This document shows positions 1 to 64,000 of a stretch of 64,000 nucleotides of DNA, one piece after another. The DNA lies in assembly GCF_003860125.1 (NCBI RefSeq), contig NZ_RQYL01000006.1, positions 1 to 64,000 on the forward strand, read 5' to 3'. Position numbers and translations under genes: made by a program. Position 1 is the first letter of the stretch, and each line of letters begins with the position of its first letter. The notes below the pieces were generated by a model. It saw only the letters and a list, made by a program, of their open reading frames with translations, was not told the origin of the DNA and searched no databases. The DNA comes from Fretibacterium sp. OH1220_COT-178. Lineage in GTDB: Bacteria; Synergistota; Synergistia; Synergistales; Aminobacteriaceae.

Positions 1-83
1 GCCCTGATCGCCCCCAGCGACTTTCTGCGTGTCACATCGCCGAAGGACCGCCTTCCACGAGGCGTGAGCCTCGTGGGGTGTGT

Positions 84-240
84 CGGTACGGCAAGCCGTA
101 TAAGCAGACCGCCAACGAGCGGGAGCGAGTTGAGCGGGTCGCTTAGTTTTTTTATCAGACCTTCGGTCCGCTTACGTCGCCCCGTGTCTAAGCGACCAAC
201 GCAGCTCGTTGCACTCGCTGGTTGTCCGCTTATGCCGCGA
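84..240. repeat. Intergenic mosaic of short repeat modules
   Basis: No convincing gene lies in positions 1-646. Positions 84-100 (CGGTACGGCAAGCCGTA), 104-119 (GCAGACCGCCAACGAG) and 159-172 (ACCTTCGGTCCGCT) all recur at 29409-29614, with the first and third inverted there. The stretch also contains TAAGC-type ends and a T7 run near 147. Repeat character is seen directly; mobility is not shown. Confidence 0.6.
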
Positions 241-371
241 GGGCGACGCCTGCGGACGTTTGGTTCCACAACGTGAATCTGTTCCTGGGTTCGGTCCCGT
301 CCGGCGTCGCCGGACGGGACCGAAGCTTTGGGGCCATGCGATGCCTCCCTATTTTCCATGGCTCATTTTGC

Positions 372-401
372 TTGGCAAGAAAACAAGGAATCTGCTATAC
401 T
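372..401 (+). promoter_or_regulatory. Candidate sigma-70 promoter of the peptide transporter operon
   Basis: TTGGCA at 372-377 and TATACT at 396-401 are separated by 18 bp, with an extended -10 TGC before the hexamer. It would give a leader of about 240 nt ahead of the first binding-protein gene. A second AT-rich stretch near 615-632 could hold another start. Confidence 0.5.
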
Positions 402-646
402 CTTACCGCGATTCTGGTATCGATCGGCTGTGTTTTTATGTGTCAATCCATCGGGAGGCGTTTTTTCGTTCGGTCCGTCCCGTCCCGAGGCACCGCCGAT
501 TCAATCAGTACCTTCCTGAAAGTTCCGGATTGGATTCAGAATAGGTTTTTCGAGCGTTGCCGATGGCCTGCCGTCCGTTTTGCGGCTTGGCGGGGCCTTG
601 GGTGCAACGGTGTCACAATATTTATATTTTGAAAGGTGATGAGGGT

Positions 647-2167
647 ATGCAGCGGTGGAAAAAGGTATGTGGGGTTTTGTTTGCCTCGGCGGTTCTGCTG
701 ACCGCAGGGGCGGGGCTTGCCGGGGCGGAGACCGTCCTGAGGGTGGCTTTGTTGTCGGATATCAGCGGCCTGGACCCGCACAAGATTACGGACGTCTACT
801 CGGGCACGGTGCTGAGGCAGGTCTACAACGCCCTGATCCAGCCGGACGCCAACATGGAGTTCAAGGGGGATCTGGCGGAGTCCTGGGAGAACCCGGACGA
901 CCTCACGTGGATCTTCCACCTGCGCAAGGGCGTCCTGTTCCATAACGGCGAGGAGTTCACCGCCGACGACGTCAAGTTCACCTTCGACCGCATGCTGGAC
1001 CCTGCGACGGCATCCCCCGGGGTGACGCACATCCGGGAGATCGAGAAGGTCGAGGTCGTGGACAGATACACCGTGAAGATCGTGACGAAGACCCCCTTCG
1101 CGCCCCTGCTCTCCAGCCTCGGCCGCTACGAGATGTGCATGCTGAACGAGAAGGCCGTCAAGGAGGCGGGGGAGGAGTACAACAAGAAGCCCGTCGGCAC
1201 GGGGCCGTTCATGCTGGACATCTGGCGCCCCGGCGATCGGGTCGAGGTGAAAAAGTTCGATAAATACTTCGAGGGCGAGCCCAAGGTGGACCGGATCGTC
1301 TTCCGGGGCATCCCCGAGGACGCCACGCGGGTCATCGAGCTGGAGTCGGGCGGCGTGGATCTCTGCATCGATTTCCCCGCGCAGGATTTCGACCGCCTTC
1401 AGTCCGAGGGCAAGTTCACGGTCTACGAGAAGCCGTCGGTGCCCTCGAACTACTACGCCTTCAACGTGGAGGCCACGCCCTTCCAGGACAAGCGGGTGCG
1501 CCAGGCTCTGAACTACGCCGTGGACGTGGACGTCATCATCGACTCGATCTACTTCGGAAAGGCCGTGAAGAGCCGCGGACCGATGTCCGAGCGGGTCTGG
1601 GGCTTCGACGAGACGCTTCCCGAGGATCCGTACCCCTATGACGTCGAGAAGGCCAAGGCGCTCCTCGCCGAGGCGGGATATCCCAACGGCTTCAAAATGA
1701 AGCTCTATGCCAGCACTCAGACGGCCTCCCGCTCCACGGCGGAGCTGTTCCAGGGATTCTTCGCCGAAGTCGGCATCGAGGCGGAGGTCGTGTCCCTGGA
1801 GTGGGGCGCGTATCTGGCCGAGACCCGCAAGGGCGTCGACGGCATGTTCACCCTGGGCTGGAGCGGGACGGGCGACGCCGACGGCGCACTGACGTACCTC
1901 TACGATTCCAAGAACATCGGCTCCTCGAACCGCGCCCGCTGGAACGATCCCAAGTTCGACGAATTCCTGGCCGAGGGGCGCCGGACGCTGGACCCCGAGA
2001 AGCGCAAGGCGGTCTACAAGGAGGCTCAGCGCTACTTCAACGAGGAGGTCCCCATCGTCCTGATGCTCTCCCGTAAGAATCTGTGTGCGTCGAGCCCGAA
2101 GGTCAAGGGGTTCGAGATCTACCCCAACAACGTCTACAGGCTGTTCAACGTATCCCTGGAGAAGTAG
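647..2167 (+). CDS. dppA: Peptide ABC transporter substrate-binding protein (family 5), first copy
   Basis: 506-residue periplasmic binding protein of the SBP_bac_5 (DppA/OppA) family that captures di- or oligopeptides for the permease encoded downstream. An N-terminal signal peptide (basic MQRWKK, hydrophobic core, AGA cleavage near residue 27) is visible and has no lipobox cysteine, so the mature protein is expected to be soluble in the periplasm. The family core GVLFHNGEEFTADDVKF lies near residue 100. The ATG at 647 was chosen over an upstream frame because it begins the signal peptide and follows a purine-rich GAAAGGTGATGAGG. It is a close paralogue of the gene at 3324. Ligand specificity cannot be read from sequence. 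Confidence 0.93.
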   Translation: MQRWKKVCGVLFASAVLLTAGAGLAGAETVLRVALLSDISGLDPHKITDVYSGTVLRQVYNALIQPDANMEFKGDLAESWENPDDLTWIFHLRKGVLFHNGEEFTADDVKFTFDRMLDPATASPGVTHIREIEKVEVVDRYTVKIVTKTPFAPLLSSLGRYEMCMLNEKAVKEAGEEYNKKPVGTGPFMLDIWRPGDRVEVKKFDKYFEGEPKVDRIVFRGIPEDATRVIELESGGVDLCIDFPAQDFDRLQSEGKFTVYEKPSVPSNYYAFNVEATPFQDKRVRQALNYAVDVDVIIDSIYFGKAVKSRGPMSERVWGFDETLPEDPYPYDVEKAKALLAEAGYPNGFKMKLYASTQTASRSTAELFQGFFAEVGIEAEVVSLEWGAYLAETRKGVDGMFTLGWSGTGDADGALTYLYDSKNIGSSNRARWNDPKFDEFLAEGRRTLDPEKRKAVYKEAQRYFNEEVPIVLMLSRKNLCASSPKVKGFEIYPNNVYRLFNVSLEK

Positions 2168-2201
2168 GGAGCTCGACGTTCTCGATAGAAAAAGGCGAAA
2201 A

Positions 2202-2287
2202 GGCCCCGAACCTCCTCCCGGTCCCGGTGTCTGGAGCCCGAAAAGGGCTGTGGGATGCCGCGGGGGCGAGGTCGGGGCCCTTCTTTG
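2202..2287 (+). terminator. Long-stem hairpin after the first binding-protein gene
   Basis: GGCCCCGAACCTC at 2202-2214 pairs with GAGGTCGGGGCC at 2268-2279, followed by CTTCTTT. An inner hairpin (GAGCCC/GGGCT) sits in the loop. It probably acts as a partial terminator or 3' stabiliser that raises binding-protein mRNA over distal genes; the large loop makes full termination uncertain. Confidence 0.5.
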
Positions 2288-2331
2288 GAACCCGATTGCC
2301 GTTTGCGGCGAGTGAGGGGGAATTGCGGGAA

Positions 2332-3297
2332 ATGGATACGGACAAAACGGAGGAAATGCGTCTCGATCTCTCGTCGGGCGTCTCCTTCGAACGGTACGTC
2401 GAGCTCTGGGACGAGGAGTCCGGGCGCATTTTGCTGGAACAGGCCCGGACCCCGAGGGAGTCCGCGGTTTTCGGGGAGGCGGTCGGGAAGTTTGCGGGGT
2501 CGATCGTCTTGGCCGTGTTCTCCAAGGTGGGGTGTCCCGATTGCCTGTTTCTGGCGCCGTTTCTGAAGCGCATGGAGGACAGGAACCCGAGAATCCGCGT
2601 CGTCTTCTTCAGGAGAGAGGACCATTTGAAACTGGTGCTTGCCGCCACCGGGGTCACGCGTGTTCCCACGGTGCTGCCCTTTACGAACGGCGGAGTGCTC
2701 CTGAAGGGGGCCTTCGTCGGGCACCCGAGGCGGGTCGACGAGGATTGGGAGGCCGCCGGGGACGCTTCGTCCAGGAGGGCGGTCACGCAGGCCTATCGAT
2801 CGGGGGAGGCGTATGGGCCCGATTTGGAGAAGGAGCTTCTGGCCCTGCTGCAAAGCGATAGTCCTTTTGGCCGGGCTGGGGAGGGGGTTCGGAGCGCGTC
2901 GTTGGGATTCTCGTCTCAAATTGTGTATCTCCCCTATCCGGACCCCCGACGTGCGGCCGATTTTTACGAACGCCATCTGAAGCTCGAGCTTCTGCAGGCC
3001 AGCGAGACCCTGCGCCTTTACCGCGTTTCGGACAGCTCTTTGCTGGGGATCGTCCGGGGGCCTAGGGCCGAATGGGGGCGGAGCGACGCCTCGGTGGAGC
3101 ATCCGGATTCGGTGGCGGTCACGTTGGTGACCGACGACGCGATCGGCTGGCACGATTCCCTGAGGGCCCAGGGAGTTCCGGTGGGAGATTATGCGTTCAT
3201 GTATCAGGAGAAAGTCCCCTTTCGGCGTTTTCTGATCAACGATCCGGAGGGGTATACCCTGGAGGTTCGGCAGTTCGTGGATGCGGGACCTTCGTAA
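2332..3297 (+). CDS. Thioredoxin-like / VOC (glyoxalase-fold) fusion protein
   Basis: 321 residues with two recognisable halves. Residues about 45-150 are thioredoxin-like: a beta strand (SIVLAVFSKV) leads into a CPDC active-site pair at Cys68/Cys71, and a cis-Pro-like RVPTVLPF follows. Residues about 195-320 look like one VOC-superfamily module (IVYLPYPDPRRAADFYERH at its start and FLINDPEGYTLEVRQF at its end), the fold of glyoxalase I and related metalloenzymes. No signal peptide is visible, so a cytoplasmic location is expected. It lies between two paralogous peptide-binding protein genes and 26 nt upstream of the second. The ATG at 2332 follows a weak GGGGG/GCGGGAA. A role in thiol or peroxide chemistry is inference; the fusion is unusual. 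Confidence 0.75.
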   Translation: MDTDKTEEMRLDLSSGVSFERYVELWDEESGRILLEQARTPRESAVFGEAVGKFAGSIVLAVFSKVGCPDCLFLAPFLKRMEDRNPRIRVVFFRREDHLKLVLAATGVTRVPTVLPFTNGGVLLKGAFVGHPRRVDEDWEAAGDASSRRAVTQAYRSGEAYGPDLEKELLALLQSDSPFGRAGEGVRSASLGFSSQIVYLPYPDPRRAADFYERHLKLELLQASETLRLYRVSDSSLLGIVRGPRAEWGRSDASVEHPDSVAVTLVTDDAIGWHDSLRAQGVPVGDYAFMYQEKVPFRRFLINDPEGYTLEVRQFVDAGPS

Positions 3298-3323
3298 ACT
3301 CGAGCGGGAAAGGAAGGGTTTCG

Positions 3324-4838
3324 ATGCGAATTTTGCGAGGGGCGGTTTGTTTGTGCACGGTCGTTGCCTGGGCGGCGTTCGCGGGGGCGGCGTCCGCGGA
3401 GGTGGTGCTGAGGGTGGCGCAGATGTCCGACATCAGCACCCTGGATCCTCACAAAGCGGCGGACGCGTATTCGGCCAACGTCATGAGGCAGGTTTACAAC
3501 GCGCTGGTGCAGCCGGACCCGAACATGGAGTTCAAGGGCGACCTGGCGGAATCCTGGGAGAATCCGGATGACCTCACCTGGCTCTTCCATCTGCGCAAAG
3601 GCGTGCTGTTCCACAACGGCGAGGAGTTCACCGCCGACGACGTGAAATTCACCCTGGAGCGGATGCTGGACCCCAAGACGGCCTCTCCCGGCGTGACCCA
3701 TATCCGGGAGGTCGACAAGGTCGAGGTTGTGGACAGGTACACCGTCAGGATCGTGACGAAGGCTCCCTATGCGCCTCTGATATCGAACCTGGGCCGCTAC
3801 GAGATGTGCATGCTGAACGAGAAGGCGGTCCGGGAGGCCGGGGAGGACTACGGCAGGCATCCCGTCGGCACGGGGCCGTTCATGCTGGACGTCTGGCGTC
3901 CGGGGGATCGGGTGGAGCTGAAGAAGTTCGACAAGTACTTCGAGGGGATGCCGAAGGTCGATCGAATGGTCTTCCGCGGCATTCCGGAGGAGGCCACCCG
4001 GGTCATCGAGCTGGAGTCCGGCGGTGTGGACATCTGCATCGACCTCCCGGCTCAGGATTACGCCCGGATCAAGGCCGAGGGCAGGTTCAAGGTCTACGAG
4101 AAGCCGAGCATCACCTCGAACTACTACGCGTTCAACGCGCAGGCGACGCCCTTCCAGGACAAGCGGGTGCGCCAGGCGCTGAACTATGCCGTGGACGTCG
4201 ATGCGCTGATCGATGCCATCTATTTCGGCATGGCGGTGAAGAGCCGCGGTCCCATGACCGAGCAGATCTGGGGCTTCGACGAGACGCTCCCCGAGGACCC
4301 GTATCCCTACGACGTGGAGAAGGCCAAGGCGCTCCTCGTGGAGGCGGGCTACCCCAACGGCTTCAAGACGAAGCTTTATTCCAGCACGCAGAGCCAGTCC
4401 CGAGCGACTGCGGAGCAGTTTCAGGCCTTTTTCGCCGAGGTGGGAATCGAGGCGGAGGTCGTGTCCCTGGAGTGGGGCGCGTATCTGGCCGAGACCCGCA
4501 AAGGGGTGGACGGCATGTTCACCCTGGGCTGGAGCGGAACGGGCGACGCGGACGGCGCGCTCTCCTACCTTTACGATTCCAAGAACATCGGTTCCTCGAA
4601 CCGCGCCCATTGGGCCGATTCCAAGTTCGACGAGCTGATGGCCGAGGGGCGCCGGACGCTGGACCCCGAGAAGCGCAAGGCCATATACCGAGAGGCCCAG
4701 CGCTACTTCAACGAGGAGGTGCCCATCGTCCTGATGCACTCCCGAAAGCTCCTGTGCGGTTCCAGCCCGAAGGTCAACGGGTTTGAGATCTATCCCAACC
4801 AGGTCTACCGCCTGTTCAACGTTTCCATGGAGCCCTAG
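3324..4838 (+). CDS. dppA: Peptide ABC transporter substrate-binding protein (family 5), second copy
   Basis: 504-residue paralogue of the protein at 647-2167, near-identical over long stretches such as NGEEFTADDVKF and MFTLGWSGTGDADGAL, with small differences in the likely ligand-contact half. The signal peptide (MRILRGAVCLCTVVAWAAF, cleavage near AGAASA) contains a Cys, but not in a convincing lipobox. The start at 3324 is set by GGAAAGGAAGGG upstream and by the signal peptide. It directly precedes the permease genes, so it is the most likely cognate binding protein; the first copy may broaden the peptide range. Confidence 0.93.
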   Translation: MRILRGAVCLCTVVAWAAFAGAASAEVVLRVAQMSDISTLDPHKAADAYSANVMRQVYNALVQPDPNMEFKGDLAESWENPDDLTWLFHLRKGVLFHNGEEFTADDVKFTLERMLDPKTASPGVTHIREVDKVEVVDRYTVRIVTKAPYAPLISNLGRYEMCMLNEKAVREAGEDYGRHPVGTGPFMLDVWRPGDRVELKKFDKYFEGMPKVDRMVFRGIPEEATRVIELESGGVDICIDLPAQDYARIKAEGRFKVYEKPSITSNYYAFNAQATPFQDKRVRQALNYAVDVDALIDAIYFGMAVKSRGPMTEQIWGFDETLPEDPYPYDVEKAKALLVEAGYPNGFKTKLYSSTQSQSRATAEQFQAFFAEVGIEAEVVSLEWGAYLAETRKGVDGMFTLGWSGTGDADGALSYLYDSKNIGSSNRAHWADSKFDELMAEGRRTLDPEKRKAIYREAQRYFNEEVPIVLMHSRKLLCGSSPKVNGFEIYPNQVYRLFNVSMEP

Positions 4839-4918
4839 GGGAAAACCCGGCCACCGGCGATTGGCGTTCCTCCATCCCGTTCGGACCCCGGATCCGAGTA
4901 CGGTCCGTCCGACAGAGC

Positions 4919-4975
4919 CGCAGGGGGCGTCGGCCCAACTTCGGGATTTCCCGGGTCCGGCCCCTGCGTTTGATT
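4919..4975 (+). terminator. Terminator-like hairpin between binding protein and permease
   Basis: CGCAGGGG at 4919-4926 pairs with CCCCTGCG at 4961-4968, followed by TTTGATT. Inner GGCCC/GGGTCC pairing extends it. The position, after a highly expressed binding-protein gene and before dppB, suits partial termination. Confidence 0.5.
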
Positions 4976-4996
4976 CCTAAAGGGAGAAGCGAGCAC

Positions 4997-5929
4997 ATGC
5001 TGCGTTATATTTCGAGGCGAATTTTGTTTCTGATACCGGTGTTGATCGGGGTCTCACTCCTGATCTTCTCGATCATTCACCTTGCCCCCGGCGATCCCGC
5101 CGAGACCATGCTGGGGCCGAGCGCGACGGCGCAGGACCTCGAGGAGCTGCGGGCTCAGCTCGGCCTGAACGAACCCCTGACGGTCCAGTACCTGTCCTTT
5201 ATGGCCCGAGCGGTGCGCGGGGATTTCGGCCGCTCGATCCGCACCAACAACCCCGTGCTGGAGGAGATCGTCGACCGGTTCAAGCCCACGCTCGAACTGG
5301 CCTCCTGGAGCATGTTGCTGGCGGTAGCGATGGGCATTCCCCTGGGCATCGCCGCGGCCCTTCGGCAGAACACCTGGATCGACACCCTCTGCAACTTCGT
5401 GGCCCTTCTGGGCTTCTCGCTGCCGGGCTTCTGGCTGGGGCTGATGCTGATGCTGACGTTCTCCATCATGCTCCCGGTGCTGCCGTCCTCCGGGTACGGG
5501 TCCTGGAAACAGCTCATCATGCCGACGATCGTCTTGGGCACGAACACCATGGCGGTCATCGCGCGCATGACGCGTTCGAGCATGCTGGAGGTCATCCGCC
5601 AGGACTACGTCCGGACGGCGAAGGCCAAGGGACTGGCCTGGCGGCTCATCCTGTCGCGCCACATCCTCAGCAACGTGCTGATCCCCGTCGTGACGGTCGC
5701 AGGGCTCTACTTCGGCAACATGCTGGGCGGGGTCGTGATCACGGAGACGATCTTCTCGATCCCCGGGGTGGGGCGGCTGATCATCGACGCGATCCGCTTC
5801 CACGACTACCCCGTCGTCCAGGGGGGCGTCCTGTTTTTCGCGTTCTGTCTGAGCCTCGTCAACCTCGGGGTCGATCTGATCTACGCCCTGCTGGACCCCA
5901 GGATCAAGGCCCAGTACCGGGCGGGCTAG
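4997..5929 (+). CDS. dppB: Peptide ABC transporter permease DppB
   Basis: 310-residue inner-membrane permease of the DppB/OppB family. It starts with the characteristic MLRYISRRILFLIPVLIGVS membrane segment and the LAPGDPAE loop, has about six transmembrane helices, and carries the cytoplasmic EAA loop (DYVRTAKAKGLAWRLILSRH) that contacts the ATPases. The ATG at 4997 follows GGGAGAAGCG and gives the family-standard N-terminus, so the ATG nine codons earlier was rejected. The dppC gene begins 15 nt after the stop, consistent with one operon. Confidence 0.95.
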   Translation: MLRYISRRILFLIPVLIGVSLLIFSIIHLAPGDPAETMLGPSATAQDLEELRAQLGLNEPLTVQYLSFMARAVRGDFGRSIRTNNPVLEEIVDRFKPTLELASWSMLLAVAMGIPLGIAAALRQNTWIDTLCNFVALLGFSLPGFWLGLMLMLTFSIMLPVLPSSGYGSWKQLIMPTIVLGTNTMAVIARMTRSSMLEVIRQDYVRTAKAKGLAWRLILSRHILSNVLIPVVTVAGLYFGNMLGGVVITETIFSIPGVGRLIIDAIRFHDYPVVQGGVLFFAFCLSLVNLGVDLIYALLDPRIKAQYRAG

Positions 5930-5944
5930 GAGGTGCTGTGAACC

Positions 5945-6832
5945 ATGGGAAACGTTCAAACGGCCTCTCCGGGCCGCGTTCGGGAGAGCCGGCAGAGCCG
6001 GCTGGGCGAGCTGTGGCGCCGTCTCCGCAGCAACAAGGGGGCCGTGCTGGGCCTCGTCGTCATCCTTTTGCTGACCTTGATGGCGATCTTCGCGCCCTAT
6101 CTGGCGCCGTACGATCCCAATAAGATGAACTCCGGCCCGAGGCTGGCCCCGCCCTCCTGGAAACATCCGCTCGGGACCGACAACTTCGGCCGCGACCAGC
6201 TCAGCCGGATCATCTATGGAGCGCGGATATCCCTCTACGTCGGTTTCATCGCGGTGGGGATCGGGGCTTTCTTCGGCGGCTTCATAGGGGCCGTCGTGGG
6301 CTACTATGGGGGCCGAATCGACAACCTCCTGATGCGGCTGATGGACGTTCTGCTCGCGGTTCCGCAGATCATCCTGGCGATCGCCATCGTCGGGGCGCTG
6401 GGGGCCAACCTGCTGAACCTGATGATCGCGGTGGGCGTCAGCCAGATCCCGCGCTATGCGCGCATCGTCCGCGCCTCCGCGCTGTCGGTGCGCGGCCAGG
6501 AGTTCGTGGAGGCGGCCCGCGCCATCGGGGCCAGCGACCTCCGAATCATCACGGAGAACATCCTGCCCAACTGCATGGCCCCGATCATCGTTCAGAGCAC
6601 CCTGGGCGTGGCCGCGGCGATCCTCTCCGCAGCCGCCCTGAGCTTCCTGGGGCTCGGCATACAGCCCCCGACGGCGGAGTGGGGGTCCATGCTCAGTCTG
6701 GGGCGGCAGTACATGCGCAACGCGCCGCACCTCACCTTTTTCCCGGGACTGGTCATCGCCATGGTCGTCCTGGCCCTGAATCTCTTCGGGGACGGGCTGC
6801 GCGACGCCCTCGACCCCCGGCTGCGCCAGTGA
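5945..6832 (+). CDS. dppC: Peptide ABC transporter permease DppC
   Basis: 295-residue partner permease. The N-terminal cytoplasmic leader, first helix and LAPYDPNKMN motif are typical of OppC/DppC N-terminal domains, followed by HPLGTDNFGRDQLSRI at about residue 75. The EAA loop (EFVEAARAIGASDLRIITEN) is intact. AGGAGGTG lies 8 nt before the start. It forms the translocation pore with DppB; the ATPase genes follow after 13 nt. Confidence 0.95.
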   Translation: MGNVQTASPGRVRESRQSRLGELWRRLRSNKGAVLGLVVILLLTLMAIFAPYLAPYDPNKMNSGPRLAPPSWKHPLGTDNFGRDQLSRIIYGARISLYVGFIAVGIGAFFGGFIGAVVGYYGGRIDNLLMRLMDVLLAVPQIILAIAIVGALGANLLNLMIAVGVSQIPRYARIVRASALSVRGQEFVEAARAIGASDLRIITENILPNCMAPIIVQSTLGVAAAILSAAALSFLGLGIQPPTAEWGSMLSLGRQYMRNAPHLTFFPGLVIAMVVLALNLFGDGLRDALDPRLRQ

Positions 6833-6845
6833 GGAGGGCTTTCGG

Positions 6846-7820
6846 ATGTGCGCTTTGCTGAACGTGAAAGATCTGCGTGTGAAATACCGAACGTTCGAGG
6901 GGACCGTGCACGCCGTAAACGGCGTCAGCTTCGAGATCGGCGAGAAGGAAACCCTGGGGTTGGTCGGGGAGAGCGGTGCGGGCAAGACCACGACGGCCCT
7001 CTCGCTGATGCGCCTGATCCCGTCCCCTCCCGGCATCGTCGAGAGCGGCGAGATCTTCTTCGACGGACGTGCGCTCCATTCGCTCCCCGAGGAGGACATG
7101 AAGCAGGTGCGGGGCAACCAGATCTCCATGATCTTCCAGGACCCCATGACCTCGCTCAACCCCGTGCTCACCGTGGGGCTCCAGATTGCGGAGGTGATCG
7201 CGGCCCATCAGCGCGTCGGTGCGGCCGAGGCCATGAAGCGGGCCGAGGCCCTGATGGAGAAGGTCCAGATCCCGGGCGCCCGAAGCCGCGAGTACCCCCA
7301 CGAGTTCAGCGGGGGGATGCGCCAGCGCATCGGCATCGCCATGGCCCTGGCCTGCAACCCCCGTCTGATCATCGCGGACGAGCCCACGACGGCCCTCGAC
7401 GTGACCGTGCAGGCGCAGGTCATCGAGCTGATCCGCGAGCTCCGCGACGAGATGTCGACGGCCATGATGCTGATCACCCACGACCTCGGCGTCGTCGGGG
7501 AGGTGTGCGATCACGTCGCGGTCATGTACGCGGGGGAGATCGTCGAGAAGGGGGAGCTGGAACAGATCTTCGATCGCCCCAAGCATCCCTACACCCGGGG
7601 TCTGTTCCAGTGCATCCCCGACATCGAGGAGGAGAACTCGGTCATTCGGCCCATCCTCGGCCTGATGCCGGACCCGTTCAACCTGCCCTCGGGGTGCCCC
7701 TTCCATCCGCGGTGTCCCGAGTGCCTCGAGGTCTGCCGCACGGTCCCGCCGCCCTCTTGCGAACGGGACGGACATTTCGTCCTCTGTCATCTCCATGCCG
7801 AAGGGGGGACTCGCGGATGA
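6846..7820 (+). CDS. dppD: Peptide ABC transporter ATP-binding protein DppD
   Basis: 324-residue ATPase. Walker A GESGAGKTT lies near residue 40, the Q-loop at IFQDPMTSLNP, the signature FSGGMRQR near residue 154, and Walker B LIIADEPTTALD after it. The C-terminal oligopeptide-transporter extension with its Cys-rich GCPFHPRCPECLEVC is present. The stop overlaps the next start (ATGA), indicating translational coupling with dppF. All catalytic motifs are canonical. Confidence 0.95.
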   Translation: MCALLNVKDLRVKYRTFEGTVHAVNGVSFEIGEKETLGLVGESGAGKTTTALSLMRLIPSPPGIVESGEIFFDGRALHSLPEEDMKQVRGNQISMIFQDPMTSLNPVLTVGLQIAEVIAAHQRVGAAEAMKRAEALMEKVQIPGARSREYPHEFSGGMRQRIGIAMALACNPRLIIADEPTTALDVTVQAQVIELIRELRDEMSTAMMLITHDLGVVGEVCDHVAVMYAGEIVEKGELEQIFDRPKHPYTRGLFQCIPDIEEENSVIRPILGLMPDPFNLPSGCPFHPRCPECLEVCRTVPPPSCERDGHFVLCHLHAEGGTRG

Positions 7821-8764
7821 GCGAGCCGTTGCTGGTCGTACGCGACCTGAAGAAGTATTTCAAGGTGGCGGGGGGGACCGTTCACGCCGTGGACGGGGTG
7901 TCCTTCTCGCTGAACGAGGGCGAGACCCTGGGGCTGGTGGGGGAGTCCGGGTGCGGCAAGTCGACGACTGGCCGCGTCATCGTCCGCCTGACCGAGGCGA
8001 CGTCGGGTTCCGTGGTCTACAAGGGCAAGGATGTGCTGGCGCTTAAAGGCGCGGAGATGACGGCCATGCGCAGGGAGATGCAGATCATCTTCCAGGACCC
8101 GTTCTCCTCGCTCGATCCCCGCAAGACGCTGGGGGATACGATCGGAAAGCCGCTCTACATCCACAGGGTCGGGACCCGGGCGGAGCGGGAGCGGCGGGTG
8201 GAGGAGCTCATGGATTTCGTCGGCCTGAGCTCCAGGCTCTACAACAAGTACCCTCACGAGCTGGACGGCGGACGGCGCCAGCGCGTCGGCATCGCCAGGG
8301 CCCTGGCTCTGAATCCCAGCTTCATCGTGTGCGACGAGCCGGTGTCCGCGCTCGACGTCTCGATTCAGGCCCAGATCCTGAACCTCCTGAGCGAGCTTCA
8401 GGAGCGTCTGAGGCTGGCCTATCTTTTCGTGTCCCACGACCTCTCGGTGATCCGGCACCTCAGCGACCGCGTGGCGGTCATGTACCTGGGGAAGATCGTC
8501 GAGCTGGCCGCGACCCGCGATCTCTTCGTCAGCACCCTGCACCCCTACTCCCAGGCCCTTCTGTCCGCGGTGCCCATCCCCCGCTTGCGGCGGTCGCGGG
8601 AAAGGATTATCCTTACGGGTGGGGTTCCGAGCCCGATCGACCCGCCGTCGGGGTGCCGGTTCCGAACGCGCTGCCGGTACGCCTTCCCGCTCTGTGCGGA
8701 ACAGGAACCCCCTCTGACGGACCGCGGCGGAGGCCACTTCGTCGCGTGTCACCTGGACGCCTGA
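7817..8764 (+). CDS. dppF: Peptide ABC transporter ATP-binding protein DppF
   Basis: 315-residue second ATPase of the transporter. Walker A GESGCGKSTT, IFQDPFSSLDP Q-loop, Walker B FIVCDEPVSALD and H-loop SHDLSVIRHL are intact. The signature reads LDGGRRQR rather than LSGGxxQR, a Ser-to-Asp variant in the motif that contacts the opposing ATP. The C-terminal extension has the expected CRFRTRCRYAFPLC cluster. The ATG at 7817 overlaps the dppD stop. With DppD it forms the heterodimeric motor. Confidence 0.94.
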   Translation: MSEPLLVVRDLKKYFKVAGGTVHAVDGVSFSLNEGETLGLVGESGCGKSTTGRVIVRLTEATSGSVVYKGKDVLALKGAEMTAMRREMQIIFQDPFSSLDPRKTLGDTIGKPLYIHRVGTRAERERRVEELMDFVGLSSRLYNKYPHELDGGRRQRVGIARALALNPSFIVCDEPVSALDVSIQAQILNLLSELQERLRLAYLFVSHDLSVIRHLSDRVAVMYLGKIVELAATRDLFVSTLHPYSQALLSAVPIPRLRRSRERIILTGGVPSPIDPPSGCRFRTRCRYAFPLCAEQEPPLTDRGGGHFVACHLDA

Positions 8765-8857
8765 GGGTGCGAGACCGGACGCGATTGACCGCAATCCCGT
8801 CCCTCTCGAATTGTGTGCCGGGCGGAGGGGGTTCCCTCCCGCCCGGGGATGGTTCGG

Positions 8858-8893
8858 AGCGCCCCAAGCCCTCTCGGGGCGCTTCCGCCTTTC
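8858..8893 (+). terminator. Terminator of the peptide transporter operon
   Basis: AGCGCCCC at 8858-8865 pairs with GGGGCGCT at 8876-8883, followed by TTCCGCCTTT and, further on, ATTTTTG. A second GC-rich hairpin (CCGGGCGGaGGGG with CCCtCCCGCCCGG, 8818-8846) lies just upstream. The T-rich tract is imperfect, so read-through into the next gene is possible. Confidence 0.55.
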
Positions 8894-8926
8894 GTGCGAC
8901 ATTTTTGTTTGAAAAGGGGACATCAG

Positions 8927-10537
8927 ATGAACTTCGATGCGACGCGCTACCGATATCCCTCCTGCCGTACCGTGGTGTTCGGCTCCCGGGGCATGGTCGC
9001 CACCGGGCAGCCGCTGGCCGCTCAGGCGGGACTGGATATCCTGAAGAAGGGCGGCAACGCCGTGGATGCGGCCGTCGCGACGGCCGCATGCCTGACCGTC
9101 GTGGAGCCCACCGCCAACGGGATAGGGGGGGACTGTTTTGCCCTGGTCTGGGCGGAGGGGCGCCTTCACGGGCTGAACGCGAGCGGCCCCGCGCCGGCGT
9201 TGGCGGACGCCGATGCCCTGCGCGAGGCGGGGCACGGAGCGATGCCGAAGTACGGCTGGGTGCCCGTCACGGTCCCGGGGGCCCCCGGCGGGTGGGCGGA
9301 ATTGGTGGGGCGGTTCGGCAGGCTCCCTCTGGCACAGGTGCTGGCCCCGGCCGTCGCCTGCGCATCGGAGGGGTACGCCGTTTCCCCGGTCGCGGCGCGG
9401 ATGTGGCGGAATGCCTTCAGAAAATACTCCGATCAGTGCCGCGGCGAGGAGTTTCGGAACTGGTTCGAAACCTTCTGCCCCGAGGGGCGTGCGCCAGAGC
9501 CCGGGGAGGTCTGGCGCTCTTTGGACCACGCGCGAACCCTCGCCCAGATCGCGGAGAGCGGGGCGAGGGCCTTTTACGAGGGCGATATCGCCGAACGGAT
9601 CGACGCCTTCTCGGCGCGGTGCGGCGGCTGGCTTCGGGCCACGGACCTGGCCGCCTATCGGCCCGAGTGGGTCGAGCCCCTGTCCGTGAACTACCGGGGC
9701 TACGACGTCTGGGAGATCCCCCCGAACGGGCACGGCATCGCGGCTCTCATGGCCCTGAACCTGCTCAAGGGGTTCGACCTGCCGGCCGACCGCGAGAGGC
9801 CGGATGTCTACCACCTCCAGATCGAGGCGATGAAACTGGCCTTTGCGGATGCGCTGGCCTATGTCGCCGACCCTCGCTACATGACCTGCACGGCCGGCGA
9901 CCTGCTCTCCGAGGGCTATGCGGCCGAGCGGCGCAGGCTGATCGGGGCCGCTGCGCTCGACCCCGTCCCGGGGAGCCCGGCGCGGGGAGGCACGGTCTAC
10001 CTGGCCGCGGCCGACGGGGAGGGGAACATGGTCTCCATGATCCAGAGCAACTACATGGGCTTCGGTTCGGGGCTGGTGGTCCCGGAGACGGGCATCGCCC
10101 TCCACAACCGCGGCAACAACTTCAGCCTGGATCCCCGGTCTCCGAACTGCCTGGCCCCCGGAAAGAAGCCCTATCACACGATCATCCCGGGCTTTTTGTC
10201 GAGGGGCGGCCGCCCCGTGGGGCCCTTTGGGGTCATGGGGGGCTTCATGCAGCCTCAGGGACATCTCCAGGTGGTCTCGAACCTGGTCGACTTCGGGATG
10301 AATCCGCAGGAGGCCCTGGACGCGCCGCGCTGGCAGTGGACGGAGGGGCTTGGCGTTCAGGTGGAGCGGGGGGTATCCGTCGACGTCGCCAGAGGCCTGG
10401 CCGACCGGGGGCACGACATCCGGATGATGTACGACCCGACGCCGTTCGGGCGGGGAGAGATCATCGCGAGGACGGTTCACGGCACCCTGGCCGGGGGGAC
10501 CGAGCCGCGGACGGACGGATGCGTCGCCGCCTGGTGA
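8927..10537 (+). CDS. ggt: Gamma-glutamyltransferase family protein
   Basis: 536-residue Ntn-hydrolase of the gamma-glutamyltransferase superfamily, which removes or transfers gamma-glutamyl groups from glutathione or gamma-glutamyl peptides. The large-subunit start GQPLAAQAGLDILKKGGNAV and EPTANGIGGDCF are typical. The autoprocessing site is GGTVYLAAADGEGN around residue 354, where the Thr would become the small-subunit nucleophile, followed by MIQSNYMGFGSG. There is no signal peptide, so it resembles cytosolic YwrD-like members. The ATG at 8927 follows AAAAGGGGACATCAG. Its place after the peptide importer suits a role in degrading imported peptides. Confidence 0.9.
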   Translation: MNFDATRYRYPSCRTVVFGSRGMVATGQPLAAQAGLDILKKGGNAVDAAVATAACLTVVEPTANGIGGDCFALVWAEGRLHGLNASGPAPALADADALREAGHGAMPKYGWVPVTVPGAPGGWAELVGRFGRLPLAQVLAPAVACASEGYAVSPVAARMWRNAFRKYSDQCRGEEFRNWFETFCPEGRAPEPGEVWRSLDHARTLAQIAESGARAFYEGDIAERIDAFSARCGGWLRATDLAAYRPEWVEPLSVNYRGYDVWEIPPNGHGIAALMALNLLKGFDLPADRERPDVYHLQIEAMKLAFADALAYVADPRYMTCTAGDLLSEGYAAERRRLIGAAALDPVPGSPARGGTVYLAAADGEGNMVSMIQSNYMGFGSGLVVPETGIALHNRGNNFSLDPRSPNCLAPGKKPYHTIIPGFLSRGGRPVGPFGVMGGFMQPQGHLQVVSNLVDFGMNPQEALDAPRWQWTEGLGVQVERGVSVDVARGLADRGHDIRMMYDPTPFGRGEIIARTVHGTLAGGTEPRTDGCVAAW

Positions 10538-10568
10538 GGCCGTTTTTCGAAAGGAGTCCTGTTTTTTC

Positions 10569-11132
10569 ATGCAGCGTCTTTGGTCCATCTTTACGCGCTT
10601 TTTCAGGATCGGAGCCTTCACCATCGGGGGCGGGATCGTCATGCTGGGGGTCATCGAGTCCGAGGTGCGCGCCACGGGCGAGTTCACGGACGAGGAGATC
10701 GCGGACATGATCGTCCTGGCGACGGCCGTGCCCGGCCCTATCGCGACGAACCTCTCCTTTGTGGCGGGCAAAGCCCTGGCGGGATGGCCGGGGGCGTGCG
10801 TCGCCGTTCTCGGAACGTCGCTGGCCCCGTTCCTGAGCATCCTCTTCCTCTCCTCGCTCATCCTGAATCATCTCTCGAACCCCTGGATGATCGCCTTCTT
10901 CGCGGGCGCCTCCGCGGGGGTCGTGGTGGTGGTCTGGAACGCCCTGTGGAAGATGATCAAGGCCTCGGTGTTCGTCGGCCTGCCCCAGATAGCGGCCTTC
11001 GTCGTGACGGCGGCCCTGCTGATCGTCTGGGACGTCCATCCCTTCCTCGCTCTGGGGGCGGGGGCGCTGGTCTCCATCGCCGGGGGTTGGCTGAAAGCGG
11101 GCTCCGGGGCCGGATCGGGGAGCCCGTCATGA
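10569..11132 (+). CDS. chrA: Chromate transporter family protein, half-size subunit 1
   Basis: 187-residue membrane protein matching one CHR domain: FFRIGAFTIGGGIVMLGVIE near residue 10, and VPGPIATNLSFVAGKALAGWPG near residue 60. In many anaerobes chromate transporters are encoded as two short-domain genes rather than one fused ChrA. This gene overlaps the next by 4 nt (ATGA), so the two halves probably form a heterodimer. The physiological anion is uncertain; chromate export is only the family label. AAAGGAGTCC precedes the start. Confidence 0.88.
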   Translation: MQRLWSIFTRFFRIGAFTIGGGIVMLGVIESEVRATGEFTDEEIADMIVLATAVPGPIATNLSFVAGKALAGWPGACVAVLGTSLAPFLSILFLSSLILNHLSNPWMIAFFAGASAGVVVVVWNALWKMIKASVFVGLPQIAAFVVTAALLIVWDVHPFLALGAGALVSIAGGWLKAGSGAGSGSPS

Positions 11133-11707
11133 GCACCCTGGCGATGCTGGTCGCGGTCTTCGCCAAGGTCGCGATGGGGGCCTTCGGCGGAGGGCTCGCG
11201 ACGATCCCGTTCATCCACCACGAGCTGGTCGTGGTGCGGCCCTGGCTCACGGAGACGATGTTCGCCCAGACCATCTCCCTGGCCCAGATGACTCCGGGCC
11301 CCGTGGCCCTGAACTCCGCGACCTTCGTGGGGTACCGTCTGGCGGGTTTTTGGGGCTCGCTTTGGGCCAGCGTAGCCCTCGTGGGCACACCGGTGCTGGT
11401 GATCGCGCTCCTGCTGGGGCTGATCGCCCTGGCCTCGGAGGGGATGCGGAGGCACATCGAGGCCTTTCAGAGGGCACTGCGTCCGGCTGTGGCGGGCCTG
11501 CTCCTGGTCGCGTTCTACACGCTGGCCCGTCCGCTGATCCCCCGGGACGTCTCCTCCCTGCGGGCGCTCCTGCCCGGGCTGCTTCCGGCGGGACTGGTTG
11601 CGGTCTGCTTCGCCCTGTCCCGGCTGCGCATCTTCAAAGCGTATCCGCAGCTCCTGATCTTGGCCTCGGCCGTGGCGGGGCTGTGTCTGAAGGGGCTCCT
11701 GCCCTAG
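11129..11707 (+). CDS. chrA: Chromate transporter family protein, half-size subunit 2
   Basis: 192-residue second CHR domain, with FAKVAMGAFGGGLATIPFIHHE at its start and LAQMTPGPVALNSATFVGYRLAGFWGS in the repeated motif. About six hydrophobic segments are visible. The start at 11129 lies within the stop of the preceding half, so the two are translationally coupled. The remaining 137 nt to the GAPDH gene hold no obvious strong terminator. Confidence 0.88.
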   Translation: MSTLAMLVAVFAKVAMGAFGGGLATIPFIHHELVVVRPWLTETMFAQTISLAQMTPGPVALNSATFVGYRLAGFWGSLWASVALVGTPVLVIALLLGLIALASEGMRRHIEAFQRALRPAVAGLLLVAFYTLARPLIPRDVSSLRALLPGLLPAGLVAVCFALSRLRIFKAYPQLLILASAVAGLCLKGLLP

Positions 11708-11791
11708 GCCCTCGGACCCCTTCGGGGCGCGTTCGGTCCTTCCGCGTTCCGGTCGGGGTGGGGCGGACTTCTATGCCGACGGCGTTTTTTG

Positions 11792-11800
11792 TGGGATAAT
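11792..11800 (+). promoter_or_regulatory. Extended -10 element before the GAPDH gene
   Basis: TGGGATAAT fits TGnTATAAT-type extended -10 sequences. No good -35 hexamer is seen 17 bp upstream. It would give a leader of about 38 nt ending in the strong TGGAGGTG ribosome-binding site. Confidence 0.45.
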
Positions 11801-11844
11801 TGGAACGCGTAAGGCTCAATCAATTTTCACTGGAGGTGTTGTTT

Positions 11845-12858
11845 ATGGCGACGAAGGTGGCTATCAACGGATTGGGGCGCATCGGACGCATCGTGTTGCG
11901 CTGCTGGCTGGAGCGCAGGTTCAAGGACGTCGAGATCGTTGCGCTGAACGATCTGATCCCGCCGGAGGACATGGCGTATTACGTGAAGTACGACTCCACG
12001 CACGGCAAGGCTCCCTTCGAGGTCAAGGCGGATTCGGAAAGCCTGACGCTGGATGGGGTCCGCATCCCGATGTTCGCGGAGAGGGATCCTGCGGCCCTGC
12101 CGTGGAAGAAGCTGGGCGTCGACATCGTGATGGAGTGCACGGGGCGCTTCACCAAAAAGCCCGATGCGATGAAGCACGTGGAGGCCGGGGCCAGGCACGT
12201 CATCATCAGCGCTCCCGCGGAGGGCGTGGACCGGACGATCGTCCTGGGGGTGAACGAGAAGGACTTCGACCCCAAGGCCGACATCGTCGTCTCCAACGCC
12301 TCCTGCACCACGAACTCCCTGGCCGCGGTCACGAAGGTCATGCACGAGACGTTCGGGATCGAGAACCTGCTGGCGACGACCATCCATGCCTACACCTCCA
12401 CCCAGTTCCTGGTCGACACGCCGCAGAAGGGCGGCGGGCGCAAGGGACGCGCGGCCGCAGTATCGCTGGTTCCGGCCTCCACGGGCGCGGCCAAGGCGAT
12501 GGTTCCCCTCTTCCCGGACCTCAAGGGCAAGATGGACATGATCGCCGTCCGCGTGCCCACGATCGACGGCTCGCTGACGGACGCCAATTACCTGCTCAAG
12601 AAGTCCGTGACCCTCGAGGAGGTCAACGGGACGCTCAAGAAGGCCGCCGAGGGACCGCTGAAGGGCATCGTGGAGTTCTGCGAGGATGAGATCGTCTCCG
12701 TCGACATCATCAGCAACCCGCATTCCAGCATCGTGGACGCCCCCTCCACCAAGGTCCTGGAGGGCAAGCTGGTCAAGCTGATGCTCTGGTACGACAACGA
12801 GTTCGGCTACTCCAACCGGATGCTCGAACTGGCCGCCTACATGGGCAGCAAGGCTTAG
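11845..12858 (+). CDS. gap: Glyceraldehyde-3-phosphate dehydrogenase, type I
   Basis: 337-residue enzyme that oxidises glyceraldehyde-3-phosphate to 1,3-bisphosphoglycerate with NAD(P)+. The Rossmann motif INGLGRIGR starts at residue 6, the catalytic SNASCTTNSLA carries the active-site Cys near residue 153, and the C-terminal WYDNEFGYSNRM motif is complete. The ATG at 11845 has TGGAGGTG 9 nt upstream; the earlier ATG at 11800 would sit on the promoter. The gene stands alone with its own terminator. Confidence 0.97.
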   Translation: MATKVAINGLGRIGRIVLRCWLERRFKDVEIVALNDLIPPEDMAYYVKYDSTHGKAPFEVKADSESLTLDGVRIPMFAERDPAALPWKKLGVDIVMECTGRFTKKPDAMKHVEAGARHVIISAPAEGVDRTIVLGVNEKDFDPKADIVVSNASCTTNSLAAVTKVMHETFGIENLLATTIHAYTSTQFLVDTPQKGGGRKGRAAAVSLVPASTGAAKAMVPLFPDLKGKMDMIAVRVPTIDGSLTDANYLLKKSVTLEEVNGTLKKAAEGPLKGIVEFCEDEIVSVDIISNPHSSIVDAPSTKVLEGKLVKLMLWYDNEFGYSNRMLELAAYMGSKA

Positions 12859-12890
12859 CCCCCTCCGGGAACATCTTTCCTGGAACAATC

Positions 12891-12930
12891 GAGAGCGGCC
12901 CTCGGGGCCGCTCTCACGTTCTGTGGCTTT
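12891..12930 (+). terminator. Terminator after the GAPDH gene
   Basis: GAGAGCGGCC (12891-12900) and GGCCGCTCTC (12906-12915) form a perfect 10-bp stem with a 5-nt loop. Only a short T-rich stretch follows (ACGTTCTGTGGCTTTTC), so the T-tract is weak although the stem is strong. Confidence 0.6.
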
Positions 12931-13073
12931 TCTCCGTCACGCAGAGGCGTCTCGTATGGCGGCCGGCGGGAGGAGCAAAAGGATGGGCAAACGCTTGATG
13001 TTTTCCTTGCTTTTTTCGTGTGCCTTACCGCCTCGAGCGTCGCCCGGTCGTCGCCCCTGGCGGCAGATCATGC

Positions 13074-13104
13074 AAAAGGCCGGAAGGATCGCGCCCTTCC
13101 GGCC
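13074..13104 (-). terminator. Rho-independent terminator of the minus-strand gene at 13126-13713
   Basis: On the minus strand GGCCGGAAGG, a 7-nt loop and CCTTCCGGCC are followed by TTTTGC. The perfect 10-bp stem lies 22 nt past the stop codon. Confidence 0.85.
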
Positions 13105-13125
13105 CCTCTGGGATCCGCGATACGT

Positions 13126-13713
13126 TCAGTTCCCCGTGCCGCCCCTCAGGGGATTGCGCCACAGAAACTGCTGGCTCGAGGCCGTCGCTCCGCTCAGCGG
13201 GATCTCGACCCAGCCCCAGGGAGTGACCAGGACGAAGCGCAGGATGATGCCCTGGCTGGCCAGGGCGTCCACATGCGCGGCGTAGCGCATCGTGTCCTCG
13301 AAGATGAAGGTGTCGCTGATGATCCACACGCGCTTGCAATGGCTGCGGTTGAAGAGCGCGGCGTAGTCGATCGCGGTCCTCAGGCCGCTCTCGTAGTCCG
13401 GCGGGGTCATGCTGACGACGATGACGTCGGGCCTGCCCTCGGGACGCCGCGTGTTGGGGATCAGGTCGACGTACTGCTCCAGGCTCTCCAGCCGCTCGAA
13501 AAGCCGTTCGATGTCCACCTCGCCGTTGTCCTCGAACATCGCCGTGACGGGGTCCATGCCCCGTTCCGCCGGGGCGTTCATCGTGTCGAGCATCCATTTC
13601 TGCACGCGGCTCAGAGCCTCGAGGATATACTGCGGATACGCCGTCTCGGATATGGCCGACAACAGGTCCTTTACGGTCAGTTCCTTTTTGGGGTCCTTAT
13701 TTTCGGGATTCAT
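13126..13713 (-). CDS. Conserved-looking hypothetical protein
   Basis: 195 residues, not recognised. The N-terminal part is charged and helical (LTVKDLLSAISETAYPQYILEALSRVQKW). The C-terminal two thirds alternate strands and helices (PDVIVVSMTPPDYESGL, CKRVWIISDTFIFEDTMRYAAH, GIILRFVLVTPWGWVEIPLS), as in a Rossmann-like or receiver-like alpha/beta fold, but no catalytic motif is visible. It is very probably real: GGAGGTAAGTC directly precedes the ATG, a terminator follows, and an extended -10 TGCTATACT lies about 60 nt upstream on the minus strand. It appears monocistronic and cytoplasmic. Confidence 0.75.
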   Translation of the reverse strand: MNPENKDPKKELTVKDLLSAISETAYPQYILEALSRVQKWMLDTMNAPAERGMDPVTAMFEDNGEVDIERLFERLESLEQYVDLIPNTRRPEGRPDVIVVSMTPPDYESGLRTAIDYAALFNRSHCKRVWIISDTFIFEDTMRYAAHVDALASQGIILRFVLVTPWGWVEIPLSGATASSQQFLWRNPLRGGTGN

Positions 13714-13809
13714 GACTTACCTCCAGACAACCCGGACTCTATTCGACCTTGGGCTTGACTACGAAGTATAGCACAGCTCGGCTGAGGGGGCCTGCATCAA
13801 AATACGTGT

Positions 13810-14370
13810 CTAGGAAAGAAATCCCTTGGCGGCTATGAGAAGGGTGCCGACCACGGTGGACAGGAGCGTGTGGCGTTCGCTGGTCCACAGGACGCCCGCG
13901 GCAAAGGGGCCGGCGATACGCCCGCCCGGCCAGCCTTTGGGGAGAAAGGCCCCCGTCCTTCGCCGGTACGCCCGGTATTCGTCCCCGAACCTCTCGAGCA
14001 GAAAGGACTCCTCGTGGGGGACGATGAGCAGCCCGTAGACGACGATGAAGGAACCGAGGAACAGCACGGTGGCCCAGGGACCGGACATCAGTCCCCAGCC
14101 CAGTCCGATAAGGCCGTTCCCGAAGTAGAGGGGGTTGCGCATGAAGGCGTAGGGGCCCCAGGTGGCCAGACGCTCGGCGCCGACGGCCTCGCCGCGGTAG
14201 CGGCCGATGCAGCCCACGGCCCAGAACCTCCAGGACTGGCCCAGCAGGACGAAGGGCAGCCCCAGCAGGAAGGAACGTACCGTCGGGCGGGCGAGAAGGA
14301 GGATGAGGACGAAGAGAAGCGTCCAGATGCCTCCCCGCAGCTTAAAGACTTTTCGGCGAAGCTCCTGCAT
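13810..14370 (-). CDS. Isoprenylcysteine carboxyl methyltransferase (ICMT)-like membrane protein
   Basis: 186-residue membrane protein with the hallmark C-terminal motif of the ICMT / phospholipid N-methyltransferase-like family: GPYAFMRNPLYFGN near residue 90, then PHEESFLLERFGDEYRAYRRRTGAFLP near residue 128. These form the SAM- and substrate-binding surface. Four to five hydrophobic segments are present. The start at 14370 overlaps the preceding gene by 29 nt and has no clear Shine-Dalgarno, suggesting coupling to it. The substrate is unknown; bacterial members methylate lipids or other hydrophobic acceptors. Confidence 0.82.
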   Translation of the reverse strand: MQELRRKVFKLRGGIWTLLFVLILLLARPTVRSFLLGLPFVLLGQSWRFWAVGCIGRYRGEAVGAERLATWGPYAFMRNPLYFGNGLIGLGWGLMSGPWATVLFLGSFIVVYGLLIVPHEESFLLERFGDEYRAYRRRTGAFLPKGWPGGRIAGPFAAGVLWTSERHTLLSTVVGTLLIAAKGFLS

Positions 14371-15448
14371 CGGACCGGTCCCGCTTGATCTCGTCCTTGA
14401 CGGCCTCCGCCTCGGGCGAAGCCCCCTGATAGAGGTCCTCGGAGACGCCCCACCCCAGCATGCGGACCACGACGACGACCCCCATGAAGATGGAGATGTA
14501 CTCCGTGAAGAAACGCCAGATGATGGCCATGATCCCCGCCATGTTCCAGGGCATCAGGGTGCCGAAGAGCAGCGCGCCGCCGCTCTCGGCGACGCCGCTG
14601 GCGCCGGGGGTGGGAACGAAGTAGAGCACGAACATGAACACGGCCTGGGTCGCCAGGGTCTGGGTATAGCTGTAGGGAAGTCCGACGGAGCTCATCAGGA
14701 TGGGCAGGACGGTGAAGACCGAGAGCAGGTGCAGGATGGAGAGCGCCACGGCCAGCAGCATCCAGCCCTTTCCGGAGTCGAAAGCCAGTTTGAAGTTCAG
14801 GATGTAGTTGTCCACCTCGCGGTCCAGCCACTGAAAGCACCCGATCACGCGGCGGTTGGACTTCACCAGGTTGAGCCTCTTCATCCAGAGGATCGTGATC
14901 TTGCCCAGCCGCTTGAGGGCGTTCGGGCGGAGGATGGTGAAGAGGATGAACATCCACGTGCAGCTGATGACGATGAAGACGTAGAAGACGAGCCCCTTGA
15001 GAAAGGGGCTGGCCTTCAGGATGGAGGGGTCCAGGAAGAGGGCCGTAGGGACGACGATGCTGAGGATCAGTACGGTCAGCATCGTGCGGATCAGGGTGAT
15101 GGCGATGCCCTTGCCGATCGGGACGCCCCTTTTGTAGAGGACGTAGACCTGAAAGGGGCCGCCTCCGCTCTGCATGGGGGTGACCGCGCTGCCGAAGTAG
15201 TTCAGCCAGGTGAGCACGAGTCCCATGGAGAGGGGAACCCGTTCCTGGGCCGCGTAGGAGAGCGCGCAGAATCGCCCCGCGTCGCAGAGCCAGGAGAAGA
15301 ATACGACCCCGAGGGCTCCCAGGAGCATGAGCTTGTTCGCCGAGAGCAGGGAGCGCACCGTATCGTGGTCCACGCTTTTGGCGATGATGACGGCGTTGGC
15401 CCCGAAGGCCAACAGGACGAAGATGATCAGACCTTTACGCAGGGACAA
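14342..15448 (-). CDS. YbhN/LPG-synthase-type integral membrane protein (UPF0104-like)
   Basis: 368-residue polytopic protein of the lysylphosphatidylglycerol-synthase transmembrane-domain family, often described as flippase-like. Diagnostic motifs are LTWLNYFGSAVTPMQSGGGP near residue 85 and the glycine-rich VPTPGASGVAESGGALLF near residue 270. Six to eight membrane helices are visible. No C-terminal aminoacyl-transfer domain follows, so it is unlikely to be a full MprF. TTG at 15448 is the start, with GGAGGAAG 9 nt upstream. It overlaps the downstream ICMT-like gene, and together they suggest a lipid-modification role. Confidence 0.82.
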   Translation of the reverse strand: MSLRKGLIIFVLLAFGANAVIIAKSVDHDTVRSLLSANKLMLLGALGVVFFSWLCDAGRFCALSYAAQERVPLSMGLVLTWLNYFGSAVTPMQSGGGPFQVYVLYKRGVPIGKGIAITLIRTMLTVLILSIVVPTALFLDPSILKASPFLKGLVFYVFIVISCTWMFILFTILRPNALKRLGKITILWMKRLNLVKSNRRVIGCFQWLDREVDNYILNFKLAFDSGKGWMLLAVALSILHLLSVFTVLPILMSSVGLPYSYTQTLATQAVFMFVLYFVPTPGASGVAESGGALLFGTLMPWNMAGIMAIIWRFFTEYISIFMGVVVVVRMLGWGVSEDLYQGASPEAEAVKDEIKRDRSDAGASPKSL

Positions 15449-15528
15449 ATTGAACTTCCTCCATAACGACGAGAGCGCGAGTGCTCGTCCTTGTATTTTT
15501 CGAAGATGCGGCTTTTCTCAAAAGGCGG

Positions 15529-16116
15529 TTACTGTGGGGTTGCGCGGCTTTGAGCGAGACGCCCGAGGTTGGCGGCGAGCGCCTCGATGTTCGGGAGCAG
15601 TTCCTGGCGCAGGGCCAGGGCCATCTCCGGATACCTTTTTTCGCCCATCAGGCCGATAAGGCGGTTCAGGGCGTTCAGGAGCCCCTCCCGTATCGCGTGC
15701 TCCTCCGCTTCGGGGATGAGCTCCGCGGTCAGGGCCGTGCAGCGTTCGTAGATTTTCAGCGTCCAGTCCAGGCCGTCCATGGCCTCCGACAGTTGGGACC
15801 GAGCCCTGGACGTCTCGCCCTGCTCGAAATGGCCGGCGATATCCTCGATCCCCCTCCTCAGGCGGGGGATGTATGCCAGGGCCTCCTCGAGGGACTCCCG
15901 GACCAGAAGACGAACCGGGGCCAGGGTGAAATGTGCCGCCAATCCGCCCGACAGACCGAGAAACGCCTCCTCGTCCATCTCCACGCCGTCGACGCGAAGC
16001 CCCGTGACGACATGGCCGGAACGGGCGGCGTCCGCCTTGACGGCCTCCATGATTTCGAGGGCTGTCGCCGAGGAGGGCAACTCGGGGTGTTCCCGCCCGT
16101 CGATCCATACCTTCAT
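15529..16116 (-). CDS. Hypothetical protein, helical
   Basis: 195 residues from MKVWIDGREHPELP, not recognised. Residues 1-75 look like a small beta-grasp or ubiquitin-like domain (VTGLRVDGVEMDEEAF and similar strands). Residues 80-190 are predicted helical, with several acidic/leucine repeats (ESLEEALAYIPRLRRGIEDIAGHFEQGE). The start at 16116 was chosen because an AGGGGG lies a few bases upstream and because the 44 codons before it read through a strong hairpin. It lies 80 nt upstream of the flippase-like gene on the same strand and is divergent from the FliD-like gene, so a link to flagella is possible but unproven. Confidence 0.65.
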   Translation of the reverse strand: MKVWIDGREHPELPSSATALEIMEAVKADAARSGHVVTGLRVDGVEMDEEAFLGLSGGLAAHFTLAPVRLLVRESLEEALAYIPRLRRGIEDIAGHFEQGETSRARSQLSEAMDGLDWTLKIYERCTALTAELIPEAEEHAIREGLLNALNRLIGLMGEKRYPEMALALRQELLPNIEALAANLGRLAQSRATPQ

Positions 16117-16422
16117 CCATGAACCCCCTGTCCCGAGTTTTCGAAAGAGGAATTGGCCTTCCCAAACGGCTCCCCATCCCGCAACGGGATGGGGAGGTCG
16201 AGTGCCATACTCTTTTAAGGAACTTTCTTTTTGTATTCTAACACACAAACGGCCGTGCGCAGGGGAACGACCCCTCCCGAAACGGGGAGGCGGCGGAAAA
16301 CGTTTCGCCTCCCTCCGCCGGGCTCATGTCCGCCGCCGCCGATGCCGATACTAATACGGGTTATAATGGAGTATCGACGGCGGGGCGACGTTTTTCTCCG
16401 CCGGAGGACAGGAGGTCTTTGT
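16117..16422. other. Divergent intergenic region with two GC hairpins
   Basis: No gene is supported here. CTCCCCATCCCG (16170-16181) and CGGGATGGGGAG (16185-16196) form a perfect 12-bp stem with a 3-nt loop. A second hairpin at 16273-16290 pairs CCTCCCG with CGGGGAGG. TATAAT at 16362-16367 is a possible -10 for the downstream gene, without a good -35. The region probably holds both divergent promoters. Confidence 0.5.
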
Positions 16423-19266
16423 ATGGCGGACATGTCCATATCGGGTATCGCGTCCGGGGTCGACTGGGACGGGATGATGGCGAAGATCCTCGAGAGGGCC
16501 AAGAAACCCGCGTACGTGATGTTGGAGAAGCGGGATACGCTCGAGCGCAAGAAGAGCCTGTTCGAGGAGTTCCGGATCGCGCTGCAGAAGTTGAACAGCA
16601 CCCTGTCCCCGCTCAAGCTTCCGTCGACGTACAAGGCGAAGGGGATAGAGATCGAACGCACCGACAGGAGCGGCTCCCACAAGGGCGTTTTGACGGCTGC
16701 GGTCAACGCGGATGCCGCGGTCAACGTCTACGACCTCGAGGTCCTGAAGCTGGCCAAAAGCCAGGTTCAGCGTTCCAATGCCTTCACCGGGAACCTGGGA
16801 GGGGCGTTTACCGGCCCCCTGAGCGGGTTGAGCCAGTCGGCCTTCTGGGTCCATATCGGCGGAAGGAAGCTGCGCATCGAGGTGAACGCTGTGGACACGC
16901 TGGAGTCCCTGGCCAAGCGCATCAATACGGCCCTCAAGACCCAGCGGCCGCCGATGGGCGTGACGGCGTCCGTGGTGGACAACAAGCTGATCCTGAAGAG
17001 CGACGCCACCGGACTGGGCAAGGACACCCGGAAGGTTGCGATGACGCGCTCCTCCGGTGCGTATGACCTGCTGGAGGCTCTCGCCGTCGACCCGTCTGGA
17101 GAGGTCGTCATCAAGAGCAAGGACGGCAGCAAGACCTGGAAGCACGGCGTGGACTTCGACATCGTGGCCGGAAACCAGATCCGCTGGCGCGACCACGAGC
17201 CGCAGACCGTCCCCGCCGGGGCGACGTACCAGGTAAAGTACAAGGCAGTGAAGGACGACGTCTATAAAAACGACAAGGTCCTGCGCGGAACCGGCGATAC
17301 GGATGAGGCCGCGCTTCCCTTCGTCCCCGGGGCCCCCGCGAACGTGAAGATCACGAGCGGTTCGGGCGCCAGTACCGTCGCCTACACCCAAAACGTCGAT
17401 TATGTCCTGGACGGAAAGAACGTGCGGTGGCTGACGTCCAATCGCCCTGCTGCCGGGAGCGATTACACGGTGACGTACACCGTGCCCGACGGAGGCGAGA
17501 CCTTCACCCTCAACATCGGCCGCGGCGCCGATGACGTGATTGCGGGGTCGGCCTACGCGGACTTCGCCTCAGGCAGGTCCGTCATCCGACAAGGCGGCAA
17601 AACCTATGTGCAGGGCGAGGATTTCGACATCGTCAGCGACGGAAGCAGCCCCGCCAAGGCCGTGGTGCGCTGGCGGCCCGAGGCGGCCTGGAGCGCGCCC
17701 GCGCCGGGTACAAACTACGATCTGGAACTGACCAAGGCCGACGGGACGGTGCAGGCTTTTAACAACGAAAAACGAGCAAACACAGATAAGGTCACCATGA
17801 GCGAGTGGGGGTTCATCACGGCGCACGGTCACATCCTTGATGATGCCACTTATGCTTATGGGGGCAACTCCGTTACGTTCGGGGCCGGGAGCTTTTCGGT
17901 CGTGCCTTCCCCATCCCAACCGGGAGCGGATAATTTCACCCTCACCTGGTCCCAGCCCTCGACCCCGCCCGTCCCGCGCGATGTCCCCCGTTACGGCGAC
18001 GAGTACACGGTGGAGTACACCTCACCGAAGAACACCTTCACCCTGTCGGACGACGGGGCCGGGATCCTGAGCGCCCTGGGGCTGGACCTCAAGGACGCGG
18101 AGCACTTCACGGCCGCCGAGGATGCGGAGATGATCCTGGACGGGGAGAAGGTGACGCGCTCGTCCAACAAGATCGGCGCGGACTACGGCAACGAGCTGAT
18201 CAAGGGGATGGCGATCGAGCTGAAGGGCCCGGGGCGGGTCTCCCTGGACGTGTCCCACGATCTGGAGGCGTCCGTCAAGGCGATCCAGGCCTTTACCGAG
18301 AGCTACAACGACGTGATGAAGTGGATCAACGTCAAGTCCACGGAAAAGGCGGTGGACGAGTCCAAGAAGGCCAAACTCCCCTCGGACGACTTCCGCATGA
18401 AGTGGGGTCTGCTCTTCGGCAACTCGATGTTGCGCGACGCCAAGGGCCGGATGCGGCGGTCCGTCACTCAGACCTACGTCCACACCTTCAAGCAGCGCAA
18501 GAGCAGGGACTCCATCTACGGGACGATGGAGCAGAACGGGCTGAAGGGCACCGATACGCTGCGCATCACGGTGGGAGCCCGCGTCGCCGACATCACGGTC
18601 GGGCCGGGGGACACGCTCGAGTCCATCGTGGAGAGGATCAACGACAAATCCAAGGACGGCGAGGCCAGTGCGCTGCACTACGATCCCGACGGCCGGGAGT
18701 ACCCGACCCCCTTTGTCAAGGCGTCGGTCTCGGACGGCCGGCTGGTGATCGACGCGGGGACGGACCGCCCGGTCCGGGTGGCCGGCAGCGCCGTCCTGAA
18801 GGCCGTGGGCATGGACTACACCTATACGGGGCTCTATCAGGTCGGGCTCAAGACCACCGCCACGGACTTCGGAAAGAGCGGCGAGCTCGAGTTCAGCTCG
18901 CAGGACTTCATGAAGGCGATGACGCGGAACCCCGAGGAGGCGATGGACGTGATGCTCGCCTTCGCGCAGGACATGCAGACGTTTGCGGACGGGATGCTCC
19001 GGAACAGCGCCGCCAACCCCCTGACCGGAGAGGGGGCCGTCAGGGGCTCCGTCGTGCGGGAGATGGACGGCATCGACTTGCAGGTCAAGTCCATCGACAA
19101 GTACCTGGCGTCCTTCGAACAGCGCCTCCAACTGAAGAAGGAGACGCTCTTCAAACGCTTCTCCGAGGCGGAGCGCAACCTGGCCAAGCTGATGCAGCAG
19201 GCCAGCTGGCTGTCGAATGTCACGGCCCAGCTTCAGGGCGGGGCCGGGAGGGGCGCGCAGCAGTAG
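16423..19266 (+). CDS. fliD: Flagellar hook-associated protein 2 (FliD, filament cap)-like protein with repeat insert
   Basis: 947 residues, much longer than the usual 450-700 of FliD. The N-terminal FliD domain is clear (MSISGIASGVDWDGMMAKIL, then a coiled helix KRDTLERKKSLFEEFRIALQ), and the C-terminal domain returns around residues 620-940 (SVKAIQAFTESYNDVMKWIN; closing coiled coil FEQRLQLKKETLFKRFSEAE). Between them, residues about 229-535 hold four degenerate units of the pattern G-x-D-F/Y-x-(V/I)...I/V-R-W...P-x-G-x-x-Y-x-V-x-Y. The ATG at 16423 follows GGAGGACAGGAGG. FliD caps the growing flagellar filament outside the cell. No fliS or flagellin gene is adjacent. Confidence 0.82.
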   Translation: MADMSISGIASGVDWDGMMAKILERAKKPAYVMLEKRDTLERKKSLFEEFRIALQKLNSTLSPLKLPSTYKAKGIEIERTDRSGSHKGVLTAAVNADAAVNVYDLEVLKLAKSQVQRSNAFTGNLGGAFTGPLSGLSQSAFWVHIGGRKLRIEVNAVDTLESLAKRINTALKTQRPPMGVTASVVDNKLILKSDATGLGKDTRKVAMTRSSGAYDLLEALAVDPSGEVVIKSKDGSKTWKHGVDFDIVAGNQIRWRDHEPQTVPAGATYQVKYKAVKDDVYKNDKVLRGTGDTDEAALPFVPGAPANVKITSGSGASTVAYTQNVDYVLDGKNVRWLTSNRPAAGSDYTVTYTVPDGGETFTLNIGRGADDVIAGSAYADFASGRSVIRQGGKTYVQGEDFDIVSDGSSPAKAVVRWRPEAAWSAPAPGTNYDLELTKADGTVQAFNNEKRANTDKVTMSEWGFITAHGHILDDATYAYGGNSVTFGAGSFSVVPSPSQPGADNFTLTWSQPSTPPVPRDVPRYGDEYTVEYTSPKNTFTLSDDGAGILSALGLDLKDAEHFTAAEDAEMILDGEKVTRSSNKIGADYGNELIKGMAIELKGPGRVSLDVSHDLEASVKAIQAFTESYNDVMKWINVKSTEKAVDESKKAKLPSDDFRMKWGLLFGNSMLRDAKGRMRRSVTQTYVHTFKQRKSRDSIYGTMEQNGLKGTDTLRITVGARVADITVGPGDTLESIVERINDKSKDGEASALHYDPDGREYPTPFVKASVSDGRLVIDAGTDRPVRVAGSAVLKAVGMDYTYTGLYQVGLKTTATDFGKSGELEFSSQDFMKAMTRNPEEAMDVMLAFAQDMQTFADGMLRNSAANPLTGEGAVRGSVVREMDGIDLQVKSIDKYLASFEQRLQLKKETLFKRFSEAERNLAKLMQQASWLSNVTAQLQGGAGRGAQQ

Positions 19267-19297
19267 CGTTCCGGGGCGCGGCCGCTTGTCCCGATCC

Positions 19298-19330
19298 GGG
19301 CGAGCTTCCGTCAGGGAGCTCGCCCTTCGT
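19298..19330 (+). terminator. Hairpin after the FliD-like gene
   Basis: GGGCGAGCT (19298-19306) pairs with AGCTCGCCC (19317-19325), 9 bp with a 10-nt loop. TTCGTCGT follows, a poor T-tract, so it may be a weak terminator or stability element. Confidence 0.5.
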
Positions 19331-19436
19331 CGTATGTCGTGCTCTGCCGTCCGGCGTTCTTCAGGGGAACGTTACGCCCTTCTGTGCTATGATTATGCGC
19401 GCCGGAGCGTTTGCGTTTCGGCGCGGAGGTGCGATC

Positions 19437-20279
19437 TTGACTTCAAACGGAGAGAACGGGGCCGGCGGGAAATGCGCCGGCGGCAAAAAGCATTATTTCG
19501 ACGAGATCGTCGAGCTGATCGAGCGTCTGAGGGCCCCCGGAGGGTGTCCCTGGGACCGGAAGCAGACCTTGCCGGACCTGCGGACCTGCATCACGGAGGA
19601 GGCCTACGAGCTGGCCGAGGCCATCTCGGATCGGGATATGGACAAGGTGCGGGAGGAGTCCGGCGACCTGCTGCTGCAGGTCGTCTTCGTCGCCTCTCTG
19701 GCCCGGGAGCACGGGGATTTCGGGATGGAGGACGTCGTGCGGACGATCTGCGACAAGCTGATCCGGCGCCATCCCCACGTGTTCGGGACGACGGAGGCCA
19801 GGGACAGCGACGAGGTGCTGAAGAACTGGGAGAGCATCAAACAGGAGGAGCGCCGGGAGCGGAAGGAGGATCTCTCGGTCCTGGCCGGCGTGCCCTCGGG
19901 CCTGCCGCCGCTTCTGAAGGCCCACAGGATGCAGGGCAAGGCGGCTCACGTCGGGTTCGACTGGCCCAGGGGCGACTCCGCGCCTCTCTTCGACAAGCTG
20001 AACGAGGAGGCCGCCGAGCTGCGGGAGGCCGTGGTGCGCGGGGATGCCGACGCCGTGGAGGACGAGCTGGGGGATCTCCTGTTCATGACCGTTAACCTGG
20101 CGCGGCATCTGGACGTCAATCCGGATGCGGCCCTGTCGCGGGCCTGCTCCAAATTCGCGGGGCGCTTCCGTCACGTGGAGGCGCTGGCGGCGGAGCGCGG
20201 CGTCCGCCTGGAGAACTGTTCCCTCGAGGAGCTCGACGCTCTCTGGGAGAGCGCCAAGAGCCGGACGAGGGCCATATAG
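19437..20279 (+). CDS. mazG: Nucleoside triphosphate pyrophosphohydrolase MazG
   Basis: 280-residue protein with two MazG domains that hydrolyses NTPs to NMP and PPi as house-cleaning. The first domain carries CPWDRKQTLPDLRTCITEEAYE and EESGDLLLQVVF; the second carries EEAAELREAV and EDELGDLLFMTVN, giving the paired ExxE metal-binding helices. The TTG at 19437 was chosen because GGAGGT (19425-19430) sits 6 nt upstream. An ATG 16 codons earlier (19389) lacks a ribosome-binding site and overlaps a TATGAT -10-like sequence. Confidence 0.93.
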   Translation: MTSNGENGAGGKCAGGKKHYFDEIVELIERLRAPGGCPWDRKQTLPDLRTCITEEAYELAEAISDRDMDKVREESGDLLLQVVFVASLAREHGDFGMEDVVRTICDKLIRRHPHVFGTTEARDSDEVLKNWESIKQEERRERKEDLSVLAGVPSGLPPLLKAHRMQGKAAHVGFDWPRGDSAPLFDKLNEEAAELREAVVRGDADAVEDELGDLLFMTVNLARHLDVNPDAALSRACSKFAGRFRHVEALAAERGVRLENCSLEELDALWESAKSRTRAI

Positions 20280-20343
20280 CTATATAATACGGACAGAGGG
20301 GGCCTTGGGCCGACGGCCCGGGGCGATCGAGGAGCGACGGAGG

Positions 20344-21798
20344 ATGGAAATGACGGAAAAGAGGGGCGAGGGGGCGCCGCAGGCGGCCCCCGAGGTGGGC
20401 AAGACGGGCCGAAGGGCCCGCATCATGGAGACGGCGCTCAGGGACGCGCATCAGTCCCTCATCGCCACGAGGATGAGCACGAAGGACATGATCCCCGTCC
20501 TCGAGCAGATGGACGAGGTGGGGTACTGGGCCCTTGAGATGTGGGGCGGCGCGACGTTCGACAGCTGCATGCGCTTCCTGAACGAGGACCCCTGGGAGCG
20601 GCTGCGGATCATCCGCTCCCGCATAAAAAACACGAAGCTGCAGATGCTGCTTCGGGGGCAGAACCTCGTGGGCTATCGGCACTACGCGGACGACGCGGTG
20701 CGGGAGTTCGTGAAACGCGCCGTGGGCAACGGCATCGACATCATTCGGGTGTTCGACGCCCTGAACGATCTGAGAAACATGGAGGTCGCGGCCGACCAGG
20801 TGAAGCGGGAGGGGGCACACCTCCAGTTGTGCATCTCCTACACGCTCTCGCCCGTCCACACCCTGGAGGCCTTCGCCGAGATGGCCCTGAAAATGGCGGG
20901 CATGGGGGCGGATTCGATAGCGATCAAGGACATGGCGGGGCTTTTGAACCCCGTGGACTGCGTTCGGCTCGTTCGCGCCATCCGTGCGCGCACGGACCTG
21001 CCGATCCAGCTTCACAGCCATTACACCAGCGGGCTGGCCTCCATGACCTACTATGCGGGGCTCGAGGCGGGGGCGGATATCGTCGACACGGCCATCTCCC
21101 CCTTTTCGATGGGCACCAGCCAGCCGCCCACGGAATCCCTGGTCGCGGCGCTGGCGGGGGGCGGTCTGGACACGGGGATCTCCCTGGACAAGCTGGTTCC
21201 CGTGGAGGAATACTTCAAGACGCTCCGCGACAAATACAAGGACCTGCTTCCGGATATCGGTGGGGTGGACATCAACATCCTGCGCTATCAGATCCCGGGC
21301 GGCATGTACTCGAACCTCGTGAACCAGCTGAAGGAGCAGAAAGCCCTGGACAAGCTGGAGGATGTGATGAACGAGATTCCGGTGGTGCGCAAGGCCATGG
21401 GGTATCCGCCCCTGGTCACCCCCACCAGCCAGATCGTCGGGACGCAGGCCACGCTGAACGTCCTGACGGGCCAGCGCTGGAAGGTGATCCCCAAGGAGGT
21501 CAAGCAGTATTTCCTGGGCTACTACGGGACCGCCCCGGCGCCCCTGGATCCCGAGGTTCAGAAACTGGCGATCGGGGACGAGGAGCCCATCACCTGCCGG
21601 CCCGGAGAGAAGATCCCGGCCGAGATGGAGGAGGCCCGGAAGGCCGCGGACGCTTGGGCCCTTCAGCCCGAGGACGCGCTGACGTGGATCATGTTTCCCC
21701 AGGTCGCCAAGGACTTCCTGCCGCGGAAGTACGCGCGTCTCACGCATCGCGACGTGGGGTTCGACGATTTTGTGGAGGGGGCGGCCTACCCCGTCTGA
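20344..21798 (+). CDS. Carboxyltransferase alpha-type subunit (pyruvate/oxaloacetate), no biotin domain
   Basis: 484 residues of the HMG-CoA-lyase-like TIM-barrel carboxyltransferase family (OadA/PycB): RIMETALRDAHQSLIATRM at the start, LEMWGGATFDSCMRFLNEDP near residue 60, and IKDMAGLLNP plus HSHYTSG metal/active-site motifs. The PYC_OADA domain follows (GQRWKVIPKEVKQYFLGYYG). The usual C-terminal biotin carrier with its MKM lysine is absent, so carboxybiotin must come from a separate carrier. Two in-frame ATGs exist (20344 and 20350); GGAGG touches the first, so initiation may be at 20350. It would interconvert pyruvate and oxaloacetate, or drive decarboxylation with a membrane partner. Confidence 0.87.
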   Translation: MEMTEKRGEGAPQAAPEVGKTGRRARIMETALRDAHQSLIATRMSTKDMIPVLEQMDEVGYWALEMWGGATFDSCMRFLNEDPWERLRIIRSRIKNTKLQMLLRGQNLVGYRHYADDAVREFVKRAVGNGIDIIRVFDALNDLRNMEVAADQVKREGAHLQLCISYTLSPVHTLEAFAEMALKMAGMGADSIAIKDMAGLLNPVDCVRLVRAIRARTDLPIQLHSHYTSGLASMTYYAGLEAGADIVDTAISPFSMGTSQPPTESLVAALAGGGLDTGISLDKLVPVEEYFKTLRDKYKDLLPDIGGVDINILRYQIPGGMYSNLVNQLKEQKALDKLEDVMNEIPVVRKAMGYPPLVTPTSQIVGTQATLNVLTGQRWKVIPKEVKQYFLGYYGTAPAPLDPEVQKLAIGDEEPITCRPGEKIPAEMEEARKAADAWALQPEDALTWIMFPQVAKDFLPRKYARLTHRDVGFDDFVEGAAYPV

Positions 21799-21828
21799 TA
21801 CCGGACTACGGAGGAGAATAAGAGCGTA

Positions 21829-22830
21829 ATGGGAGAGGAATCGGTGGAGCGGAGGAACGGGCCGCTTCGCAGCTTCGAGGATGTTGAAATTGCGGGGGAC
21901 GGGGCTCTGGCGCGGCTTCTGGGGCTGCACGATGAAAATATCGAGGTCATAGAGGCGCGTTACCCCGTCTCGCTCGCCGTGAATGGGGCTGGGGTTCGGG
22001 TCTCGGGGCCCGATGCCGAGCCGGTGCGCATCGTGGCGCACCTGTTGCGTCAGCTTGCGGTCGTGGCCGCCAGGGGGCACGAGGTGCGGGGCGCCGATGT
22101 CCGGCATGCCATGGACGCCCTGGCGGAGGGGCGGGAGATCAAGCTGGACGCCCTGTATTCCGAGGTCGTCTGCGTGACGGCGCGGGGCAAGCCCATACGG
22201 GCCAAGACCGTCGGGCAGAGGGCCTATATCCAGGCCATGCGGGACAACGACATCCTTTTTGCCGTGGGCCCTGCGGGGACGGGAAAGACCTATCTGGCGG
22301 TCTGCGAGGCCGTGTCCATGCTGAAGGAGGGGCGCGTGAACCGCGTCGTCCTGGTGCGTCCGGCGGTCGAGGCCGGGGAGAGCCTCGGGTACCTTCCGGG
22401 GGATCTCAGGGAGAAGGTGGAGCCCTACGTCCGGCCTCTCTACGACGCCTTCTACGAGCTTCTCTCCCCCGAGCGGTTCGCCCGCTACGTGGACAAGGGG
22501 GTCATCGAGATCGCGCCCCTGGCCTATATGCGCGGACGGACGCTCAACGACAGCTTCATCATCCTGGACGAGGCCCAGAACACGACCCCCGAGCAGATGA
22601 AGATGTTCCTCACCCGCCTGGGCTTCGGCTCCAAGGCCGTGGTGACCGGCGACATCACTCAGGTGGACCTCCCGCAGGGGCGCCCCTCGGGGCTCAACAG
22701 CGTGAGGACGATCCTGAAGGGCATCGAGGGGATCGGTTTCTACGATCTCACGGGGGCCGATGTGGTCCGTCACGAGATCGTTCAGAAGGTGGTTCAGGCC
22801 TACGACCGTTATGAAAAACGCATTTCTTGA
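21829..22830 (+). CDS. phoH: PhoH-like ATPase (PhoH family)
   Basis: 333 residues. Walker A GPAGTGKTYLA lies near residue 145 and Walker B FIILDEAQNTTPEQMKMFLT near residue 243, with VVTGDITQVDLP as the third helicase-like motif. The N-terminal segment (residues 20-110) is a KH-like nucleic-acid-binding region. The gene sits in the widespread bacterial order phoH - HD phosphodiesterase - ybeY - corC - cdd - era - recO, pointing to a role in RNA/ribosome metabolism. It overlaps the next gene by 20 nt. Confidence 0.94.
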   Translation: MGEESVERRNGPLRSFEDVEIAGDGALARLLGLHDENIEVIEARYPVSLAVNGAGVRVSGPDAEPVRIVAHLLRQLAVVAARGHEVRGADVRHAMDALAEGREIKLDALYSEVVCVTARGKPIRAKTVGQRAYIQAMRDNDILFAVGPAGTGKTYLAVCEAVSMLKEGRVNRVVLVRPAVEAGESLGYLPGDLREKVEPYVRPLYDAFYELLSPERFARYVDKGVIEIAPLAYMRGRTLNDSFIILDEAQNTTPEQMKMFLTRLGFGSKAVVTGDITQVDLPQGRPSGLNSVRTILKGIEGIGFYDLTGADVVRHEIVQKVVQAYDRYEKRIS

Positions 22831-25051
22831 CCGCCTGCGCGCTCCGTTGGGGGCTGTCTCCCAGGAGCGCCGAAGGGCTTATGTCCTGTCCGTAGCCCTG
22901 CTGTTGGCCGTGGGGCTTTCCCTTGTGATGATGGAGTGGCTCTACATCCGCAACAAGGGGTACAGTTTCGCCCAGGGCTCGCCCTCCCCCCAGACCTACC
23001 GGGTCATCTCCCCCGTGAAGTACGAGGACCACTCGGCTACGGGGGCTCTTCGCGAGATGGCGAAGGAGGGGGTGGCCGGCGTCGTGGTACGGGACGTCGC
23101 GGCCCGGGACCGGATGAAGAAACGCCTCGAGGAGCTTCGGATCGTTCGGGATCCCAAGGATCCTCAGGTGCTCTCCTATATGCCCGCTCCACTTCTGGAT
23201 GCCGTGATGGCTCTGCTCGAATCCGACCGCGACCGTATTTTGGGCCTGGCCGCCAGGGTCGGGGACGCTTATTTCGCGCGTCTGGCGTCCGGAGATGTCC
23301 TGGGGGGCAGCGGGGCGGGGGCCGCCCTGCTCTGGGACGAGATCGGCAAACAGGTCGGCGCGGTGGAGGATGCGAACCTGATCTACCAGATTCTGACCCG
23401 GGTCAGCGACTCCGGCTACAGGCTCGATCCCGAGCTGACCTCGGCCGTGAGGCAGAGTGCGGAGCGGCGGATACCGGTCATCGAACGCCAGCTGGAGCTG
23501 GGGGACGTCATCGTCGAGCGCGGGGAGCTCGTCTCCCCTCAGGCGGCCGGCCTGCTGAGGCTTCAGGGCTACACGGAGGACGCCTTTCCCGTCACCCAGG
23601 TGGTCATAGTGTTCCTCCTGGTGTTGATCCTGCCGCTTTGGCTCGAGATTCCGGCCCGCGAGGCGGAGGACGATCGCCCCTCCTGGGAGTGCGTCGTCTT
23701 CGTCATCTCGGTCGCCTGGATCTGTCAGATGTTCGCCGTGCAGCTGCGCATGGCCGGAGCCGGGATTCTTCCCTCCGTCATGCTGGCGTATCTCTGCATG
23801 CCGCGCTCCTTCGCCTTCAACGCCTCCCTGGCGGGCACGGCGTCCGGGGTGTTCATCATCGCCGGGCTCTCCGTCTACGACCTCCTTCTGCTCCTCTCCA
23901 TGGGCTTCGTCGCCTCGATGGCGGGGTACTTTTTTCTGCGCCGCATCGAGTCCCGGGAGGCCCTCAGCCGCCGCGTGGTGCTTCTGGCCCTTTTCCTCAG
24001 CCTGACCCGGCGGGTGATCCTCTGGATTCAGGGGGTCCCCCTGACCTGGGAGTCCTTCAGCCTTTTCGTGCCCGTAGGGTCCTTTTGGACGGAGACGGGG
24101 CCGCTCCTGCTTTTGGACATCCTGGTGGCGCTTCTCGTCGCGGCCCTGCTTCCCATGGTGGAACGCTACATCGGCGTTCTCTCCATCCTTCGCCTGCGGG
24201 AGCTCAGCCATCCCTCCGGCCCCCTGCTGCGCAAGCTCCAGCGGGACGCGCCGGGGACCTATCAGCACTGCCTCGCGATCGCGACTCTGGCCGAGTCCGT
24301 GGCGCTCGAACTGGGGATGAACGAGAACCTGATGAAGGCGGGGGCGTATTATCACGATATCGGCAAGCTGCGGCGCCCGCAGTTCTTCGTGGAGAATCAG
24401 GGAGGGGGGCTCAACGTCCACGACGGGATGTCGCCGACGCTCTCGGCTCTGACCATCCTGTCTCACGTCCGGGATGGTCTGGAGATGGCCCGGGAGTACG
24501 GCCTGCCCAAGAGGATACGGGACTTCATCGCGGAGCATCACGGCACCGCCTGCATCCGTTACTTCTACAACAAGGCCAAGGCCGAGGCCAAGGGGAAGGC
24601 GGACGAGGAGAGGGTCGAGTGGTCGGATTTCTGTTACCCCGGCCCCAAGCCCCGCTCCCGGGAGACGGCGCTCCTGATGATCCTGGACTCCATGGAGGCC
24701 GCGCTCCGCAGCGAAAGTCTGGGGCGGGAACTCCTGAAGGCGGACGCCAAGGCGCCGCCGCCGAGGGAGGGGAACTCCGGCAGGAGCCAGGCGGTCATGG
24801 CCCTGAAGAAGGTCATCGATCAGGTGATCGCCAGCAAGATCGGCGAGGGACAGTTCGACGAGGTCAACTTTACGCTGAGGGACCTCACCCGTATCAAGGA
24901 GGCCCTTCTCAAGGTCCTGCTCTCCATGCACCATACGCGGCAGGTCAAGAGGATCGAGCGCCGTGGTGAGCCTGAGCCGGCGAGAAAGGCCGAGTCGGCG
25001 GCACCCGCAGGGGGGGACGATGCCTCAAAGGGCGGGGCCGGGGAAGCGTAA
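22811..25051 (+). CDS. pgpH: PgpH-type 7TM HD-domain phosphodiesterase
   Basis: 746-residue membrane protein. One N-terminal helix (residues 19-42) is followed by an extracytoplasmic 7TMR-HDED-type domain (about 45-260), then six or seven membrane helices (about 275-465), then a cytoplasmic HD domain. That domain has APGTYQHCLAIATLAE, HDIGKLRRPQFF and a later EHHGTACIRYFY, the metal ligands of HD phosphodiesterases. The family hydrolyses c-di-AMP in characterised members. The ATG at 22811 lies inside phoH. The C-terminal tail is Ala/Gly/Glu-rich and probably disordered. Confidence 0.93.
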   Translation: MKNAFLDRLRAPLGAVSQERRRAYVLSVALLLAVGLSLVMMEWLYIRNKGYSFAQGSPSPQTYRVISPVKYEDHSATGALREMAKEGVAGVVVRDVAARDRMKKRLEELRIVRDPKDPQVLSYMPAPLLDAVMALLESDRDRILGLAARVGDAYFARLASGDVLGGSGAGAALLWDEIGKQVGAVEDANLIYQILTRVSDSGYRLDPELTSAVRQSAERRIPVIERQLELGDVIVERGELVSPQAAGLLRLQGYTEDAFPVTQVVIVFLLVLILPLWLEIPAREAEDDRPSWECVVFVISVAWICQMFAVQLRMAGAGILPSVMLAYLCMPRSFAFNASLAGTASGVFIIAGLSVYDLLLLLSMGFVASMAGYFFLRRIESREALSRRVVLLALFLSLTRRVILWIQGVPLTWESFSLFVPVGSFWTETGPLLLLDILVALLVAALLPMVERYIGVLSILRLRELSHPSGPLLRKLQRDAPGTYQHCLAIATLAESVALELGMNENLMKAGAYYHDIGKLRRPQFFVENQGGGLNVHDGMSPTLSALTILSHVRDGLEMAREYGLPKRIRDFIAEHHGTACIRYFYNKAKAEAKGKADEERVEWSDFCYPGPKPRSRETALLMILDSMEAALRSESLGRELLKADAKAPPPREGNSGRSQAVMALKKVIDQVIASKIGEGQFDEVNFTLRDLTRIKEALLKVLLSMHHTRQVKRIERRGEPEPARKAESAAPAGGDDASKGGAGEA

Positions 25052-25182
25052 GGGGTTGCCGTGTCCCCGCTCCGTCCGGGCGGACGTGGGCAAGGGGGGC
25101 GTCAGTTGCTTTGCTGCGTAAAGAAACCCCGAACGGCGGGGACGGCGCAGTCATTTTTATGGTATCTGGGAGGGTTTGGGTT

Positions 25183-25683
25183 TTGAGATTAGAACTGCAT
25201 GTCGATGTCCCCGAGGATGGGGAACCTCAAAGTCCGGTTCCGTTATCCGCTTGGGAGGCTTTTGCGCGCGTTCTCGAGGACGAGCTGTCCTCTCTGTGCC
25301 CCGACACTGCCCGCTATGAGGCGGCGGAGCTCTCGGTGTCCCTGATGGGGCCCGAGGAGATCCGGGCCGTCAACAGGGATTATCGGGAGCGGGACGAGGC
25401 CACGGACGTGCTGTCGTTCCCCCTATGGGAGGAGGAGGGACGGTTCGTTCCGGAGGCCATGACGGAGCTGCTGCCCCTGGGGGACATCCTGATCTGCCCG
25501 GAGGAGTTGGGGCGCCTGCACGGCGGGCTGTCCTCCGATGAGGTGCTGTGCCTTGTTCTGGCGCACGGTTTTCTCCATCTGCTGGCCTGGGACCACGACA
25601 CCGAGGAGCGGGAGGCGGCCATGTGGGCCCGTCAGGATGCCATCAAGCGGCGTCTTTTGAATGCGCTGCGGGAGGCCCTTTAG
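25183..25683 (+). CDS. ybeY: Endoribonuclease YbeY
   Basis: 166-residue metal-dependent RNase for 16S rRNA 3' maturation and ribosome quality control. The zinc motif H-x3-H-x5-H is present as HGFLHLLAWDH near residue 128, with RERDEATDVLSFPL and PLGDILICPEE conserved. A TTG start at 25183 is preferred: GGGAGGG (25168-25174) lies 8 nt upstream and it gives the usual short N-terminus. ATGs at 25159 and 25111 are in frame but lack suitable ribosome-binding sites. The stop abuts the next gene's ATG. Confidence 0.92.
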   Translation: MRLELHVDVPEDGEPQSPVPLSAWEAFARVLEDELSSLCPDTARYEAAELSVSLMGPEEIRAVNRDYRERDEATDVLSFPLWEEEGRFVPEAMTELLPLGDILICPEELGRLHGGLSSDEVLCLVLAHGFLHLLAWDHDTEEREAAMWARQDAIKRRLLNALREAL

Positions 25684-26973
25684 ATGGAGACCTTCTCCGC
25701 CCAATCCCTGTTGCCCCTGTTGAAGAACTGCCTGTGGTTCGTCGTCCTGTTTGCGCTTTCGGCCTTCTGCAGTGCCTCGGAGACGGCCATCACGACGACC
25801 GGTCGCAGCAGGCTCATGCTGCTTCAGGAAAAACGTCCGTTTCTGCGTTCCCTCTTCCAATGGCTGATCGACGACGTGCAGGAGGCCCTGACGGTCTGTC
25901 TCGTCGCGAACAACGTCGTCAATATCGCGGCCAGCACGCTGGCGGCCAGTCTGGCGCTTCAGGTCTTCGGCGAAAGGGCCCTGGTCTACGTGGTGCCCAT
26001 CATGACCGTGCTGGTCGTCATCTTCGGGGAGATCCTGCCGAAGAGTGCGGCTATGGTCAATGCCGACGGGGTGCTCGTCCTCGTCACCCCCGTCCTGCGC
26101 CTTCTCGGCTTCCTGATCGCGCCTTTCGTCTGGTTGATGAAGCGGTGCGTCGCCCTGATCGGGGTCCTGTTCCGCCTGAATCTGCGTCCTCAGCATGTCT
26201 TCGTCACTCGGGAGGAGATCGAGCAGGTGGTCAAGATCGGGGAGCAGAGCGGGGCGCTCGAGGCGGTGGAGCGGCGGATGATCGACGGCATCATCGACTT
26301 CGAGGAGACACGGGTGCACGAGGTCATGGTCCCGCGCATGGATATGGTGACCCTAGAGGCCTCGGACTCCCTGAGCGAGGCCATGGAGGTCTTCATCGAG
26401 CACGGGCACTCCCGGCTGCCGGTCTACGAGGAGAGCCTGGACAACATCGTGGGGATCCTCTACGTCAAGGATACCCTGAAGCACCTCGTGGGGGCCGAGC
26501 TGGGCCAGACCGTGGGGAGCCTGATGCGCAAGCCGCTCTTCGTGCCCGAGACGATCCGCACCGTGGAGCTGCTGGAGACCATGCGGCGGGATCACGTCCA
26601 CATCGCCGTCGTCGTCGACGAGTACGGCGGCGTCGCGGGGCTGGTGACGATGGAGGATATCCTCGAGGAGATCGTAGGGGAGATCCAGGACGAGTACGAT
26701 CAGGAGGCCCCGGACATCCTGGAGCTGGAGGGCGGAGCCTACCTGGTCCGGGGGACCACGGGGCTGGAGGACCTCAGCGAGGCCCTGAACTGCCCCTTCG
26801 AGTCCGAGGATGCGGAGAGTCTGGCCGGACTGGTGCTCCTGCTGGCTGGAGGCTTTCCCAAGGTCGACGACGAGTTCGTCTACCGCGACTGGCGGATCCG
26901 GGTGGTCGACCTGGAGGACCACCGCATCAAGGCTCTCAGGCTCGAGCCCGCGGGTTCCTCGCGGGACGACTGA
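25684..26973 (+). CDS. CorC/HlyC-family transporter (CNNM + CBS pair)
   Basis: 429-residue membrane protein. The N-terminal CNNM (DUF21) domain has CSASETAITTTGRSRL at about residue 32 and FGEILPKSAAMVNAD near residue 118. Two CBS domains (about 205-330: VMVPRMDMVTLEASDSLSEA and VVVDEYGGVAGLVTMED) and a CorC_HlyC C-terminal domain (about 345-429) follow. It is often called hemolysin, but the family is implicated in Mg2+/Co2+ transport. It begins the base after the ybeY stop, so it is tightly coupled. Confidence 0.93.
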   Translation: METFSAQSLLPLLKNCLWFVVLFALSAFCSASETAITTTGRSRLMLLQEKRPFLRSLFQWLIDDVQEALTVCLVANNVVNIAASTLAASLALQVFGERALVYVVPIMTVLVVIFGEILPKSAAMVNADGVLVLVTPVLRLLGFLIAPFVWLMKRCVALIGVLFRLNLRPQHVFVTREEIEQVVKIGEQSGALEAVERRMIDGIIDFEETRVHEVMVPRMDMVTLEASDSLSEAMEVFIEHGHSRLPVYEESLDNIVGILYVKDTLKHLVGAELGQTVGSLMRKPLFVPETIRTVELLETMRRDHVHIAVVVDEYGGVAGLVTMEDILEEIVGEIQDEYDQEAPDILELEGGAYLVRGTTGLEDLSEALNCPFESEDAESLAGLVLLLAGGFPKVDDEFVYRDWRIRVVDLEDHRIKALRLEPAGSSRDD

Positions 26974-26991
26974 CGAGGGGAGGGGAACGCG

Positions 26992-27468
26992 ATGGACGAG
27001 ACACGGAACGATATGAGGACGGGGTGTCCCCGCGGTGCGGAGGACGCTTGGGATATCCCGGGCGCGTCTCCTCGGGACCTGTTGGACCGGGCCCGCGAGG
27101 CGGCCTCCCGGGCCTACGCGCCCTACTCCCGGTTCCGGGTGGGGGCGGCCCTGCTCTTTGCGGACGGGACTGTCCTGATCGCCTGCAACGTGGAGAACGC
27201 CTCCTACGGATTGTCGATGTGCGCCGAGCGCAGCGCGATCTCGGCCATGGTCGCCCAAGGGCTCAGGGAGCCCGTGGCCGTTGCCGTCGTGGGGGCACGA
27301 GGTGAGGACTTCTCCCAGCCCTGTCCGCCCTGCGGGGCCTGCCGTCAGACTCTGATGGAGTTCAACCCCGACATGAGGGTGGTGCTGGCCTCGCCCGAGG
27401 GGCCCGTTGTCCTCCGCGTCCGCGAGCTCCTGCCCCATTCGTTTCCGATGGAGAGGGTTCTCCCTTGA
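26992..27468 (+). CDS. cdd: Cytidine deaminase
   Basis: 158-residue zinc enzyme converting (deoxy)cytidine to (deoxy)uridine. SRFRVGAALLFADG, CNVENASYG, the catalytic CAERSAI (zinc Cys and proton-shuttling Glu) and PCPPCGACRQ (two zinc Cys) are all present. The N-terminal 28 residues are extra and low in conservation. GAGGGGAGGGG lies upstream. The stop overlaps the TTG start of era, so the two are coupled. Confidence 0.95.
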   Translation: MDETRNDMRTGCPRGAEDAWDIPGASPRDLLDRAREAASRAYAPYSRFRVGAALLFADGTVLIACNVENASYGLSMCAERSAISAMVAQGLREPVAVAVVGARGEDFSQPCPPCGACRQTLMEFNPDMRVVLASPEGPVVLRVRELLPHSFPMERVLP

Positions 27469-28412
27469 GCGAGGAGCTCGGGCGCGCGCCGGAGGGCGCC
27501 GGAAGGACGATGCGCTGCGGCGTGGTCGCCCTGGCGGGGCGCCCCAACGTGGGGAAGTCCTCGTTGGTCAACGCGCTGCTGGGTGCCCGGGTGTCGATCG
27601 TCTCCCCGAAGGCCCAGACGACCCGAAACGCTGTCCGCTGCATCTACAACGACGATCGCGCGCAGATCGTCTTCACGGATACCCCGGGTCTGCATCGGCC
27701 CAAGGACAAGCTCGGTCGGTCCCTCACGGAGGCCGCCGAGGACGCCCTGGAGGGGGCCGACGTGGTCTGCTGGCTGGTCGAGGCGGGGGATCGGAAGCTC
27801 AGGCCCGAGGATGCCGAGGTTTTGAGGGTCCTCTCCGTTGTTTCCCGTCCGGTCGTCCTGGTGGTGAACAAGGCCGACGAGCACGATCCTCGCGGGGCCC
27901 TCGAACTGTATGGGGACCGGCTTCGTTTCGCCGGACGCATTGTCGTCTCCGCCAGGAAGAGGCGCAATCTCGACGCCCTGATCGAGCTGCTGCTTCCGCT
28001 CCTGCCCGAGGGAGTGCCTTGGTACGATCCCGATATCCTGATCGACGGCACGGAGCGCTTCATGGCGGCCGAGACGATCCGCGGCCGCGTTCTGGCGTTG
28101 CTGAGGGACGAGGTGCCCCACTGTGTGGCGGTGGAGATCGACGAGTACAAGAGCCCGGAGGAGTACCCCGACAGGAAGCGGCTCTACATCCGGGCGTCCC
28201 TGATCGTGGAGACGGCGGGGCAAAAGGCCATCCTGATCGGGGCTTCGGGATCGATGCTCAAGCGCATCGGTCAGAGCGCCAGGCTCGAGATCGAGGCGCT
28301 CACAGGGCAACCGGTCTACCTGGACCTGTGGGTCAAGGTCTCCCCGAACTGGCGGCAGTCGGATCCCGTCCTGCGCCGTCTGGGTTACCAGGGGCAAAGC
28401 CCCTGCCGATGA
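27465..28412 (+). CDS. era: GTPase Era
   Basis: 315-residue ribosome-assembly GTPase. G1 GRPNVGKSS, G2 region TTRNAVRCIYN, G3 DTPGLHRPKDKLG and G4 NKADEHD are present. The C-terminal KH domain contains KAILIGASGSMLKRIGQSAR, which binds the 16S rRNA 3' end. The start is TTG at 27465 overlapping the cdd stop; an internal ATG at 27510 preceded by GGAAGG is an alternative. The last codons (GQSPCR) fall inside an 84-bp tandem repeat, so the natural C-terminus was probably altered when the array arrived. Confidence 0.95.
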   Translation: MSEELGRAPEGAGRTMRCGVVALAGRPNVGKSSLVNALLGARVSIVSPKAQTTRNAVRCIYNDDRAQIVFTDTPGLHRPKDKLGRSLTEAAEDALEGADVVCWLVEAGDRKLRPEDAEVLRVLSVVSRPVVLVVNKADEHDPRGALELYGDRLRFAGRIVVSARKRRNLDALIELLLPLLPEGVPWYDPDILIDGTERFMAAETIRGRVLALLRDEVPHCVAVEIDEYKSPEEYPDRKRLYIRASLIVETAGQKAILIGASGSMLKRIGQSARLEIEALTGQPVYLDLWVKVSPNWRQSDPVLRRLGYQGQSPCR

Positions 28413-28618
28413 CCGCAGCCTACAGCCCGCCGGACGCCCGTTGGGCGCCGGGGTTATGTCGGAGGAGTGGAGCCGGGGCAAAGCCCCTGCCGATGACCGC
28501 ACCCCACAGCCCGCCGGACGCCCGTTGGGCGCCGGGGTTATGTCGGAGGGGTGGAGCCGGGGCAAAGCCCCTGCCGAAGGCCGCAGCCCACAACCTGCCG
28601 AATGCCCGTTGGCGGGGT
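28391..28618. repeat. 84-bp-period tandem repeat between era and recO
   Basis: GGGGCAAAGCCCCTGCC begins copies at 28391, 28475 and 28559, exactly 84 bp apart. Two copies are nearly identical; the third decays after about 60 bp. The unit contains the inverted repeats GGGGCaaaGCCCC and GGACGCCC...GGGCGCC. Because 84 is a multiple of 3 the array stays open in several frames, but no product is credible. The first copy overlaps the end of era. Confidence 0.85.
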
Positions 28619-28649
28619 TCGGGACGGTGTCCGGGCCTTGGGGTGGGGC

Positions 28650-29390
28650 ATGTCGCGCCAGGGGCTTGAAGCGGCTTCGGGGGTGGTGCTTACCCGGTCC
28701 GCGTGGGGAGAGGGGGACCTGTCGCTCACGCTTTTCCTGAAGGGGATGGGCCTGGTCCGCGTCTTTGCCCGGGGGGCGGCCGCAGGGCGCGTGCGCTTCG
28801 GAGGTGGGACGGAGCCGCTCGTCTGGGGTTCCTTTCGGCTTCACCGTGGACGGGGCGGCGGGGTCTACCTGAGTGCGGTGGACGTCGTGGACGGGATGAT
28901 CCCTCTCAGGAGGCGGCCGGATCCGCTTCGTGCGGCAGTCCGTTGGTCGCGGCTCCTGGTCCGGCATCTGATGGCGGAACACCCCGCGGACGACCTGCTG
29001 GCCAACCTCTACTGGAATATGCGCCTGCTGGCGGCGCCGGGGGTGCCTCCGGATGCGGCGGAATGGCGTTTCCTCTGGCGCTGGCTCTCGGCCTGGGGAC
29101 TGGCGCCCGACTTGGCGCGGTGTGCGCACTGCGGTGCAGCCCTCGGCGAGGCGTCCTGGACTGGCGAGGGGCTGATCTGTGCGGGCTGCGGGCCTCAAGG
29201 GGATCGGCCCCGGTTCTCCGGGGAGGATCTGGCGCTTTTGCGGCGGGTCGCGGGCACGGACGTGGCTGGGGTCGAACGGCATGGGAAACTGGGGGAGCTC
29301 GATGGTGTACGGGGCACGTTCGCCCTGGCGTCCCGTTGCGTGCAAGGGCTCCTTTCGCAGGATATACGGAGCTCGGATTTCAAAGGCTGA
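28650..29390 (+). CDS. recO: DNA repair protein RecO
   Basis: 246-residue RecO, which loads RecA and anneals strands in the RecFOR pathway. The OB-fold N-terminus starts SGVVLTRSAWGEGDLSLTLF. A zinc motif of two CxxC pairs, CAHCGAAL and CAGCG, lies near residues 155-175, and the helical C-terminal domain follows. The ATG at 28650 (GGGTGGGGC upstream) matches the family N-terminus; earlier in-frame ATGs lie in repeat DNA. It follows era as in many bacteria. Confidence 0.88.
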   Translation: MSRQGLEAASGVVLTRSAWGEGDLSLTLFLKGMGLVRVFARGAAAGRVRFGGGTEPLVWGSFRLHRGRGGGVYLSAVDVVDGMIPLRRRPDPLRAAVRWSRLLVRHLMAEHPADDLLANLYWNMRLLAAPGVPPDAAEWRFLWRWLSAWGLAPDLARCAHCGAALGEASWTGEGLICAGCGPQGDRPRFSGEDLALLRRVAGTDVAGVERHGKLGELDGVRGTFALASRCVQGLLSQDIRSSDFKG

Positions 29391-29408
29391 TTCGTTCGTA
29401 GACGATAG

Positions 29409-29663
29409 GCAGACCGCCAACGAGGAACGAGTTGAGCGGGTCGTTTAGGGGCGGCATCGGAGCTGGCCGTCTGCTTATGGGTTTCGCTTCGACGTTCTGG
29501 GGACGGGGCGAGGGATTTTAGTTTTTTCTTTAATCTAATCGTCAATGCGTCGACACGCGGCAACTGTGCCGCGCATCGACGTAGCGGACCGAAGGTTTAC
29601 GGCTTGCCGTACCGGCACAGCATCTGTGGCCTAAATGGCCACAGAGAGCTGGCCGTCTGCTTA
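29409..29663. repeat. Intergenic repeat modules bounded by an 18-bp direct repeat
   Basis: GCAGACCGCCAACGAG at 29409-29424 matches 104-119. AGCGGACCGAAGGT (29583-29596) and TACGGCTTGCCGTACCG (29598-29614) are inverted copies of 159-172 and 84-100. GAGCTGGCCGTCTGCTTA occurs twice, at 29460-29477 and 29646-29663. An internal hairpin pairs GCGTCGA with TCGACGT around CGCGGCA/TGCCGCG. No gene or T-box leader motif is seen before glyQ. Confidence 0.7.
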
Positions 29664-29678
29664 AAGGGGGATGGGAAG

Positions 29679-30596
29679 TTGAATTTCCAGGAGATCTATT
29701 TCAGGCTCGAGCACTTCTGGGCACAGCAGGGGTGCGTGGTGCAGCAGCCCTACGACATCGAGGTGGGGGCGGGGACGATGAACCCCGCGACGGCGCTTCG
29801 GGTCCTCGGCCCCGAGCCTTGGCGCGCCGCCTACGTGGAGCCCTCGCGCCGGCCCACCGACGGACGGTACGGGCAGAACCCCAACCGTCTGCAGCACTAC
29901 TATCAGTACCAGGTCATCATCAAACCCGCTCCGGCCAACATCCTGGACCTCTACATCCAGAGCCTGGTCAGCCTGGGGATCGATCCTTCGGAGCACGACA
30001 TCCGCTTCGTGGAGGACGACTGGGAGAACCCCTCGATCGGGGCCTGGGGGCTGGGCTGGGAGGTCTGGCTCGACGGCATGGAGATCACGCAGTTCACCTA
30101 CTTCCAGCAGCTGGGCGGGATCGACATGGAGGCCGTTCCGGCGGAGCTGACCTACGGTACCGAGCGCATCGCCATGTACGTCCAGAAGGTGGACAACGTC
30201 TACGACCTCGCCTGGTCGGACACCGCGACCTACGGGGACTTGGACCTGAAGGGGGAGATCGAGAACTCCCACTACAACTTCGAGATCGCCGACACGGCGA
30301 TGCTCTTTCAGCTCTTTGCGATGTACGAGGCCGAGGCCTGCCGCATCCTGGACAAGGGGTTCGTCCTCCCCGCCTACGACTATGTCCTCAAGAGTTCGCA
30401 CACGTTCAACCTGCTGGACGCGCGCGGAGCCGTCAGCGTCACGGAGCGGACCGGGTACATTGGCCGGATCCGGGCGCTGGCCAGCCGCTGCGCGGCGGCC
30501 TACCGGCAGCAGCGCGAGGAGATGGGATTCCCGTTCATGGGAAAGTTCGGCGGCCCCGCCCGTGCCGGCGGGCACGCTGAGGGGAGGAATGCGTGA
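29679..30596 (+). CDS. glyQ: Glycyl-tRNA synthetase alpha subunit
   Basis: 305-residue alpha chain of the heterotetrameric bacterial glycyl-tRNA synthetase, which forms glycyl-adenylate. Class II motifs are recognisable: [20 protein letters not shown] at the start, [20 protein letters not shown] near residue 60, and [20 protein letters not shown]. The TTG at 29679 is preferred (GGGGG 8 nt upstream; family N-terminus [11 protein letters not shown]). The stop overlaps the glyS start. Confidence 0.95.
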
Positions 30597-32683
30597 TGGC
30601 GCTGAGAAACGTGATCCTGGAGATCGGTACGGAGGAGATCCCGTCCCGTTTCCTTCCCGAGGCCCTGGACTCGCTGGAGCGGCTGGCGCGTTCCGCGCTC
30701 TCCGCGAACCGGCTCGGCTTCAAGGACGTCCGGACCTACGCGACGCCGCGGCGTCTTGTCCTGAGCGTTCGGGAGCTGGACGAGACGCAGAATTCCTCGA
30801 CGGAGGTCCTGAAGGGCCCCCCCCTCTCGTCGGCCTATGATTCCGAGGGGAACCCGACGCGTGCCGCGCTGGGCTTCGCGAAGAGCAAGGGCGTCGATGT
30901 CAATGCGCTCTGCGAGCTCGAGGTGGACGGCGTCCGATACGTGGCCGCCGAGGTGCACGAGGAGAGCCGGCGCACGCTGGACGTGCTGCCCGATCTCCTT
31001 CGGGGGCTCGTCGAGGGGCTGTCGTTCCCCAAGAGCATGTACTGGTCCGACCCGGGCGTGCGCTTTGCCCGGCCCATCCGCTGGATTCTGGCCCTGGCCG
31101 ATGACGCCGTCGTCCCCTTCGAGTACGGCGACGTGCGGAGCGGCCGCACGACCAGCGGGCACCGCTTCATGGGCCAGAAGGTCATCGAGGTCAGGAACGC
31201 GGGGGAGTTTCTGGAGCGGCTCTACGACAACAACGTGATCCTGGACCAGGAGAAGCGCCGCCAGAAGCTGGAGGCGGCCATATCCCTTCTGAAGCAGGAT
31301 TTCGAGGGGGACCTCGAGGTGGAGATGGACCCCGAGCTGCTGGAGGAGAACCTCTTTCTGGTGGAGTTCCCGGTGCCCTTCATCGGGTCGTTCGACGAGC
31401 GCTATCTGGAGATCCCCGAGGAGGTGTTGATCACCTCCATGAAGAAGAACCAGAAGTACTTTGCGGTCCGCAGCAGGGACAAGGGCAATGCGCTGGCCAA
31501 CGTGTTCATCGGGGTCAGCAACAACCGGGCCTCGGACATGCGGCGGATTCGTGAGGGGAACGAACGGGTCCTGAGGGCGCGTCTCGAGGACGCCGCCTTC
31601 TTCTGGGCGGAGGACCGTAAGCGGTCGCTGGCCTCGAACGTCGAGCGCCTGAAGAACGTCACGTACCAGGAGAAGCTGGGGTCCGTGTACGACAAGGTGA
31701 TGCAGACCCAGAAGCTGGCGCTCTGGATCTGTTCCCGGCTGGGCAAGGACGATCTGGCGAGGCTGGTGGATCGCGCCGCCTACCTGTCCAAGGCGGACCT
31801 GGTGACCCGCATGGTCTACGAGTTCACCGAGCTCCAGGGGGTGATGGGCCGCGAGTATGCGCGCCACGACGGCGAGGACCCGAGGGTGGCCCTGGCCCTC
31901 TACGAGCAGTATCTGCCGCGATCGGCCTCGGACACCCTTCCCACGGACGACGTGGGGGCGATTCTGGGGCTCGCGGAGCGCGTCCACATCGTCGTGAACT
32001 GCCACAAGGCGGGCCTCGAGCCCACGGGCTCGCAGGATCCCTACGGCCTGCGCCGGGCGGCCCGCTGCATCAACGAGATCCTGTGGGGCCGCTGCCTGGA
32101 CCTGGATCTGGGGGAGGTGGTGCGGGAAGCCGCCCTGCTGAACCTGGTGGACCAGCTGACGGTCGAGCGGATTCTGGCGTTTCTCGAGCTCCGCCTGCTG
32201 ATGCAGCTCAAGGAGAAGGGGTACGAGCACGAGCTTGCCACCCTGGCGCTCTCGGTGGCAGGGCATCGGCCCCTCCAGGCCCTGCGTCTGATGGAGGCGC
32301 TGAACGGGGTGAAGGACGAGCACTGGTTCTCGGGGCTCATGACCTCGGCGGTGCGCGTGCGCAACATCCTGAACAAGGCCCCGGATGCCGAGGGCGTCGT
32401 GGATGCCGCACTGCTGGACAAACCGGCGGAGCGGGCGCTGCACGACGAGGTCGCGAGGCTGGAGCCCATGGTCGGAGCTGCACTGGAGGCCCGGGACTGG
32501 CAGGCCCTGATGGAGCTGCTGGCGGAGCTCTCGCCGGTGGTGAGCGCCTTCTTTGAGGACGTCATGGTCATGGATCCCGACGAGAGGGTGAGGGCCAACC
32601 GGCTGGCGCTTCTTAAACGCTGCAACGCGCTCTTCGAGCGGGTCGGAGACCTGGGGGCCCTCAAGGGCCAGGCCCAGAAGTAG
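30596..32683 (+). CDS. glyS: Glycyl-tRNA synthetase beta subunit
   Basis: 695-residue beta chain that binds tRNA-Gly. The N-terminus ILEIGTEEIPSRFLPEALDSLE is diagnostic. The middle contains PIRWILALADD and SMKKNQKYFAV, and the HD-like domain GLEPTGSQDPYGLRRAA is near residue 475, followed by the C-terminal DALR-type anticodon-binding helices (SAFFEDVMVMDPDERVRANR). ATG at 30596 has GGAGG 8 nt upstream; GTG at 30593 is less likely. It shares one base with the glyQ stop. Confidence 0.95.
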   Translation: MALRNVILEIGTEEIPSRFLPEALDSLERLARSALSANRLGFKDVRTYATPRRLVLSVRELDETQNSSTEVLKGPPLSSAYDSEGNPTRAALGFAKSKGVDVNALCELEVDGVRYVAAEVHEESRRTLDVLPDLLRGLVEGLSFPKSMYWSDPGVRFARPIRWILALADDAVVPFEYGDVRSGRTTSGHRFMGQKVIEVRNAGEFLERLYDNNVILDQEKRRQKLEAAISLLKQDFEGDLEVEMDPELLEENLFLVEFPVPFIGSFDERYLEIPEEVLITSMKKNQKYFAVRSRDKGNALANVFIGVSNNRASDMRRIREGNERVLRARLEDAAFFWAEDRKRSLASNVERLKNVTYQEKLGSVYDKVMQTQKLALWICSRLGKDDLARLVDRAAYLSKADLVTRMVYEFTELQGVMGREYARHDGEDPRVALALYEQYLPRSASDTLPTDDVGAILGLAERVHIVVNCHKAGLEPTGSQDPYGLRRAARCINEILWGRCLDLDLGEVVREAALLNLVDQLTVERILAFLELRLLMQLKEKGYEHELATLALSVAGHRPLQALRLMEALNGVKDEHWFSGLMTSAVRVRNILNKAPDAEGVVDAALLDKPAERALHDEVARLEPMVGAALEARDWQALMELLAELSPVVSAFFEDVMVMDPDERVRANRLALLKRCNALFERVGDLGALKGQAQK

Positions 32684-32756
32684 GGGCCGATCTCCGACGG
32701 AGCGTCGCGCTTCCTGTCGGCCGGCGCCCTCCGAGGACCGCAGCGGAGCGGGAAAA

Positions 32757-32792
32757 CGACGGACGGTCCCTCTGGCGGGGGCCGTCCGTTTT
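32757..32792 (+). terminator. Terminator after glyS
   Basis: ACGGACGG(TCCC) pairs with (GGG)CCGTCCGT around a short loop, then TTTT. It lies about 75 nt beyond the glyS stop and ends the long housekeeping run. Confidence 0.75.
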
Positions 32793-32970
32793 GGCGGGAT
32801 CATAGGGCCTGTTGGTGCGAACGATGGAGGCTGAGACCGGTTTTCGGAGAGGACGGACGTTCGCTTTTCCGTCGGCGGCGTAGGGTTCCTGCGGCGGGAT
32901 GAGGGCGGAGGCTGGCGAGCAGCTCGGCCGAACTATGGATGAGTTTCGCGACAATCCCTGGAAAACCCAA

Positions 32971-32999
32971 TTGAACATGGTTTTGAAAAACGCTATAGT
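32971..32999 (+). promoter_or_regulatory. Sigma-70 promoter of ppdK
   Basis: TTGAAC (32971-32976) and TATAGT (32994-32999) are spaced by exactly 17 bp in an AT-rich island within GC-rich DNA. The start would be near 33006, giving a 5' leader of about 127 nt. The rest of 32793-33132 shows no other supported feature. Confidence 0.8.
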
Positions 33000-33132
33000 A
33001 TACCGAAGGCCGCGAACCTGGGCGCGCCGGAGAATCGGATCCGGCGAGCAATGGGGGGTGCGCGTGTTTTTTAAGGGGCATCAAGGCACGGGGGCGTTCC
33101 CTCGAACATTTTTCAGGTGAGGAGTGGGTTGC

Positions 33133-35778
33133 ATGGCGGAGAAGTTCATCTACAGCTTGAAGGAAGGAAAGGGCGATCAGAAGCTGCTTCTGGGGGGCAA
33201 GGGGGCCAATCTCTGCCAGATGGTGCAGAGCGGACTTCCCGTGCCGCCCGGCTTCATCCTGACGACCGAGGTCTGCCGCAGGTACATGGAGGACCCCGGG
33301 ATCATGGATGCGGTCTGGGATGGGGTCAAAAGCTCCATCAAGGAGTTGGAGAAGGACACCGGCAAGGGGTTCGACGACAAAAAAAATCCGCTCTTGGTCT
33401 CGGTGCGCTCGGGCGCGCCCATCTCCATGCCGGGTATGATGGAGACGATCCTCAACCTGGGGCTGAACGACGACACCGTCGAGGGGCTGGCCTCCGTCTC
33501 CGGCAACCGCCGCTTCGCGTTCGACAGCTACCGCCGTTTCATCCAGATGTTCGGCGGCGTCGTGGACGAGGTGGACTCCGATCGGTTCGAGCACGCCCTC
33601 ACGGCCTGCAAGAAGGGGCTTGGGGTCTCCCAGGACTTCGAGATCCCGGCCGAGGCGCTCGAGAAGCTGGTGGCCGAGTTCAAGAAGATCTACAGGGACG
33701 CCACCGGACGGGACTTCCCGACCGATCCTTGGGAGCAGCTCCGCAGGGCCATCGAGGCCGTGTTCAAGAGCTGGAACATCCCGCGCGCCGTCACCTACCG
33801 CAAGATCAACAAGATCCCGGACGACCTGGGCACGGCGGTCAACGTCATCTCCATGATCTTCGGCAACCTGGGCGACGACTGCGGCACGGGCGTCTGCTTC
33901 ACGCGCAACCCGTCCGACGGCGAGAACAAGCTGTACGGCGAGTTCCTCATTAACGCGCAAGGTGAAGATGTCGTCGCGGGCATCCGCACCCCCATGCCGA
34001 TCAGCCAGCTGGAGGGCGCCATGCCCGAGATCTACAAGGAGCTCTGCCGGCTGACGAGCCAGCTGGAGAAGTCCTACAGGGAGATGCAGGACATCGAGTT
34101 CACCATCGAGCGCGGCAAGCTTTTCCTGCTCCAGACCCGCACGGGCAAGAGGACCGCGGCGGCGGCGGTGAAGATCGCCATGGACATGGTGGACGAGGGG
34201 CTGATCGACACCAGAACGGCCGTGTCCCGCGTGACGCCCGAGCAGGTGGAGCAGCTGCTGCACCGTCAGGTGGACAAGAACGCGCCGCAGGAGGTTCTGG
34301 CGGCGGGCCTGCCCGCCTCGCCGGGCGCCAGCGTGGGGATGCTGGTCTTCACTGCCGACGAGGCCGAGGACTGGGCGCATCAGGGCAAGCCCGTCATCCT
34401 GGCGCGGCCGGAGACCTGCCCGGACGACATTCACGGGCTTTTTGCGGCCGGTGCCGTCGTCACGAGCCGTGGAGGTATGACCAGCCACGCCGCGGTCGTC
34501 GCGCGCGGCATGGGCAAACCGGCGGTCTGCGGCTGCGAGGAGATGGCGATCGACCTGGACGCCGAGACCCTCACCAGCCGGGGAAAGACGTTCCGGAAGG
34601 GCGACTACGTGACGGTCGACGGCTCTTCGGGCCGCATCCTCGTGGGGCAGGTTCCGCTGATCGAGGCGACCTTCTCCGAGGATTTCAAGAAGCTGCTCTC
34701 CTGGGCCGACGAGGCGGCCGAGCAGGAGGTCTGGGCCAACGCGGACACGCCGGAGGACGCGCGCCGCGCCCGCGAGTTCGGGGCCAGGGGGATCGGCCTC
34801 TGCCGCACCGAGCACATGTTCATGGCCACGGATCGGCTGCCGGTGATGCAGCGCCTGGTCGTGGCCGAGACCCTGGAGGAGCGCGTCGCGGCCCTGGACA
34901 AATTGAAGGTCATGCAGAAGGACGATTTCGTCGGGATCTTCAAGGCGATGGACGGGTACCCGGTCATCGTCCGCCTGCTCGATCCGCCCCTGCACGAATT
35001 TCTTCCCAAGGAGTCGGCCCTGCTGGAGGAGCTGGGAGATTTGGAGCAGAAGGGCGGCGGGGCCTCGCCCGAGGCCGAGAAGCTGCGCCGGACCCTCAAC
35101 AAGGCGTACCAGCTGCACGAGGCCAACCCGATGCTCGGTTTCCGCGGCTGCCGCCTGGGCATGGTCTACCCCGAGATCTACGAGATGCAGATCAACGCCA
35201 TCTTCGAGGCCGTGGCGGAGCTGACGAAGGCCGGCGTCAAGGTGAGCCCGGAGGTGATGATCCCGCTGGTGGGAACCCGGGCGGAGATGAAGTTCTTCCG
35301 CGAGATGGCGGACCGCATCGCCGGCGAGGTCATGAAGGCCTCCGGGGTGAAGTTCTCCTACCTCGTCGGGACGATGATCGAGGTTCCGCGCGCAGCCATC
35401 GTGGCCGACCAGCTGGCCGAGTACGCGCAGTTCTTCAGCTTCGGGACCAACGACCTGACCCAGACGACCTTCGGCTATTCGCGCGACGACGCCGAGGGCA
35501 AGTTCCTGTTCCAGTACATCGACAAGGGCGTGTTCAAGGAGAACCCCTTCAGCGAGCTGGATCGGGACGGGGTTGGCGGCTTGATGCGGATCGCGGTGGA
35601 GAGGGGCCGGAGCGTCGATCCGAAACTGTCGGTCGGGATCTGCGGGGAGCACGGCGGCAACCCGTCCTCGATCGCCTTCTGCCACTCCATCGACATGAAC
35701 TACGTGAGCTGCTCGCCCTTCCGCGTGCCCGTGGCTCGCGTAGCCGCGGCCCACGCCGCGATGGGTACGCTGAAGTAG
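33133..35778 (+). CDS. ppdK: Pyruvate, phosphate dikinase
   Basis: 881-residue enzyme interconverting pyruvate + ATP + Pi with PEP + AMP + PPi. The ATP-grasp N-terminal domain starts FIYSLKEGKGDQKLLLGGKGANL. The swivelling phosphohistidine domain has GGMTSHAAVVARGMGKPAVCG with the catalytic His near residue 454. The C-terminal PEP-binding barrel has GIGLCRTEHMF, MLGFRGCRLG and GICGEHGGNP with the catalytic Cys. Length and motifs are standard. ATG at 33133 follows TGAGGAGTGGG. PPi made here could feed the membrane pyrophosphatase encoded at 43567. Confidence 0.97.
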   Translation: MAEKFIYSLKEGKGDQKLLLGGKGANLCQMVQSGLPVPPGFILTTEVCRRYMEDPGIMDAVWDGVKSSIKELEKDTGKGFDDKKNPLLVSVRSGAPISMPGMMETILNLGLNDDTVEGLASVSGNRRFAFDSYRRFIQMFGGVVDEVDSDRFEHALTACKKGLGVSQDFEIPAEALEKLVAEFKKIYRDATGRDFPTDPWEQLRRAIEAVFKSWNIPRAVTYRKINKIPDDLGTAVNVISMIFGNLGDDCGTGVCFTRNPSDGENKLYGEFLINAQGEDVVAGIRTPMPISQLEGAMPEIYKELCRLTSQLEKSYREMQDIEFTIERGKLFLLQTRTGKRTAAAAVKIAMDMVDEGLIDTRTAVSRVTPEQVEQLLHRQVDKNAPQEVLAAGLPASPGASVGMLVFTADEAEDWAHQGKPVILARPETCPDDIHGLFAAGAVVTSRGGMTSHAAVVARGMGKPAVCGCEEMAIDLDAETLTSRGKTFRKGDYVTVDGSSGRILVGQVPLIEATFSEDFKKLLSWADEAAEQEVWANADTPEDARRAREFGARGIGLCRTEHMFMATDRLPVMQRLVVAETLEERVAALDKLKVMQKDDFVGIFKAMDGYPVIVRLLDPPLHEFLPKESALLEELGDLEQKGGGASPEAEKLRRTLNKAYQLHEANPMLGFRGCRLGMVYPEIYEMQINAIFEAVAELTKAGVKVSPEVMIPLVGTRAEMKFFREMADRIAGEVMKASGVKFSYLVGTMIEVPRAAIVADQLAEYAQFFSFGTNDLTQTTFGYSRDDAEGKFLFQYIDKGVFKENPFSELDRDGVGGLMRIAVERGRSVDPKLSVGICGEHGGNPSSIAFCHSIDMNYVSCSPFRVPVARVAAAHAAMGTLK

Positions 35779-35800
35779 GCCACGCCTGTCCTTCGCGAAG

Positions 35801-35839
35801 GAGGAGGCCGCTCAGGGGCGGCCTCCTCTCGTGATTTTT
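35801..35839 (+). terminator. Terminator after ppdK
   Basis: GAGGAGGCCGC (35801-35811) pairs with GCGGCCTCCTC (35818-35828), an 11-bp stem with a 6-nt loop, then TCGTGATTTTTA. Confidence 0.75.
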
Positions 35840-36159
35840 AGGGAATGATGCCGTAGTTTTGACGGCGAATCGCATTGATCCAAGCGGCAATTGCTCGCCT
35901 TCCCCGATGGGATGACCGCTGAAGCTCCTGATGAAACCCCTGCGTCCGGCAACGCAAATCAAGGATTTACTGTCTCACTTATGCCGGGGTAGGGCCAGGC
36001 CGCCAGCGATTTCCCGAAGGGGAGAACTGTCTAGTTCGGCTGGTTTCTTCATCAGGTACCGAGCGAAGTGAGGCTCCGGGCCGGAGATGGTATCATACGC
36101 AACGTAGGGAACCGGCCGAATTGGAACGCCGGAATCTCGCGTGCAGAGGAGGTTGCAAG
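35838..36159. other. Gene-free region with a possible decayed coding fragment
   Basis: No intact gene is supported. On the minus strand, 35975-35838 is open for about 45 codons and ends AIAAWINAIRRQNYGIIP, which looks protein-like and could be the decayed end of an old gene; it has no start or ribosome-binding site. TATCAT at about 36088-36093 may be a -10 for the following selenoprotein gene, without a clear -35. Confidence 0.3.
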
Positions 36160-36774
36160 ATGAGTCTCAAGGAGAAGCTGGACAAGCATCGAGCGGCCAT
36201 GCCCTCGCGCTTCACCGAGGAGCAGCGGCAGGTCATGGGGCATTTCAAGGAGACCGTGGCCGCGGCGGTGCGCAGGGTGCCGAAGGTCGGGGACCTCCTG
36301 CCCCCCCTTCCGATGAAGGGGGCAGAGAAGGCCCAAAGGGAATTCAAGCGGCTGGTGCTGGTCTTTTTCAGGGGCGCGTGGTGAGGATACTGCGTCCTGC
36401 AGTTGCAGGACTATAACGCCGCCCTCGAGGCGTTCCACGCCAAGGATACGGAGGTGGTCGCCCTCTCTCCGATGACGGAGGCGCAGACCGCCGCCCTGGC
36501 CGGGAGGCTGGGCCTCGGATTTCCGATCCTGAGCGACCTCCACAACGCCTATGCCCGCAGGCTCGACCTGCTTTTCGAGATCGAGCCCGCGGTACGGGAG
36601 ATCTACATGTCCCGGGGCCTGAGCCTTCCGGAGTACGACGGGGACGAGAGCTGGGAGCTCCCCGTCACCGCGGTATTCGTGACGGACGAGAACCGAAAGG
36701 TCCTCTACGCGTGGACGGAGTCGGACTACACCCAGAGGCCCGATCCCGAGGAGCTGCTGGCGGCCCTCGACTGA
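36160..36774 (+). CDS. Peroxiredoxin-like selenoprotein (in-frame UGA read as Sec75)
   Basis: 204 residues if UGA at 36382-36384 is decoded as selenocysteine. The reading frame is the same on both sides of the UGA and joins LVLVFFRGAW-U-GYCVLQLQDYN, exactly where peroxiredoxin-like (AhpC/TSA) family proteins have a W-C-P-Y-C-type active site. Sec75 replaces the first, peroxidatic-type Cys; Cys78 remains. The second half is collinear with the family: VVALSPMTEAQ, FPILSDLHNAYARRLDL and a C-terminal YTQRPDPEELLAAL. A perfect 7-bp hairpin follows the UGA. ATG at 36160 has GGAGG 7 nt upstream and a strong terminator follows, so the gene looks like a functional monocistron rather than a pseudogene. 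It should reduce peroxides or related substrates in the cytoplasm. No Sec machinery genes are in the window. Confidence 0.82.
36382..36411 (+). promoter_or_regulatory. Candidate bacterial SECIS element with Sec-UGA
   Basis: UGA at 36382-36384 is followed, 9 nt later, by GTCCTGC (36394-36400), loop AGTT (36401-36404) and GCAGGAC (36405-36411): a perfect 7-bp stem. The small apical loop with G and U lies 16 nt past the UGA, within the spacing known for SelB-binding bacterial SECIS hairpins. It is part of the coding sequence. Confidence 0.72.
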
Positions 36775-36830
36775 CGCGCCGGCGGGCCAGTCGCGCACCT
36801 GCGCCCGTTCGCAGACCGGGGAATGCCTTG

Positions 36831-36869
36831 GACGACCGTTCTTCCGAGAGGGAGGGGCGGTCGTCTTTT
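36831..36869 (+). terminator. Terminator after the selenoprotein gene
   Basis: GACGACCG (36831-36838) and CGGTCGTC (36858-36865) form an 8-bp stem, followed by TTTTC. Confidence 0.75.
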
Positions 36870-36940
36870 CATCGCGTTTCAATACTATGATTTAGCGAGT
36901 TACCGTGATAAAATCCTCCCTCGGAAGGAGGCGATCGGCA

Positions 36941-38239
36941 ATGGAGGTCTTCAAGGCGGGGGCTGCTTCCCCCGAGGAGCTGGATGCGGGGCTGCGGGAG
37001 CGGGTGGCGGCGATCGTCGAGGACGTGCGCCGTCATGGGGACGAGGCCCTGGCTCGCCTCGAGGCGGAGCTGGGGGGCAATTCCCGACGGGCGCTGCGCG
37101 TTTCGGGGGCGGAGGTCGAGGCGGCCTATCGCGAGGTCCCGGAGGAGGATCTGGAGGACATCCGTCGGGCGGCGCGGAACATCCGCGCTTTTGCCGAGGC
37201 CCAGAGGGGCACGCTGCAGGAGCTCCGGGACGTATCCCCCGTGCCCGGAGTGTTCCTGGGACATCGCGTGATTCCCGTACGTTCGTGCTGCTGCTACGTT
37301 CCGGGCGGTTCCTACCCGCTGTATTCCACGGCCCTGATGCTGGCGATCCCCGCGAAGGTCGCCGGGGTTCGGCGCGTTGCTGCCTGCTCGCCCGTCGTGA
37401 GGGAAACCGACGCGATCCACCCGAGGACCCTGGTCGCCATGGACATCGCCGGGGTGGACGAGGTCTATGCCCTTGGAGGGGCCCAGGCGGTCGCGGCCTT
37501 CGCCTGGGGCACGCCGCAGATTCCGTCCGTGGATCTCGTCGTGGGGCCGGGCAACCGCTACGTCGCGGAGGCGAAGCGCCAATGCTACGGCCGGGTGGGG
37601 ATCGACTTCGTCGCGGGGCCCAGCGAGGTGCTGATCCTCGCGGACCGCTCCGCCGATGCCGAGCTGATCGCGATGGACCTGCTGGCCCAGTGCGAACACG
37701 ACCGGACGGCCAGGGGCGTCCTGGTGACGACGGACCGGGGGCTGGCGGAGCGGGTGGCGTCGGCCGTGGAGCGCCGTCTGGAGGAGCTCGGGACGGCGGA
37801 GATCGCCCGCCGTTCCTGGGAGGACTGCGGGGAGATCGTCCTCGCGGACTCCCTTGAAGAGGCCGTCGCCATCGCTAACGAGCGGGCGCCGGAGCACCTG
37901 GAGGTCCAGACGGAGAACGCCGAGGCGCTGACGGAGGCTCTTTACAATTACGGATCGCTCTTTGTGGGGCCCTACACGGCGGAGGTCTTCGGGGATTACG
38001 CCTCCGGGACCAACCACACCCTTCCCACGCAGCGGGCCGCCCGCTACACGGGCGGGGTCTGGGTGGGGACGTTTCTGAAGGTCTGCACCCACCAGAGGCT
38101 GACGCGCGAGGGAATGGAGGCCCTGGCGCCCCTGGTCTCCCGTCTTGCCTGGGGCGAGGGGCTGGCCGCCCACGCTTTGGCGGCGGAGGGGCGTCTGGAA
38201 CGGTTCGGAAGCTCGAGGGAGGGATCGAAGAATGGGTAG
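36941..38239 (+). CDS. hisD: Histidinol dehydrogenase family protein
   Basis: 432 residues, standard length for HisD. The zinc and catalytic residues of characterised HisD enzymes can be placed: LLAQCEHD (Gln, His ligands), APEHLEV (catalytic Glu-His pair), GDYASGTNHTLPT (Asp ligand) and EGLAAHALA (His ligand). The segment SCCCYVPGGSYPLYST holds three consecutive cysteines where GLYVPGG-type sequence is usual. ATG at 36941 has AGGAGG 8 nt upstream. No other histidine genes are nearby; the partner overlapping by 8 nt is an amino acid permease. An amino-alcohol dehydrogenase with another substrate is therefore possible. Confidence 0.85.
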   Translation: MEVFKAGAASPEELDAGLRERVAAIVEDVRRHGDEALARLEAELGGNSRRALRVSGAEVEAAYREVPEEDLEDIRRAARNIRAFAEAQRGTLQELRDVSPVPGVFLGHRVIPVRSCCCYVPGGSYPLYSTALMLAIPAKVAGVRRVAACSPVVRETDAIHPRTLVAMDIAGVDEVYALGGAQAVAAFAWGTPQIPSVDLVVGPGNRYVAEAKRQCYGRVGIDFVAGPSEVLILADRSADAELIAMDLLAQCEHDRTARGVLVTTDRGLAERVASAVERRLEELGTAEIARRSWEDCGEIVLADSLEEAVAIANERAPEHLEVQTENAEALTEALYNYGSLFVGPYTAEVFGDYASGTNHTLPTQRAARYTGGVWVGTFLKVCTHQRLTREGMEALAPLVSRLAWGEGLAAHALAAEGRLERFGSSREGSKNG

Positions 38240-39725
38240 CGGCATGGAGAGGGCCGGGGCACGGCTGAAGCGTTCGTTCGGGATGAGGGAGGCGGTGACG
38301 ATCACCGTCGGAACGGTCATCGGGGTGGGGCTTTTCACCGTCGGGGCCAACGTCGTGGGGCTCATGGGGGCGGCGGTCATCCTGCCGACGCTCGTCGCCA
38401 TGCTCGTCAGCGTCTATCCCGCGCTGCTCTATGCCGAGATGGGCGCGGCCCTGCCCTATGCGGGGGGAACCTACAAGTATGCCTCGCTCGGGCTGAGCAA
38501 GCCGATGGGGATGCTGGCCGCCTGGAACTTCATCATCTCGTTGGTGGCCGTCACCAGCGGCGAGGCCCTGGCCTTCAGCTTCTACCTGAAGACGGCGTTC
38601 CGGGCTCTGGGGTGGGAGCTGCCCCTGAGCGACATCGCGGTCGCCTGTCTGGTGGTGGCGGTCTTCATCGTGACGAACGTCCGCGGCGTCGAGATAACGG
38701 GACGCCTCCAGAACGGCTTCATGTTCTTTTTCTGGGGCGTGGCCCTCGTCTGGTTCCTGATGATGATCCCCAACGTCCGCCTGCCCTACTTCGCCAAACT
38801 GCCCGATTACGTCGACTTCCGCCCCGCGTCCTTCATCGGGGCCGTAGCCATGATCTGGTGGTGCTTCGCCGGCTTCGAGACCTGCTGCGCCATGGGCGAG
38901 GAGATCCGGTACCCGCAGATCAACATCCCGCGCGCCCTCTTTCTGGCGCCCTTCATCGTGTTTGCGGTGAACGCCCTTTTCCAGTGGTTCATGGTCGGGA
39001 TCGTCCCCACGGAGAGGCTGATCGAGCTCTCCACGGCGGAGGCACCCTATGCCGATGCCATGTCCATCGCGGGGTTTGTCGGCATCCCCCTTCTGACCCT
39101 GGCCCTCGGCATCGCCTTCGGGGGCGATTTTTCGACGCTGAATGCCAGCATCGCCGTCCCCCCGCGCTACCTCTTCACCATGGCCCGCGACGGAGCCGTG
39201 CCCCGGTTCTTCGCTGCGGTGCACCCCGGATACCGCACGCCCTGGGTGGCGATCGTGGCCCTGGGGCTGCTCTCGATAGCGCTGATCGCGACCGGATCGA
39301 TCGTCTACATTGCCTCGCTGAGCCTCTTCGCCGATCTTTTCTACTACGTGATCGGCATCGTCGCGTCCATGGGGCTTCGGGTGAGGCACCCCCACCTCAG
39401 GCGTCCCTACAGGGCGCCCGCGATAGCGGTCGGGGCGCCGGCCAGTGCCGTGATCTACATCGTCATGATGACCCAGCTGAACCGGGAGGCGTTCTGGACC
39501 GGCACCCTATGGTGCGTTCTCGGCCTCGTCGTCTTCAAGCTCTGCCAGGACCGGTACGGCCGTGCGGGGGACGAGCCCCTGACCTCCGGGGTCCTGTCCG
39601 AGGAGGAGCCGGATGCGGCGGAAAGGCGGGCCATGGACCGGGAGTACAGACGCTGGTGCCTCGCGACGGCCGCGGCGGCCACGGTGGCCCTGGCCCTTTA
39701 CGGGATTCCGTATCTGATGGGGTAG
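38232..39725 (+). CDS. APC-family amino acid permease
   Basis: 497-residue polytopic protein of the amino acid-polyamine-organocation superfamily. The first helix VTITVGTVIGVGLFTVGANV has the typical G-[S/T/V]-x-I-G-x-G-x-[F/I] substrate loop; IWWCFAGFETCCAMGEEIRYP and ALGIAFGGDFSTLNASIAVPPRYLFTMARDG match helices 6 and 8. Twelve membrane segments are visible, with a charged cytoplasmic loop before the last helix. Its start overlaps hisD, suggesting that it imports the substrate of that dehydrogenase; the specificity is unknown. A stem TCGGCCGC/GCGGCCGA after the stop lacks a T-tract. Confidence 0.9.
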   Translation: MGSGMERAGARLKRSFGMREAVTITVGTVIGVGLFTVGANVVGLMGAAVILPTLVAMLVSVYPALLYAEMGAALPYAGGTYKYASLGLSKPMGMLAAWNFIISLVAVTSGEALAFSFYLKTAFRALGWELPLSDIAVACLVVAVFIVTNVRGVEITGRLQNGFMFFFWGVALVWFLMMIPNVRLPYFAKLPDYVDFRPASFIGAVAMIWWCFAGFETCCAMGEEIRYPQINIPRALFLAPFIVFAVNALFQWFMVGIVPTERLIELSTAEAPYADAMSIAGFVGIPLLTLALGIAFGGDFSTLNASIAVPPRYLFTMARDGAVPRFFAAVHPGYRTPWVAIVALGLLSIALIATGSIVYIASLSLFADLFYYVIGIVASMGLRVRHPHLRRPYRAPAIAVGAPASAVIYIVMMTQLNREAFWTGTLWCVLGLVVFKLCQDRYGRAGDEPLTSGVLSEEEPDAAERRAMDREYRRWCLATAAAATVALALYGIPYLMG

Positions 39726-39873
39726 ATTGGGACCTTTTCAGTCCTTCGTCGGCCGCCGGTTCGGGGAGCGGCCGAAGCACGATGCACGAGGCCCTAAGGA
39801 GTGAGCCCGCCACCCTTTTGGTAAGCTCGGAATCCCGGAGCGGATGCCGTGGTCCATAGCTCGTGTCGCTTCT

Positions 39874-41340
39874 CTATTGGCTCTGAGGCCAAGGACACTG
39901 GGGACAACAGGAGCGACCGCCGTCCCGCCCCGACAGGTTCGGACGAAACGCGTCGGGCATCTCCGCGAGCTTGAAGTTGTTCTTCGTGCTTTTCTTCACC
40001 TCGTACATCGCGCTGTCCGCCATGTAAATGTAGTCGTTCAGCTTTTTGTATTGAGTCGGAACGCCGCAGCAGTATCCCTGCGAGAGCGTTACGATATCCG
40101 ACACCTGCGAATAGGCGTGCGGCACACGTTTTTCAAGGACCCTGTCCTTGATCTCCTTTGCGATCGCCTCCAGCGCGTCACGGCCGAGGCCGTTGCAGAC
40201 GATGAGAAATTCGTCGCCGCCGAAGCGTGCGCAGAAGGCCTTGGTCTTCCGCTCGACGTCCTTGAGAATCCCGGCCAGCATGGCGATGCATTCGTCGCCG
40301 GCCCGATGGCCGTAGTTGTCGTTGAAGGGCTTGAAGAAGTCGATGTCCATGATGCCCACCGCGAGGGGACTGCCGTTTTTGTAGCAGTCCTCGAAGACCT
40401 CCTCGAAGTGGCGGTTCAGGCCGAAACGGTTGGCCAGGCCCGTAAGCTGGTCGATCTCGGAGTTCCTGCGCAGAATCTCCTTTTCCCTCAGGGAGTCGAC
40501 CATGTGATTGATCTCCGTGACCAGCATCCCCATCTCGTCCCTGGAACGGGAGACGAGCGGTTCGTCCGGGATGCTGCCCTCCTCGATGATCTTCAAATAG
40601 TTCACGATTTTGTTGATCATGGAGATCCAGCGGTTGGCGGAGAGAAACAGAATGCCGCCGAGAAGGAGAATGGCCGCGGTCATGCCGATGGACATCATTC
40701 TTACGATCTCCCGGACGTGACGCTGCAGCTCGGAGATGTTGCGGCCGACGACGATTGCCCCCACGATATTGCCGTCCTTGTCCCTCAGCGCGTTGTAGCG
40801 GCAATAGATCATGCCTCCGGCGACGTTCGCCTCGCCCTCGTAAAAGCCTTTTTCGTCGAGAGCGTCCGCCACTTGTTTGTCGATGTAGGTGCCGACGATG
40901 GACTGCCCGTTGGGGTCCTTCGTGCTGCCGGCGACCCGCAGATAATGTCCCTGGCGGTAGCCTTTTTGCGTGGCCGTTCCTTCGACATAGCCGAGCCCTT
41001 CGCCGTTGCGCTTGATGAAGACGTAGGAAAACGTGCCCGTCTTGCGTTCGTGCTCCAGGAAGGGCCTGAAATTCGCCATCGCCTCCGTCCCGTCGCCGAT
41101 CGGGGTATCGCCCCGATAGATCGCGTCGGATTTGATATTCCAGTCTCCGCTGCCGATCAGGTCCTCGATGTAGTTGATGTCTGCAACCAGCCTGTTCGCG
41201 ATCAGGGTTTCCTCCATTTGCATGAGGACCTTCCGCATGATCCCGAAAATCGAAGCGACCGTCAGAACGCTGAAGAAAAGCAGCAAGATGACGAACTTGA
41301 ATCGGAGACTTCTGAAGCGCAGGGCTTTTATGAACGTCAA
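39874..41340 (-). CDS. Membrane-anchored diguanylate cyclase (cache-type sensor + HAMP + GGDEF)
   Basis: 488 residues. A transmembrane helix (about 12-32) precedes a periplasmic single-cache-like sensor (about 35-190), a second helix (LLLGGILFLSANRWI), a HAMP-like linker (SRSRDEMGMLVTEINHMVDSL) and a GGDEF domain with DQLTGLANRFGLN, DIDFFKPFNDNYGH and an intact FGGDEFLIV site. It should make c-di-GMP in response to a periplasmic ligand. The start is taken as TTG at 41340, with GGGGAG 10 nt upstream. The ATG at 41409 would lie upstream of a TATACT -10 on this strand (41395-41400). The Cys/Pro-rich C-terminal tail is unusual. Confidence 0.85.
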   Translation of the reverse strand: MTFIKALRFRSLRFKFVILLLFFSVLTVASIFGIMRKVLMQMEETLIANRLVADINYIEDLIGSGDWNIKSDAIYRGDTPIGDGTEAMANFRPFLEHERKTGTFSYVFIKRNGEGLGYVEGTATQKGYRQGHYLRVAGSTKDPNGQSIVGTYIDKQVADALDEKGFYEGEANVAGGMIYCRYNALRDKDGNIVGAIVVGRNISELQRHVREIVRMMSIGMTAAILLLGGILFLSANRWISMINKIVNYLKIIEEGSIPDEPLVSRSRDEMGMLVTEINHMVDSLREKEILRRNSEIDQLTGLANRFGLNRHFEEVFEDCYKNGSPLAVGIMDIDFFKPFNDNYGHRAGDECIAMLAGILKDVERKTKAFCARFGGDEFLIVCNGLGRDALEAIAKEIKDRVLEKRVPHAYSQVSDIVTLSQGYCCGVPTQYKKLNDYIYMADSAMYEVKKSTKNNFKLAEMPDAFRPNLSGRDGGRSCCPQCPWPQSQ

Positions 41341-41439
41341 GTTTTCGAGCTCCCCGTCCTTTGAAAATATGGGCCGTCTGAGGCAAATGCGCCTAGTATA
41401 CTCCCACATCCCCTTGGAATCGATCCCTCGAACTCCGTA

Positions 41440-43170
41440 TCATCGCCTTCGTTTCAGTTCGGCGGCCAGCCTCTGCATCTCGGCCAGCTCCTCCAGGGTG
41501 GCTTCGCGCCGCTTCATCTTCGCGTCCAGGAAGCGGAGGCGCGACTCGTCGCGCCTCCGTCGGAGCCCCGAGCAGACTACGGCCCAGGGCTCCGAGTCGG
41601 AGTGCTCCAGCTCGTCGCAGAAGGCGTCCCCCCGGGCGATCAGGGCCAGAGGGAAACGGTCGCCAATGGACAGCCACCGGGCCTCGAGGGTCGCCGTGGA
41701 CTCCATGAGGATCGCCAGCACGACCTCCTTGACCCGTTCGTCGGACAGAAGCTCCAGCATGTCCTCCGGCCGGCTGGAGCAGCGATAATCCTCGCCGCGC
41801 CAGAGAAGGGCGCAAAGAGCGGCCTCCAGAGGTTCGGGATCGGGGTTCTCATGGGCCGCGTTTTCGTTGCCGCCCTCCGCAGCTCCTCGCCTCTCCTCCG
41901 GCCTGCGTCCGCGTCGGAACGCCTCCAGCTCGCGCCAGAACTCGTGGGGATAGAAACCCAGGGCCCCGGCCAACTGAGGTGCGTTGGGGGCTATCGTGGA
42001 GGGCTGGAGCTGGGCCAGTCCGCCGAACAGGGACTCCACGCCCGCGCGCCGCGTCTCCGGGCGCTCCAGTAGCGGCTGCACCGCAGCAAGGTGTTGAAGC
42101 ACCAGGGGGCGTGCCTCCTCGAGCGCCCGTTCGAAGGTCGCTCGGCCGTCGGGGGAGGAGAGCAGGTCGTCGGGGTCCTTCCCCGTAGGGATGGAGATGA
42201 CCTGGACGTCCAGTCCCAGCCCCTGAAGGGTGTACATGCCGCGCAGCGTCGCCTCCTGGCCCGCGGTGTCGCTGTCGTAACAGATATAGCAGCGGTCGCC
42301 GAACCTCTTGAGAAGCCGGGCCTGTTCCTCCGTCAGGGAGGTGCCCAGCGAGGCGACGGTCTCCGTGTATCCGTTCAGGTGAAGCCTGATGGCGTCCATA
42401 TAGCCCTCCACCAGGATGGAGCGTCCCCTCTCCCGGATGGAGCCCCGGGCCTCGTGCAGCAGGTAGAGGTTTCGGCGCTTGCTGTAGATCGCCCCCTCGG
42501 GGCTGTTGATGTATTTGGCCCCCTCGCCGTCCACCAGGCGCCCTCCGAAGGCGATGACACGGCCCGCGACGTCGCGGATGGGAAAGGTCATGCGACCCCG
42601 GAAGCGATCGTACACCCCCCCCCGCTGTCCTTCCAGTACGAGTCCCGCGTCGAGTGCCTCGCGGTCCGTCACGCCCGCTCCCCTCAGATGCCGCGACAGG
42701 GAGTCCCAGGAGTTGGCGCTCCAGCCCAGGCCGAACCTTGCGGCGTCGTCCAGCGAGAGCCCGCGGCGCGTCAGGTAGGCGCGCACCGCCGTCCCCTCGG
42801 GCGCGGTCAGGAGAGATCGGAAAAATTTTTCCGCCAGGTCCATGACCTCGTACAGGTTTCCCGAGGTCCGCCTCCTGCCCTCGGGGCGGGTCAGGGCGAC
42901 TCCGGCCCGGTCGGCCAGGAGCTCCAGGGCCTGGCGAAACTCCAGCCCCTCCGTCTCCATGACGAAGGTGAACACGTCCCCGCCGCGCCCGCACCCAAAG
43001 CAATGGTAGTTCTGGCGCTCCTGCGAGACGTGGAAGGACGGGGTCTTCTCGTCGTGGAAGGGGCAGAGCCCCAGATACCCGCGCCCGGCACGGTGGAGCC
43101 TCACCCGATCCCCGATGACCTCCAGGATGTCCAGTCTTTCCTTGATCCTCTTGACGTCGTCGTTCTGCAC
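41440..43170 (-). CDS. dnaG: DNA primase
   Basis: 576-residue replicative primase. The zinc-binding domain has CPFHDEKTPSFHV and CFGCGRGGDVFTFVM. The RNA polymerase core has the N-terminal GRMTFPIRDVAGRVIAFGGR and TOPRIM motifs ILVEGYMDAIRLHL and ICYDSDTAGQEA. The C-terminal DnaB-interacting region is divergent and Arg-rich. The start is GTG at 43170 with GGAAGGG 8 nt upstream. An AT-rich extended -10 and a hairpin lie just before it. Confidence 0.95.
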   Translation of the reverse strand: MQNDDVKRIKERLDILEVIGDRVRLHRAGRGYLGLCPFHDEKTPSFHVSQERQNYHCFGCGRGGDVFTFVMETEGLEFRQALELLADRAGVALTRPEGRRRTSGNLYEVMDLAEKFFRSLLTAPEGTAVRAYLTRRGLSLDDAARFGLGWSANSWDSLSRHLRGAGVTDREALDAGLVLEGQRGGVYDRFRGRMTFPIRDVAGRVIAFGGRLVDGEGAKYINSPEGAIYSKRRNLYLLHEARGSIRERGRSILVEGYMDAIRLHLNGYTETVASLGTSLTEEQARLLKRFGDRCYICYDSDTAGQEATLRGMYTLQGLGLDVQVISIPTGKDPDDLLSSPDGRATFERALEEARPLVLQHLAAVQPLLERPETRRAGVESLFGGLAQLQPSTIAPNAPQLAGALGFYPHEFWRELEAFRRGRRPEERRGAAEGGNENAAHENPDPEPLEAALCALLWRGEDYRCSSRPEDMLELLSDERVKEVVLAILMESTATLEARWLSIGDRFPLALIARGDAFCDELEHSDSEPWAVVCSGLRRRRDESRLRFLDAKMKRREATLEELAEMQRLAAELKRRR

Positions 43171-43187
43171 GGCCGGTTCCCTTCCAT

Positions 43188-43222
43188 AAAAAGTGGGGGG
43201 AAGGCTGTAAAGCCCTCCCCCC
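43188..43222 (-). terminator. Terminator/attenuator-like hairpin in the dnaG leader
   Basis: On the minus strand GGGGGGaGGGCT, TTAC, AGCCtTCCCCCC is followed by ACTTTTTAT. It lies about 300 nt beyond the hppA-type pyrophosphatase gene and only about 10 nt before the dnaG ribosome-binding site, so it could end upstream transcription or attenuate dnaG. Confidence 0.65.
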
Positions 43223-43224
43223 GC

Positions 43225-43230
43225 ATTATA
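43225..43230 (-). promoter_or_regulatory. Extended -10 element before dnaG
   Basis: TGTTATAATG on the minus strand (TATAAT at 43230-43225) matches an extended -10. No good -35 is present. Transcription would begin at the foot of the hairpin at 43222-43195. Confidence 0.5.
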
Positions 43231-43293
43231 ACAATCCCGAAGTGCGGCTGCCTATCTGTTCCGCTTAAGAGACGAGCGCCCGCTACGGCGTTT

Positions 43294-43491
43294 GGCAATT
43301 TGCCTGCTTCGCCAAACGGCGAAGGCCTCCGAACAACGGGCTGGAGGCACGGAGTTCTGCGGTCGCCTGCTTCGCCCGGCAATTTGCCTGCTTCGCCAAA
43401 CGGCGAAGACCTCCGAACAATGGGCTGGAGGCGCGGGGTTCTGCGGTTGCCTGCTTCGCTCGGCAATTTGCCTGCTTCGCCAAACGGCGAT
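43294..43491. repeat. 84-bp-period tandem repeat between pyrophosphatase gene and dnaG
   Basis: GGCAATTTGCCTGCTTCGCC begins copies at 43294, 43378 and 43462, exactly 84 bp apart; the third is cut short. Units contain the inverted repeats GGCaattTGCC and TTCGCCaaacGGCGAA. Minus-strand translation gives a 28-residue periodicity without a ribosome-binding site, so I treat it as non-coding. Confidence 0.85.
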
Positions 43492-43566
43492 AACTGTATC
43501 GCCGTTCGGCATAAGCGAACGACACGGCACTTTGGGCCTGTCGGCCCAAAGGAGCCGGTCGCCTGC

Positions 43567-45627
43567 TTACCGGAACAGGGGGGCGAGGACGAGAGCGACC
43601 ACCGTCATCAGCTTGATGAGGATGTTCAGGCTCGGCCCGGCCGTGTCCTTGAATGGATCGCCCACCGTGTCGCCCACAACCGCGGCTGCGTGGTTCGGGG
43701 AGCCCTTTCCGCCGTGGTTGCCCTCCTCGATGTATTTCTTGGCGTTGTCCCACGCGCCGCCGGAGTTCGCCATGAAGAGCGCCATCATGACGCCCGAGAC
43801 GATGGCTCCGCCCAGAAGGCCGCCCAGGGCCTCCTTGCCCAGGACGAAGCCCACGAGTACGGGGGAGAGCACGGCCAGAAGGCCGGGGGCGATCATCTCG
43901 ATGAGCGCGGCGTGGGTGGAGATCGCCACGCACTTCTCGTACTCCGGCTTGCCGGTCCCCTCCATGATGCCCGGAATCTCCCGGAACTGGCGGCGCACCT
44001 CCTCGATCATGGACTGCGCTGCGCGGCTCACGGCCTCGATGGAGAGGGAGCAGAACAGGAAGGGCAGCATTCCGCCGAGCAGCAGGCCCACGATGACCTT
44101 GGGGTTCATGATGTCGATGGCCTTGACCTGGGCCGCCTGTGAGTAGGCGACGAAGAGGGCCAGAGCGGTCAAAGCCGCGGAGCCGATGGCCAGTCCCTTG
44201 CCCATGGCTGCGGTGGTGTTGCCGATGGCGTCGAGCTTGTCGGTGATCTTGCGCACCTCGCCCGGCAGTTCGCTCATCTCGGCGATGCCGCCCGCGTTGT
44301 CGGAGATGGGGCCGTAGGCGTCAACGCTCAGCGCGATGCCCGTGATGGAGAGCATGCCCACTGCGGCGCAGGCCACGCCGAACATGCCGGCAAGATGGAA
44401 GCTGATCAGGGTGGAGAGGCAGATCAGGAGGACGGGGATGCCGACCGACTGCATGCCCAGGGACAGTCCGGAGAGGATGACGGTCGCGGGGCCCGTCTCG
44501 GAGGAGGCGGAGACGTTCTTGACGAAGCGGTAGTCGCCGGAGGTGTAGACCTCGGTGACGTAGCCGATCAGAACCCCGGCCAGGACGCCCGAGGTGACGG
44601 ACAGGAACACGTGCATCGACTTCGTCCAGAAGAACAGGATGCTCAGGACGAAGGTTCCGGCGATCATCATGCTGCCCGCCGCGAAGGTCCCGGCGCGCAG
44701 CGCGTAGGCCGCGTCGCCGCCGTCGATGCGCTCCAGCACCTTGTCCAGCCCCGGAATCTTACGTGCGAAATCCATGACGTAGGAGGCGAAGGGGACCTTC
44801 TTGGAGATCATCATGCAGCCGACGATGGAGGCCACGATCCCCCACGCCGCGAGGAAGAGGGGGAAGCCGACGCCCCAGAGTCCCAGGGCCTTGCCGCCGG
44901 GGGTGAAGGAGAAGACCAAACCGATCGCCATGGCCGCGATGATGGAGTTGACGTAGGACTCGAAGAGGTCCGCGCCCATGCCCGCAATGTCGCCGACGTT
45001 GTCGCCGACGTTGTCCGCGATGACCGCGGGATTCCGGGGATCGTCCTCGGGGATCCCGGCCTCGACCTTGCCCACGAGGTCGGCGCCGACGTCCGCGGCC
45101 TTGGTGTAGATGCCGCCGCCCACGCGGGCGAAGAGGGCGATGCTGCTGGCTCCCATGCCGAAGGCCGTCAAGGTCTCGACGCTCAGGAAGAGATAGGAGA
45201 CGGCCAGGCCCACAAGACCCAGTCCCACCACGACCATGCCCACGATGCTCCCGCCGGAGAAGGCGGTCTCCAGGGCGGATCCGGCGTCCTTCGTCGCGGC
45301 GAAGGTCGTGCGGCCGTTGGCGTGCGTCGCCACGTACATGCCGACGTAGCCGGCTGCGGCGCTGCAGAGCGCGCCCAGTACGAAGGCGAAGGCCGATCCG
45401 AACCCGAGCATCCACCACAGCAACAGCGCGACGACGCCTACGAAGGGGGCCAGCCACGTGTATTCCTTCTTCAGAAAGGCCATGGCCCCCTTATGAATGA
45501 TGCCCGAGAGTTCGACGATCCGCTCGTTGTCGATCGTTCCCTCTCTGAGCCTCAAAAACACCATCCAGGCGTATCCGCCCGCCACGACGCCGAAAACAAG
45601 GGTTACCAACACAAGAATCAGCCACAC
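43567..45627 (-). CDS. hppA: Membrane-bound cation-pumping pyrophosphatase
   Basis: 686-residue integral membrane pyrophosphatase coupling PPi hydrolysis to H+ or Na+ export. Substrate motifs are intact: [38 protein letters not shown], and the C-terminal [20 protein letters not shown]. The motif [10 protein letters not shown] has Ala where K+-independent enzymes carry Lys, which predicts K+ dependence; K+-dependent forms are often Na+ pumps. About 16 membrane helices are visible. The GTG at 45627 was chosen for the upstream GGGGAGG and for starting directly with the first membrane helix. Confidence 0.95.
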
Positions 45628-45692
45628 AGTGCAAGACCTCCCCGTGGTATTTTGGATAGAATTTCTCGGCTTCAGCTCTGAAAACCGCATAA

Positions 45693-45756
45693 AACCCCAT
45701 AAGGCAAAGGGGTTCCGCTCGGCCCGTCCTGAAGTTGGAAATCCACCTCGATTATA
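45693..45756 (-). promoter_or_regulatory. Leader of the pyrophosphatase gene: -10 element and terminator-like hairpin
   Basis: On the minus strand, GCTATAATCG has TATAAT at 45756-45751. About 40 nt later AACCCC, a 10-nt loop and GGGGTT are followed by TTATGCGGTTTT. The arrangement resembles a promoter followed by a leader hairpin ahead of the coding region. Confidence 0.45.
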
Positions 45757-45814
45757 GCTTATAAAACGGGATTTTGGAGAGAGAATGCGTGAGATTTTCC
45801 GGTCAACCCTTGTT

Positions 45815-46978
45815 TCAGGCCGTCTCGGCCGGAGAGGATCCCGTCCCGCTCTCCCCGGGATGCGCATCGCCGGGGACGGCCTTGTTCCCTTGCTGCTGGT
45901 AGAGCTCCCACGCATTGCGATAGGTGTCCAGGAAAAAGACGAAGAGGCTCAGGATGAGGGGGCCGAGGAAGATCCCGAGAAAGCCCCACGTGGCCAGCCC
46001 CCCGAAGGCGCCCAGAAAGACGAGAAGTTGGCTCATGTTAGCCTTTCCCGAGATGAAGTAGGGCTTCAGGAAGTTGTCCACGGTGCTGACGACGCCCAGG
46101 CCCCATACGGCAAGGATGACCGCCCCTTTGAGGTCGTTGGAGAGGAAAAGGTAAAGGGCCCCGGGAATCCATACCATGGGGGTCCCGACAAAAGGAATCA
46201 TGGCGAGCAGCGCCATCACGGCCCCGGCCAGCAGGGGGCTCGGCAGGCCGACGAACCACCAGCCGAGGGCGCCCAGAAGCCCCTGCACCCCCGCCGTGAC
46301 GATGACCCCGAAGACGACGGCCCGCAGCACGGTATTGGCCCGCAGCATGAAGGCTTCCCGCTCGTCGTTCATCAGCGGCACGATGTTCCGGAAATAGTTC
46401 ACGATGCAGTAGCCGTCCCGCAAAATGAAGAAGTACACGATGAAGATGATGATCTGGTGGTAGAGCAGCGTGACCAGGTTGCCCAGAAATTCCTGGGAGA
46501 CCCGGACCGTCGTGGAGGTCACCCAGCTCACGGTCTGCCGCATGCCCTCCCTCAGAAAGGGATATTGATCGAAAAGCGGAACGAGGTGTCTCACGACGAC
46601 GTCGGGCAGCAGGTCGTTGACGGAGATCCCCTTCGCCGGCTCGAGCGCCGCGACGAGGTTCGCGATCTTGCCGAAGAACCCGATGGCCTCGCGGGCGATC
46701 AGGAATGCGGCGGAGATCGCGGGGACGACCAGCAGCGCAAGGACCGAAAGCGTCATCACCAAGGCAGCGAGGCTCCGGCGTTTCGGAAAAAAACGAAACC
46801 ACAGCGCCTTATACAGGGGGTAGGAGATGAAGGCCAGCAGCATCGCCCAGACGATGGGGCGAAAGAGCGAGGCTATCGTCATATAGGCCAGGGAGGCCAG
46901 GATCAGAAACAGGAGGAAGAACGGCAGAATCCAGCCCTTGATCCTCTGTACCGCATCGGGTCTTCTGAACGTGTCCAA
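45815..46978 (-). CDS. AI-2E family transporter (PerM/TqsA-like)
   Basis: 387-residue membrane protein of the AI-2 exporter family. Eight hydrophobic segments are visible, with a long extracytoplasmic region between the second pair and LREGMRQ. The family motif region GVQGLLGALGWWFVGLPSPLLAGAVMALLAMIPFVGTPMVWIPGAL and the following NFLKPYFISGK are typical. Substrates are diverse, including Na+/H+ exchange, so the quorum-signal label is tentative. The TTG at 46978 follows GGGGAGGGGCG by 5 nt. Confidence 0.85.
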   Translation of the reverse strand: MDTFRRPDAVQRIKGWILPFFLLFLILASLAYMTIASLFRPIVWAMLLAFISYPLYKALWFRFFPKRRSLAALVMTLSVLALLVVPAISAAFLIAREAIGFFGKIANLVAALEPAKGISVNDLLPDVVVRHLVPLFDQYPFLREGMRQTVSWVTSTTVRVSQEFLGNLVTLLYHQIIIFIVYFFILRDGYCIVNYFRNIVPLMNDEREAFMLRANTVLRAVVFGVIVTAGVQGLLGALGWWFVGLPSPLLAGAVMALLAMIPFVGTPMVWIPGALYLFLSNDLKGAVILAVWGLGVVSTVDNFLKPYFISGKANMSQLLVFLGAFGGLATWGFLGIFLGPLILSLFVFFLDTYRNAWELYQQQGNKAVPGDAHPGESGTGSSPAETA

Positions 46979-47101
46979 AGATCGCCCCTCCCCACATTCT
47001 TGGATGGTGTCCGCCGCGCCGAGTTCGCTGCATTTGGCCCCATAGACCGAACGAGCATAAAATACCGATGAGGATTCGGTGCTCCTGAAGGGGGGAGAGG
47101 T

Positions 47102-47127
47102 AAAAAAAGGACGGCCCCCAGCCGTCC
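47102..47127 (-). terminator. Terminator downstream of tRNA-Leu
   Basis: Minus-strand GGACGGC, TGGGG loop and GCCGTCC followed by T7: a textbook intrinsic terminator 65 nt past the tRNA 3' end. The rest of 46979-47191 shows no other supported feature. Confidence 0.88.
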
Positions 47128-47191
47128 CCAAAAATCGATGCCCTCTAAACCGCTTTGGAAATTCAAGGCGTTGCCGCCGTCGTCGTTATAA

Positions 47192-47277
47192 TGGTGCCGG
47201 GGGGGAGACTCGAACTCCCACGAGGTTGCCCTCGGCGGATTTTGAGTCCGCTGCGTCTACCATTCCGCCATCCCGGC
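47192..47277 (-). tRNA. tRNA-Leu, anticodon CAA
   Basis: An 86-nt cloverleaf on the minus strand with encoded CCA. The 5' acceptor strand is GCCGGGA and the 3' strand CCCCGGC (last pair A-C mismatched). The anticodon stem GCGGA/TCCGC encloses loop CTCAAAA, anticodon CAA. A long variable arm (GAGGGCAACCTC) and a T arm GGGAG-TTCGAGT-CTCCC mark it as a class II tRNA, as expected for Leu. Confidence 0.96.
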
Positions 47278-47291
47278 CTGGGAACGGAAAC

Positions 47292-47320
47292 ATTGTAGCC
47301 ATGGGCTCTGATGTTGTCAA
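47292..47320 (-). promoter_or_regulatory. Promoter of tRNA-Leu
   Basis: Minus-strand TTGACA (47320-47315) and TACAAT (47297-47292) with a 17-bp spacer. Transcription would start about 7 nt before the mature tRNA 5' end. Confidence 0.88.
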
Positions 47321-47453
47321 GGGCGGCGAGCTGCGGGAGAATGAATGGGGGGAGGCGCTTGACGCGGGGAGAATGAGGGCGGAGGAGCGCCGAAATGCCG
47401 GCCCGGCCGGGACCGGGGGGCGACGACGTGTGAAAAACGGAGGTTCTGCGTCA

Positions 47454-48722
47454 ATGAAAAAATGCGCCGCGCGCTGGGGCTGTCTTGCCCTTTCGACGAT
47501 CTCGCTTTTGTTCCTCGGGACGATCTACGCCTGGTCGATCTTCCGGGAGCCCCTGTCCCGGCTCTTTCCGGGATGGAGCGCCACCCGGCTTTCTCTGCCC
47601 TTCACCCTATCCATCATCGCCTTTTGCGGGGGCAGCGTATTCTCCGGAAGGACCTTCTCCCGCTGGGGCAGCGGAAGGCTCTTTGCCCTCTCGGCGGCGC
47701 TGCTGTTCGTGGGGTTCACGGGAAGCGCCCTCAGTTTGAGGCCGGGCCGGCCGGACATCGCCCTGATCGCTCTGTGCGTCCTCTACGGGATCCTCGGCGG
47801 GTTCGGCGTCGGAATCGGCTACAACGCGACCATGAGTACGGTCATACGCTGGTTTCCGGATCACCCTGGCCTCGCCTCGGGCACCCTGCTCATGGGCTTC
47901 GGGGTGGGGGGGCTGGTTCTGGGCGGTGCTCTGGATGCTTCGATCCGATCCGTGGGCCTTTCCTCGACCTTTCTGGGGAGCGCCCTGGTCATGGCGGCCA
48001 TACTCGCCCTCGATGCGCTCTTCGTCAAGCGGCCCGGGCCCGGGGCGCTCCAGGGACTGCGGGCTCTGGCGGGGACGGAAACGGCTGCGGTCCCGGACGT
48101 TCCCCCGTCCCGGGTGCTGAGGCGCCCCCTGTTCTGGATGCTCTGCTTGTGGCTGATCTTCACCAACGCCGGCGGGCTCCTGGTCATCAACAGCGCGGCG
48201 CCCATAGCCGTCCATTTTGGGCTGGCGTCGGGTATGGGCCTGGTCGTCTCCCTCTTCAACGGTTTCGGCCGGCTGTTCTTCGGATGGGCCTTCGATCGGC
48301 TGGGAAGCCGGGCGGCGTTCGTCCTGAACTCCGTCGTCCTGCTCGGAGCGGGAGTCTCCCTGTCCCTGGCGCTCGAGATCCGGATGGCGGCGCCGATGTT
48401 CCTGGGGCTGTCCCTGGTGGGGCTGAGCTATGGGGGAGGGCCGTCGATCTCCGCTCCTGCCGCCGCCGCCTTCTGGGGGACGGAACATTATGCGGCCAAT
48501 CTCAGCCTCGTCAACTGCGCGCTGATCCCGGCGGCCCTGCTGGGCCCCGTGATCGCGAGCGCCCTTCAGGAAAGGGCCGGAGGGGGCTATGGAAGCACCT
48601 TTCTGATGCTGACCCTGCTGGGGGCGCTTGCGCTCGGGGGCGCCGTCCTGTTGGTCCTGCGGCTCCGACGGCTGGAGGCGGGTGGCGGGGCGGCCTCCCC
48701 TTGTTCCGAAGGGGAGCGTTGA
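47454..48722 (+). CDS. Major facilitator transporter, oxalate:formate antiporter (OFA) type
   Basis: 422 residues with 12 membrane helices. The N-terminus LFLGTIYAWSIFREPLSRLFP, with the GxxYAWS motif in helix 1, and GFGVGIGYNATMSTVIRWFPDHPGLASG in loop 4-5 are typical of OFA-family carriers, which exchange small carboxylates. The central loop is Ala/Pro-rich. ATG at 47454 has GGAGG 10 nt upstream and begins the first helix; the frame is open further 5' but there it covers the tRNA. The substrate is not deducible. Confidence 0.87.
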   Translation: MKKCAARWGCLALSTISLLFLGTIYAWSIFREPLSRLFPGWSATRLSLPFTLSIIAFCGGSVFSGRTFSRWGSGRLFALSAALLFVGFTGSALSLRPGRPDIALIALCVLYGILGGFGVGIGYNATMSTVIRWFPDHPGLASGTLLMGFGVGGLVLGGALDASIRSVGLSSTFLGSALVMAAILALDALFVKRPGPGALQGLRALAGTETAAVPDVPPSRVLRRPLFWMLCLWLIFTNAGGLLVINSAAPIAVHFGLASGMGLVVSLFNGFGRLFFGWAFDRLGSRAAFVLNSVVLLGAGVSLSLALEIRMAAPMFLGLSLVGLSYGGGPSISAPAAAAFWGTEHYAANLSLVNCALIPAALLGPVIASALQERAGGGYGSTFLMLTLLGALALGGAVLLVLRLRRLEAGGGAASPCSEGER

Positions 48723-48767
48723 GGTCGCCGGGCCATTGGCCCTGTTGCGCCGGCGGGGAAGCGCCGC

Positions 48768-49685
48768 CTAGATCGCTCTTGCGGCGAGGCTCCCCATGGC
48801 GATCGAGTTGAGCTTGATCTCGGCCGTGTCGGATCGGGAGCCGAGGATGACGGGGGCCGCCGCCCCCAGGACGATGCCGGCCCATTTGGCCCTGTTGAAG
48901 TGAAGCCAGGATTTTCCCAGTGCGTTTCCCGTCTCGATGTTGGGGAAGAGCAGCAGATCCACGTCGCCGGAGACGCGGCTGTCTATGTTTTTGTGCTCGG
49001 CGGCCTTCCTGTCGAAGATCACGTCGAGCGCCAGGGGGCCCTCGACGATACAGGGAGGAAAGGCCCCCTCCCTTGCCAGATCCGACAGCGCTTTTGCGTC
49101 GGCGGTGGCGGGGATCTTGGGGTCCACCGCCTCGTTGGCGGCCAGAATTGCCACTTTGGGCCGTTCCAGCCCCATGCTGCGGAGGGCGTGGAGGGCGTTT
49201 GAGAGGATGTTCCTCTTCTGTTCCAGGTTCGGGGCCGTGTTGATGCCGCTGTCCGTCCCGAAGATCAGCTTCGGGTGCCCAGGAAGCTCGTACACCGCCA
49301 GGAGGCTGATCAGGTTTCCGGTTCGCAGTCCCCTCTCGCGATTCAATATTGCCCGCATGAAGACGCTGGTGTTGACCATTCCCTTCATGAGCAGCCTCGC
49401 CTCACCCCGCCGCACCCGTTCGACGGCCTCGGCCGCGGAGGCCTCCGGACTGGGGCTGTCCACGATTTTGCAGCCGGACAGGCCGATATCCTCGGCGATG
49501 GAACGGATTTTTGGGGCGTCGCCGACCAGAACGGGTTCGACGATACCCAGGGCGGTGGCCTTGTTCAAGGCCTCGAGCACCTCCCGATCCTCCGCCGCGG
49601 CCACGCAGACGGAGAGGGGGGGCATTGCCCTTGCCCTTTCCACGATCGAGCCGAAATCTTTGAAGGGCCGTTCCGTTCCGTTCAT
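48768..49685 (-). CDS. ptb: Phosphate butyryltransferase (phosphate acyltransferase family)
   Basis: 305-residue enzyme converting acyl-CoA + Pi to acyl-phosphate + CoA. The PTA_PTB fold is recognisable from KGMVNTSVFMRAILNRERGLRTG near residue 100, IFGTDSGINTAPNLEQKRNIL near residue 140, and LLFPNIETGNALGKSW followed by GIVLGAAAPVILGSRSDTAE at the C-terminus. It overlaps butyrate kinase by 4 nt and is the last gene of the 2-oxoacid oxidoreductase operon, so the acyl group is probably isobutyryl/isovaleryl or butyryl. No clear terminator was found between it and the convergent transporter gene. Confidence 0.92.
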   Translation of the reverse strand: MNGTERPFKDFGSIVERARAMPPLSVCVAAAEDREVLEALNKATALGIVEPVLVGDAPKIRSIAEDIGLSGCKIVDSPSPEASAAEAVERVRRGEARLLMKGMVNTSVFMRAILNRERGLRTGNLISLLAVYELPGHPKLIFGTDSGINTAPNLEQKRNILSNALHALRSMGLERPKVAILAANEAVDPKIPATADAKALSDLAREGAFPPCIVEGPLALDVIFDRKAAEHKNIDSRVSGDVDLLLFPNIETGNALGKSWLHFNRAKWAGIVLGAAAPVILGSRSDTAEIKLNSIAMGSLAARAI

Positions 49686-50761
49686 CGTTCCTCTCCTCCC
49701 GGGCCGTAGTCCTTGGCCGTCTCCAGGCCCTTCAGGACGCGCAGCGCCCCGTCGGCGAGGGCCTCCATCTCCATCTCGCCGGGCACGATCTCCAGGGGGG
49801 CGAGGTAGCCGACCCGGGCGACGATGCCATCGACCACGCGGCCCGAATGGGCCATGCCCCCGGTCAGGACGATTCGGTCGACCTTGCCGGCCAGGGTCGC
49901 GCCATAGCCGGCGATCTCCTTGGAGACCTGATAGACGAAGGCCTCCAGGACCAGCCGCGCCTTCTCGTCCCCCCGGTCTATGCGGGCCTCGATCTCGCGG
50001 AGGTCCTTGGTCCCCAGGTAGTCGTACATGCCGCCGAAGCTACTGACCTTGTCCACCATCTCCTGCCGGGAGTACCGGCCCGAGTAGCAGAGCTCGATCA
50101 GCCCGTAGGCGGGAAGCCCTCCACTGCGATCCGTGGCGAAGGGGCCGTTGGTCCTTCCTCCGCTGCCGTCCACCATCCGTCCCCGCAGGTGCGGCGCTAT
50201 GGAGACTCCGGAGCCCAGGTGCGCGACGATGAAGTTGAAGTCCTCGTACCTGCCGCCCAGACGCCCGGCCACCCTGCGGGCGACCGCCTTTTGGTTGAGC
50301 GCGTGCATCCAGCTGCAATATTGCAGGTCCTCGATGCCGGTGATCCTCGATATGTCCTCGAACTCGTCCACCGAGACGGGATCCACGACGAAGGCGGGGA
50401 TCCCGACGGCTCCGGCGATGTCCCGGGCTAGAACGCATCCGAGGTTCGACGCGTGTTCACCCCTGATGGCGTTCCTGACGTCCTCGACCATCTGGTCGTT
50501 CACCGCGTAGACTCCGCCCGGCAGCTCCCTCAGCAGGCCGCCCCTTCCTGCCACGGCATCGAGGGACTCCAGGGCGATGTCCGCCGACCGCAGCGCATTT
50601 TCGATCAGGCCCCGACGGTAGCCGAGCTGGCCGAAAACGGAGCGGAACTGCCGGAGCTCCGCCCCGTCGTGGTCGATGGTGGTGCCGTATATTCTCTTTT
50701 CCTCGTCGAAGACCGCTATCTTCGTCGAACTTCCGCCGGGGTTGACGACCAGAACTCTCAT
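49682..50761 (-). CDS. buk: Butyrate kinase (acetokinase family)
   Basis: 359-residue ASKHA-fold kinase making ATP from acyl-phosphate. VLVVNPGGSSTKIAVF is the N-terminal phosphate motif, FIVAHLGSGVSIAPHLRGRMVDGSGG the central adenosine/phosphate region, and IVLTGGMAHSGRVVDGIVARVG the C-terminal motif. Butyrate kinase rather than acetate kinase is indicated by length and by VDEFEDISRITGIEDL. It starts 5 nt after the gamma-subunit gene, linking oxidation of the 2-oxoacid to substrate-level phosphorylation. Confidence 0.94.
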   Translation of the reverse strand: MRVLVVNPGGSSTKIAVFDEEKRIYGTTIDHDGAELRQFRSVFGQLGYRRGLIENALRSADIALESLDAVAGRGGLLRELPGGVYAVNDQMVEDVRNAIRGEHASNLGCVLARDIAGAVGIPAFVVDPVSVDEFEDISRITGIEDLQYCSWMHALNQKAVARRVAGRLGGRYEDFNFIVAHLGSGVSIAPHLRGRMVDGSGGRTNGPFATDRSGGLPAYGLIELCYSGRYSRQEMVDKVSSFGGMYDYLGTKDLREIEARIDRGDEKARLVLEAFVYQVSKEIAGYGATLAGKVDRIVLTGGMAHSGRVVDGIVARVGYLAPLEIVPGEMEMEALADGALRVLKGLETAKDYGPGGEER

Positions 50762-50766
50762 GGGGA

Positions 50767-51300
50767 TCAGATCGCCGCGTATCCGGCCTCGAACGCCCGA
50801 GCGTTCAGGGCGGAGTATTTGTCCTTACCCTTGGCCTCGAACATCTTGTTCATTCCGGAAAGCCCCTGTTCCCTGGTGAAATCCCCCATGAGCCTGATGA
50901 TGGCCCCGACCATCACGATGTTCGCGCCCTTCGTGTGGCCGATCTCGTCCGCCAGCCTCATGCAGGGAACCTGAACGATGCGGACGTCCTCCCTCGGGGA
51001 CGGGCAGGGGGTCACGAGCTCGGAGATCAGGACGACGCCTCCCGGAGCCACGATGCCCAGGAACTTCTGCAGGGACGGATCGTTCATCGCCAGCAGGAGG
51101 TCGGGTTCCTCCTGAGAGGGGTTGTAGATGTATTCCTTGCCGTACTTGACGGTGCAGTTGGCGGTGCCGCCCCGCATCGCCGATCCGTAGGAGGGCATCC
51201 ACGTCGCGTTCTCGCCGTTCGTTACCGCGATGTCCGAGAGGATCAATCCGGCGGTCAAAACCCCTTGTCCGCCGTATCCCGCGAAGACGATTTCCTTCAT
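50767..51300 (-). CDS. 2-oxoacid:ferredoxin oxidoreductase, gamma subunit
   Basis: 177-residue gamma chain. It opens with EIVFAGYGGQGVLTAGLILSD, the glycine-rich motif of POR/KOR/VOR gamma domains, followed by PSYGSAMRGGTANCTVKYG. It helps bind CoA and stabilises the complex. It lies between the TPP-binding beta gene and butyrate kinase with short spacers. Subunit type is secure; substrate (branched-chain, 2-oxoglutarate or aromatic 2-oxoacid) is inferred from context only. Confidence 0.93.
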   Translation of the reverse strand: MKEIVFAGYGGQGVLTAGLILSDIAVTNGENATWMPSYGSAMRGGTANCTVKYGKEYIYNPSQEEPDLLLAMNDPSLQKFLGIVAPGGVVLISELVTPCPSPREDVRIVQVPCMRLADEIGHTKGANIVMVGAIIRLMGDFTREQGLSGMNKMFEAKGKDKYSALNARAFEAGYAAI

Positions 51301-51321
51301 GCCGAAAAACCTCCCTTGTCC

Positions 51322-52098
51322 TCAGGCGGGAACGGGCCCGAGAGGAGGCCGGTCGTCCCGGGCCCTGGCCTTGATGGGGAATTCTCCCAGAGGATAGACC
51401 TTCATGACGACGTCGTCGATGTGCTTCATGGCGGCGTAGGGCGCCAGTCCCCAGTTGATGGGACAAGGGGAGAGCACCTCCACGATGGAATACCCCTCCC
51501 CGGCGATCTGAGCCTGAAGGGCCTTCCTGATGTATCCCTTCAGCCTGCCGATGTTGGCGGGGCTGCTGACGCTGCCCCGTGCGGCGTAGGCGATGTTGAA
51601 CTCGTTGGCGAGCATCTCCGGAAAACGAATGGGGTAGCCGGTCCGGCCGCAGTCTCTGCCGAGTGTGGAGGTGGAAGTCCTCTGCCCCTCGAGCGTCGTC
51701 CAGCTCATTTGGCCTCCCGTCATGCCGAAATTGGTGTTGTTGACCGTGACGACGGTGATCTTTTCGTTGCGGTAGGCCGCGTTGATGCTCTCCGCGAGGC
51801 CGATGCTGTAAGCGTCGCCGTCGCCCTGGTAGGTGATGACGACGTTATGCGGGTTCACCCGTTTCATCCCCGTTGCGACGGCTCCGGCCCTGCCGTGCGA
51901 GCAGTGGAGACGGTCGGCGGTCAGGCCGCCTCCCAGGTTGGAGGAACAGCCCACTCCTATGGCGAAGATGACGTTGTTGTCCTGGCCCAGTTCCTCCAGA
52001 CACTCGGCAATCAGGCGAATGGCGATTCCATGGCCGCATCCGGGACAAAAATTCATCGGCTTGTCCACGATGGCGGGTACCTTTCTCTCGACAGGCAT
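51322..52098 (-). CDS. 2-oxoacid:ferredoxin oxidoreductase, beta (TPP-binding) subunit
   Basis: 258-residue beta chain. CPGCGHGIAIRLIAECLEE holds the iron-sulfur/TPP-proximal cysteines, VGCSSNLGGG another, and VVITYQGDGDAYSIGLAE plus NNTNFGMTGGQMS form the Mg-TPP pyrophosphate site (GDGD...NN). It binds the thiamine cofactor that decarboxylates the 2-oxoacid. The start ATG at 52098 lies 30 nt after the alpha gene. The motif GMTGGQMS matches KOR/VOR-type betas. Confidence 0.94.
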   Translation of the reverse strand: MPVERKVPAIVDKPMNFCPGCGHGIAIRLIAECLEELGQDNNVIFAIGVGCSSNLGGGLTADRLHCSHGRAGAVATGMKRVNPHNVVITYQGDGDAYSIGLAESINAAYRNEKITVVTVNNTNFGMTGGQMSWTTLEGQRTSTSTLGRDCGRTGYPIRFPEMLANEFNIAYAARGSVSSPANIGRLKGYIRKALQAQIAGEGYSIVEVLSPCPINWGLAPYAAMKHIDDVVMKVYPLGEFPIKARARDDRPPLGPVPA

Positions 52099-52127
52099 CC
52101 TCGTTCAATCCCCCTTGTCGCTGCACA

Positions 52128-53183
52128 TCAGTAACGCCGCGTCGCCGTGCCCGAGGCGACCTTGTGAAAATCCGCCTTGATGGACTTCATGGCCGGGACG
52201 TCGTAGACGTAGGTCATCGCATAGACGGGAACGTTGTTCTCCAGAACCTTCTTGGCGTAGAGAGCGACGTCGTCCACCAGCTGGCCGGTGGCGTTGGCCT
52301 CCACCGAGATCAGCCCCTTCACCCCGGGATTGATCTTTTTGAAGGCGTTTTCCGGGAATGGCCACGCGGTGATGGGGCGGATGAAGCCCACTTTGTGTCC
52401 CTCCGCCCTGAGCTGACGCACGGCCCCCCACGTGCTTCTGCCCGGCAGGCCATAGGCCACGAGGACGTAATCCGCATCCTCCAGGGATTCGTCCTGCCAT
52501 CGCTGCTCATCCCGCATGATGGCGTCGTATTTTTTGTTCAGCTCCACGGCTTCCTTGCGGGAGTTTCTGTCGAAAATGCCTATTTTCTTGTAGGTGTACT
52601 TTCCGTCGAAGCCCCAGGGGGTCCGTTTGGGCTCGAGGAAATCCGGCAGCTCCACGGGTTCCATCATCTGCCCCAGCGCTCCCTCGGTCATGATCTCGGA
52701 GACCACCCGATATTTTTCGGCGAGCTCGTAGGCCAGGAAGACATGTTCCACCGCCTCGGGGATGGTGGACGGGCAGAGGACGATGCATCGGTAGTCCCCG
52801 TTGCCGCCGCCCCGGGTCTCCCGGTTGTAATCGCATTGCGAGGAGTAAAGGGTGCCGAGCCCGTTGCCGTAGCGCACCACGTTGATGACCACGGCGGAAA
52901 GTTCCTCGTCCGACAGCGTGGAGATCCCCTCCTGCTTCAGGCTGATGCCGGGGCCGGAGGAGGCCGTGAGCGCACGCACGCCGCAGCTTGCGCCGCCTAT
53001 GACCATGTTGATCCCCGCCAATTCGCTCTCCGCCTGTATGAAGGCCCCGCCCACCTCCGGCAGGCGCCAGGACAGGTATTCCATGATCTCCGAAGAGGGG
53101 GTGATGGGGTAGCCCGCGTAGAGGCGAACCCCCGCCCGGACTGCGGCCTCGGCGATTGCGATGTTGCCCTTCATCATCTTCAC
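52128..53183 (-). CDS. 2-oxoacid:ferredoxin oxidoreductase, alpha subunit
   Basis: 351-residue alpha chain. GNIAIAEAAVRAGVRLYAGYPITPSSEIMEYLS is the PYR-domain start; ALTASSGPGISLKQEGIS and GLPGRSTWGAVRQLRAEGHKVGFIRPITAWPFPE match VorB/KorA-type alphas. The GTG start at 53183 overlaps the ferredoxin-subunit stop (GTGA) and has GGAGG 9 nt upstream. It carries the transketolase-like domains that pair with beta. The branched-chain VOR assignment fits the adjacent Buk/Ptb but is inference. Confidence 0.92.
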   Translation of the reverse strand: MKMMKGNIAIAEAAVRAGVRLYAGYPITPSSEIMEYLSWRLPEVGGAFIQAESELAGINMVIGGASCGVRALTASSGPGISLKQEGISTLSDEELSAVVINVVRYGNGLGTLYSSQCDYNRETRGGGNGDYRCIVLCPSTIPEAVEHVFLAYELAEKYRVVSEIMTEGALGQMMEPVELPDFLEPKRTPWGFDGKYTYKKIGIFDRNSRKEAVELNKKYDAIMRDEQRWQDESLEDADYVLVAYGLPGRSTWGAVRQLRAEGHKVGFIRPITAWPFPENAFKKINPGVKGLISVEANATGQLVDDVALYAKKVLENNVPVYAMTYVYDVPAMKSIKADFHKVASGTATRRY

Positions 53184-53407
53184 GGCCTGGATCCTCCTTC
53201 GCTCCCGACGCTCCCGAGAACGTGATAGACGCCGTCGGGGCAGGTCATGTAACAGATGCCGCAGCCGATGCAGAGCGCATCGTCGATCTCGACGGGACGA
53301 TACCCCTGTTCATTGAGGCGGGTGGCCTGCCGGATCGCTTTTCGGGGACAGGAATGAATGCACAGCTCGCATTGTTTGCATCGGGATGCCCGGACTTCCA
53401 CCTTCAA
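53180..53407 (-). CDS. 2-oxoacid:ferredoxin oxidoreductase, delta (ferredoxin-like) subunit
   Basis: 75-residue 2[4Fe-4S] ferredoxin-like subunit with CKQCELCIHSCP and CIGCGICYMTCP. It passes electrons from the TPP site to external ferredoxin. The TTG start at 53407 was chosen because GGAGGG lies 8 nt upstream; the longer open frame before it has no ferredoxin sequence and covers the promoter. It is the first gene of the operon delta-alpha-beta-gamma-buk-ptb. Confidence 0.93.
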   Translation of the reverse strand: MKVEVRASRCKQCELCIHSCPRKAIRQATRLNEQGYRPVEIDDALCIGCGICYMTCPDGVYHVLGSVGSEGGSRP

Positions 53408-53537
53408 TTGCTTTCCCTCCGCTCCGTGATAAAAAAGTGACCGAGACGAACGGCCGGCAACAACGGCCCGATTCTCCCAGGAGGGGAGGACCGGCTCGAA
53501 GCCTCGGACGTCGTTTTGAGATCGAAGTCGTGAGTGG

Positions 53538-53566
53538 ACTATAATCAATAAGAGGGGGAGAGTCAA
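53538..53566 (-). promoter_or_regulatory. Promoter of the oxidoreductase-buk-ptb operon
   Basis: Minus-strand TTGACT (53566-53561) and TATAGT (53543-53538) are spaced by 17 bp. The leader to the TTG start is about 120 nt. The sequence is markedly AT-rich relative to the neighbourhood. Confidence 0.78.
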
Positions 53567-53822
53567 TCGAAACCGCACAAAAATTTTGGAGGTCCCCCCG
53601 GAGCAGTCGATCCCGGAGGTCCCTCCGTTATCGCAGGGCACTGTTTTGGTGCCAACGGTCGCGCGTGCGATCGGGGGCGCGGTCCACGCGGCCTATGAGG
53701 CTCGAACGTCCGGGCAGAGGACGGCCACACCGTAGCGGAGGGAAGGGGCGGGAAGTGCCCCTTATCCCTTCGACGCTATTCTTGTCCCGGCGTCCTTCGG
53801 GGGGATTTCGTGTCGGCCGGGG
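53567..53822. other. Gene-free region upstream of the oxidoreductase operon
   Basis: No gene is supported. CGGAGG-TC-CCTCCG at about 53615-53628 forms a short hairpin, and a related GGAGGTCC lies near 53590. A GGGGC...GCCCC stem (minus strand, about 53745-53762) could end transcription of the FmdE-like gene but lacks a T-tract. Confidence 0.35.
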
Positions 53823-54365
53823 CTAACGCAGGATCCGGGAGGGATCCTCGAAGCAGTCCAGACAGTAGGGGTGGCCCTCCAGAAGGCGCACCATCGGCTC
53901 GGCCGTCCGCTCGCCGCAGGCGGAGCAGGACAGGGATGGGCTGATGCGTGCCGCCGCGGGTGCGGGAACGGCGACTCGGGCGGTTCGGTAGAGCTCTTCC
54001 GCCGGCCCCTTCAGGTAGTGTTCGATCCTCTCCTCCCGAGTGCGCTCGTCGGAGCGGGGGGCGTTCCAATAGATGCGGATCCCCTCGGGCTCTCCCCTCC
54101 GGTAGAACGTGAAGGCCTGTTTCCCCCTCGGCTTCAGCAGCAGGTTGCCCTTGCCCATCGTACAGCCCCAAACGGACTGAATCGCGTCGATTCCGCAGGC
54201 GTCCGTCTCCGCGATGCAGACGCCCTCCTCGTCCCCGCACCGCTCGTCCACGCCCAGCATCCTGGCGGCGTCGAAGGCTACCCGGCAGCCCAGGGCCAGG
54301 CCCGGACAGGCATGCCCGTGAAAGGCCACCGATTCGTTCCAGTAAAAGTCGATCTCGTGTCGCAT
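53823..54365 (-). CDS. FmdE-like protein with C-terminal zinc ribbon
   Basis: 180 residues. The first 140 match FmdE (formylmethanofuran dehydrogenase subunit E-like) proteins: FHGHACPGLALGCRVAFDAAR near residue 15, then CIAETDACGIDAIQSVWGCTMGKGNLLLKPRGKQAFTFYRR. The C-terminus adds a TraR/DksA-like zinc ribbon, CSACGE...HPYCLDCFE. In non-methanogens such proteins often accompany molybdenum or tungsten metabolism, but no formate or Mo genes are nearby. GGAGGGGATGAAGGGG precedes the ATG. It is divergent from the MarR gene, whose operator may control both. Confidence 0.85.
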   Translation of the reverse strand: MRHEIDFYWNESVAFHGHACPGLALGCRVAFDAARMLGVDERCGDEEGVCIAETDACGIDAIQSVWGCTMGKGNLLLKPRGKQAFTFYRRGEPEGIRIYWNAPRSDERTREERIEHYLKGPAEELYRTARVAVPAPAAARISPSLSCSACGERTAEPMVRLLEGHPYCLDCFEDPSRILR

Positions 54366-54453
54366 GCCCCTTCATCCCCTCCAAAAAATTTTCCGCTTCA
54401 TGATAACACGCCCCGGAAGGATCCGGGCCCCTTCCGTCGTCCGCCTGGGCTTC

Positions 54454-54482
54454 TTGTCAATATTGTACAGGCGCTATACAAT
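54454..54482 (+). promoter_or_regulatory. marR promoter with overlapping palindromic operator
   Basis: TTGTCA (54454-54459) and TACAAT (54477-54482) have a 17-bp spacer. TGTACAGGCGCTATACA (54464-54480) is a near-perfect palindrome between the hexamers and covers the -10. A bound repressor would block polymerase. The predicted transcription start falls on or next to the ATG at 54489. Confidence 0.75.
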
Positions 54483-54488
54483 GGTGGC

Positions 54489-54956
54489 ATGAAGATCATC
54501 AACGAAACGGACAGGGACAAGATCAGTTATCGGCTGTTGAACGTCATGCTGAAGCTGGCGGATGTGCAGGAGAAGGTGCACCGCTACGGTACCGATACGC
54601 CGCTCTTTGCGGCGGAGATCCACATGATCAAGTGCGTGAAGGAGAATCCGGACCTGCACATGACCGCTCTGGCGGAGAGGCTGGGGGTGACCCGGGGCGC
54701 CGTATCCCAGATCGTCATGAAGCTGGAGGAAAAGGGAATGCTCGTCAAGGAGCGGGACGAGGAGAACCGTGTCCGCCGCGTCCTGAGGCTGACGGCCGGG
54801 GGGGAGAGGGCCTACCTCTTCCACGAGGCGCTCCACGCCGACTTCGACCGGCTCGTCGAGGGGCTTCTGCTGGGGGCCCCCGAGGGAGGAAGGGAGTTTC
54901 TCCGCGAGTTTCTGGGAGGGCTGGACGCCGTTTTGGAGGAGACCGCCAAAGCCTGA
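54489..54956 (+). CDS. MarR-family transcriptional regulator
   Basis: 155-residue winged-helix regulator. The DNA-binding domain covers about residues 40-105: LHMTALAERLGVTRGAVSQIVMKLEEKGMLVKERDEENRVRRVLRLT, with the helix-turn-helix and the wing Asp/Arg pattern. Helices at both ends would form the dimer. Probably autoregulatory, since a palindrome overlaps its promoter and a second copy precedes the next gene. The start has no Shine-Dalgarno and sits about 7 nt after the -10, so a leaderless message is likely. Confidence 0.9.
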   Translation: MKIINETDRDKISYRLLNVMLKLADVQEKVHRYGTDTPLFAAEIHMIKCVKENPDLHMTALAERLGVTRGAVSQIVMKLEEKGMLVKERDEENRVRRVLRLTAGGERAYLFHEALHADFDRLVEGLLLGAPEGGREFLREFLGGLDAVLEETAKA

Positions 54957-55006
54957 CGTGAGGGGTTCGGGGTCGTTCCGGACGGAAGGGGCGTCTTTTT
55001 ATTTTT

Positions 55007-55023
55007 TGTATAGCCTCTATACA
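55007..55023 (+). promoter_or_regulatory. Second MarR-type operator
   Basis: TGTATAGCCTCTATACA matches the operator at 54464-54480 at 13 of 17 positions, both fitting TGTAYAGnnnCTATACA. It lies 24 nt upstream of the methyltransferase start and just after a T-rich run (GTCTTTTTATTTTTT) that may end marR transcription. Confidence 0.75.
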
Positions 55024-55046
55024 TTGAGGAAGGGAAGGAGTTGCAC

Positions 55047-55742
55047 ATGACGGGAAACGGCGGAAAGAACGAAGGACGGGATTTCCGTGGCAGGGGCAGG
55101 GCCTTCAAGGGAATCTTCGGTGGGGAGAACTATCGGTTGCTGGCCGGACTCTTCGGGATCAAGGAGCGATTCTATCTCAAGGGGATCGGGGGCCTGAGGC
55201 TGGGGCCGGGGGAGCGTGCGCTCGATCTGGGGTGCGGCCCCGGGGGGCTGAGCTACGCGCTGGCGAAGGACGCGCCTGCCGATGCCTCGATCTTCGGCAT
55301 CGACATCTCGGACGATCAGCTGGCGTGCGCGCGTTCCGGAGCCGGCGGCTTCGCCTGCCCGGTGGAGTTTTTGAAGGCGTCCATGGACGAGCTTCCCTTC
55401 CCCGACGGGCACTTCGACCTGGTGATGACCTCGATGGCGCTGCACGAGACGCCCCCTGCGGTACGGCGCGGTGCCTTGTCCGAGACGGCGCGGGTGCTGA
55501 GGCCGGGGGGAACTTTTTTGCTGGTGGACTGGAGCCGGCCGCGGTTCGGCCTCTGGGGAATCGTCTGGTACCCGCTTTGCCGCTGGGGCGAGCGGAACCG
55601 GGACAACTGGAACAACGTCTATCCCCGGCTCTGCCTCGAACGGGGGCTGACCCTGAGGGAGGACGCCTACCTCAATTCCATCGCGCGGCGGCAGGTCTTC
55701 GTCAAGGAATCCCAGGGGAGAATGCCCCGGAAGGATGGTTGA
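55047..55742 (+). CDS. Class I SAM-dependent methyltransferase
   Basis: 231 residues. The SAM-binding motif ALDLGCGPGGLSYAL lies near residue 58, motif II IFGIDISDDQLACAR follows, and LPFPDGHFDLVMTSMALHE is the UbiE/methyltransferase-11-like post-motif. ARVLRPGGTFLLVDWSRP completes the core. The C-terminal third is probably the acceptor-binding lid. ATG at 55047 has GGAG 7 nt upstream. Likely controlled by the preceding MarR protein. The acceptor could be a lipid, quinone-like molecule or small metabolite. Confidence 0.88.
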   Translation: MTGNGGKNEGRDFRGRGRAFKGIFGGENYRLLAGLFGIKERFYLKGIGGLRLGPGERALDLGCGPGGLSYALAKDAPADASIFGIDISDDQLACARSGAGGFACPVEFLKASMDELPFPDGHFDLVMTSMALHETPPAVRRGALSETARVLRPGGTFLLVDWSRPRFGLWGIVWYPLCRWGERNRDNWNNVYPRLCLERGLTLREDAYLNSIARRQVFVKESQGRMPRKDG

Positions 55743-55919
55743 GCGGAATCACGGTATTCAAGGCCGATGGACCGGCGTGGCCTGGAGCCGTGCGGCGCCT
55801 GGGGGCAAAGTGCTCCGGCTGAATCCGTTTTTTGCGAAAAGTTTGGGAATCCAATCGGGGCTTCTCGGGAAAGTGTGCTATCATTGAGACAACGCGAAGG
55901 CACAAAATTCCTTCGAAAC

Positions 55920-56115
55920 AATATGGCAAAAACCCGTTCGTTGGGGGAAGTCGGGTGTGAAGCCCGCGCGGTCCCGCCGCCGTGAAGGGGGACGGGTACG
56001 GCCGAGAAGGTCCGGGAAGCCGGATGCGACGCGGACGTACGAGGTCCTCTGAAGCCGGAATGCCTGACGTATGGGTGAGAGCATCCCAACCACGAGCGAT
56101 GGAGACGGAGCTTCC
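55920..56115 (+). promoter_or_regulatory. Cobalamin riboswitch
   Basis: The leader carries the conserved core GTCGGGTGTGAAGCCCGCG-CGGTCCCGCCGCCGTGA and, about 75 nt later, a B12-box-like GAAGCCGGAATGCCTGACG, in the order of AdoCbl aptamers. An extended -10 TGTGCTATCAT lies at 55874-55884 and a small hairpin (CGAAGG/CCTTCG) at 55896-55916. It precedes a Co/Ni ECF uptake operon, a classic riboswitch target. Confidence 0.88.
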
Positions 56116-56127
56116 GGCGGTTAACTT

Positions 56128-56161
56128 GCCCCTCGTCCCGTTTTTCGTGGCGAGGGGCTTT
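56128..56161 (+). terminator. Hairpin in the riboswitch expression platform
   Basis: GCCCCTCG (56128-56135) pairs with CGAGGGGC (56151-56158), then TTTGCG. The weak T-tract makes it either a terminator or a switching stem. A second perfect hairpin, GCGTCCCCC-CGA-GGGGGACGC (56172-56192), directly follows and abuts a small ORF. Confidence 0.55.
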
Positions 56162-56192
56162 GCGTGTGGGGGCGTCCCCCCGAGGGGGACGC

Positions 56193-56237
56193 ATGGCGTC
56201 CGATCTGGACGAGACGTTTGAGGAGGATGAGAATTGA
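56193..56237 (+). CDS. Possible 14-codon leader peptide
   Basis: ATG at 56193 opens MASDLDETFEEDEN and its TGA stop shares one base with the downstream ATG at 56237. A GGGGG Shine-Dalgarno candidate sits in the 3' arm of the adjoining hairpin. Such placement suggests translational coupling under the cobalamin riboswitch, but the peptide itself may have no function; the frame could also be chance. Confidence 0.35.
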   Translation: MASDLDETFEEDEN

Positions 56238-57019
56238 TGAAACGAGGACGTATTGTGCTGTTGGCGCTTCTGATTGTGGGCGTTTCGGCGGCGGCCTTCG
56301 CTCACGAGCTGGTGATGAAGCCGCAGAGGATGACGGCCGAGAAGGGCGAGACCCTGATGGTCGAGATCCATTCGGGGCATAAGTTCATCGTCCCCGAGGA
56401 GGTCGAGAGCGTCGAGCGCATCAAGGCGGGTCTCTTCAAGGACGGCAAGCTCCAGGAGGCCGAGCTGAAGCCCAACGAGAAGAACCTCTGCATCGACTTC
56501 GCGGTGCCCGTCGCGGACGAGGGGGCCATGGTGATCCTGGCCAACAAGGACGGCGGCGTCTGGTGCAACACGAACGAGGGTGGGAAGTCCGGGACCCGCA
56601 AGGACCTCGAGGCGAAGGGGCTCAAGGTCATGAAGGCCACCAAGAACGACAAGTACGTCAAGGCCATCGTCAACGCCTCGAAGGACGACAAGAACTTCGC
56701 CGTGGAGACGGGGCAGGCCCTCGAGCTCATCCCGATGACCAATCCCGCGGACGCCAAGGTCGGGGAGTACTTCGACGTGAAGATCCTGATCAACGGAAAA
56801 CCGTACTCCGGCCCCGTGTTGGCTTCGTACGACGGTTTCGCCCCCGAGTACGAGGAGACCTACGCCTACGCCTCCCAGGCTCTTCAGGGGGTGGCTCACA
56901 TCAAGATCACGGCCCCGGGCCTGTGGGGCGTGCGTGCCATGAAGACGGATCTGCCCGGCAAGGAGGGCGAGTACGATTCCGTCACGATCAAGTCTTTCCT
57001 GATTTTTGAAGTGAAGTAG
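56237..57019 (+). CDS. DUF4198-type periplasmic protein linked to Co/Ni uptake
   Basis: 260 residues with signal peptide MKRGRIVLLALLIVGVSAA and likely cleavage at AFA|HELVMKP, leaving an N-terminal His. The rest (HELVMKPQRMTAEKGETLMVEIHSGHKFIVPEE, later SGPVLASYDGFAPEY) matches DUF4198 proteins that occur with nickel/cobalt transporters. A Cu/Ni/Co-binding N-terminal His is plausible. AGGAGG lies 10 nt before the ATG. First main gene of the riboswitch-controlled operon; its stop abuts the next gene. Confidence 0.85.
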   Translation: MKRGRIVLLALLIVGVSAAAFAHELVMKPQRMTAEKGETLMVEIHSGHKFIVPEEVESVERIKAGLFKDGKLQEAELKPNEKNLCIDFAVPVADEGAMVILANKDGGVWCNTNEGGKSGTRKDLEAKGLKVMKATKNDKYVKAIVNASKDDKNFAVETGQALELIPMTNPADAKVGEYFDVKILINGKPYSGPVLASYDGFAPEYEETYAYASQALQGVAHIKITAPGLWGVRAMKTDLPGKEGEYDSVTIKSFLIFEVK

Positions 57020-57020
57020 G

Positions 57021-57527
57021 ATGCGCAGGAATTTCGAAGGGATGCTGCTGCTCGGGCTGACGGTGATCGTCGGCCTGAGCCTTCTCGCGTCGAAAGGGGC
57101 CGAAGCGCACGGAGTGGGCTACAAGGAGTCCGAGCTGAGGCCGATCTCGCTGGAGTTCTTTTACTCGACGGGGGAGCTGATGAGCTACCTGGAGGCCAAG
57201 GTCTTTTCCCCGTCCGACGAGAAGGTCGCCTACCAGTCCGGGCGCACCGACGAGGATGGGCGCTTCGCGTTTACCCCCAACAAGCCCGGGGCGTGGCGGG
57301 TCGTCGTGACCGATGACGAGGGGCACAGGGCCGAGGCGCAGATCGACGTGACCGAGGAGCTCATGAAGGCCGGGGCTTCCGCCGCGGCTGGAGCGGGTTC
57401 GGCCGTCCGGGAGAAGAAGGCGGCCCCCGAGGGGCTGGACCTCTATCTCCGGGCAGGGCTGGGCGTCAGCCTGCTCTTCAACATCGCATCGCTCGTCCTC
57501 CTGGCGCGCCGCAGGAAGGCGGTCTGA
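57021..57527 (+). CDS. NikL/CbiL-like membrane-anchored protein of Co/Ni ECF transporter
   Basis: 168 residues. A signal peptide ends at AEA|HGVGYKESE, again exposing an N-terminal His. Residues 30-115 form a carboxypeptidase-regulatory-like beta-sandwich (LEFFYSTGELMSYLEAKVFSP; SGRTDEDGRFAFTPNKPGAWRVVVTDDEGHRAEA), and a C-terminal helix (LRAGLGVSLLFNIASLVLLARRRKAV) anchors it. This is the architecture of NikL/CbiL accessory components. It lies 4 nt before cbiM. Confidence 0.82.
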   Translation: MRRNFEGMLLLGLTVIVGLSLLASKGAEAHGVGYKESELRPISLEFFYSTGELMSYLEAKVFSPSDEKVAYQSGRTDEDGRFAFTPNKPGAWRVVVTDDEGHRAEAQIDVTEELMKAGASAAAGAGSAVREKKAAPEGLDLYLRAGLGVSLLFNIASLVLLARRRKAV

Positions 57528-57531
57528 GCCC

Positions 57532-58140
57532 ATGCATATCAGCGAGGGCATCCTCTCGACTCAGGCGCTGGCCGCCGGCTGGGCGATTGCGGGGATCGGC
57601 ACCGGGATCGGTCTGAAGAAGCTCGATTCCGATAAGATTGTGCGCGTGGCTTTTTTCTCGTCGGTATTCTTCCTGGCCTCTCTGATCAACGTTCGGATCG
57701 GTCCCAGCTCGACCCATCTCTCCCTCATCGCGCCAATGGGACTGATATTGGGATGGTCCGCCTTTCCCGCGGTGATGACCGCCCTTGTACTTCAGGCCTT
57801 TCTGTTCCACTTCGGAGGGATTCTGGTGCTGGGGGCGAATACGGTGGACATTGCCCTTCCTGCGCTCGCGGTCTACCTTCTCTTCGCCGTTCCGATCCGA
57901 AGGAGCAGCGCCAGGACCGCTTTTGTCCTCGCGTTCATAGCCGGTGCCCTGGCCGTCCTGCTCTGTGCCCTGGGAGTGGGGACCTTTCTTGGAATGACGA
58001 ACGAGAACTTTATGGGTATCGCCAAGACGGTGTTCGTCGCCCATCTTCCCTTGGCCCTGATCGAGGGGGCCATCACGGCGTTCATGGTCGCCTACATGAA
58101 GCGCTCGGCCCCTGAGCTCCTGATGGGCGTGGAACGTTAG
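57532..58140 (+). CDS. cbiM: Cobalt/nickel ECF transporter S component CbiM
   Basis: 202-residue membrane protein. The invariant N-terminus MHISEGILS supplies metal ligands (Met1 amine, His2) in CbiM/NikM. RIGPSSTHLSLIAPMGLILG and FLFHFGGILVLGANTVDIALP are conserved membrane motifs. Six to seven helices are visible. No CbiN gene follows, so the NikL-like protein probably serves as accessory. Cobalt is favoured over nickel because of the cobalamin riboswitch. Confidence 0.93.
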   Translation: MHISEGILSTQALAAGWAIAGIGTGIGLKKLDSDKIVRVAFFSSVFFLASLINVRIGPSSTHLSLIAPMGLILGWSAFPAVMTALVLQAFLFHFGGILVLGANTVDIALPALAVYLLFAVPIRRSSARTAFVLAFIAGALAVLLCALGVGTFLGMTNENFMGIAKTVFVAHLPLALIEGAITAFMVAYMKRSAPELLMGVER

Positions 58141-58147
58141 GCGGAGA

Positions 58148-58897
58148 ATGAGGTTCGACGCAGACGGATTTAACGCCGAAGCGACGGCCACGCGGCTCGA
58201 CGTGTTCGATCCGCGCGCCCGTGTCCTGTGCGCCTTGGCCCTGGCTGTCGTTCTGGCCTCGCTTCGGTCGTTTCCGCCCCTGTTGTGCGGGTCCCTCATC
58301 CCCTTGATCCTGCTGTTCCGGGACGAGGGAGGGATGCTGAGGAGCGTCTTGCCGCGCCTGAACGTCGTCGGTGTTTTCGTCGCGCTGCTCCTGATGCTCA
58401 CCTATCCCGGAGAACGGTTTTGGCGGGTCTTCTCGGTGGAGGGACTGGAGCTGGCCCTTCTGGTCGTCTTCAAACTCAACGTGATCTCGATTCTGCTGAT
58501 TCGGATGGTCGTGGCGCTCGGCGTGGAACGGATCGAAAACGTCCTGGCCCGCTTCGGCCTCTCCGAGAAGCTTCGGGTGCTCCTGCTGCTCACCACGCGC
58601 TGCATCTTCCTTCTTGCGGAACGTACGGAGACGATGGTGAGGGCCGTGCATCTGCGCGCTCCCGAGCTCAGAGGAACCTTGATGTTCAAAGCTTTTGCCT
58701 GCATGTTGGGCACGACGTTGCTGCACAGTTCGGACCGTGCCGAGCGTACGATGCTGGCCATCCGCTGCCGGGGCGGGCTGGCGGGGTTTTCCCAGTGCCG
58801 TCCCCTGTGCTGGAGCAGGATCGATACCCTGCTTTGCCTGTCTTTCTGCCTGAACATCGCGGTGATCCTGTGGTGTTGCCTGTTATGGAGGCCATGA
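58148..58897 (+). CDS. cbiQ: ECF transporter T component CbiQ
   Basis: 249-residue transmembrane coupling protein. LDVFDPRARVLCALALAVVLAS is the usual start, and the cytoplasmic coupling helix contains ERTETMVRAVHLRA near residue 160 and HSSDRAERTMLAIRCRGGLAG near residue 195, the AxRxxG-type motifs that engage the ATPase grooves. Five to six membrane helices. The C-terminus contains a cluster of Cys (LCWSR, LCLSFC, WCCLL), which is unusual. Followed 4 nt later by cbiO. Confidence 0.92.
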   Translation: MRFDADGFNAEATATRLDVFDPRARVLCALALAVVLASLRSFPPLLCGSLIPLILLFRDEGGMLRSVLPRLNVVGVFVALLLMLTYPGERFWRVFSVEGLELALLVVFKLNVISILLIRMVVALGVERIENVLARFGLSEKLRVLLLLTTRCIFLLAERTETMVRAVHLRAPELRGTLMFKAFACMLGTTLLHSSDRAERTMLAIRCRGGLAGFSQCRPLCWSRIDTLLCLSFCLNIAVILWCCLLWRP

Positions 58898-58901
58898 ACG
58901 G

Positions 58902-59684
58902 ATGCGTCCATTGAACGACGAGACAAAAGGGCCGGATTTTCCCGGCGGGTGTCCTTTGGAGGTGCGCGGGCTTCGTTACGTCTATCCCGATGGGCACCAG
59001 GCCCTGAACGGGGTATCCTTCGTGTTGCGGGCGGGGGAGAAACTCGCTCTGGTGGGGCCCAACGGCTCGGGAAAATCCACGCTCATGCTCCACCTGTCCG
59101 GGTGTCTCGCCGCTCAATCGGGAGAGGTGCTTTTGCGGGGCGAGCCGGTCGGAAAGGACCTGAAACGCCTGCGGCGCACGGTTGGGCTGATCTTCCAGGA
59201 TCCGGACGATCAGCTTTTCATGCCGCAGGTCCTGGAGGATGTGGCCTTCGGGCTGGTGGCGCACGGGATGGAGGTCGTGGAGGCCCAGGGTAGGGCCGCG
59301 GCGATCCTCGAGGCTCTGGACGTCGCGCATCTGTCCGGACGTCCCCCTCACAGGCTGTCGGGCGGGGAGAAGCGCATGGTCGCCCTGGCCGGGATTCTGG
59401 TCATGCAGCCGGATATCGTGGTCTTGGACGAGCCCTCGGCCGCGCTGGATCCCAGCGCACGGCGCCGGGTGATCGAGGCGCTCTCCGGGCTGGACAAGCC
59501 GATGATCCTGGCGACGCACGACCTGGATATGGCCCTCGACGTCTGTGACCGGGCGATCGTGATGTATGAGGGGCAGGTGTCGGCCGATGGGGAGCTTCGG
59601 GAGGTGCTGCGCGACGAGGCCCTGCTTCGGCGCAACGGCCTGGAGCTGCCGCTGCGCTATGCCGCCCTGTCCGAGGTCCCTTAA
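58902..59684 (+). CDS. cbiO: ECF transporter ATPase CbiO
   Basis: 260-residue ABC ATPase. Walker A GPNGSGKST at about residue 51, Q-loop IFQDPDDQLF, signature LSGGEKRMVALAGIL, Walker B IVVLDEPSAALD and H-loop THDLDMALDVC are all intact. Last gene of the riboswitch-controlled operon. With only one ATPase gene present it is expected to act as a homodimer with CbiQ. Confidence 0.95.
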   Translation: MRPLNDETKGPDFPGGCPLEVRGLRYVYPDGHQALNGVSFVLRAGEKLALVGPNGSGKSTLMLHLSGCLAAQSGEVLLRGEPVGKDLKRLRRTVGLIFQDPDDQLFMPQVLEDVAFGLVAHGMEVVEAQGRAAAILEALDVAHLSGRPPHRLSGGEKRMVALAGILVMQPDIVVLDEPSAALDPSARRRVIEALSGLDKPMILATHDLDMALDVCDRAIVMYEGQVSADGELREVLRDEALLRRNGLELPLRYAALSEVP

Positions 59685-59711
59685 ACCCTCCCTCCTTCCA
59701 AACGGGGCCGC

Positions 59712-59760
59712 ACAGACGAGCCGCCCCTCGAACGAGGGGCGGCTCGTCTGTGTCATTTTT
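59712..59760 (+). terminator. Strong terminator after cbiO, shared convergent region
   Basis: A perfect 19-bp inverted repeat, ACAGACGAGCCGCCCCTCG (59712-59730) and its complement (59733-59751), is followed by GTCATTTTT on the plus strand. Its T-run reaches into the last codons of the convergent der gene. Confidence 0.9.
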
Positions 59761-61069
59761 CGTGGTCCTTGCCGCGCCAGAAGATCCGCAGCGGGGAGCC
59801 GGTGTAGTCCTCCAGAGCACGGAGTTCCTTTCGGACGTGATTCTCGAAGGACGTGTCGACGATGCCGGGGTCGTTGACGAAGAAGACGAATGTGGGCGGT
59901 TCCACTCCGGACTGAAGGCAATAGTAGATCTTGAGGGCCTTCCCCCTCTTGCTGGAGGGCAGGCGATCGAAGGCCAGAACGTCCCGCATCAGGCGATTCA
60001 ACGCGTTTGTCGGGATACGGCGTCTGCGGTTTTCGAAGACGTTTACGGCTGTTTGGGCGATCTTCTGGACGCCCCGGCCGTTCAGGGCGGAGGTAAAAAG
60101 GATCGGGGCCCAGGTCAGGAAGGGCATATCCTCCCGTATCCGTTTCGTCATGGTGTCGCCGGGCCGGTCCCTGCCGGACAGGAGGTCCCACTTGTTCAGG
60201 ACCAGGATCAGCCCCTTGCCCTTCTCGACCACGTGCGCGGCGATCTTCTTGTCCGAATCCGTGCAGGGGGTTGCGGCATCCATCAGCAACAAGGCAACAT
60301 CGGAACGGTCCACCGCCGCCAGGGTCCGCACGAAAGAGTAGTACTCCAGGCTGCTGTCCATCCGGCCTCTCTTGCGCAGGCCGGCCGTGTCGATCAGGCG
60401 GAAGCGCCGTCCGTCCAGCTCCACCGAGGTGTCGACCGGATCGCGGGTCGTGCCGGCCACGGGGCTCACCAGCGAGCGCTCGGAGCCGACCAGGCGGTTC
60501 AGCAGGCTGGACTTGCCCACGTTGGGGCGCCCGACGATGGAGAGGCGAATCCCGTCCTCGTCCCCATCCGTCTCCGCCTCCTCGGGCAAAAGAGCGAGCA
60601 GCTCGTCCAGCAGGTCCTCCAGGTTCCGTTTGTGGAGGGCGCTCACCCCCACCACGTGCTCGAACCCCAGGGCGTAGGCGTCCGTCACGTGCACCTCATG
60701 CTTGAGGTCGTCCATCTTGTTGACGGCGACCACAACGGGTTTTCGGCTGCGGCGCAGGAGGTGGGCCACCCCCTCGTCCGCCGGGGTCACGCCGGCGTGC
60801 CCGTCGATGACCATCAAAAGCGCGTCGCACTCCTCGATGGCCTCCTTGACGTGGGCCTCGATCCCTGCGCTGAACGCACTTTCCTCGCCCAGAATGCCGC
60901 CCGTGTCCACGACGTAAAAGGACCGGCCGCGCCACTCCGCCTCGCCGTAAAGACGGTCGCGGGTAACGCCGGGCGTGTCGTCGACGATGGCCTCCCGGCG
61001 TCCGATGATCCGGTTGAAGAGCGATGATTTGCCGACGTTGGGCCGGCCCACAATGGCGACGATGGGCAT
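59753..61069 (-). CDS. der: GTPase Der (EngA)
   Basis: 438-residue double-GTPase for 50S ribosome assembly. First G domain: GRPNVGKSS, DTGG, NKMD. Second G domain starts near residue 175 with GRPNVGKSS, RDPVDTSVEL, DTAGLRKRG and NKWDL. The KH-like C-terminal domain ends with GSPLRIFWRGKDHEK. ATG at 61069 gives the family N-terminus MPIVAIVGRPNVG. It begins 1 nt after the upstream gene's stop, so the two are cotranscribed. Confidence 0.96.
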   Translation of the reverse strand: MPIVAIVGRPNVGKSSLFNRIIGRREAIVDDTPGVTRDRLYGEAEWRGRSFYVVDTGGILGEESAFSAGIEAHVKEAIEECDALLMVIDGHAGVTPADEGVAHLLRRSRKPVVVAVNKMDDLKHEVHVTDAYALGFEHVVGVSALHKRNLEDLLDELLALLPEEAETDGDEDGIRLSIVGRPNVGKSSLLNRLVGSERSLVSPVAGTTRDPVDTSVELDGRRFRLIDTAGLRKRGRMDSSLEYYSFVRTLAAVDRSDVALLLMDAATPCTDSDKKIAAHVVEKGKGLILVLNKWDLLSGRDRPGDTMTKRIREDMPFLTWAPILFTSALNGRGVQKIAQTAVNVFENRRRRIPTNALNRLMRDVLAFDRLPSSKRGKALKIYYCLQSGVEPPTFVFFVNDPGIVDTSFENHVRKELRALEDYTGSPLRIFWRGKDHEK

Positions 61070-61070
61070 G

Positions 61071-62066
61071 CTATTGGTCCAGCATGTAGTCGGCAAGCTC
61101 CCCGCCCTCGAGTCCGGCTCCGAGGGCAAGGGCGAGCCGGATTCGGGCCTGGAGGGGCGAGAATCTCCCTGCGCTGATCAGCCCCATCTCCAGCAATCGC
61201 GCAGCGCTGCCCTCGAAGTCGGCGTGCGTCTGGACGCGCCCGATCGGGCAGCGGGAGGCGAGGACCACGGGGGTACCGGTACGGAGGACCTTGCGCAGGA
61301 GAGGAACCCAGGAGGGGGGGACGTCCCCGTTGCCGAACCCGGCCACGACGATCCCCTCGACCTCCTCGATGCGCTTGTCCAGGAGCGCGTTCAGCAACAC
61401 ATCTCCGCCCCCCAGGGAGGCGTCGACGATCTCGACGACCCGGGCCGGGACGGTTTCGATGTCCAGAACCTTTCCGCGCCTGGGGGAACGCAGGGGCTGA
61501 AGATCCCCCGAGGGCTCGATGAACTCGCTCAGCGGGCCGCAGGGGAAGGAGAGAAAGCCGGAGCGGCTGAAATTGGAGAACTGGACGAGGTCGGCGGCCG
61601 CGTAGAGCGCGTCCTGGATGCAGACGACGGCGCCCTGCCCCCAGCAGATTTCGGAGAGGGCCGCACGTACGGATTGAGCCAGATGCAGGGTGGTCTCGCT
61701 GCCGGATACGCCCGCGTTGAAGATGGAGGCCGTGAAGATCAGCGGCTGGGGAAAACTCCACACGAGGTCGGCGAAGTAGGCAAGCTCCGTCAGGGCCTGA
61801 GTGCTGCAGGTGATGACGATGCCCTTGGCCCCCTCCTTGACCTGGGATGCGGCCAGCTGGGTCAGGTCGCTGCACATGCGCAACGTGTAGTAGGACAGGG
61901 GCTGAAAGCTCCAGTCCTGCAACGCGATACTCTCCCGGTACTCCTCGGGCAGAAAGCATTCCAGCTCCGCTTGTCCCAGAGGGATCTTCTCCTTGGAACT
62001 GCCCTCCCGACGATGGACGATCTGTCCGCCGGCCAGGATGAGGGCGATCTTGTCTCTGTTCGACAT
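61071..62066 (-). CDS. Asparaginase-family protein with altered active site
   Basis: 331 residues of the bacterial L-asparaginase fold: KIALILAGGQIVHRREG at the N-terminus, AKGIVITCSTQALTELAY in the second motif, and CGPLSEFIEPSGD in the middle; the C-terminal domain has VEGIVVAGFGNGDVPPSWVPLL and GTPVVLASRC. The usual GGTI nucleophile Thr is Gln here (GGQI), and the HGTDT motif is CSTQA, so the Asp is lost. The catalytic-type Lys region is also not conserved. It may have a different reaction or be a binding protein. The ATG at 62066 was taken as start. Confidence 0.75.
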   Translation of the reverse strand: MSNRDKIALILAGGQIVHRREGSSKEKIPLGQAELECFLPEEYRESIALQDWSFQPLSYYTLRMCSDLTQLAASQVKEGAKGIVITCSTQALTELAYFADLVWSFPQPLIFTASIFNAGVSGSETTLHLAQSVRAALSEICWGQGAVVCIQDALYAAADLVQFSNFSRSGFLSFPCGPLSEFIEPSGDLQPLRSPRRGKVLDIETVPARVVEIVDASLGGGDVLLNALLDKRIEEVEGIVVAGFGNGDVPPSWVPLLRKVLRTGTPVVLASRCPIGRVQTHADFEGSAARLLEMGLISAGRFSPLQARIRLALALGAGLEGGELADYMLDQ

Positions 62067-62126
62067 AACGCTTGTCTTTCCTCTCTTCGGGGCGGCCCCC
62101 GGTCTGTCTCGAGGGGACGGCCGGGG

Positions 62127-62774
62127 TCAGTACCCCAGGCTCTCCCCCACCATGATAACATGCGTCCTTCTCCCGTTGGTGGGACGCTCGAGGATCAGCA
62201 GCGCGCGGCAGACCCGGGAGGGGGAGTCGCAATCCACGCAATGGCCGGTCTGGATACAGGGGGTGCTGCCGCTCAGACGAAGGACGTTGGGGGGCGTCGC
62301 CGCACGGGCTCGGCTGATCGCTTCCTCCAGCGAGCCCGCCACCTTGTTGATGCCGATGACGAAGATCAGAATATTGCGTCCCCAGGCCATGGCGCTGACC
62401 CGGTTGCCGTTGCCGTCGATGTTCACGATCATGCCGTCGCGGGTGACCGCGTTGGCGCTGGTGAGGAAGTAGTCCGAGCAGTACTCGTCCATGAGCGTCT
62501 GCATCCGCTCCTCCGGCGTCAGGTTCGGGTTCCAGTGATGGTGAATCGTGCACCCCCGCTCGGCGAGCCTTTCCATGGCGCCGATCTCACGGATCGTCAC
62601 CGTGCCCGGAACGCCCACGACGGCCCCCTCCGGGATCAGCTTGAGGACCTCCTCCAGAGCGGCCTCCCGCGTCGGTGCGTAGACGGCCTGATACCCCTTT
62701 TTGTTCAGCTCCTTGACCACGGTGTTCCCCAACGCCTCGTGGGCCTTGGTGCGCGCGGCTTCGAACGGATTCAT
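62127..62774 (-). CDS. LUD-domain (lactate utilization-type, DUF162) protein
   Basis: 215 residues. ALGNTVVKELNKKGYQAVYAPTREAALEEVLKLIP and GAVVGVPGTVTIREIGAMERL are the start of the LUD fold, SANAVTRDGMIVNIDGNGNRVSAM the central strand-loop motif, and GHCVDCDSPSRVCRA a Cys-rich tail. LutC/YkgG-type proteins belong here, but stand-alone forms in anaerobes lack the rest of the Lut complex. ATG at 62774 has GGAGGGGG 9 nt upstream. Followed 60 nt later by the asparaginase-like gene on the same strand. Confidence 0.88.
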   Translation of the reverse strand: MNPFEAARTKAHEALGNTVVKELNKKGYQAVYAPTREAALEEVLKLIPEGAVVGVPGTVTIREIGAMERLAERGCTIHHHWNPNLTPEERMQTLMDEYCSDYFLTSANAVTRDGMIVNIDGNGNRVSAMAWGRNILIFVIGINKVAGSLEEAISRARAATPPNVLRLSGSTPCIQTGHCVDCDSPSRVCRALLILERPTNGRRTHVIMVGESLGY

Positions 62775-62820
62775 GATCTGTTTCCCCCTCCGAATCTGAG
62801 TGTCGTTTTGTAAGGATCGG

Positions 62821-62846
62821 AAAATTCGGCGGGAACAGGCCCGCCG
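62821..62846 (-). terminator. Terminator of the TPR gene
   Basis: Minus-strand GGCGGG, CCTGTT loop, CCCGCC, then GAATTTTCC, about 85 nt past the TPR gene stop. The stem is short but GC-rich. Confidence 0.6.
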
Positions 62847-62929
62847 TCTTGCCTTAATGACGCCGCCGGGGAACAGGCCGTGAGCCGGCGAAGGCTTCCG
62901 GGAGCCGCGAAAGGTGCGCATCGGTTCCG

Positions 62930-64000
62930 TTATTTGGGGGTTGCCCTTTTGCGCTTTTTGGGGGGCGGGGACTTTTTCAGGGCCTGCTCCAACTCGTCGA
63001 TCTTGGCCTTGAAGGTGACGCTCTCCGCAACGTTCTTTTCGGCGTCGCGCAGCAGTTTCAGCGCTTCGGCGGCCTTTCCGTCGCCCTGATACGCTCCGGC
63101 CAGGCCGAGCCAGGGGCGCTCGTCGTCGCTCCGAAGGGCGAGGGCCTTCAAGAAATAGGCGGCGGCGTCGTCGTAACGCTTCAGGTTCAGGGCGACGGTC
63201 CCGACCTCCAGATGCTTCTCGTAGTCCTGAAGCGGATTTTTGGGCTCAACCGGTTTTGCATCGGGCATCAGTCCCGCGACGCGTTTCACCGCGCCCAGGG
63301 CCTCGTTCGAGGAGGGCCGGACGTCCAGCGCACGGCGGTAGGCGTCCAGCGCTTCCACGGGCCTGCCGCGTTCCTCGAGGAGGCGCCCCAGGGCAAAATG
63401 CGTGTTGTAGCTGATGGGGACCAGACTCGCCGACTGCATCAGGTGCGCGATGGCCTTGTCGGGATCCTTGGTCGCGGCGTACAGGCGGCCGATCTCGTAG
63501 AGCGCCCGGCCCCGATTCTCGCTGTCCTCCCCGGAAAGACGATCGAGGTGAAGACGCCAGACCGTGAGCGCCTGATCGGGATGCCCGGCGGCCTCCGAGG
63601 AACGGGCCAGTCCCAGCAGGACCTCCTCCGAATTCGGATAGCGGTCGAAACCCCTCTGGTAGAGCTCCATGGCCTTGTCGTAGCGCCCCTGGTCGTAGAA
63701 TTGCCGGGCCTCTTTGGCGATGTTGCCCAGGGAGTTCCGCTGCATGTGCCCATAGAGGACAAAAAGCGCCCCGAGAATGAGGATCGCGAAGGCGCAAAGC
63801 ACAAAAATTCTCGATCGGTGTCGAGGGGACAGAACACGTTGCATGATTTTCGAGTGCCTTTGCTGGGTGACTTTGCGCAGATGTTGGGCGAGGCGGATAT
63901 CGCGCTCCTCCTCGGATCCCTCGTCCCCTCTGAGGAGGAGCGGGTCGGGGGGCGCATCCTCCTCGGAGGGCGTTCGTGGAATGTCCTCCGAGGGGGGCGT
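62930..64000 (-). CDS. Membrane-anchored TPR protein, partial at the window edge
   Basis: The frame is open from the right edge to the stop at 62930, so the 5' end is outside the window. The visible part begins with an acidic Pro-rich stretch (APSEDIPRTPSEEDAPPDP), a helix (RDIRLAQHLRKVTQQRHSK), a single membrane helix (IFVLCAFAILILGALFVLYG) and then about six TPR repeats (AMELYQRGFDRYPNSEEVLLGLARS; AVAL-type units), ending in a Lys-rich tail. An internal ATG at 63844 could also start a shorter 304-residue form, but lacks a clear ribosome-binding site. Function unknown; probably a scaffold facing the periplasm. Confidence 0.72.
   Translation of the reverse strand, partial: TPPSEDIPRTPSEEDAPPDPLLLRGDEGSEEERDIRLAQHLRKVTQQRHSKIMQRVLSPRHRSRIFVLCAFAILILGALFVLYGHMQRNSLGNIAKEARQFYDQGRYDKAMELYQRGFDRYPNSEEVLLGLARSSEAAGHPDQALTVWRLHLDRLSGEDSENRGRALYEIGRLYAATKDPDKAIAHLMQSASLVPISYNTHFALGRLLEERGRPVEALDAYRRALDVRPSSNEALGAVKRVAGLMPDAKPVEPKNPLQDYEKHLEVGTVALNLKRYDDAAAYFLKALALRSDDERPWLGLAGAYQGDGKAAEALKLLRDAEKNVAESVTFKAKIDELEQALKKSPPPKKRKRATPK

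Follow-up and report, generated by a model that had tools for sequence, protein, structure and literature searches.

A predicted UxxC peroxiredoxin-like selenoprotein with a conserved SECIS hairpin in Synergistota

In this work we looked at a 64,000-nucleotide stretch of DNA from Fretibacterium sp. OH1220_COT-178 (the window), which carries a peroxiredoxin-like gene with one in-frame UGA. Based on sequence comparison, this UGA, at codon 75, very probably specifies an active-site selenocysteine (Sec) of a redox protein with a peroxiredoxin fold. An earlier note on this DNA had proposed a selenoprotein, and this is borne out: the genome has the Sec machinery, orthologues share the UGA, Cys/Sec pairs occur among the homologues, and the hairpin that follows the codon shows covariation. 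SelB and tRNA-Sec would decode the UGA as Sec, guided by the hairpin directly downstream. A well-supported selenoprotein gene is thereby added to a phylum known as selenoprotein-rich; at the UGA, standard gene callers would break the gene in two or cut it short.

The gene and its reading frame

Table 1. Features of the predicted selenoprotein gene, in window coordinates
Feature	Position	Strand	Remarks
UxxC peroxiredoxin-like selenoprotein gene (predicted)	36160..36774	+	204 residues with Sec75; stop TGA 36772-36774
In-frame UGA, predicted Sec codon 75 in W-U-G-Y-C	36382..36384	+	same codon is TGA in 6 further Synergistota genomes; TGC or TGT in the 11 Cys homologues
TGC codon of Cys78, which pairs with Sec75 in UxxC	36391..36393	+	aligned with the peroxidatic Cys of peroxiredoxins
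Bacterial SECIS hairpin GUCCUGC-AGUU-GCAGGAC	36394..36411	+	7 bp, 4-nt loop, G second in loop
Ribosome-binding site AGGAGG	36147..36152	+	7 nt 5' of ATG; read directly
Likely intrinsic terminator GACGACCG...CGGTCGTC then TTTT	36831..36869	+	read directly

When TGA is read as a residue, positions 36160-36771 translate into 204 codons, and the TGA at codon 75 is the only one inside the frame. The GC content of the three codon positions is 0.66/0.41/0.88 before the TGA and 0.68/0.40/0.90 after it; since this composition matches on both sides, the stretch 3' of the TGA is coding. Both observations agree with the earlier note, in which the UGA was said to join two half-frames into one gene. The ribosome-binding site, which the note had called good, was also found (Table 1). 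The note had further described a terminator behind the gene, and here the result is mixed: a terminator-like element is visible by direct reading, but the terminator scan of the + strand did not report it and gave only the terminator of the upstream gene (35800-35829), because the loop of the visible element is too long for the scanner, which allows loops of up to 8. No promoter was found in the promoter scan.

The neighbouring genes in the window encode a pyruvate phosphate dikinase and a histidinol dehydrogenase, as assigned by reading their translations. A conserved gene neighbourhood was looked for at four orthologue loci, and the flanking genes differ among them, so that the gene looks stand-alone. 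Elsewhere in the window a cobalamin riboswitch is found at 55922-56085 on the + strand (37.2 bits, cut-off 31.5).

Sec machinery, orthologues and Cys homologues

The host genome (2.86 Mb, 99.96% complete) was searched for the Sec machinery, as the note had advised, and all of it is present. The genome has a tRNA-Sec (74.3 bits, cut-off 47), a SelA domain of 451 bits, a SelB with its winged-helix domains and a SelD, which has an internal TGA of its own. The SelA and SelB genes overlap in one operon (4634-6040 and 6037-7959 of L022). GrdA (CFVU), GrdB (STUGTC) and a peroxiredoxin with the motif FTYVU, all of the same genome, served as positive controls, and each has an internal TGA. Recoding of UGA is thus to be expected in this genome, given the full machinery together with the internal TGA of these three and of SelD. 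A YedF-like protein, with a TusA domain and a weak DsrE match, adjoins selA on the opposite strand (L022:3868-4785, - strand) and probably has a role in selenium metabolism. The GrdA and GrdB genes (L052) point to an amino-acid fermenter of the glycine-reductase type.

Among 188 genomes of Synergistota, full-family matches were found in the window's genome and in six others (G043, G051, G052, G066, G067 and G185). Each has a single TGA within the matched active-site stretch, and it is the same codon in all seven genomes. The five orthologues that were aligned are 34-41% identical to the window protein. A scan of genome contigs returned the same Sec group, including a metagenome-assembled genome (MAG) of Acetomicrobium hydrogeniformans, and one Acidobacteriaceae homologue with Cys. 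Weaker matches in G021 and G031 were set apart from the six orthologues as Bcp-like proteins with the motif TSGUTSE, and the matches at three further loci (L018, L020 and L021) were too weak to be accepted as orthologues. In three related genomes of genus g3 (L016, L017 and L019), Bcp-like peroxiredoxins carry TSGUTSE with an internal TGA; judged by their sequences, these proteins appear to be another Sec family within Synergistota. Searches of viral contigs and of phage records gave no relative and no match, respectively.

Outside Synergistota, the Sec codon is replaced by TGC or TGT in 11 of 11 homologues, which come from Proteobacteria, a cyanobacterium, a Bacteroidota and an Acidobacteriaceae MAG; where the gene is annotated, its name is 'peroxiredoxin-like family protein'. 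These homologues carry WCPYC at the same place, which supports the suggestion that Sec75 replaces the first Cys of WCxYC, the motif of this family, and the comparison across the UGA site that the note had called for gives Sec/Cys pairs (TGA in 7 genomes against TGC or TGT in 11 homologues). In a tree of these 18 sequences, one branch with support of 98/96 parts all seven Sec rows from the eleven Cys rows; the tree is unrooted and gives no direction for the exchange between Cys and Sec.

Two rival explanations of the TGA can be weighed against these data. One is that the true codon is TGC or TGT and was misread, or that a Cys gene has recently become a pseudogene through a nonsense mutation. 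Although the branch of the window protein is rather long (1.46), no support was found for such an error, and the same codon is TGA in six other genomes, that is, in independent assemblies whose proteins, where compared, are 59-66% different. In addition, the TGA is accompanied by a SECIS-like hairpin, and both the frame and the codon-position composition are intact beyond it. An error or a fresh mutation, which the earlier note had already held to be less likely, is therefore extremely improbable; in practice, sequencing error, a pseudogene and chance are excluded. The other explanation is a programmed truncation, in which the UGA would mostly act as a true stop and the functional product would have 74 residues. 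Sec insertion in bacteria is generally inefficient, which would fit such a product, but the orthologues preserve the 129 codons past the UGA, including invariant blocks such as SPM and SW-LP, and a piece of 74 residues would be without the active site. Truncation is thus just as improbable, and the UGA is best read as a Sec codon flanked by conserved coding sequence.

The SECIS hairpin

The UGA is separated from the hairpin by 9 nt and from the loop by 16 nt. The hairpin folds with -12.8 kcal/mol (z -2.2), a value that 4 of 200 shuffled sequences also reach; judged on folding energy, which is weak evidence, the window hairpin on its own is only moderately unusual. What makes it convincing as a SECIS is its conservation among the orthologues. 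Seven Synergistota hairpins share an invariant UGC-AGUU-GCA core, placed 9-10 nt 3' of the UGA, and the pairs around this core vary in a compensatory way: at 14-29 the window gene has U-A where the six other orthologues have G-C, and at 16-27 U-A of G066 stands against C-G elsewhere. G052 has U-G at pair 15-28, and only the window gene (G-C) and G067 (C-G) form the outermost pair. With these seven sequences, the covariation score was matched by 4 of 500 shuffles, and sliding the partner columns of the alignment by 1 to 3 destroyed the structure. RNAalifold predicted six of the same pairs. The 7-bp hairpin with its AGTT loop was pointed out in the earlier note, and its position, conservation and covariation are all in line with a SECIS.

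The hairpin overlaps the conserved residues LQLQ, and part of its conservation could be driven by the protein. A protein-only origin is disfavoured by the compensatory changes and by the 11 Cys homologues, in which the hairpin was looked for and is not present. Over the SECIS region the Sec proteins have V/R-L-Q-L-Q, against N-[M/L/I]-E-L in most of the Cys proteins, which suggests that the RNA hairpin may constrain the protein there; the Acidobacteriaceae Cys row (V-L-Q-M-E) is an exception. Codon usage was also considered as a sign of such a constraint, as the hairpin contains a TTG, the single one among 26 Leu codons; these counts are too small and the argument was dropped.

Fold, active site and known relatives

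The protein matches the Pfam AhpC-TSA domain (PF00578) with 60.2 bits (cut-off 26). A structure model built from the seven sequences has a mean pLDDT of 87.6 and a pTM of 0.86, and its residues from about 39 to 204 superpose on peroxiredoxins (Foldseek, VIA-align 2). The structural matches, among them M. tuberculosis BcpB (Z 17.2) and AhpE (Z 16.8) and Sulfolobus Bcp4, have Z of 16.4 to 17.2 and rmsd of 1.9 to 2.5 over about 140 residues. Residues 1-37 form two helices in the model, mostly outside the peroxiredoxin match. Sec75 opens the active-site helix (residues 76-87), with Cys78 one turn further.

In a HMMER alignment to 2ywn, W-U-G-Y-C lies over F-T-Q-V-C. This places Sec75 on the Thr of the peroxiredoxin signature PxxxTxxC, Cys78 on the peroxidatic Cys and an Arg on the Pro; the protein has R-G-A-W-U-G-Y-C instead of the classical PxxxT/SxxC (or U) signature, with UxxC in place of TxxC. 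The Thr of the signature helps peroxide binding. By this alignment, the active site is a thioredoxin-like UxxC, that is, of a 'Prx-like' protein and not of a classical Sec-peroxiredoxin. The claim that the Sec form would be more reactive toward peroxides overreaches, since Sec75 stands on the Thr position and Cys78 on the peroxidatic one.

One possible mechanism is that the Sec75 selenolate attacks a peroxide or a disulfide-type substrate, that Cys78, as the resolving residue, then joins the oxidised Sec75 in a selenenylsulfide, and that a thioredoxin-type system reduces this bond and regenerates the protein. We consider this chemistry rather probable, with the substrate and the reductant inferred along with it; for the predicted activity, mainly a peroxidase and mainly a thiol:disulfide oxidoreductase have about even chances. 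The selenoprotein could also act mainly as a classical-type peroxidase, in which Cys78 would be peroxidatic and Sec75 would have only a resolving or peroxide-polarising role. Such a role would suit the peroxiredoxin fold and the alignment with 2ywn, but the protein lacks the PxxxT of the signature (R for P, Sec for T) and Sec is normally retained at the nucleophile position. Moreover, the Sec of the family is the first position of UxxC (PMC1088965), and we find a peroxidatic Cys78 rather unlikely compared with Sec75 as the nucleophile.

A Prx-like family in which UxxC replaces TxxU was described in the Sargasso Sea survey, and such selenoproteins have been catalogued since 2005 (PMC1088965); 225 'Prx-like 1' UxxC selenoproteins were found in the GOS survey (PMC2398784). 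They belong to the Prx-like thiol:disulfide oxidoreductase selenoprotein family of pfam00578, with UxxC or UxxU (PMC1088965, PMC1794560, PMC2398784, PMC13188914), and in 2016 Synergistetes was described as a phylum rich in selenoproteins (PMC5029168). The gene is thus not new in kind, contrary to what had been implied (PMC1088965, PMC2398784, PMC13188914), and would be a well-supported new example of the known UxxC Prx-like selenoproteins, a family likeness that is drawn by description. It shares with them the AhpC/TSA domain, UxxC for TxxC, a downstream SECIS and Cys homologues in many bacteria; by the same kind of comparison, the Synergistota group differs in having two helices at the N-terminus that fall outside the Prx match, and in the invariant core of its SECIS.

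The Cys homologues are about 30-35% identical over most of the length and differ by the Cys at the Sec position and by lacking the hairpin. In a 2026 review the name 'peroxiredoxin-like family' is tied to cd02970, where the Sec form listed is UxxS (PMC13188914), whereas the window gene has UxxC. It is tempting, yet still doubtful, to see the Synergistota group as a separate Sec subfamily within cd02970, whose protein was reshaped by the SECIS at the LQLQ stretch relative to most Cys homologues. In cyanobacteria, CxxC occurs in PRX-like proteins without the remainder of the Prx triad (PMC3514251). The best NCBIfam model is the SelL-related redox protein NF040769, a Prx-like relative with a thioredoxin fold, but the scores of 32-38 bits for the window protein (32.3) and for P0007 are below its cut-off of 120.

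The window's genome also encodes a second, classical Sec-peroxiredoxin with GDFTYVUPTEL (L058, G000:C13:15192-15596, - strand). This PxxxTxxU protein has the fold superfamily and an active-site Sec in common with the window protein; its Sec is peroxidatic, while the window protein carries Sec where the Thr would be, Cys where the peroxidatic residue would be and Arg in place of Pro. The TxxU and the UxxC form occur in one genome, which would allow a side-by-side biochemical comparison of the two Sec positions within the same fold. Near the classical gene, and preceded by a Fur/PerR-like frame, lies an AhpC-like gene that has Cys (L057, FTFVCPTE).
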